The notes below the pieces were generated by a model, which did not search any database, was not told the DNA's origin, and was given only the letters and a program-made list of their open reading frames with translations. A stretch of DNA of 25,483 nucleotides, taken from positions 1 through 25,483 of IMG/VR virus record IMGVR_UViG_3300047494_000265; one strand, 5' to 3'. This document shows positions 1 to 25,483 of the stretch, piece after piece. This stretch comes from a virus. Made by a program: the position numbers and the translations under genes. The number at the start of each line of letters is the position of its first letter. Within the stretch, counting starts at the first letter, position 1.

Positions 1-1356
1 ATGCCGAGCCCGAACTGCGCCGGCGTTTCCCACAAGCCCAAACCTCCGGAACCTGAACCCCTCGCCTTTAGCCCCGCCCAGGACGCGGCGCGGTTGATGC
101 TCGAGGGGCCGGCGCGTTATGCCTGCCTCGCGGGCGGGACGCGCTCCGGCAAGACGTTCCTGATCGTTCGGGCCATCGTGGCGCGCGCCGTACATGCGCC
201 GGGATCGCGGCATGCGATCCTGCGCTTCCACGCCAATGCCGCGAAAGCGTCCATTGCTCAAGACACCCTGCCGCATGTGATGAAGCTCTGCTTCCCACAT
301 GTGGCGTTGAAGGAACACCGCCAGGACGGCGTCTTCGCCCTGTCGAACGGCGCGCGGATCACCATCGGTGGCCTCGACGACGACGAGCGGGTCGAGAAGA
401 TCCTTGGCCTCGAATACGCGAGCGTCTTTCTGAACGAGGCCTCGCAGATCCCGTATCAGAGCGCGCTGATCGCTTTCACGCGGCTGGCGCAGGTTGTCGA
501 GGGGCTGACGCAGCGCGCTTATGTTGACTTGAACCCGACGTCGAAGACGCATTGGACCAATGTGCTGTTCGGCGAGAAACGCGACCCCGTCTCGATGCAG
601 CCGCTCGCCAACCCCGATGCCTATGCACGCGCCTTTCTCAACCCGCGCGACAATGCCGCCAACCTGTCGCCGGAGTTCCTGCAGAGCCTCGAGACCTTGC
701 CGGAACGGCAGCGTAAACGCTTCTACGAGGGCGTCTATGTCGAGGCCGTCGATGACGCGCTGTGGAGTTATGAGATCATCGACCGAAACCGCTGCGAGCC
801 TGAATATATCGACGAGGCGTTTCGCAAGACCGTCGTCGTCGGCCTCGATCCGTCCGGCGCCAAGGGCCGCGACGACAATACCGCCGATGCCATCGGCATC
901 GTCGTGGTCGCGCTCGGACAGGACGGCGACGCCTACGTACTGGCGGATTGGTCCTGCCGGGAAAACGCCGAAGGCTGGGCGCGTCGCGCCGTTACCGCGT
1001 TTCACACCTTCAAGGCGGATTGTATCGTCGCCGAGGTGAATTACGGCGGCGACATGGTGCGCGGGACCATCCAGGCGCAGGATCCCAACGTGCCGGTGCG
1101 TGTCGTCACGGCGAGCCGTGGCAAGGCGGTCCGCGCTGAGCCGATCTCGCTGCGCTACGCCAAGGGCCAGGTGCACCATGCCGGCCGCTTCGAGAGGCTG
1201 GAGGCGCAGCTCTGTGCTTTCACGGGAGGTGGTTACAGCGGCCAGGGCAGTCCCGACCACGCCGATGCCGCCATATGGGCGCTGACGCATTTGTTCGACA
1301 CGCAGGGCGGCGCTGGGATCATCGGATTTTACGAGGCGCAGACGAAGCCGGCGTGA
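1..1356 (+). CDS. Phage terminase large subunit (TerL)
   Basis: ATP-driven DNA-packaging motor and headful/cos nuclease, which docks on the portal and fills the prohead. The 451-aa protein has a Walker A motif GGTRSGKT at residues 45-52, a Walker B-like segment SVFLNEAS at 141-148 (Glu146 as catalytic carboxylate), and a coupling motif VDLNPTS at about 175-181. The C-terminal RNase H-like nuclease shows the expected acidic residues: Asp283 in GLDPSG, Glu345 in VAEVNYGG, and Asp419/Asp422 in DHADAA. The length is normal for the family. The window begins exactly at its ATG, so the small terminase, if present, lies outside. The gene is followed by the portal, the usual order in HK97-like phages and RcGTA. 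Fold and motifs are seen directly; the packaging strategy cannot be told from the sequence. Confidence 0.96.
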   Translation: MPSPNCAGVSHKPKPPEPEPLAFSPAQDAARLMLEGPARYACLAGGTRSGKTFLIVRAIVARAVHAPGSRHAILRFHANAAKASIAQDTLPHVMKLCFPHVALKEHRQDGVFALSNGARITIGGLDDDERVEKILGLEYASVFLNEASQIPYQSALIAFTRLAQVVEGLTQRAYVDLNPTSKTHWTNVLFGEKRDPVSMQPLANPDAYARAFLNPRDNAANLSPEFLQSLETLPERQRKRFYEGVYVEAVDDALWSYEIIDRNRCEPEYIDEAFRKTVVVGLDPSGAKGRDDNTADAIGIVVVALGQDGDAYVLADWSCRENAEGWARRAVTAFHTFKADCIVAEVNYGGDMVRGTIQAQDPNVPVRVVTASRGKAVRAEPISLRYAKGQVHHAGRFERLEAQLCAFTGGGYSGQGSPDHADAAIWALTHLFDTQGGAGIIGFYEAQTKPA

Positions 1357-1413
1357 CCGTGGTGCTGATTGGCGTGGTCGCGAGAAAGAACGGAAAGATT
1401 GGAGCCGAATCAA

Positions 1414-3096
1414 ATGGTTGATCGTGAGAGCGGTCGGGCGTCGTGGACGCTCGACCCTTATCAGGTGAGTTTGTCCTACGCGGCCCGCGCGGCGGCGACG
1501 GGGCAGGGCGCCGATTGGTTCGGCCCCCTCGCACCCATGGCGCCGGCGGCGCCCCCCGAGGTCGCGGGCCGGCAGTGGGATTATCCGTCGGGCTTCAACC
1601 TTGCCCTTCAGCCGCGTCCCTACGAGCCGGTCGCCTTCGCGACGCTGCGCCAGCTTGCGGACGGCTGGGATCTGCTGCGCCTGGTGATCGAGACGCGCAA
1701 GGACCAGGTCGCCCGGCTGGCCTGGACGATCAGGTCGCGCGGGGGCGCCGACACGAGCGCCGTTACGGCCTTCCTCGCGCGACCCGACGGCATCCGCAAT
1801 TGGGCCGACTGGCTTCGGATGCTGCTGGAAGAACTCTTCGTCATCGACGCGCCGGCGCTCTATTGCCGCCGCGACCGCGCCGGGCGGCTGACCGGCCTGC
1901 TGCCGCTCGACGGCGCCACGATCAAACCGGTGATCGACGATTGGGGGCGCCCGCCACAGCCCTACCACGACGCCGGCCGGACCATTTGGCCCACCGCCTA
2001 TCAGCAGATCCTGAAAGGCGTGCCGGCCGTCGACTATTCGCTACGCGACCTCGTTTATCGTCCGCGCAATTGCCGGGTCAATCGCGCCTACGGCTTCTCA
2101 CCCGTCGAACAGATCGTCGCGACCGTCAACATCGCGCTGCGCCGCCAGCTGTTCCTCACCGACTATTTCACGGAAGGCAATATCCCGGACTCGCTCATCG
2201 GCGTACCGGAAGGTTGGACGCCGGATCAGATCGCCTCGTACCAGAAATACTGGGACGCCTACTTCTCCGGCGAGGCCGGACGGCGGCGGCGCGCCAAATT
2301 CGTCCCCGGCGACGTCGCCAAAACCTTCGTCCAGACGAAGGAACCGGAGCTGAAGACGATCTTCGACGATTGGCTGGCCCGTATCGTCTGCTTCGCCTTC
2401 TCCGTCTCGCCGCAAGCGCTCGTCTCGCAGATGAACCGCGCCACCGCCGAGGTGCAGAAGACGCTCTCCGAGGAAGAGGGGCTCGCGCCCATCCTTGCCT
2501 GGGTCAAGGGGCTGATCGACGATATCCTGGCGCGGGAATTCTCGGCCGATCTCGAGTTCGCCTGGACGCCGACGGCGACGATCGATCCCGAGGCGCAGGA
2601 GCGGATGCTGACGAGCTACACGAGCCGCGGCATCCTCACGCTGAACGAGGCGCGCGCGGCCTTGGGGCGGCCACCGCTTCCCGACGCGGTCGCCGATACG
2701 CCGATGACGTTGACGGCGAGCGGGTATGTGGGGCTGGGGCAGGGGGCAACCTCGACGGCGAAATGCGCCGACCGTTACAGGGGGCTCGGCAAGACGGGCG
2801 ATTGGGATGAGAGTAAACATCCTCGCGAGCCTGCCGGCGCGAGCGATCACCAAGGCGGCCAGTTTACGACCAACAGCGAGGCGTCGTCAGCCTCGCGGCA
2901 GCAAACTGTGCGTTCAGAGGCCCGCACCGGCGCTCAGGTGGCAGATGTCATCCCAATCTGCATGAGGGGTACGTACGTCAAGACCCTTATAGATGGGATT
3001 ATGCACTATCGAGCGGAATACGATTGCTTCGATGGAAGAGTGATAGAAAGGTACTCAATCGGTGAACCGCTCGATCCCTTTATAAGGCAGCGATGA
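1414..3096 (+). CDS. Phage portal protein with atypical C-terminal tip
   Basis: Forms the dodecameric ring at one capsid vertex through which DNA enters. ATG 1414 is chosen because GGAG (1401-1404) lies 9 nt upstream; the longer reading needs a TTG at 1369. The protein is 560 aa. Residues up to about 440 look like an ordinary HK97-type portal, ending in the typical NEARAALGRPPLP stretch. After that comes a segment unlike a portal. Residues 463-484 form a linker beginning DWDESKHPREPAG and ending QGGQF, a motif type seen before variable C-terminal tips in phage-borne proteins. A 76-residue tail follows, with a small candidate beta domain (about 515-556, two Cys, DCFDGR). The DNA becomes AT-richer here: 3001-3060 has 26 G+C in 60. 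The tip may be a toxin, effector or host-interaction module; its function is not recognised. The portal call is firm, the tip interpretation is not. Confidence 0.92.
   Translation: MVDRESGRASWTLDPYQVSLSYAARAAATGQGADWFGPLAPMAPAAPPEVAGRQWDYPSGFNLALQPRPYEPVAFATLRQLADGWDLLRLVIETRKDQVARLAWTIRSRGGADTSAVTAFLARPDGIRNWADWLRMLLEELFVIDAPALYCRRDRAGRLTGLLPLDGATIKPVIDDWGRPPQPYHDAGRTIWPTAYQQILKGVPAVDYSLRDLVYRPRNCRVNRAYGFSPVEQIVATVNIALRRQLFLTDYFTEGNIPDSLIGVPEGWTPDQIASYQKYWDAYFSGEAGRRRRAKFVPGDVAKTFVQTKEPELKTIFDDWLARIVCFAFSVSPQALVSQMNRATAEVQKTLSEEEGLAPILAWVKGLIDDILAREFSADLEFAWTPTATIDPEAQERMLTSYTSRGILTLNEARAALGRPPLPDAVADTPMTLTASGYVGLGQGATSTAKCADRYRGLGKTGDWDESKHPREPAGASDHQGGQFTTNSEASSASRQQTVRSEARTGAQVADVIPICMRGTYVKTLIDGIMHYRAEYDCFDGRVIERYSIGEPLDPFIRQR
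2512..2737 (+). repeat. Direct repeat copy 1: 3' part of the portal core
   Basis: This stretch, from CTGATCGACGATAT to GGGGCTGG, recurs at 3899-4118. It encodes portal residues LIDDIL through GYVGL, the end of the conserved portal core. The two copies differ by a block of substitutions near the left end, a 6-nt deletion in copy 2 (in the CCGACGGCGACG stretch near 2570-2581), and a few later substitutions. The last 150 or so bases are nearly identical. Everything between the copies (portal tip plus two small genes) could be lost or exchanged by homologous recombination. Confidence 0.9.
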
Positions 3097-3109
3097 TAGG
3101 AAAATAACG

Positions 3110-3466
3110 ATGTCAGAAGATAACGAATGCGTGTCCATCAAAGGCTGTACGTTACCCGGCACGATCAACGTCACGCCACAAGCCTTGGACCTTGCAAAGC
3201 GTTTTCAAACGGCGGTTCCCTCGGGGTATATCGTCACGTTTTCTTGGTATGACGGTGAGAGGGTGCGGGCGAGCAAAACGGCCCCCTGGGTTGATAACGG
3301 TCCGGGCATCGACCTCGGTGCATACAGCGTCGAACAGATCCCCGAAGAGGCCGTCTACCAAGCGGGATCTTTCCGCTATGCGGTGCTCATCCGGAAGGAC
3401 GTGGTCGATCGCTATCCGAATAAGACAATCGATCTCGATGCGTCGGGCAATCCGATCCTCGAATGA
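3110..3466 (+). CDS. Small protein of unknown function downstream of the portal tip
   Basis: 118-aa protein, start ATG 3110 with AGGA at 3098-3101 (8-nt spacing), beginning 13 nt after the portal stop. I do not recognise the family with certainty. The opening INVTPQALDLAKRF followed by strand-rich sequence faintly recalls the HesB/IscA fold, but no conserved cysteine cluster is visible. A Gly-rich stretch NGPGIDLGAY lies near residues 63-72, and the protein ends in an acidic IDLDASG tail. It has no signal peptide or membrane segment. It is AT-richer than the surrounding phage genes. Its position immediately after the variable portal tip and before an orphan portal fragment is where a cognate immunity protein or cargo gene would lie. 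That role is inference only. Confidence 0.75.
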   Translation: MSEDNECVSIKGCTLPGTINVTPQALDLAKRFQTAVPSGYIVTFSWYDGERVRASKTAPWVDNGPGIDLGAYSVEQIPEEAVYQAGSFRYAVLIRKDVVDRYPNKTIDLDASGNPILE

Positions 3467-3590
3467 GCGGCCCGCGGATCAGCACGACGTTTCGTCATGT
3501 CCCGCATCGTTCTAAGCAAATCTGCTATCAAACAGCTTATCGACGACCCCAAGCCGCGTGAGTGGCGTCGTGATGGTGAGGCAGGTCGAA

Positions 3591-3902
3591 ATGGAATTTG
3601 AATTCAGTCCGGCTTTTGAACCTCTCATAAAGTTCATGAAAGGTCTTCCGAAGGTTCCCATCAGCGAGGACGAGATAGCTGCGGTGTCCAAATATCTTGG
3701 TGTCGATCTCCCGGACGTTAGCTTCGAGGATCGAGTGACGCTTTTATCAGACGAGCTTTCGGCTCAGAATGGATTTCTATCCTATGAGCTGAGTTCAGAC
3801 TTGATCTACAATTCCGACCCATATCGAAAGTCTATGTTCATCAGAGAAATCGTAGCGAACAATAGAATGAACCTCGCTTATCGTAAATCGCGCGGGAACT
3901 GA
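3591..3902 (+). CDS. Small acidic protein of unknown function
   Basis: About 103 aa from ATG 3591 (MEFEFSPAF); an in-frame ATG at 3573 would add six residues and a GTG at 3558 eleven. None has a strong ribosome binding site. The protein is acidic in its first two thirds (for example SEDEIAAVSKYLGVDL), appears helical, and has no membrane segment or signal peptide. Base composition is clearly AT-richer than the phage core (3781-3840 has about 25 G+C in 60), consistent with recent acquisition. Its stop codon TGA (3900-3902) lies within the first bases of the second copy of the portal 3' end, so the gene sits flush against the recombination junction. Size, charge and position would suit an immunity protein or a moron, but I do not recognise the family. 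Confidence 0.65.
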   Translation: MEFEFSPAFEPLIKFMKGLPKVPISEDEIAAVSKYLGVDLPDVSFEDRVTLLSDELSAQNGFLSYELSSDLIYNSDPYRKSMFIREIVANNRMNLAYRKSRGN

Positions 3903-4138
3903 TCGACGATATACTATGACAGAATTTCTCGCCCGCCCTCGAGTTCGCCTGGACGCCGACGATCGATCCCGAGGCGCAGGAGCGGATGCTGTCCAGCTAC
4001 ACGAGCCGCGGCGTCCTCACGCTGAACGAGGCGCGCGCGGCCTTGGGGCCGCCGCCGCTTCCCGACGCGGTCGCCGATACGCCGATGACGTTGACGGCGA
4101 GCGGGTATGTGGGGCTGGCCTGGCATCGTCGTAGTCCC
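3899..4138 (+). pseudogene. Orphan duplicate of the portal 3' end
   Basis: Bases 3899-4118 repeat 2512-2737. Translated in the portal frame they read LIDDIL, a TGA stop (3917-3919), then QNFSPALEFAW and on through MLSSYTSRGVL and NEARAALGPPPLP to TASGYVGL. The match to the portal then ends and the frame continues into sequence I cannot relate to anything (AWHRRSP), soon entering intergenic repeats. It has no ribosome binding site or start of its own. The best reading is the displaced 3' end of the original portal, left behind when a new tip and two small genes were inserted. The stop and 6-nt deletion show it is no longer used. Confidence 0.88.
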
Positions 4139-4162
4139 TGCGTCAGTCTGAAGTTTCCGCAG

Positions 4163-4208
4163 CCTCGTGGTTCGAGATGCCTGCTTCGCATGCTCCTCGC
4201 CGTGAGAG
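4163..4208. repeat. Palindromic intergenic element, CCTCGTGGTTCGAGA type
   Basis: An imperfect palindrome: the left arm starts CCTCGTGGTTCGAGATGC, the centre is near CTGCTTCGCATG, and the right arm ends CTCCTCGCCGTGAGAG. It resembles from memory the short palindromic repeats scattered between chromosomal genes of Rhizobiales (typical form CCTCATxxTGAGGAGxxx). Such elements are unusual inside a phage late operon. A genome-wide copy count would confirm it. Confidence 0.6.
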
Positions 4209-4272
4209 CCAGATCGTTTGATCGGTGTGCCGTGACGACACGCGGCGCGTTCGGTCAACAACCAAACAACTT

Positions 4273-4402
4273 CGTCATTCGGGGGCGGCGAGGCCGAACC
4301 CGGAACCGGGATGTGCCCACGCCGACGGGTCCGCGTACCGCGGCTTCGGAGCAGGGATGCGCCCCGGTTCCGGGTTCTCGCTGCGCGCGCCCCGGAATGA
4401 CG
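4273..4402. repeat. Long inverted-repeat element, CGTCATTC type
   Basis: The left end reads CGTCATTCGGGGGCGGCGAG and continues to AACCCGGAACCGGGATG; the right end is its reverse complement with small changes (GGATGCGCCCCGGTTCCGGG, ending CCCCGGAATGACG). The 130-bp unit has terminal inverted repeats of about 40 bases around a divergent core. This is the pattern of the chromosomal CGTCATTCCGGGGC repeats familiar from Rhizobiales intergenic regions. No transposase is encoded. It lies 28 bp upstream of the protease start. Confidence 0.7.
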
Positions 4403-4430
4403 GCGATCCCGCCTGTCCAAAGGAGCCCTC

Positions 4431-5285
4431 ATGCTACGTCTCGATATTCCCATCACCAAGGTGGACGCCAAACATCGTCTCGTCACCGGCGTTGCCACGG
4501 CGGAGGTCGCCGATCGCGCCGGCGAGATCTGCGACTACGCCTCGACAAAACCGCTCTATGAGAAATGGTCGGAGGCGATCTCCGCCTCGTCCGGCGGCAA
4601 ATCGCTCGGCAATCTCCGCGCCATGCACGGCCAGGTCGCGGCGGGGAAGGTGACGGCCCTCGCCTTCAACGATGAAGCCAAGCAGATCGAGATCTGCGCC
4701 AAGGTCGTCGACGACGCGGAATGGGCCAAGGTGGAGGAGGGCGTCTACACCGGTTTCAGCCAAGGAGGCACCTATGCCCGGCGCTGGACGGACGATCAAG
4801 GCGCGCGCCGCTACACCGCCGAGCCCCATGAAATATCGCTGGTCGATCTGCCCTGCCTCGCCGAAGCGCGGTTCGAGATCATCAAGGCCGACGGCTCGCA
4901 CGAATGGCGTCGGTTCAAGGAGAGCGATGGCATGGCGAAGGTCGGGGCGCGTAACAGCGCGGAGGATCAATCCCGCATCCAAGCCATGCACGACACCTCG
5001 GTCGATCTCGGCGCGACCTGCGGCGCGCAGAAAGGGCTGGGCCGCCACGCGGACGATCTCGCCAAGCGACTTGATCGGCTCGCGGAGATATTGAGCGCTT
5101 CCCTGGCCGATGTGTCCAAGCGGCTGGCGGCGATCGAAAGCCAGCCGCAGCCGTTGCCGTTCGCCGGGCCGGCGCGGCCCGTCGCCAAGCACGAGGACGG
5201 GGCGGCCGCTTACGATGCCTTGCTGGCCGATCCGGCCGCCCTGTCCATCCTCGCCATCAAGCTCGCGCAGCGCCGGACACGCTGA
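4431..5285 (+). CDS. Prohead protease with C-terminal scaffold-like segment
   Basis: 284 aa, start ATG 4431 with AAAGGAG at 4419-4425. It matures the capsid by cleaving scaffold and capsid precursors inside the prohead. The N-terminal two thirds fit the HK97/XkdF-type (herpesvirus-like fold) protease: His66 in RAMHGQV and Ser136 in EPHEISLVDLP are the likely catalytic pair. From about residue 170 the protein changes to a helical region (MHDTSVDLGATC, then AKRLDRLAEIL) ending in a Pro-rich linker and a short helix. This is typical of a fused scaffolding part, so a separate scaffold gene is not needed. It sits between portal and capsid genes, as in RcGTA. Catalytic residues are assigned by motif position, not alignment. 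Confidence 0.85.
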   Translation: MLRLDIPITKVDAKHRLVTGVATAEVADRAGEICDYASTKPLYEKWSEAISASSGGKSLGNLRAMHGQVAAGKVTALAFNDEAKQIEICAKVVDDAEWAKVEEGVYTGFSQGGTYARRWTDDQGARRYTAEPHEISLVDLPCLAEARFEIIKADGSHEWRRFKESDGMAKVGARNSAEDQSRIQAMHDTSVDLGATCGAQKGLGRHADDLAKRLDRLAEILSASLADVSKRLAAIESQPQPLPFAGPARPVAKHEDGAAAYDALLADPAALSILAIKLAQRRTR

Positions 5286-5296
5286 CCGACCGGTTT

Positions 5297-5397
5297 CCCC
5301 TCCTTCGGGAGGGGATGGGGTGGGATCCGCTCTCGGCGCTCGATCACCAGCACAGATGTGACGTGAGACCAGCGAGACGCCCCGCGGATTCCACCCC
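5297..5397. repeat. Intergenic hairpin and inverted repeat before the capsid gene
   Basis: The 225-bp gap between protease and capsid genes holds a perfect 7-bp hairpin with a TTCG loop (CCCCTCC/GGAGGGG, 5297-5314). A second inverted pair follows: GGGGTGGGATCCGC (5317-5330) and GCGGATTCCACCCC (5384-5397), one mismatch, 53 bp apart. The second arm is followed by GCTTTTTT. It could act as a processing or termination signal that adjusts capsid expression, or be another dispersed chromosomal repeat. I see no small gene here. Confidence 0.6.
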
Positions 5398-5510
5398 GCT
5401 TTTTTCGATCCATCGAGCCCGGCCGAACGGTCTCTGCCTCGCCCAACGGCGCGTCGGAGGGACGGACGCGCTCGATCTCGATTCCGATCCTTCCAACCTG
5501 GAGCGAACAT

Positions 5511-7013
5511 ATGCCCGCCATCGACATGCAAGAGGTCATGCGTAACTTGAGGAGCGCGCAGCAGAAGCCGCTCGGCAGCCTTGCCAAGAGCACCTTCACC
5601 GAGAGCGCCAGCGCGACGTCTGGTTTGACCTTCTACGATCTCGAACTCGGCGCCAAGTTTCTCTATCCAGTGCTGACTCCGTTGCGCAACCTGATCCCCC
5701 GCGTCAGCGGCAAGGGTGGCATTCAGGCCAATTGGCGCGCCGTCACGGCCATCAATACCCAGGGGCTGCGTTTCGGCGTGTCCAACGCCAATCGTGGCGG
5801 CGTCCTGGCCGTCGCGACACAGGATTACTCAGCCGCGTACAAGGGCATCGGCGTCGAGACCAGCGTCGATTTCGAGGCGCAATATGCTGGCCAGAATTTC
5901 GATGACATCCGTGCGGACGCGGCCCGCACGGGCCTCGAATCCTTGATGCTCGGCGAAGAGGCGATGATCCTGGGCGGGAATGCCTCGCTGGCGCTTGGCA
6001 CGACGCCCACGCCGACCCTTAGTGACGTCGGCACCGGCGGCACGCTCGCTGCCAACCTGGCGCTCAGTGTGATTTGCGTCGCCTTGACCCACGATGGTGT
6101 CGTCAACGCCTCGCTGACCGGCGGGATTCAAGGCCAGATCACGCGGACAAACGCCGACCTCACGACGGATACGTTCGGCGGCGGTGCCGCCAAGCGCTCC
6201 CTCAACGCAACCATCACGACCGCCAACGACGGAAACGCCACGCATCAGATCCGGGCCTCGGTCGTGCCGGTCACCGGCGCGTTCGGCTATGCTTGGTTCT
6301 GGGGGGCCGCCGGATCGGAAGTGCTGGGGGCGATCACATCGATCGCGTCCCTCGTCATCGCGGCGGCGGCGGCCGGCGCGCAGACGGCGGCCTCGCTGGG
6401 AACCGCCGACAATTCCGTCAATCCTCTCGCGTTCGACGGTCTGCTGACGCAGGCGCTCCGCCCGGGATCCGGCGCGAGCGTGCTCGCGCAGTTCCAGGGT
6501 ACGGCGGGCATCGGCACGCCGCTGACCTCCGACAACGCCGGAGGGATCGTCGAGATCGACGCGATCTTGAAGCAGATGTGGGACACGCGCCGCCTCTCCC
6601 CGGATACGATCTGGGTCTCCTCGCAGGAGGCCTTGAATATTTCGCGGAAGATCGCGACGGGCACGGCGGCCACCGCGCAACGTTTTGTCCACGACGTGTC
6701 GGACAACCTCGTCGGGGGCGGTGTCGTCGTGCGCACCTATCTCAACCGCTTCTCGATGCAGGGCGGCAGCGCCATCGATATCAAGGTCCATCCCAACATG
6801 CCCGCCGGCACGCTGCTGATGACGACCGCGACGCTGCCCTATCCGTTGGCGGGCGTCGGCAACCTGATGCAGATCCGCGCGCGCCAGGATTATTACCAGA
6901 TCGAATGGCCTCTGCGCACGCGCCGTTACGAATACGGCATCTACGCCGACGAAGTGCTGCAACACTTCTTCCCGCCGGCGATGGCCGTCATCACAAATAT
7001 AGGCAACGGTTGA
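5511..7013 (+). CDS. Major capsid protein, HK97-fold with probable Ig-like insertion
   Basis: 500 aa, start ATG 5511, GGAG at 5500-5503. It is called by position (directly after protease and scaffold), size, and sequence style. The N-terminal part has TFYDLELGAKFLYPVLTPLRN and RVSGKGGIQANWRAV near residues 40-80. The C-terminal part has SPDTIWVSSQEALNISRKI (about 363-381) and a final IEWPLRTRRYEYGIYADEV, typical of phage capsid subunits. Residues about 162-300 are Thr/Ala/Gly-rich and strand-forming (TGAFGYAWFWGAAGSE), and look like a surface Ig-like insertion interrupting the core. That explains a length well above a minimal HK97 fold. No long N-terminal delta domain is visible, in line with the scaffold being fused to the protease. 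Confidence 0.88.
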   Translation: MPAIDMQEVMRNLRSAQQKPLGSLAKSTFTESASATSGLTFYDLELGAKFLYPVLTPLRNLIPRVSGKGGIQANWRAVTAINTQGLRFGVSNANRGGVLAVATQDYSAAYKGIGVETSVDFEAQYAGQNFDDIRADAARTGLESLMLGEEAMILGGNASLALGTTPTPTLSDVGTGGTLAANLALSVICVALTHDGVVNASLTGGIQGQITRTNADLTTDTFGGGAAKRSLNATITTANDGNATHQIRASVVPVTGAFGYAWFWGAAGSEVLGAITSIASLVIAAAAAGAQTAASLGTADNSVNPLAFDGLLTQALRPGSGASVLAQFQGTAGIGTPLTSDNAGGIVEIDAILKQMWDTRRLSPDTIWVSSQEALNISRKIATGTAATAQRFVHDVSDNLVGGGVVVRTYLNRFSMQGGSAIDIKVHPNMPAGTLLMTTATLPYPLAGVGNLMQIRARQDYYQIEWPLRTRRYEYGIYADEVLQHFFPPAMAVITNIGNG

Positions 7014-7023
7014 GGGACGCGAC

Positions 7024-7233
7024 ATGCGATACCGTGTCCCCGATGACTGCGCTGGCGTGACCCATGCCGGCTCGACGCTCGACCGGGCGTCCGACGGAAC
7101 GGTGGAGGCGGCGGAATCCGCCGCCGCCGCGCTTGCGCCGCACGGCATCGTGCCTGCGACGGGCGATCCTGGCACCGAGACGAAGGCCGTGTCGGTGCGA
7201 TCCAGGCGCGATGAGCGCAGGATATTGCGATGA
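7024..7233 (+). CDS. Small capsid-associated protein, function unknown
   Basis: 69 aa starting MRYRVPDDCAGVTHAG, 10 nt after the capsid stop. Its TGA overlaps the next start (ATGA at 7230-7233), a sign of translational coupling and of a real gene. Short proteins of this style (a beta hairpin with a Val-Pro opening and a segment ending near Ala-His-Gly) occur next to capsid genes in many siphoviruses and may be decoration or neck accessory proteins. That link is by size and place only. The last 20 residues are basic. Confidence 0.65.
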   Translation: MRYRVPDDCAGVTHAGSTLDRASDGTVEAAESAAAALAPHGIVPATGDPGTETKAVSVRSRRDERRILR

Positions 7234-8000
7234 GCGCGCCCAACGATCTCACGACGCTGGCGGCGGTCAAACAATGGCTTGGACTCTCGAGCGACGCGGA
7301 TGACGCATCGCTCGACAGCCTCGTGTCCGCGATCAGTCAGGCCATCCTCGCCGACCTCGGCCGTCCCTCGATCCTGCCCACGAACCATACGGAGATCCTC
7401 GACGGCGGGAACGCCGACGAGCTCGTCCTGCGACATTGGCCCGTGACCGAGGTTCTTTTCTGCACGGCCGACGGCGGTGCCCTCCCCGAATCTTCGGGGC
7501 CGGGGCATGGCGGTTTTGCCCTCGAGGCGGCGGAAACGGCGCCCCCCGGCGCCATGCAGCGTTTGTTTTATCGTGGCGGCGCTTTTCCGCCCGGTCGGCG
7601 GAATGTCATGGTGGCCTATCGGGCCGGCTACGAGATCCTCGGGGAAGCGGCGACGGTCCCTGCTTCCGCGCCCTATATCGTGACGGCGGCCGCACCGTTC
7701 GGCGCCTGGAGCCTGGATACGGGTTGCACGGGCGCGAGCGGGGGCTACAGCGTCACCAACGGCGTCTATTCCTTCAGCGCGGCTGCGGCGGGGCAGCCGA
7801 TCATGCTGAACTACGGTTACGTCCCGCGTGATCTCACGCAGGCGGCGAACGAATGGATCGCCGACCGTTACGCCGCGAGAAGCCGTATCGGCCAGAGTGC
7901 CAAGACGCTGGGCGGCCAGGAGACCACGAGCTTCGTCGTCAAGGCGATGCCGGATGTCGTGTCCAGGCTGCTTCAGCCCTACAGGAGCGTCGCCCGATAA
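7230..8000 (+). CDS. Head-tail connector (HK97 gp6/YqbG-like) with beta insertion
   Basis: 256 aa, overlapping the previous gene by four bases. The N-terminal helix pattern LTTLAAVKQWLGL, then DASLDSLVSAISQAILADLGR, is the usual start of connector proteins that sit under the portal. The C-terminal end resumes with LTQAANEWIADRYAARSRIGQ, also typical. Between them, residues about 142-197 form an extra beta-rich segment (APYIVTAAAPFG, then GGYSVTNGVYSF and LNYGYV). A similar segment occurs in the tail tube protein at 9235. The family's usual length is about 190-200 aa; the insertion explains the excess. It corresponds by position to RcGTA gp6. Confidence 0.82.
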   Translation: MSAPNDLTTLAAVKQWLGLSSDADDASLDSLVSAISQAILADLGRPSILPTNHTEILDGGNADELVLRHWPVTEVLFCTADGGALPESSGPGHGGFALEAAETAPPGAMQRLFYRGGAFPPGRRNVMVAYRAGYEILGEAATVPASAPYIVTAAAPFGAWSLDTGCTGASGGYSVTNGVYSFSAAAAGQPIMLNYGYVPRDLTQAANEWIADRYAARSRIGQSAKTLGGQETTSFVVKAMPDVVSRLLQPYRSVAR

Positions 8001-8106
8001 GCCGCGCCGTTTCGGCTCCGTCTTCGCCGTCCCGGATCAACGACCTCCCTTCGGACGGTATCCCGCGTGGCGGGGACAACGACAGATTCACTAGGAGCTT
8101 CTTGAT

Positions 8107-8538
8107 ATGGACGCTGATGCCCTTGCCGCCGCGGTTCGCGCGAAGGCCGAGTCGCTTCAGGCCCGGCTTCTCGCGAAGGTTGATACCAACCTTTCCGGCG
8201 GTGTCCTAAATCCACGATCGGGTGCGCTGAAAGCCTCGATCGTCGCTGACGTCGAAGCCGAAGCCGGAGAAGTCGTCGGTCGCCTCGCGAGTGTCGGCGT
8301 CGCCTATGCCGCGATCTTGGAATATGGCGGACGGACCCCGCCGCACGACATCGTGCCGGTCAAGGCGCAAGCGCTCGCCTTCGCCGGAGCACGAGGTCCT
8401 GTCTTCGGCCGCCGGGTGCACCATCCGGGCTCGCGGATCCGCGCGCATGGCTTTCTTGGAAGGGCGCTCGACGACATGCGGACAGAGATTCTGGACGGCT
8501 TGAAAGAGAGCGTTCGCGCGGCCCTCGGCGCTACCTGA
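8107..8538 (+). CDS. Neck/tail-completion protein, HK97 gp10-like
   Basis: 143 aa with AGGAG at 8093-8097. The opening helix (MDADALAAAVRAKAESLQARLL), the SGALKASI segment, the YAAILEYGGRTPPHDI motif and the HGFLGRALDDMRTEI ending are characteristic of the HK97 gp10 family, which joins head to tail or caps the tail. It follows the connector and precedes the tail terminator, matching the RcGTA order. A 106-bp gap before it holds only the ribosome binding site and nothing else I can support. Confidence 0.85.
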   Translation: MDADALAAAVRAKAESLQARLLAKVDTNLSGGVLNPRSGALKASIVADVEAEAGEVVGRLASVGVAYAAILEYGGRTPPHDIVPVKAQALAFAGARGPVFGRRVHHPGSRIRAHGFLGRALDDMRTEILDGLKESVRAALGAT

Positions 8539-8553
8539 CGGAAGGTTTACATC

Positions 8554-8994
8554 ATGAGTCCTCGCGAGACCGCCGTGGCCGCGCTGTCGCGGCGCGTCGC
8601 CGCCGCCTATGCCTGGGCGTCACCGCCCGCACGTAGATTGAAACTTTGGAGCGATGTGCCGCCGGCCATGCGACCGGCCTGCTTCATCTTCGAAGGGGGC
8701 GCTGAAACCTATGCGGAAGCCGCGAGTCCGAGCCCGAAGAGAAGCCTCGAGGTGCGACTCTTCATCTACGTCGACGCGCGCGACCCGCGGGCCGTCGGCG
8801 CCGCCCAGCTCAACACGATCATGGACGCGCTCGACTCCGCGCTGGCACCCGTGGGCGCGGACGCGACCCTCGGCCGCCTGACGCTCGATGGCTCGGTCCA
8901 TCGCTGTGCCATCGACGGCAAACCCCTGAAAGACCCTGGCGATCTCGACGGAGACGGCTTGCTCGTCGTACCGATTACGATCGTCCTGCCTTGA
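8554..8994 (+). CDS. Tail terminator protein (DUF3168-like)
   Basis: 146 aa, ATG 8554, GGAAGG about 8 nt upstream. The pattern of an N-terminal helix, a strand with RPACFIFEGGAE, a strand EVRLFIYVDARDP, a helix LNTIMDALDSAL and a final strand LLVVPITIVL matches the fold of tail terminators (lambda gpU type/DUF3168). These stop tail-tube growth and join it to the head. Length and position fit RcGTA gp8. Assignment rests on fold pattern and order, not on catalytic motifs. Confidence 0.75.
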   Translation: MSPRETAVAALSRRVAAAYAWASPPARRLKLWSDVPPAMRPACFIFEGGAETYAEAASPSPKRSLEVRLFIYVDARDPRAVGAAQLNTIMDALDSALAPVGADATLGRLTLDGSVHRCAIDGKPLKDPGDLDGDGLLVVPITIVLP

Positions 8995-9011
8995 ACCAAT
9001 GAGGAGACGAC

Positions 9012-9212
9012 ATGTCTGAAATCGACGCTTTGAAGAAGAAAGCCAGTCAATGCGAGGACCTTGTGGAGCAATGGTTCGTCGAGACCTTCCACGGGTCCGT
9101 CGTGGCCCGCTCGACGGAGGTCTGGAACGCGGTCCATGCCGCGAAAGAGGACCTGAAGCGGCGACTGACCGAGCTTGTCGGGTGTGCCACGCCTGACCAC
9201 GCGAACGACTGA
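9012..9212 (+). CDS. Small helical protein of unknown function
   Basis: 66 aa, ATG 9012 preceded by GAGGAGACGAC, a strong ribosome binding site. It is helical throughout and charged (EIDALKKKASQCEDLVEQWF, then HAAKEDLKRRLTELVG), without membrane segment or signal. It lies between tail terminator and tail tube genes with short spacers, so it is co-expressed with the tail. It might be a tail assembly factor; I do not recognise the family. Confidence 0.65.
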   Translation: MSEIDALKKKASQCEDLVEQWFVETFHGSVVARSTEVWNAVHAAKEDLKRRLTELVGCATPDHAND

Positions 9213-9234
9213 GCTCAAACGAAAGGATAGTCCC

Positions 9235-9972
9235 ATGTACAGTTTCGGTTCTGGCGTCCTGATCGGGACGCGGACGGACATCGCCAACGCGACACCCGTC
9301 AACTTCGGTCTCGTTCAGGAGGTGACGATCGACGAGACGGCGAGCGTCAAGGAGCTCTACGGTCAGTTTCAGCATCCAGTCGCCATCGCGCGTGGCACGA
9401 TCAAGACGACCGGGAAGGCCAAGGTCGCGCGTATTTCAGGTCTTGCGTTCGCGAGCCTTTTCTATGGCGTGACGCCGTCGTCCGGACAGGTCGCGACCTC
9501 GTTTTCAGAGGCCGCCGTCGTGCCCGCCAACGCGCCCTATACGGTGACGCCGGCCAATGGGACGACCTTCGTCGATGACGCGGGTCTCGTCTACGCGGCC
9601 AGCGGCTTGCCGTTGACGCGTGTCCTCTCGGCGCCGGCCGCCGGCCAATACGCGTTGTCGGCTGGCGTCTATACGCTGGCGGCGGCGGACGCCGGAAAGG
9701 CGCTCCTGGTCAGCTACACCTATCAGTTGGCGGCGACCGGCCAGAAGTTCTCGGTCACGAACCAGTTGACCGGCACGACACCGACATTCCAGGCGCAGTT
9801 CTACACGACCTTTCAGGGCCAGGCCGTGTCGCTGAAACTGAACAATTGCACGTCCAGCAAGCTCTCGCTGCAGACCAAGCTCGAGGATTTCGTGGTGCCG
9901 GAATTCGACTTCTCGTGCTTCGCCGACGCCACGGGAACCATCATGACTTGGTCGTTCGCGGAGGCGTCGTGA
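9235..9972 (+). CDS. Major tail tube protein with beta insertion
   Basis: 245 aa. ATG 9235 is preferred over an upstream in-frame start at 9175 because GAAAGGA (9221-9227) lies 7 nt before it and the upstream reading overlaps the previous gene. The start MYSFGSGVLIGTRTD and the VQEVTIDETASVKELYGQ stretch followed by GTIKTTGKAKVARISG are typical of tube subunits from GTA-like siphoviruses. Residues about 94-164 are an insertion similar to that in the connector (APYTVTPANGTTF, then GVYTLAAADAG and LVSYTYQ). The C-terminus returns to tube-like sequence (LEDFVVPEFDFSCFADA). It ends in TGATG overlap with the next gene. Confidence 0.85.
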   Translation: MYSFGSGVLIGTRTDIANATPVNFGLVQEVTIDETASVKELYGQFQHPVAIARGTIKTTGKAKVARISGLAFASLFYGVTPSSGQVATSFSEAAVVPANAPYTVTPANGTTFVDDAGLVYAASGLPLTRVLSAPAAGQYALSAGVYTLAAADAGKALLVSYTYQLAATGQKFSVTNQLTGTTPTFQAQFYTTFQGQAVSLKLNNCTSSKLSLQTKLEDFVVPEFDFSCFADATGTIMTWSFAEAS

Positions 9973-10319
9973 TGCGGATGCAACCGATCACGATTGCCCT
10001 CGGCGCACAACACTGGCTGGTGCGGCCCCTGACGCTGGCGCAGGTGCAGGCGATCGAGCCTTTGCTCCTCGGGTCCACCGAGGCGAAGGCGGGTTCCGTC
10101 GCGTCGGCCATCGCCATCCTCAGGGTGGCGCTGGGCCGCGATCACGCGACGGCGGCGGCGGCGCTCGACGAGGTGGAGGCTGGCGCGGGAGAGGTCGCCG
10201 GCGCCATGGCCCAAGTGCTGCGGCTGGGCGGCTTTCTTCCCGACGGAGGGCCAAGGCCGGGGGAAGCCGACGCGGGCCCCGCGCCCGCACCGACTGGTCT
10301 GCTCTCTACGCCCGCCTGA
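9972..10319 (+). CDS. Tail assembly chaperone, short form (G-type)
   Basis: 115 aa; ATG 9972 overlaps the tail tube stop (TGATG). It starts with a strand-rich segment (QPITIALGAQHWLVRPLTLAQ) and then helices (VASAIAILRVALGRDHATAAAALDEVEAG), and ends in a low-complexity Gly/Pro/Ala tail. It sits between tail tube and tape measure genes, where lambda G/GT-type chaperones lie. These bind the tape measure protein and keep it soluble for tube assembly, and are not part of the virion. The low-complexity tail is typical of the frameshift zone. See the slippery site at 10274 for the long form. Confidence 0.8.
   Translation: MRMQPITIALGAQHWLVRPLTLAQVQAIEPLLLGSTEAKAGSVASAIAILRVALGRDHATAAAALDEVEAGAGEVAGAMAQVLRLGGFLPDGGPRPGEADAGPAPAPTGLLSTPA
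10274..10280 (+). promoter_or_regulatory. Probable -1 ribosomal frameshift site G GGC CCC
   Basis: In the frame of the short chaperone the codons are GCG GGC CCC, giving the canonical X XXY YYZ pattern (GGG then CCC re-pairing after slipping back one base). A -1 shift here enters the frame of the next ORF, which is open from well upstream. It yields TDWSALYARLMAACGY and then the rest of the second chaperone part. The fusion would be 188 aa (103 before the shift, 85 after). The pattern is seen in the sequence; its use is inferred from the conserved G/GT strategy of siphoviruses. Confidence 0.72.
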
Positions 10320-10537
10320 TGGCGGCGTGCGGCTACACGCCGTGCGAAATCGACGACATGCCCATGCAGGACGTGATGGCGTTGCTCGCCTTGTGGCGCC
10401 AACAACCGCCGACCCATGAAATCCTGGCATCCGTTCACCGGGTGACATCTGGACCCCCGCGCAGCGCCGACGACCCGAGCGGGATCGGTGCGCTCATCGC
10501 CCGAAGCCCGGACGGGCGGCTCAAGACGGAAAGCTGA
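10319..10537 (+). CDS. Tail assembly chaperone, T part (expressed by frameshift)
   Basis: The stand-alone reading is 72 aa from ATG 10319, which overlaps the previous stop (TGATGG). The coding signal clearly begins earlier in this frame: bases 10298-10318 encode WSALYAR and directly precede MAACGYTPCEI. The whole unit DWSALYARLMAACGYTP, then DVMALLALWRQQPP, resembles the small tail chaperone domains of GTA-like phages. So the true product is probably the -1 fusion from 9972 through the slippery site at 10274-10280 to 10537, with independent start at 10319 as the alternative. It ends 2 nt before the tape measure gene. Confidence 0.8.
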   Translation: MAACGYTPCEIDDMPMQDVMALLALWRQQPPTHEILASVHRVTSGPPRSADDPSGIGALIARSPDGRLKTES

Positions 10538-10539
10538 CG

Positions 10540-11784
10540 ATGACCGACGACGTCACCATCACGTTCACCGCGGATATCTCCGATCTGCAGCGCGGGATCC
10601 AGCAAGCGACGAGCGGCATTGCGGACGCGACCGCGACCTTGAAGTCGGGCGCCGCGCAAGTCGCGGTGTCCTTCGCCGATCTCACGCGGGCTTACGCCGC
10701 CGGCGTCGCGCAGCGGTTGGATCTCGTCAAGGCGGGGAGCGACCAGGAACTTGCCATCGCGCGGGCCGGCGACCGCGCGGAGACCGATATCCTACTCGAC
10801 GGGATCAAGCTGAAGGAATCACAGATCAAGGAAGAGGCGCAGCTCTCGCAGCTGTCGCACGATGAGGAGCGCGCCGCGCTGCTCGCGCTGGAGGCGGACC
10901 GCGAGGCCATCGAACAGCGTCATCTCAGCTTCCTGCAATCGACCTACAAGGACAATGCGGTGGCCTTCGCCGGGGTGCAACGCCAGATCGACGAGTTCGC
11001 CGCGCAATCGGCGATCAAGCGTCAGCAGATCGAGCAGGCTTACGCGCAACAGGTTTATGCCGACTATCGCCGCACCTTCGAGCAAATTGGCACGAGCCTG
11101 TCGCAGCAGGTGACGGGCCTCATCAGCGGACAGGAGACCTTGCGGCAGGCCGTGGCAAACGTGTTGCTGTCGATCATCCAGGATTTTATCGCGGCGCGCA
11201 TTCGCGTCGTCGCCGATTGGGCGGCCGGGGTCGCCGCCGAAAGCGCGGCAACGACGGCCGGTGAGGCGACGAAGACCGCTGCCGTCGTCGCCGGTACGGC
11301 GGCGCGGACGAGCGCGCAGGAGACGGCCGCTACGGCCTCGATCGCGTCGTCGCTCGTCGCCGTCGGCAAGAGCATCATCGCCTCGGCCGCCGAGACATTC
11401 GCCGGTATTTTCGGGTTTCTTTCCCCTGTGCTGGGGCCCGCCGCCGCCGGCCCCGCCGTCGCCGGGCAGGCGACAGTGCTCGCCGCGGGCGCCGGCCTAC
11501 CATCCTTCGCCGTGGGTGCCTGGAGCCTGCCCGCCGACATGGTCGCGCAGGTGCATAAGGGTGAGATGATCGTTCCGGCCGACCCGGCGTCCCAGATGCG
11601 GGCCGCAATGACAGGCGGCAGCGGCTCCGGCGCCGCGACCCACGTGCATTTCAACGTGTCCGCGATGGACTCGGGGGACGTGAAGCGCTTCTTCGCGGCC
11701 AACAGCCGGGCGATTCTCGGCGCCATCAACGATGGCGTCCGCAACGGTTCGCACCTCGGCCTTGCCAAGCTCGGGCGGGCCTGA
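10540..11784 (+). CDS. Tail tape measure protein
   Basis: 414 aa. It fixes tail length and is packed inside the tube. It opens TITFTADISDLQRGIQQATSGI, as such proteins do, followed by long charged helices (about 60-170), an Ala-rich middle with two hydrophobic stretches (about 230-325), and the conserved C-terminal segment FAVGAWSLPADMVAQVHKGE, then MIVPA. At the usual 1.5 angstroms per residue it predicts a tail of roughly 60 nm, shorter than lambda's. This is similar in style to GTA gp11 proteins. The stop overlaps the next start (TGATGA at 11782-11787 region). No lysozyme or peptidase domain is visible. Confidence 0.9.
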   Translation: MTDDVTITFTADISDLQRGIQQATSGIADATATLKSGAAQVAVSFADLTRAYAAGVAQRLDLVKAGSDQELAIARAGDRAETDILLDGIKLKESQIKEEAQLSQLSHDEERAALLALEADREAIEQRHLSFLQSTYKDNAVAFAGVQRQIDEFAAQSAIKRQQIEQAYAQQVYADYRRTFEQIGTSLSQQVTGLISGQETLRQAVANVLLSIIQDFIAARIRVVADWAAGVAAESAATTAGEATKTAAVVAGTAARTSAQETAATASIASSLVAVGKSIIASAAETFAGIFGFLSPVLGPAAAGPAVAGQATVLAAGAGLPSFAVGAWSLPADMVAQVHKGEMIVPADPASQMRAAMTGGSGSGAATHVHFNVSAMDSGDVKRFFAANSRAILGAINDGVRNGSHLGLAKLGRA

Positions 11785-11999
11785 TGACCGATCCGTGGGG
11801 CGTCAACCTTCTGCCGGCTTCCAACGAATGGGTCTACGATACCTTGCCGCACCGCGCCGCCCGTCTCGGCGAGAGTGCGGCGCGGCCGCAGAATCGCTAT
11901 GCCGGCGCCGCCGGGATGAAGACCGATTATTCACTGTCGATCGACCAGCTGCAGGCGGCCTACCCAGGGTGCAAGACGGTCGCCCTCGTTGTCGCCTAG
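11784..11999 (+). pseudogene. N-terminal fragment of TIM-barrel tail protein, cut by TAG
   Basis: 71 codons from ATG 11784, which overlaps the tape measure stop. It begins TDPWGVNLLPASNEWVYDTL and runs to KTVALVVA, then TAG (11997-11999), then in the same frame FGNSTDATQCRIYP and onward into the large ORF starting at 12144 (360 bases after 11784, same frame). GTA-type TIM-barrel proteins have Trp-Phe-Gly at this spot, so the stop is best read as TGG to TAG, one G-to-A change. The fragment alone cannot fold as a barrel. The intact gene would span 11784-14162, 792 residues. The alternatives, suppression of amber or a sequencing error, cannot be separated here. Confidence 0.85.
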
Positions 12000-12143
12000 T
12001 TCGGGAATTCCACCGATGCGACCCAGTGTCGGATCTATCCGTCCACCACTTTCATCGGTGGGTCGAGCGAGGTCTTCGCCCAGGGTACATGGAGCGCGGA
12101 GCCCTGGCGCTGCTCCGGACTCACACAAGCCTCGCCGGGGCTC

Positions 12144-14162
12144 ATGCCGATCTCGCAGATCGACGGCGGCTTCGTCTATGGCGGCACGCCGTCCGATCCG
12201 TCGATCGTGCGCTGCATCCGTGACCTTAAGGCGCGCGGCTTCCGTGTCACCTTCTATCCGTTCATCCTCATGGATTGCGTCGGTTATCCTTGGCGCGGGC
12301 GCATCACCTCGCCGGGCGCGGATGTCTCAGCCGCCGCGAGCGCGGCCGTGACCACATGGCTCGGGACGGCCGCGCCCACGCAATTCGTGCGGGACACCAC
12401 GAATCTGACCGTCGGCTACGCGGGATCACCGACGGACTGGACGTATCGTCGCATGATCCTGCATTACGCGAACTTGTGTATCGTGGCCGGTGGCGTGGAT
12501 CTGTTTTTGATCGGTTCCGAATTTCGTGGCCTCGAATCGATACGTGGACCGGCCTGGACTCCGGGCGGCACGACACGGGGCGATGGAAGGGTCGTCTGGG
12601 ACTATCCGTTCGTCGCAGGCCTCGCGCAGCTGGCCGAAGACGTGCGCGGCATCTTCGATGGCGCCGGGTTGACGCGCGATACAATTGGTCTGCACAACCT
12701 TATCGCCTATTCGGCGGATTGGTCGAACTGGATGGGACTCCAACATCCGGGCGCAAACGGCCAATGGCCACATCTCGACCAGCTTTATGCCTCCGCGGCG
12801 ATCGACCTTGTCAGCTTCGATAATTACTTGCCGCTGAGCGATTGGACCACGGGAACCGGTGGGCTTGAGGCGATCAATTGGGGGGCTCCCGCACCGACGA
12901 GCTGGCCCGCAACGGCTGCCACGATGAATGGGCTTGGCCTCTCCGGATCGCCTATTCTCGCGAGCAAGCCCTATCTGAAGGCCAATATCGAAGGGGGCGA
13001 GAAGTACAACTGGTTCTACGCCGATTCGACGAATAACGGGTTGGGTCTCGATCCCAACGGGTCCGCGTTGCGGGTCTCTCGCCCCGAGGGGGACCGGCTC
13101 GGGCAGATTCGTACGCCTTATCGGGCGGGGCAGCAGGTCCTCGCCAACAAAATGCTACGCTGGTGGTGGAACAATCCACATCAGGCCGTCTACGACACGG
13201 GCGATGGGCAAGGCTTCGTGCCCCGTGGGGCGTATACGGCTTGGGTGCCGCAATCCAAGTCGATCACCTTCGCCGAATATGGGTTCCCCACCTGCGACCG
13301 CTGCACCAATCAGCCGAACGTCTTCTACGATCCGAAATCAAGCGAGAGCTTCACGCCGTTCTGGTCGGCGTGGGAGCCAGCTGACGGGGGGACCTACCGG
13401 CCCGTGCGGGACGATACGCTGGCGGCCCTGGCGCGCGAGGCGATCGTCGAATATTGGACGGTCGACGGTCACAACATGGCGGGTACCGCCGGCGTGACGA
13501 TGATCGAGCCGACCTTCATGTCGGCTTGGAATTGGGACGCGCGGCCGTTTCCGATCTTTCCGCAATCGAACGTGTGGGCCGACACCGGCAATTGGCGGGC
13601 GGGCACGTGGATCGGCGGGAAAGGTCCGTCCGAGCCGCCAGCCTTGCCGGACACCGCGCCGATCGACACGGCGGCGCCGATCTTTCCGACGCTGCAGGGC
13701 CTCGGTTGGTCGGTGACCTACCGCCCGACCTTCGCGACGGGCACGGCGCCGCATGTGTCGGGCCGCGAAAGCCGCGTGGGGCGCAACGCGACGCCGCTTT
13801 GGTACATCGATCTTCGCTTCGATGTTTTGTCGGACGCCGTGCGGGCCGACGTGCAGACGCTTGTTGGCTTCTATGCCGCGGTGGCGGGGCAGTCGGCGCC
13901 GTTTCGTGTCGCGGTGCCGGGGGCTCTCGGCATCGGCGACACGACGCTGATCGACGATGGGTTCGCGAGTGTCCCCGTCGATCAGGCCAGCGATGAAGGC
14001 CTCGCATCGTCGCCGATCACGCTGGTCGAGGATGATGGCGCGGCGTCCGAGCCGGCGATCTCGATCCCGTGCCGCTTCGCCGATGATCAAATCGATGCCG
14101 AAGAGTTCGCGCAGCATCTCTTCGCCAGCCGATCGCTCACGCTGCGCATGGTGAGGGTCTGA
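12144..14162 (+). CDS. GTA TIM-barrel-like tail protein fused to a DUF2460-like domain (downstream of amber)
   Basis: 672 aa from ATG 12144, but this Met (in GLMPISQ) is an internal residue of the interrupted gene and no good ribosome binding site precedes it. Residues about 1-480 are the glycoside-hydrolase-like TIM barrel known from RcGTA gp15 (ISQIDGGFVYGGTPSD, LIGSEFRGLE, NLIAYSADWSNW, VSFDNYLPLSDW, WNWDARPFPIFP). It probably helps bind or penetrate the cell envelope. From about residue 510 the protein changes to a DUF2460-like domain (IFPTLQGLGWSVTYRPTFAT, HVSGRESR, TLVGFYAAVAGQ) closely similar to the next gene. Near residues 605-640 are three copies of a Gly-x-Ala-Ser motif, 13 residues apart. 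In RcGTA this barrel is joined to the hub protein; here it is not. Confidence 0.83.
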   Translation: MPISQIDGGFVYGGTPSDPSIVRCIRDLKARGFRVTFYPFILMDCVGYPWRGRITSPGADVSAAASAAVTTWLGTAAPTQFVRDTTNLTVGYAGSPTDWTYRRMILHYANLCIVAGGVDLFLIGSEFRGLESIRGPAWTPGGTTRGDGRVVWDYPFVAGLAQLAEDVRGIFDGAGLTRDTIGLHNLIAYSADWSNWMGLQHPGANGQWPHLDQLYASAAIDLVSFDNYLPLSDWTTGTGGLEAINWGAPAPTSWPATAATMNGLGLSGSPILASKPYLKANIEGGEKYNWFYADSTNNGLGLDPNGSALRVSRPEGDRLGQIRTPYRAGQQVLANKMLRWWWNNPHQAVYDTGDGQGFVPRGAYTAWVPQSKSITFAEYGFPTCDRCTNQPNVFYDPKSSESFTPFWSAWEPADGGTYRPVRDDTLAALAREAIVEYWTVDGHNMAGTAGVTMIEPTFMSAWNWDARPFPIFPQSNVWADTGNWRAGTWIGGKGPSEPPALPDTAPIDTAAPIFPTLQGLGWSVTYRPTFATGTAPHVSGRESRVGRNATPLWYIDLRFDVLSDAVRADVQTLVGFYAAVAGQSAPFRVAVPGALGIGDTTLIDDGFASVPVDQASDEGLASSPITLVEDDGAASEPAISIPCRFADDQIDAEEFAQHLFASRSLTLRMVRV

Positions 14163-14776
14163 TGGCGCCGCCGGTCTTTCCGACGCTCGCCGGCCAGGGC
14201 TGGTCGGTGCACAAACGACCAAGCTTCGCGACCCGTGTCGCGAGCCACGTGTCGGGACGCGAGGTACGCAGCGCCTATTACGCGCAGACGCTCTACGAGT
14301 TCGAGCTGACCTACGACGCGCTGCTCGCCTCATCGAACCCGGCTCTCGCCGGCCTTGGCGCATCTTCGTTGCAGACCCTGCTTGGGTTTTACCTCGCCTG
14401 CCAGGGGCAACTCGGCACGTTTCTTTATGTCGACCCCACGGATTCGGCCGTGATCAACCAGCCTGTCGGATCAGGTGACGGCAGTACCGCAGCCTTCACG
14501 TTGCAACGGACGCTGGGTGGCTTCAGCGAGCCGGTCTCCTGGGTCACCGGCGTCAATGGCGTCTTCGTCAATGGCGCCGCGCAGTCGGGCTGGGCTTTGG
14601 CAACGCCGAACATCCTGACCCTGGCCGTGCCGCCTCCCACTGGCGCAGTGGTGACGGCGAGCTTCGCCTACGCCTTCGCTTGTCGCTTCCTCGACGACCA
14701 ACAGGACTTCGAAAACATCATGAGCGGGCTCTGGCAATTGAAGGCGCTGAAATTTCGCAGCGTGCGGACGTCGTGA
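14162..14776 (+). CDS. Distal tail protein, DUF2460 family (RcGTA gp12-like)
   Basis: 204 aa; ATG 14162 overlaps the previous stop (TGATGG). The core pattern VFPTLAGQGWSVHKRPSFAT, HVSGREVRSAYY, ELTYDALL, TLLGFYLACQGQLGTFLYVDP and final FLDDQQDFENIMSGLWQ identifies the DUF2460 family, which forms the ring between tail tube and hub. Residues about 100-180 hold the common insertion of this family (GDGSTAAFTLQRTLGG to ASFAYAF). The C-terminal part of the preceding protein is a diverged relative, so the phage has two such domains in tandem. Confidence 0.9.
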   Translation: MAPPVFPTLAGQGWSVHKRPSFATRVASHVSGREVRSAYYAQTLYEFELTYDALLASSNPALAGLGASSLQTLLGFYLACQGQLGTFLYVDPTDSAVINQPVGSGDGSTAAFTLQRTLGGFSEPVSWVTGVNGVFVNGAAQSGWALATPNILTLAVPPPTGAVVTASFAYAFACRFLDDQQDFENIMSGLWQLKALKFRSVRTS

Positions 14777-15642
14777 GGGCGGCGTCCCCGGCGCTTCTCG
14801 CCTATCTCGGCGCGCAGCGAACCGCGAAGGATGCGCCGCTGCTGATGGCGGATTGCTTCACCTTCACGCTGCGGACCGGCACGGTCCTGACCTATACCAA
14901 CGCGGATGTGCCGATCACGCTCGGCGGTGTGACTTTCGCCGCCAACAGCGTGCTTGTCGATGGGCTTGCCTTCAATTGCAAGGCGGGGCTCGACGTGGAC
15001 CAGCAGAAGATCACCCTGGCGGCGCGGCCGACGGACACGGTCGGCGGCGTACCCTTCCTGGTGGCGTTGGCGCGCGGCGTGTTCGACGGCTGCGAGGTGC
15101 AGCGCGAGAGAGTTTTCCTGTCGGGTTGGACGGTGCCGCCGATCGGAAGCGTCATCCTGTTCAAGGGCCGGATGACGACCGTGGATCAGATCGGTCGCAC
15201 CAGCGCGCAGGTCACGGTCGCCTCCGATCTCGTGCTGCTCGACATCGACATGCCACGCAACTTCTACCAGTTGACCTGCGTCCATACGCTGTACGACTCT
15301 GGCTGCGGATTGACCAAGAACGCCTTCGGCACGAACGGGACCATAGGCGCCGGCCCGACGACCGCGACCATGCCCTGGAGCGGCGCCGCGGCGGTGCACA
15401 CGCAGGGCACGATCCTTTTCACATCGGGTGCCAACGCAGGCCTCGCCGCGACCATCAAGAGTGTCGCGCCCGGCGCCGCGTTGAGCCTGAGCTATCCGCT
15501 TTACGTGCCTCCCGCCCCGGGCGACGGTTTCATCGCCTACCAGGGTTGCGACCATCGGCTGAACACCTGCCGAGCCCAGTTCAACAACGTGTCGAACTTC
15601 CGGGGGTTTCCCTACATACCGCCGCCGACGAGCGCTTATTGA
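14773..15642 (+). CDS. Tail hub protein, DUF2163/BR0599-like (RcGTA gp13-like)
   Basis: 289 aa. GTG 14773 is chosen because it overlaps the previous stop (GTGA) and begins RAASPALLAYLGAQ; a longer reading from 14680 would lie wholly inside the preceding gene. The N-terminal DUF2163 part has LLMADCFTFTLRTGTVLTYT and DGLAFNCKAGLDVDQQKI. The C-terminal part has four cysteines at 169, 178, 259 and 266 (TCVHTLYDSGCGL and QGCDHRLNTCRAQF) and ends FRGFPYIPPP, the BR0599 signature. Related hub proteins, such as lambda gpL, carry an iron-sulfur cluster on such cysteines, so this one probably does too. That ligand role is inferred. Confidence 0.9.
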   Translation: MRAASPALLAYLGAQRTAKDAPLLMADCFTFTLRTGTVLTYTNADVPITLGGVTFAANSVLVDGLAFNCKAGLDVDQQKITLAARPTDTVGGVPFLVALARGVFDGCEVQRERVFLSGWTVPPIGSVILFKGRMTTVDQIGRTSAQVTVASDLVLLDIDMPRNFYQLTCVHTLYDSGCGLTKNAFGTNGTIGAGPTTATMPWSGAAAVHTQGTILFTSGANAGLAATIKSVAPGAALSLSYPLYVPPAPGDGFIAYQGCDHRLNTCRAQFNNVSNFRGFPYIPPPTSAY

Positions 15643-15710
15643 CGCATTCATAATCGCCTTCGGGACCGTCATTCGGACGGTGAGATCGATCAAACCAAGT
15701 GGTTGATGAC

Positions 15711-16175
15711 ATGATGAGACACCAAACCACCCCGGCCGCCATCGTCGCGGCGGCGCGGGACTGGATCGGCACGCCTTATCATCCCTGCGCGGACGTCCGT
15801 GGCGCGGGGGTCGATTGTGGCATGTTGATCGTCCGCGTCTTCGTCGACAGCGGGTGCTGCCCGCCATTCGATCCACGCCCCTACCCGCCAGACTGGCATC
15901 TGCATCGCTCGGAGGAGCGCTATCTCGGCTTCGTCCGCCGCAATTGTCGCGAGCGGGGCGCGGAGGAGGCGGCGGAGCCGGGCGACATCGTTGTCTTCCG
16001 CTTCGGTCGGTGCTGGGCCCATGGCGGCATCGTCACGAAGGCCACGCCCTTGACTCTCGTCCACGCCTTCTCGCCCGCCGGCTGTGTGCTGGAGGAAGAG
16101 GTCGCCCGCAACGCCATGCTGAGCGCCCCCGCTCGGGCGCCGCGTGTCTTCAGCGCTTGGGCTCAGCGCTCATGA
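15711..16175 (+). CDS. NlpC/P60 family tail peptidase (RcGTA gp14-like)
   Basis: 154 aa from ATG 15711; ATG 15714 and GTG 15699 are alternatives and the ribosome binding site is weak. It is a cysteine peptidase that cuts peptidoglycan stem peptides when DNA is injected. The catalytic Cys36 is in GVDCGMLIVR, His104 in WAHGGIV, and a third polar residue is His118 in TLVHAF. The opening ARDWIGTPYHPCADVRGAG is typical. Its stop overlaps the next start (ATGA, 16172-16175). A 68-bp gap before the gene holds a 6-bp hairpin (ACCGTC/GACGGT, near 15664-15681) and little else. Confidence 0.93.
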   Translation: MMRHQTTPAAIVAAARDWIGTPYHPCADVRGAGVDCGMLIVRVFVDSGCCPPFDPRPYPPDWHLHRSEERYLGFVRRNCRERGAEEAAEPGDIVVFRFGRCWAHGGIVTKATPLTLVHAFSPAGCVLEEEVARNAMLSAPARAPRVFSAWAQRS

Positions 16176-17488
16176 GTTTCCTGCGTCCGTCCGTCTCCTC
16201 CCCGGTCGTCACGCCGCAATATACCGGTCTGCAGGTCCAGACCGCATCGAGCGCGCTGCCGATACCGATCGTCTACGGCACGGCCCGTGTGGCGCCGAAC
16301 ATCATCTGGGCCAACAACTTTCAGTCGGTCGCGCAATATTCCCAGCCGACCGGCGGAAAGGGTGGCCTGTTCTCGCCATCAAGCGGGCCGCAGCTCACCG
16401 GCTACGACTACACGAGCGCCCTCATCATGGGCCTCTGCGAGGGGCCGATCGCCAATCTGGGGACGGTGTACAACGGGCAGAGCACATCGGATGCGACGTC
16501 GCTCAACATCTCCTTCAACGCGGGTACGACGCCGCAGGCACCTTGGGGCTATCTGGCGGCAAATTATCCAAATCAATCGATCGGCTACGGGGGCACGGCG
16601 ATCGCCGTCTCGTCCAACTTCGATCTGGGCTCCAGCGCTTCGATCGGCAGCCTCTCTTTCGAGGTCGCCGGGCTGCTCGCGGGCAGCGGCACGGTGGACG
16701 CCAATGACGCCGACCCAGCCGCGATTCTCTACGACTTTCTGACGAGCGCGCAATATGGTGTCGGTTTCCCGGGCGCCTCGATCGATGCGACGACGCTTTA
16801 TGGATTGGGCGGAGATGCCTCGTATCAGACCTATTGCCGGGCGCATCGGCTCGTTCTTTCGCCGGCCTTGACGAACCAGGAGGCGGCGAACTCCATCCTC
16901 GCCCGTTGGCTTCAGCTTACGAACGCGACGGCGGTCTGGTCCGGTGGCCGGCTCAAGATCATGCCATACGGGGACGCCCCGGCGTCCGGTACGCAGTACA
17001 ACCATTCGACCGTCACCTATCAACCCGTCACGGCGCCGGTCTACGACTTGACCGATGACGATTTCATCGGCGATCCAAGCGCGGACCCGCTTGTGGTCAC
17101 GCGGTCGGATCCTTATTCGGCACCCAATGTCGTATTCCTCGAGGCATTGGATCGTTCCAACCAATACAGTCCCACCACGATCGAGGCCCGCGATCAGGGA
17201 TCCATCGAACAGACAGGTCTGCGCACCGGGTCGACGATCACCGCGCACGAGTTCTGCAACCTGACGATCGCCGCGACGGCGGCGCAACTCATTCTTCAGC
17301 GCGGGCTCTACATCCGCAACACCTACGCCTTCAAACTATCGTGGGAATATTGCCTGCTCGAACCGATGGATCTGGTCACCCTGACCGACGCCGGGCTGGG
17401 CCTCGCCAAGACCCCGGTGCGGATCGTCGAGATCGCCGAGGATGGCGACGGGCTCCTCTCCGTGATCGCCGAGGAATACCCGGGCTAG
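16172..17488 (+). CDS. Central tail hub protein, N-terminal part (gp15/J-like, Phage-tail_3), ends at in-frame TAG
   Basis: 438 aa from ATG 16172, overlapping the peptidase stop. It contains the conserved core of the baseplate hub that closes the tail and forms the central spike: SALPIPIVYGTARVAPNIIW, LIMGLCEGPIANLG, a middle domain with NQEAANSILARWLQLTNA and GGRLKIMPYGD, and a final LLEPMDLVTLTDAGLG with IAEEYPG. Homologous hubs run on for several hundred residues. Here TAG (17486-17488) follows Gly438, and the same frame continues without a break in the next entry. The intact protein would be 959 residues. No TIM barrel is present in this protein, unlike RcGTA gp15. The protein may be truncated, suppressed, or truly split. 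Confidence 0.88.
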   Translation: MSFLRPSVSSPVVTPQYTGLQVQTASSALPIPIVYGTARVAPNIIWANNFQSVAQYSQPTGGKGGLFSPSSGPQLTGYDYTSALIMGLCEGPIANLGTVYNGQSTSDATSLNISFNAGTTPQAPWGYLAANYPNQSIGYGGTAIAVSSNFDLGSSASIGSLSFEVAGLLAGSGTVDANDADPAAILYDFLTSAQYGVGFPGASIDATTLYGLGGDASYQTYCRAHRLVLSPALTNQEAANSILARWLQLTNATAVWSGGRLKIMPYGDAPASGTQYNHSTVTYQPVTAPVYDLTDDDFIGDPSADPLVVTRSDPYSAPNVVFLEALDRSNQYSPTTIEARDQGSIEQTGLRTGSTITAHEFCNLTIAATAAQLILQRGLYIRNTYAFKLSWEYCLLEPMDLVTLTDAGLGLAKTPVRIVEIAEDGDGLLSVIAEEYPG

Positions 17489-19051
17489 GTGGGCACGACG
17501 ACGGGCTTCGTGGTGGACAGTGCGACCAACAGCCCGATCAACCGCACGATTGCTCCGGCGCCGGTCAATCCGCCGGTCATCCTTGAGCCGCCGTCGGATC
17601 TCACCAATGGCATGCCGCAGCTTTGGGTGGGGCTATCGGGCGGGACGGGCGGCGTCGCCGATCCGAACTGGGGCGGCGCGGCGATCTTCGCCTCGACCGA
17701 TAACGCGACCTATACACAAGTGGGCGCGACCACGGGTCCAGCGCGGCAGGGCGTCCTGACCGCCGCGCTCGGCGCGCCGCCGGGTGCGCCGAGCGATGTT
17801 TTGACGGTTTCGTTCGCGCAGAGCGGCGCCGTGGTGCTGGCCGGCGCGCAGCCGACCCTCGTTGTCGTCGACGGCGAGATCTTGAGCTTCGCGTCCGCGA
17901 CCTTGACGGCCGCGAACAGCTACAGCCTCGGCGGTCTCGTGCGTCGGCGTTACGGACAGCGCGGCGGCCCGCATGCGATCGGCGCGCAGGCTCTGATCCT
18001 CGATCAGGCGGTCTTCACCTACACCCTTCCGCAGGCGGCGATCGGCCGACCGCTGTGGTTCAAGTTTGCCAGCGTCAACACATTCGGCCGCGCGATGCAG
18101 GACCTCTCGACCTGCACGGCCTATTCGGTCGTACCCGTCGGCTCCGGTGTCTTCGGACCGGTGGCGCAGGCGCTCGCCACTGGCACGTCCCTCGACGAGG
18201 GTCTCGCCTCGACGGCGATCAACGAGACCGACGACTTCGGTCTGGCGTCCGACGTCTATACCGAGACCGTCGACATGGGCCTTGCGTCCGAGGCGGCAGC
18301 CGCGTTGGCCGTGCAGTCCGGCGGGACTGGCGCGACATCGCCGACGCTCGCGCGCGCCAACATCGGCGCGGCGGCGGCCGGGGCCAACGGCGACATCACC
18401 AGCCTGAGCGCCTTGACGGCGGCAACGATCAACAAGGCCGGGGTGACCGATACCGCCTCGATCCTCTACAAAACCGGCGGCTCGGCGCGCGCCACGGCTG
18501 GGCTGCTTGCGAGCGATCGCTATCGTGTGTCGGTCTCGTCAACGGGGTCGAGTTTCACACAGGCGCTCGATATCGACCCGGCGACGGGTCATATCGGCCT
18601 CGCCGGCTATACAGCGGACGCCAATAATGCGCTCGGCATTCTCGGCACGAATTTTCTGTTCGGCGCCTCGGTCGACTCCTGCCGTTTCACGTTCAACAAG
18701 GTGGCGGCGGCTTACGACGCGAGCCTGACGTTCGAGACGGGCTTTTCGGCCCGTGCTTTGGCGGGCCTGCTCGGATCGGACGGCTATCAGTTGAAGGTCT
18801 CGCCGGACGGATCGACCTTCTACCAGGTGTATGTCGTCGATCAAACCAACGGGAACGCGGCGTTCAAGGCGCTGCTCTCCGTCGCGAGCTATGCCGTCGC
18901 CGCGCTGCCGGCGGCGTTCAACGGCGCGCTTGCCTTCGCCGCCAATGGTCGCAAGAGCGGCGAGACGGCGGGGGCGGGTACTGGCGTCCTCGTCGCTTTT
19001 TCCAATGGACAATGGCGACGGCTCTCCGACGACACCGTCGTCGCCTCTTAA
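17489..19051 (+). CDS. C-terminal continuation of the tail hub, fibre-like
   Basis: 520 aa from GTG 17489, the codon directly after the TAG and in the same frame. GAGGAA (17471-17476) lies 12 nt upstream, a possible but distant ribosome binding site, so reinitiation is conceivable. The beginning (APAPVNPPVILEPPSDLT, then PQLWVGLSGGTGG) is what normally follows the hub core in these proteins. Residues about 235-270 carry three copies of a Gly-Leu-Ala-Ser motif 13 residues apart. A tail-fibre repeat follows (SGGTGATSPTLARANIGAA, 277-295). Then come two similar modules near 320-365 and 405-450 (SARATAGLLASDRY and SARALAGLLGSDGY). The last residues VLVAFSNGQWRRLSDDTVV are a common ending of tail-tip proteins. 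It probably displays fibre-attachment or receptor-contact domains. Confidence 0.82.
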   Translation: MGTTTGFVVDSATNSPINRTIAPAPVNPPVILEPPSDLTNGMPQLWVGLSGGTGGVADPNWGGAAIFASTDNATYTQVGATTGPARQGVLTAALGAPPGAPSDVLTVSFAQSGAVVLAGAQPTLVVVDGEILSFASATLTAANSYSLGGLVRRRYGQRGGPHAIGAQALILDQAVFTYTLPQAAIGRPLWFKFASVNTFGRAMQDLSTCTAYSVVPVGSGVFGPVAQALATGTSLDEGLASTAINETDDFGLASDVYTETVDMGLASEAAAALAVQSGGTGATSPTLARANIGAAAAGANGDITSLSALTAATINKAGVTDTASILYKTGGSARATAGLLASDRYRVSVSSTGSSFTQALDIDPATGHIGLAGYTADANNALGILGTNFLFGASVDSCRFTFNKVAAAYDASLTFETGFSARALAGLLGSDGYQLKVSPDGSTFYQVYVVDQTNGNAAFKALLSVASYAVAALPAAFNGALAFAANGRKSGETAGAGTGVLVAFSNGQWRRLSDDTVVAS

Positions 19052-19066
19052 ACCAAGGAAAGATTC

Positions 19067-20722
19067 ATGAGTGTTCAGGTTCGACGTCGCCGCGAGGCGG
19101 CGGCCTTTCTCTCGACCTTCGTCGGTGCGCAGGGCGAGCTGCTCGTCGATACGACGAACAACCGCGTGCAGGTCCACGACGGCGCGACGCCCGGCGGTTT
19201 CGCGGCGGCGAAGCTCTCCGAGGTGATCACCAATACGCGGACGACCGTGGCCGATTCCAATTATACGGCCCTGCCGACGGATCGACTGATCGCCTACACG
19301 GCGCTCAGCGCCGCTCGTGTTCTGACCTTGCCCGCCGCCAGCTCCTATCCGACCGGCACCCAGCTCGTCGTCGTCGACGAAGCGGGCACCTGTTCCGCCT
19401 CCAACACGATCACGCTGGGCCGCGTCGGGACGGATCTCGTCAACGGCGCCACGAGTGTCACGGTCGCCAGCGCTTACGGGTTCGTCGCGCTGGTGAGCAA
19501 CGGGACCGCGCGATGGACGGTGGTCGACCAATCGGCCGGATCGGTCAGTGCGGCAGCTATCACGGGGGGTACCATCGATAATACGCCGATCGGGGCCACA
19601 ACGCGGAGTTCCGGCGCCTTCACGAGTCTGGCGGTGTCGTCGACCCTGGTCCTGCCGTCGAACAGCATCCCGAATGCGGCGCTCGCGCAGATGGGCAGTC
19701 TGACAGTCAAGGCGAATGTCGGTTCGGCAAGCGCGACGCCTGTCGATGCCACGCTGTCGGTCGTTCTGGACGCCTCTCAAGGTTCGACGCGCGGCGCCAT
19801 TCTCTTTCGTGGTGCTGGCGGCTGGTCCGCTTTGGCGCCCGGTGTGAGCGGGACTGTTTTGACGGCGAACGGCTCGGGCGATGATCCGACCTATCAGGCG
19901 GTGGGTGCCGCGGCGGCGCTCGCCGTGCCAGTGCGCCAGACGGTCATGGGCGGCCCTACGGCCTCTGGCGTTCCGAGCTTCTTGCCGTCGAGTTCGGCTG
20001 GATTGACGCTGACCGCGACCGGCGTGTCGCCGACAACGGCGCTGACCTTGACCGCGGCCCAGGGCTTCGGTTCGACCGGCGCCGTCAACTTCGTCTACCA
20101 GTTCACGTCCAACCCGTCGTGGACGGCGACAGCGAGCACGACAAACTACCTCTACATCAACGCCTCGAGCGGCGCGACCGGGACAACGACGCTCGCGCCA
20201 AACTACCAGTTCGGCGGGACGATCGCCGTTACCAACGGTCAGTTCACGTTCGATACGCAGGCGATGATCGGCTACCTCGGCAACGGCACAACGGCCGTCG
20301 CGACGCCCCTGGTCTTTGTCGGGGAATGCGTCGCCGGTGCCAGCACGATCACGAGCACGGCGGCATACGCCTATAATGGGTATTACGAAAGCACGTGGAC
20401 CGGCACGGCTCCCGCAGCCACCGCGAACGTATCTTACACAACAAATCTAGGTCTCGCGGAGGTGACGCCACAATTTATCGGAGAGTGGACGACGGCAACA
20501 AGCGGTTACGCCGTTGGGGAGCGAAATATCTTCTTTGCGTATGACAGCGCACTAAACATTAACGCACCTTTGACGCTATCGGTCTCGCGACTTGCCGCTA
20601 GCTTCACGAGTTCAAATAACAACCCGTTTTACTACTACCCAAAAACATCCTACGCCCGCGCGGCTGTGTTGGCTGCAGCAACGACGATGCGCTTCAAGCT
20701 TGTCGTGAAGCGGAATTTCTAG
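19067..20722 (+). CDS. Tail fibre / receptor-binding protein
   Basis: 551 aa, ATG 19067 after AAGGAAAG. The N-terminus (SVQVRRRREAAAFLSTFVGA, then GELLVDTTNNRVQVHDG) resembles the attachment domain of phage fibres of the Mtd_N type, which binds the particle. The rest is Thr/Ala/Ser/Gly-rich and strand-forming, as in trimeric fibres, without enzymatic motifs. Bases about 20400-20720, coding for the C-terminal 100 residues, are AT-richer than the rest (20521-20580 has 26 G+C in 60). This suggests that the receptor-binding tip was exchanged separately. No reverse transcriptase or template repeat is nearby. Host receptor is unknown. Confidence 0.8.
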   Translation: MSVQVRRRREAAAFLSTFVGAQGELLVDTTNNRVQVHDGATPGGFAAAKLSEVITNTRTTVADSNYTALPTDRLIAYTALSAARVLTLPAASSYPTGTQLVVVDEAGTCSASNTITLGRVGTDLVNGATSVTVASAYGFVALVSNGTARWTVVDQSAGSVSAAAITGGTIDNTPIGATTRSSGAFTSLAVSSTLVLPSNSIPNAALAQMGSLTVKANVGSASATPVDATLSVVLDASQGSTRGAILFRGAGGWSALAPGVSGTVLTANGSGDDPTYQAVGAAAALAVPVRQTVMGGPTASGVPSFLPSSSAGLTLTATGVSPTTALTLTAAQGFGSTGAVNFVYQFTSNPSWTATASTTNYLYINASSGATGTTTLAPNYQFGGTIAVTNGQFTFDTQAMIGYLGNGTTAVATPLVFVGECVAGASTITSTAAYAYNGYYESTWTGTAPAATANVSYTTNLGLAEVTPQFIGEWTTATSGYAVGERNIFFAYDSALNINAPLTLSVSRLAASFTSSNNNPFYYYPKTSYARAAVLAAATTMRFKLVVKRNF

Positions 20723-20912
20723 CGACCGCCTGTCCTAGAACAGACCCACATTATCGGTGTGGCGGCCAGCTTTAAGTCCCGTCTTGTGGGGACCTGAACA
20801 TGATGACGGCGCGCTGGAAGTTCGTCGCTTGGCGGGGCTGTTAGTCCGTAGCCACACCATAACCTAATCCAAGAATTCGTCCGACATTCGTCGGCGAAAA
20901 CCGGAGACGATC
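20723..20912. other. Intergenic region between fibre and lysis cassette
   Basis: 190 bp without a convincing gene. It contains small hairpins: CCACA/TGTGG (20746-20762), GTCCC/GGGAC (20776-20793) and CCGAC/GTCGG (20881-20894). None is followed by a T tract, so termination after the fibre gene is not shown. A new promoter for the lysis genes would be expected here, but no clear -35/-10 pair stands out. A 14-codon ORF at about 20800 is too short to support. Confidence 0.5.
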
Positions 20913-21263
20913 ATGTTCCGGCAAGCCATAGCGGCCGTCGAACGCCTGACAAACGCGCTCGACAGAAACACGGCCGCTCTTAACCGCCTGCATGGCGAGG
21001 AGAAAAATATCATGTCCGCATTTGATAACCTCAAGGCCGCTGTAGCCGCTCAGACCACCGTCGATCAATCGGCCGTCGCCCTCATCCAGGGCATCGCCGA
21101 CAAGCTGAAGACCACAACGACGGACGCGGACGTCCAGGCGCTGGCCGATGAATTGACCGCGGCGGCTGCGCCGCTGTCGGCCGCCATCACCGCCAACACG
21201 CCCGCCACGCCGGCCCCGGTTGCTGCGTCCGCAGCACCGGCCAGCGCCACCACGAGCCTCTGA
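20913..21263 (+). CDS. Small phage protein of unknown function, two possible starts
   Basis: 116 aa from ATG 20913 (GGAG at 20903-20906). An internal in-frame ATG at 21012 has its own GAGGAG and would give 83 aa starting MSAFDNLKAAVAAQ. Residues 1-30 form an amphipathic helix (AIAAVERLTNALDRNTAALNRL). Residues 34-90 are helical (TTVDQSAVALIQGIADKL). The end is a Pro/Ala/Thr-rich tail. Proteins of this style are frequent beside the lysis genes of temperate phages, with no assigned function that I know. It has no signal or membrane segment. A terminator-like hairpin follows 16 nt after the stop. Confidence 0.72.
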   Translation: MFRQAIAAVERLTNALDRNTAALNRLHGEEKNIMSAFDNLKAAVAAQTTVDQSAVALIQGIADKLKTTTTDADVQALADELTAAAAPLSAAITANTPATPAPVAASAAPASATTSL

Positions 21264-21279
21264 CGTCGGCAATAACGAG

Positions 21280-21306
21280 GGCCCGGCAAACGCCGGGCCT
21301 TCTTCC
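21280..21306 (+). terminator. Probable Rho-independent terminator
   Basis: A perfect 8-bp GC stem, GGCCCGGC/GCCGGGCC, with loop AAAC, followed by TTCTTCC. The T tract is weak, so it may be only partly effective. It ends just 12 nt before the endolysin start at 21319, so endolysin expression would depend on read-through or antitermination. Confidence 0.75.
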
Positions 21307-21318
21307 ATGGAGTCGACG

Positions 21319-22098
21319 ATGAAAACCTCAACATCCGGGCGCGCCGCGATCGAAGAGCGCGAAGGTCGTCGCCTGACCGCGTACCGCGACACGAAGGGCG
21401 TGCTCACGATCGGCGTCGGCCATACGGGACGCATGTCGCCGCCGGCCGTGACGGCCGGCATGACGATTTCCGAGGCGGAATGCGACGCCATGCTCGGGGC
21501 GGATCTCGCGCCGGTGGAGGCCGTCATCAACAGCGCCGTCAAGGTCCCGCTAACGCAAAACGAATTCGACGCGATGGTGAGCCTCGGCTTCAATGTCGGG
21601 GTCACCGGACTGAAAGGGTCCAGCGTGATCCGGCGTCTCAATATCGGCGATGTCGCGGGCGCGGCGGACGCCTTCCTGATGTGGGACCGGCCGCCCTTGC
21701 TCCTTGCGCGCCGTAAGGCGGAACGGGCGCAATTCCTCGAGGCCGGGCCGCCGGGTGACAACGCGATGTCCTCGGCTCACGCGGTCGCCGCCGCGCGCGC
21801 TGCGACGCTGGCAACGATGGCGGAAACGACGCACGTCAAGGCTCGCGCGACGCAGTCCGGGTCGATCGCGCTCGTCGTCGGCGGCGCCACGGCCGCGGCG
21901 ACGACCCACGCCCGTCATCCCAAGGGCGCGCTCTGTATCGGCGTCCTTGTCTTCATCGCAGCGGTTTGCGCCGCGGTCGTCGTCGCGCGCCGCCTTCGCG
22001 CGGCACGCACGCTCGCCGTCAACGCGACCAAGCAGGCGGGACTCGTTTCAGGTTGCGGCACCGCGTCGACGGACCTCGCCTGTTCTCTCGAACGCTAG
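21319..22098 (+). CDS. Endolysin, GH24 (T4-type) lysozyme with C-terminal membrane segment
   Basis: 259 aa. ATG 21319 is preferred, with GGAG at 21309-21312; ATG 21307 would add four residues. It hydrolyses the glycan bonds of peptidoglycan to release progeny. The catalytic signature is clear: Glu15 in REGRRLTAYRD, Asp24, and Thr30 in LTIGVGHTG. The core ends near residue 145, after PPLLLARRKAERAQFL. The last hundred residues are unusual for the family: an Ala-rich helical stretch, then one hydrophobic segment (about 203-224, GALCIGVLVFIAAVCAAVVV) and a short basic/polar tail. There is no N-terminal SAR or signal peptide. The C-terminal anchor may hold the enzyme at the membrane until the holin acts; that is inference. 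Confidence 0.88.
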   Translation: MKTSTSGRAAIEEREGRRLTAYRDTKGVLTIGVGHTGRMSPPAVTAGMTISEAECDAMLGADLAPVEAVINSAVKVPLTQNEFDAMVSLGFNVGVTGLKGSSVIRRLNIGDVAGAADAFLMWDRPPLLLARRKAERAQFLEAGPPGDNAMSSAHAVAAARAATLATMAETTHVKARATQSGSIALVVGGATAAATTHARHPKGALCIGVLVFIAAVCAAVVVARRLRAARTLAVNATKQAGLVSGCGTASTDLACSLER

Positions 22099-22110
22099 AA
22101 AGGATCATCC

Positions 22111-22581
22111 ATGCTTCCCATTGCTTTTCTCTCCCTCCTCACCGGTTGCCTCGGGCTTTGGTCGCTCGGCGCGTCCGTGCGGCTCGTCTTCGCGCTCGCG
22201 CTCGCGGCTTGGGTTGCCTTCACCTTCGTCCTGCTGCCGAAGCTGCGCAGCTACCAGACCGCCATGGGCATCGACGACGAACTCAACGCGATCGAGGCAA
22301 AAGGCTGGGCCTGGCTCGTCCTACGGCTCAAGGGGCTGAAGGTCCTGATCCTCGGCTTCCTGACGTCGATGGTCCCGTTTCTCGGCTCGGCCGCCCAATG
22401 GCTGAGTGGGCAGAACCTGAATTTCTTCTTCGACCCCAACAATCCGAAGACGCAGCAGACCGTCATGTTCACGATCGGCGCGATGGTGTTCGCCACCCCC
22501 TTCGTCACGTCCTGGCTGCATTCGGGCGCGATCGACGACGCGGCCCGCAGGGAGCCCAGCAAACCAGAATCGAAAGGCTGA
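22111..22581 (+). CDS. Membrane protein of the lysis cassette, function unknown
   Basis: 156 aa, 12 nt behind the endolysin, AAAGGA about 6 nt before ATG 22111. It has three or four hydrophobic segments (about 3-20, 23-42, 70-92, 117-138), a polar loop and a charged C-terminal tail (DDAARREPSKPESKG). Position next to the endolysin would suit a holin or holin-like protein. However, the long loop containing NFFFDPNNPKTQQ is not typical of a known holin class, so the role is uncertain. Confidence 0.65.
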   Translation: MLPIAFLSLLTGCLGLWSLGASVRLVFALALAAWVAFTFVLLPKLRSYQTAMGIDDELNAIEAKGWAWLVLRLKGLKVLILGFLTSMVPFLGSAAQWLSGQNLNFFFDPNNPKTQQTVMFTIGAMVFATPFVTSWLHSGAIDDAARREPSKPESKG

Positions 22582-22584
22582 GCC

Positions 22585-23037
22585 ATGGGCGCGCTCGTCA
22601 GCTGGATCGGCAGCTTCCTCGGCGGAAGCTTCGCATCCGTCTTTACCTCGGTCTCGGATTCGGCGTTCAAATGGTTCGCCGAATCCAAGGACACGTCGCT
22701 CGACGGTTTCAAGACCGCGACGGGCCTGGACGAGAAGGCCTATGAAGCATGGCTCGCCTACGAGACGGCGAACGCCGCGGCGCAGGCGGCCTCGCGCTCC
22801 TGGTGGGGTCCGAAGCTCCTCTTGATGGTCGTCGGCGTTCCCGCCTGCCTGCATGTCGCGCTGGTCTTCGTCGATTCCACGTTCCGGATCGGTTGCCCCC
22901 ACTACGGGTGTCTCGGCGTGCCGGACGTCCCGCCCCGGTGGATCTCGACCGAGAACACCGTCATCGCGTTCGTCTTCGGAGTGTCGGTGGTCGGCCCGAT
23001 GGCCTCCTCGGTCAGCGCTTGGCTGCACCGAAAGTAG
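22585..23037 (+). CDS. Probable holin-like membrane protein
   Basis: 150 aa, beginning 3 nt after the previous stop, so co-translated. The first 80 residues are amphipathic/polar (FLGGSFASVFTSVSDSAFKWF, then TGLDEKAYEAWLAYETANAAAQ). Two hydrophobic segments follow (about 77-96 and 118-140), separated by a Cys/Pro-containing loop (CPHYGCLGVPDVPP), and the protein ends in a basic tip (WLHRK). Phage proteins with this design beside an endolysin are often annotated as holins, but none of the classical holin signatures is visible. Function inferred from place. Confidence 0.62.
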   Translation: MGALVSWIGSFLGGSFASVFTSVSDSAFKWFAESKDTSLDGFKTATGLDEKAYEAWLAYETANAAAQAASRSWWGPKLLLMVVGVPACLHVALVFVDSTFRIGCPHYGCLGVPDVPPRWISTENTVIAFVFGVSVVGPMASSVSAWLHRK

Positions 23038-23075
23038 CGGACGCTAGACGGTCGGAACCCCGACGGCCTTTCCTC

Positions 23076-23100
23076 GTTGTGTTACAAAGTGTAACACAAC
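23076..23100. promoter_or_regulatory. Perfect AT-rich palindrome, possible operator
   Basis: Arms GTTGTGTTACA and TGTAACACAAC match perfectly over 11 bp around a 3-base centre (AAG). It stands out in GC-rich surroundings and lies 27 bp before the start of the 65-aa gene, in the first non-coding gap after the holin-like gene. A dimeric repressor or activator site is the simplest reading; no regulator is encoded in the window. It has no following T tract, so it is not an obvious terminator. Confidence 0.6.
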
Positions 23101-23127
23101 GGTGTTCGGATCAACCGCGAGGTCGGC

Positions 23128-23325
23128 ATGAAAAGCTCAATCGATCTGTCCAATTTCGAATTTGCCGTGGGCGAGAAAGTCACCCTCGCGGACGATGACT
23201 GGACGTCGCTCGGGCACGACATCATCCTCGTGAACGTCGAACCTGTGCCCGGCTCGACCCAGTGCGTGATCCGGGCCGGCGACGAGGTCCGGACCGTCAG
23301 CCGCGCCGAACTGCGCCACGTCTGA
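23128..23325 (+). CDS. Small soluble protein of unknown function
   Basis: 65 aa, ATG 23128 after GAGGT. It reads like a compact beta domain (FEFAVGEKVTLADDDW, then VIRAGDEVRTVSRAELRHV), similar in style to small SH3-like or KOW-like domains, but no family is recognised. It lies between a strong palindrome (23076-23100) and a terminator (23350-23374), so it may be an independently regulated single-gene unit rather than part of the lysis operon. Confidence 0.6.
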   Translation: MKSSIDLSNFEFAVGEKVTLADDDWTSLGHDIILVNVEPVPGSTQCVIRAGDEVRTVSRAELRHV

Positions 23326-23349
23326 TCCAACCTCCATTGTGAGACATCG

Positions 23350-23374
23350 AACCCGCCGCGAGGCGGGTTTTTTA
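23350..23374 (+). terminator. Rho-independent terminator
   Basis: Stem AACCCGCC/GGCGGGTT (8 bp) with loop GCGA, followed directly by TTTTATT. Strong stem and T tract. It closes the unit containing the 65-aa gene and probably the upstream lysis genes. Confidence 0.88.
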
Positions 23375-23420
23375 TTGGCTCGTCCCCGGACGATCACAGC
23401 CCACGCGCCTTCGAGGTCCC

Positions 23421-23750
23421 ATGGATTTCGCAACGATTCTCTCCCCGCTCGTCAACGAGGCGGTGCGGGATTTCGGCCCGTGGGCCGTGGTGCCCGTTGT
23501 CATCGGGGTTCTCGTCTACGAACTGCGGCGGAAACTCCTCGCCAAGGACGAGGAGATCGCCGCGTTGCGCCGGCAGGTGCAAGATCTGCAGGACAGGCGC
23601 CTCAGCGACGCGCGCGAGATGATCCGCGTCGCCGAAACCGGCGCGGCCGCGACCGCCGCGCGGACGGAAAGCGATCAGCGGTTCGCAGACCTCATCGAAG
23701 CCGTGCTACGCCGCAACGCGCGGACCGGCCTGTTCGGGTGGCGGCGATGA
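23421..23750 (+). CDS. Single-pass membrane protein with coiled coil (spanin-like)
   Basis: 109 aa, ATG 23421 with GAGGT six nt upstream. An N-terminal hydrophobic segment (about 19-34, PWAVVPVVIGVLVYEL) is followed by a long charged helix with heptad character (KDEEIAALRRQVQDLQDRRL) and a helical tail ending in GWRR. The topology matches an inner-membrane spanin (Rz-like) or a small membrane scaffold. No lipoprotein partner (Rz1-like lipobox) was found in the overlapping frames, so the spanin role remains a guess. It overlaps the next gene by four bases (ATGA). Confidence 0.65.
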   Translation: MDFATILSPLVNEAVRDFGPWAVVPVVIGVLVYELRRKLLAKDEEIAALRRQVQDLQDRRLSDAREMIRVAETGAAATAARTESDQRFADLIEAVLRRNARTGLFGWRR

Positions 23751-23968
23751 GGGCGGTGAGTCTCTTGCGCCGGCTTCTGCCGCGACGGAAACCGCGCGCG
23801 AGCGCGCCGCCGACCCCGGACCGGGTCGGCGAGCATCTGCGCGCCGCCATCGCCGCCGATACGCGGGCCAAGGCGGACAACGTTGAGACCTATGAGGCTC
23901 GGGTGAAGGCGATGATCGACGATCTCTTCTCGAAATACGGAGACCGGGGTGCCCGTGATCATCTCTGA
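23747..23968 (+). CDS. Small basic protein of unknown function
   Basis: 73 aa, ATG 23747 overlapping the previous stop by ATGA, so translationally coupled. The first 22 residues are very basic (LLRRLLPRRKPRA), then Pro-rich, then a helix (VGEHLRAAIAADTRAKADNV, with ARVKAMIDDLF). It has no lipobox, so it is not an outer-membrane spanin. It overlaps the next gene by 20 bp. Probably a phage operon member; the function is not recognised. Confidence 0.6.
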   Translation: MRAVSLLRRLLPRRKPRASAPPTPDRVGEHLRAAIAADTRAKADNVETYEARVKAMIDDLFSKYGDRGARDHL

Positions 23969-24467
23969 GTGCTGCGCCGGCCGTCTGGGTCGTCTTCTCG
24001 TCGGTCTCGTCGCGCTGTTCGGCGCCGGTGTCCTGGCCCTCGCGCCGCCGCGTCTCATCCTCATTCTGAACGGGCTCGCCCTCTCGGCCGCGGCGGGCGT
24101 CGCCACCGCCTATCTGCCGATCGCGGGCCTCGCGCTGCGCCGCGCGCTGCCGACGCGCGGCGACGTGCTCGGTGCGGGGATCTTCTTCGCCGGCCTGTCG
24201 GATGTCGCGCTGCGGCTGGAATCGATCGTTGCTCGCGACCTCGGGCGGCCGGACGTGCTCAACACGCCGATCGCCGCCGTATCGATCTTCCTCGGCGTCG
24301 TGGCGCTGGTCGCCTTTCTCTGGGCGCCTTACGCCGAGGACGGCCAGGTACCGCGCGAAAAATGGGGCCGTGCCGGCCTGATCGTCGCGGCCGGCGTCGC
24401 GATCGCCTTCGCCGCCGGCATGGCCCAGCATGCGCTTCTGCCGGCGCCGCTGGTCAGGTTGGAGTAG
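23949..24467 (+). CDS. Multi-pass membrane protein of unknown function
   Basis: 172 aa from GTG 23949 (GTG 23955 is an alternative). There are about five hydrophobic segments: near 14-30, 35-60, 76-90, 110-131 and 142-160. The sequence between them is short and polar (ALRRALPTRGD, then APYAEDGQVPREKW). No transporter or holin signature is recognised. Overlap with the preceding small gene suggests it belongs to the phage operon; if the phage ended earlier it could instead be the first host gene. It ends 53 bp before the recombinase gene. Confidence 0.62.
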   Translation: MPVIISECCAGRLGRLLVGLVALFGAGVLALAPPRLILILNGLALSAAAGVATAYLPIAGLALRRALPTRGDVLGAGIFFAGLSDVALRLESIVARDLGRPDVLNTPIAAVSIFLGVVALVAFLWAPYAEDGQVPREKWGRAGLIVAAGVAIAFAAGMAQHALLPAPLVRLE

Positions 24468-24520
24468 GGTGCGCCCGTTAGCGTTCGCCGCGCGCCAAAA
24501 ATGGAGGGTGAGCCGACCGG

Positions 24521-25483
24521 ATGCCCGATCAAAAGCCCGACGCCACCAGCCATCGTCTCATCGAGCTCTTTCTCGACATGATCGCGGCGGAGCGCGGCGC
24601 CGCCGTGAACACGCTGGAGGCGTACCGGCGCGACCTCGTCGCCTATGCGGCGGGGCTCAAGGCGCGGGGGCGGGGGCCACTCGACGCCGGCACGGACGAT
24701 CTGCGCGCCTATCTCGCGACGCTGGACGCGCTGGGGTTCAAGGCGACCTCGGCGGCGCGCAAGCTGTCGGCCATCCGCCAGTTCCATCGGTTCCTCGTCG
24801 CGGAGGGCGAGCGGAAGGACGACCCGGCGGCGATCCTCGAAGGGCCACGCCAGGGCCAGCGGCTGCCGAAGATCCTGAGCGTCAAGGAAGTCGACCGTCT
24901 GCTTGGGATCGCCAAGGAGGGGCTCGATCTCGAGACGCGGCCTGTCGGCGAAAGGTTGCGCGCGGCGCGGATGAACGCGCTCCTCGAACTGCTCTATGCC
25001 ACCGGCCTGCGCGTCGGTGAGTTGGTCTCCCTGCCCCGGCACGCGCTGCGAGGCCGCGACCCGCTCATCGCCATCAAGGGCAAGGGCGGCCGCGAGCGGC
25101 TCGTCGTCGTGTCCGAGCCCGCGCGTCAGGCCGTCGATCTCTATCGCGCCCTGCTGAAGCGACGTCACCCCGGCGCGGTCGAAGGTCCTTGGCTGTTTCC
25201 GGCGGACAGCGATTCCGGCCATCTGACCCGGCAGGCCTTCGCGCGCGACCTCAAAATGGTTGCCGCCGCCGCCGGCATCGCCACCCATCGCGTCAGCCCG
25301 CACGTGCTGCGCCACGCTTTTGCCAGCCACTTGCTGCAGAATGGCGCCGACCTGCGGATCGTGCAGGAATTGCTCGGCCACGCCGACATCGCGACGACGC
25401 AGATCTACACCCACGTCCTCGACGAGCGCATGAAGGCCATGGTCCGCGACCTTCATCCGATGGGCGATAATCCCGAAGGCTGA
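24521..25483 (+). CDS. xerD: Tyrosine recombinase XerD-like
   Basis: 320 aa, ATG 24521, GGAGG about 13 nt upstream (GGTGAG nearer). The N-terminal SAM-like domain is at about 10-95 (FLDMIAAERGAAVNTLEAYRRDL). The catalytic domain has Arg164 (TGLRVGEL), Lys188 (KGKGGRE), His261 and Arg264 (HVLRHAFASH), His287 (LLGHADI) and Tyr296 (TTQIYTHV): the complete active site. Length and motifs match chromosomal XerD, which resolves chromosome dimers with XerC at dif. It is the last gene of the window, in the same direction as the phage genes. It could be the host gene flanking the prophage or a phage-borne Xer-type integrase; sequence style favours a housekeeping XerD. Confidence 0.87.
   Translation: MPDQKPDATSHRLIELFLDMIAAERGAAVNTLEAYRRDLVAYAAGLKARGRGPLDAGTDDLRAYLATLDALGFKATSAARKLSAIRQFHRFLVAEGERKDDPAAILEGPRQGQRLPKILSVKEVDRLLGIAKEGLDLETRPVGERLRAARMNALLELLYATGLRVGELVSLPRHALRGRDPLIAIKGKGGRERLVVVSEPARQAVDLYRALLKRRHPGAVEGPWLFPADSDSGHLTRQAFARDLKMVAAAAGIATHRVSPHVLRHAFASHLLQNGADLRIVQELLGHADIATTQIYTHVLDERMKAMVRDLHPMGDNPEG

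Follow-up and report, generated by a model that had tools for sequence, protein, structure and literature searches.

In a 25,483-nucleotide stretch of viral DNA (IMG/VR record IMGVR_UViG_3300047494_000265, analyzed over its whole length and called the window here), a second DUF2460 domain probably anchors a putative GH113-like hydrolase at the distal ring of the tail. The window encodes two adjacent DUF2460-type distal tail proteins (Dit). One is a plain Dit, and in the other the Dit domain stands at the C-terminus of a protein whose N-terminal part is the TIM barrel otherwise found in the tip protein, or megatron, of RcGTA. The window represents part of a temperate siphophage genome, with the large terminase gene at its left end, an integrase gene (24521-25483) at its right end, and portal, head, and connector genes and a tail module between them (Table 1). 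This gene set, including the integrase, sets it apart from a gene transfer agent (GTA), which is a cluster without integrase and not a phage genome.

Table 1. Features of the tail module in the window
Feature	Position	Strand	Basis or remark
Tape measure protein, 414 aa, directly upstream of the fused gene	10540..11784	+	PHROG 2854, E 2e-16; position conserved in relatives
Fused gene: TIM barrel, linker, and second DUF2460	11784..14162	+	Profile matches; one in-frame TAG in the record
Peripheral/TIM-barrel region, GH113-like	11793..13622	+	Corresponds to RcGTA megatron about 213-765
In-frame TAG in the fused gene	11997..11999	+	Trp (AWFG/SWFG) in intact relatives
Pro-rich linker GKGPSEPPALPDTAPIDTAAP	13623..13679	+	Sequence
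Second DUF2460/Dit domain, fused clade, short form	13680..14159	+	Profile, tree, model
Three 13-residue repeats DDGFASVPVDQAS / DEGLASSPITLVE / DDGAAS... replacing the Dit insertion	13953..14049	+	
Companion DUF2460, the plain distal tail protein (Dit)	14162..14776	+	PF09343, E 6e-40; 8gtc_G, 6tba_6B
Baseplate hub: attachment domain and BR0599 domain	14773..15642	+	PF09931, PF09356
NlpC/P60-type tail peptidase	15699..16175	+	Weak, 18.2 bits, below cut-off; position conserved
Tip protein part 1: megatron adhesin-like and central domains, without barrel	16172..17488	+	Ends at in-frame TAG 17486-17488
Tip protein part 2: Rcc01698_C-like region, 13-residue repeats, fiber-like C-terminus	17489..19051	+	

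The fused gene had been listed as an ORF of 672 aa (12144..14162), which is cut at its N-terminus because of the in-frame TAG upstream. The frame is open from the ATG at 11784, which overlaps the stop codon of the tape measure gene (ATGA). Position 12144 was rejected as the true start, since relatives reach ~120 residues further upstream and the TAG accounts for the cut. In the alignment, every relative that is intact over this stretch has Trp in place of the TAG. The TAG in the tip gene splits what is a single ORF in most relatives, which have Ser, Gly, Asn, or Ala at that site. Because both genes hold an in-frame TAG, the window copy of the two is evidently either damaged or affected by sequencing errors, which counts against the anchoring role in this particular record; intact versions are plentiful elsewhere. 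No second copy of the exact DNA pattern around the TAG of the fused gene was found that would tell a sequencing error from a mutation. A use of TAG as a sense codon in this phage is unsupported: the two TAGs replace different residues (Trp in one case, Ser or similar in the other), TAG terminates other ORFs of the window, and no tRNA gene was found.

The N-terminal half of the fused protein is of the megatron peripheral type. In the 672-aa ORF, residues 99 to 473 match the Pfam domain GTA_TIM (E 1e-100), and the PF13547 score is 337 bits against a cut-off of 27. The megatron profile NF048004 (GTA_megatron) is matched over positions 213-755 by relatives L008 and L053 and over 320-755 by the N-terminally cut ORF of the window; the score of 358 bits lies below the 800-bit cut-off for a full-length equivalog, the peripheral region alone being covered and the rest residing in the tip protein. 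A profile of the fused family aligns over its first ~620 positions with the megatrons of RcGTA (6tba_8A, 221-765) and R4C, and over positions ~651-807 with the distal tail proteins of the same two particles. When the full-length model of the Beijerinckia relative L050 was searched with Foldseek, it matched the R4C megatron (8gtc_M, E 6e-26) and GH113 beta-mannanases (E 2e-5 to 1e-3). These alignments show that the barrel corresponds to the RcGTA megatron's peripheral TIM-barrel region in its entirety. Two putative catalytic Glu residues (E247 and E499 in the numbering of the L002 protein) are invariant in the family and kept in the window. The PF22612 score is under the cut-off in the window and over it in L215 and L221. 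With its predicted GH113-like hydrolase fold, the barrel probably binds or cuts a surface polysaccharide, although invariant glutamates alone are no proof of catalysis. The RcGTA barrel itself has no assigned function (PMC13420450).

The tip protein of the window contains the complementary part of the megatron. Its first part matches 6tba_8A over residues 49-204, PF13550, and NF048004 over 46-201; the second part follows in the same frame, and in most relatives the two are one gene. Because NF048004 splits between the tip (46-201) and the fused relatives (213-755), the tip protein reads as a megatron minus its peripheral domain. A barrel in the tip protein was found in none of 121 fused loci, and the gene order is conserved in relatives: tape measure, fused protein, Dit, hub, NlpC-type peptidase, tip. 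The hub start given in Table 1 is the point at which many relatives begin aligning. The first-pass annotation was right in placing the barrel on its own polypeptide upstream of the DUF2460 gene.

The same annotation had proposed that the C-terminal segment of the fused protein is DUF2460-like and has motifs in common with the next protein, and both points hold far beyond chance. Residues 515 to 589 of the 672-aa ORF match a part of the Pfam DUF2460 profile (positions 6-75 of 205, E 8e-12), and the match of the companion ORF is nearly full length. PF09343 scores are 45 to 51 bits for the fused C-domain and 137 bits for the companion (cut-off 30.4), and all 32 C-domains scanned, those of the window and 31 relatives, match this family (best 1.7e-33). 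The two Dit domains of the window are 33% identical (E 4e-19), with FPTLQGLGWSV in the fused and FPTLAGQGWSV in the plain one, HVSGRE in both, and TLVGFY facing TLLGFY. The C-domain model has a core pLDDT of >90, and its best PDB matches are almost all phage Dit or tail-tube proteins, with low scores (best E 1.8e-3, TM 0.27-0.39) that weigh against the anchoring role. Profile and tree (see below) thus identify the segment as a genuine DUF2460/Dit domain, with weaker support from the fold. The window's copy lacks the usual middle insertion, while most relatives have the full form of ~200 aa. In the L050 model, linker residues 581-626 have pLDDT values mostly under 40. Barrel, fused Dit, and companion are all under purifying selection, with dN/dS of about 0.06-0.31. 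Both the C-domain and the companion fall into PF09343 with Rcc01695 and align with the Dit sequences of RcGTA and R4C; unlike Rcc01695, they score below the NCBI TIGR02217 cut-off and occur as two paralogues per phage, one of which has a ~620-residue N-terminal domain.

Two scans of IMG/VR and one of genomes, together with fetched genome regions, gave the 121 loci with the fused ORF, which represent about 105 distinct barrel sequences. A separate companion Dit is present in 118 of the loci; the other three are L215, L221, and L191, the last of which ends before that point. Of 62 GenBank phages with a match to the barrel, not one reaches 80% coverage of the fused protein, and the fusion is absent from the GenBank phages searched. 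The GTDB 220 scan yielded seven genome contigs with the fusion; four belong to MAGs and the others to Beijerinckia sp. L45, Rhodoblastus acidophilus, and Roseiarcus fermentans. Of 298 genomes sampled from the GTDB family that includes Beijerinckia, 31 have a frame of suitable length, and 12 of these were checked by domain. In samples of the order (397 genomes) and the class (289 genomes), the fusion was seen only in the centre genome; few candidates were scored per genome, and these counts are lower bounds. The genomes found to have the fusion thus belong almost exclusively to the family in which GTDB places Beijerinckia. Whether such a fusion is already common and described, as had been asked at the outset, receives a divided answer: it is common in one bacterial family, and the open-access papers searched gave no account of a second Dit with a megatron-type barrel. 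N-terminally decorated DUF2460 proteins and evolved Dits are already known, while a megatron-type barrel on a second Dit is apparently undescribed in the open-access literature.

The DUF2460 trees unite the fused domains in one group (support 98-99) and gather the companions, along with a few single Dits, in another. The trees place fused and plain Dits as two sister groups from one old duplication. Sister modules (L256-L262) have a single Dit, a barrel-less tip, and no fusion. In L256 and L257, from another genome of the class, the single Dits branch before the split between fused and companion domains; a larger FastTree puts them with the companions instead, with low support. The Beijerinckiaceae prophages L260-L262 have a companion-type Dit, a state that arose by loss or by gain of the fusion elsewhere. 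Because these prophages do without it, the fused gene is not essential, which is a point against the anchoring role. Barrel-less tips covering 95-99% of the window's tip protein are also found in Acinetobacter 5W, Brevundimonas Polewnik, and Pseudomonas KT1 phages. In the barrel tree, which has a midpoint root only, the fused barrels are set apart from all megatron barrels as a branch of their own.

These trees bear on the origin of the barrel, which had been described as detached from the hub. Movement of the barrel out of the megatron within the phage lineage of the window would agree with the barrel boundaries, which equal those of the megatron peripheral domain, and with a tip protein that lacks exactly that part. 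This history is unlikely, and the detachment lacks support as an account of events, given that single-Dit sister modules and the phages of Acinetobacter, Brevundimonas, and Pseudomonas already have barrel-less tips, and that the fused barrels branch outside the megatron barrels. For the same reasons, gain of the barrel by a duplicated Dit appears the simpler and more likely course than removal from the hub, and transfer from a foreign megatron is possible. Five genomes of the same order (L155, L156, L159, L161, and L162) encode stand-alone barrels of about 734-789 aa, likewise on a polypeptide of their own. These have no DUF2460 domain and are nested within the megatron barrels, and therefore stem from a separate relocation event; the proteins end in a DKQYxDFFxxIEF-type tail.

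Because the C-domain is a DUF2460/Dit domain, the predicted placement of the barrel changes from the megatron to the distal ring, and this proposal of the first-pass annotation follows from domain identity. The tail ends of RcGTA and R4C contain six copies of Dit, three of the hub, and three of the megatron (PMC7296036, PMC10276861). The N-terminus and long loops of the RcGTA Dit touch the hub and the megatron (PMC7296036); therefore, N-terminal cargo on a Dit would sit near the baseplate, as the RcGTA barrel does. In the scheme that we favor, a single duplication of Dit in a siphophage lineage, whose present members occur mostly in Beijerinckiaceae, would have been followed by the gain of an N-terminal barrel in one copy. 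The N-terminal ~620 residues would be a GH113-like barrel of the megatron peripheral type that acts on a surface polysaccharide, tied by the flexible Pro-rich linker to the duplicated Dit domain. Once in the virion, this domain would dock the barrel at the distal ring beside the plain Dit, the hub, and the barrel-less tip. A precedent for N-terminal cargo is offered by the Brevundimonas phage Polewnik, in whose tail module a single DUF2460 protein, bearing such cargo, was seen. Alternatively, DUF2460 might serve as a weak docking site for a soluble or loosely held enzyme that does most of its work after being shed. Such a mode of action has been proposed for TspA of RcGTA, a detachable tailspike that degrades biofilm and touches Dit, tube, and megatron (PMC13420450). 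For the fused protein we consider it improbable, as the anchor comprises an entire Dit domain under purifying selection and the gene lies inside the tail operon.

If the fused protein is anchored at the distal ring, its arrangement there may take several forms. In L215, L221, and L231, no separate Dit is present and the barrel is joined to a companion-type Dit. The linkers of these proteins hold an apparent start Met of the companion (MPFIFPSLPG, MPVGNFPTLPG, and MPFNFPALPG); on the simplest reading, a deletion took out the second Dit and left the barrel on the only one. L231 has one frameshift, and because one metagenome is the source of both L215 and L221, the loci may represent one event. 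A ring made purely of barrel-bearing subunits may also work, as these putatively functional phages suggest.

An alternating hexamer of three fused and three plain Dits would carry three barrels, as in RcGTA, and the two gene products would settle the mismatch between sixfold and threefold symmetry. It would suit the two adjacent, co-inherited paralogues in 118 of 121 loci, as well as the Dit rings of RcGTA and R4C, which face a threefold complex of hub and megatron (PMC7296036, PMC10276861) and in RcGTA have odd and even subunits of different conformation (PMC7296036). Yet L215, L221, and L231 have the barrel on their only Dit, and L260-L262 manage with one plain Dit; because each of these has one kind, two kinds of Dit are not obligatory, and we regard the alternating hexamer as rather unlikely. 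An obligate form of it, in which duplication and not two conformers would settle the sixfold-to-threefold change, is more doubtful still; if true, the enzyme copy number would be fixed at three. A stacked arrangement, with the fused protein in a ring of its own, or a partial substitution, with the fused protein placed at random in the Dit ring, would allow up to six barrels. A barrel on the only Dit would mean that a ring tolerates six of them, provided that these phages are functional, but the frameshift in L231 and the common metagenome of L215 and L221 weaken this argument. Such an arrangement is a fair possibility, short of an even chance.

Many tip proteins end in a 13-residue repeat (consensus about DDFGLASDPYxxxI-DLGLAS), with gaps of exactly 13 in 28 of 36 cases. 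It occurs at 13953-14049 and 18194-18290 in the window and also in L041, L050, L181, L222, L226, L239, and others. Within the fused protein, the repeat is found in the Dit insertion, at the C-terminus (L003, L016, and L035), or in a barrel loop (L222 and L231). It is perhaps a docking tail common to tip and fused proteins. A domain of ~125 residues (LAEDSSTGxHY...), without a Pfam match, lies within the insertion loop of Dit, with two copies in L215, and also in the tip protein (L215:5950-9456; L222:2297-3454 and 4912-7791), and looks like the binding module of an evolved Dit. L037 has a barrel locus that matches only residues 75-580 of the fused protein and contains an internal stop; it is probably another decayed copy.

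Evolved Dits with carbohydrate-binding modules are well described. To our knowledge, those described have binding modules inserted into a single Dit. The fused protein resembles the evolved Dits of lactococcal and other siphophages in using Dit as a carrier for a sugar-acting domain, and differs in that a probable hydrolase is fused to the N-terminus of a second Dit. The Polewnik protein (816 aa; L170:4015-6465) also has a large N-terminal addition on DUF2460; there, the addition is a glycine-rich domain of the ALK/LTK type, with no barrel, and the tail module showed no further DUF2460 protein. The window shares with Rcc01698 of RcGTA (NF048004) and the R4C megatron the domain and its boundaries (about 213-765), the two putative catalytic Glu residues, and the tail module; their barrel lies within the tip protein, whereas here it is N-terminal to Dit on a separate protein and the tip is barrel-less. 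The megatron-type barrel would thus be a module capable of transfer and of attachment to another ring of the tail. Related prophages with the barrel in the tip, on a second Dit, on the only Dit, or absent provide a natural comparison, in which the function of the barrel, and how far the Dit ring tolerates cargo, can be tested directly.
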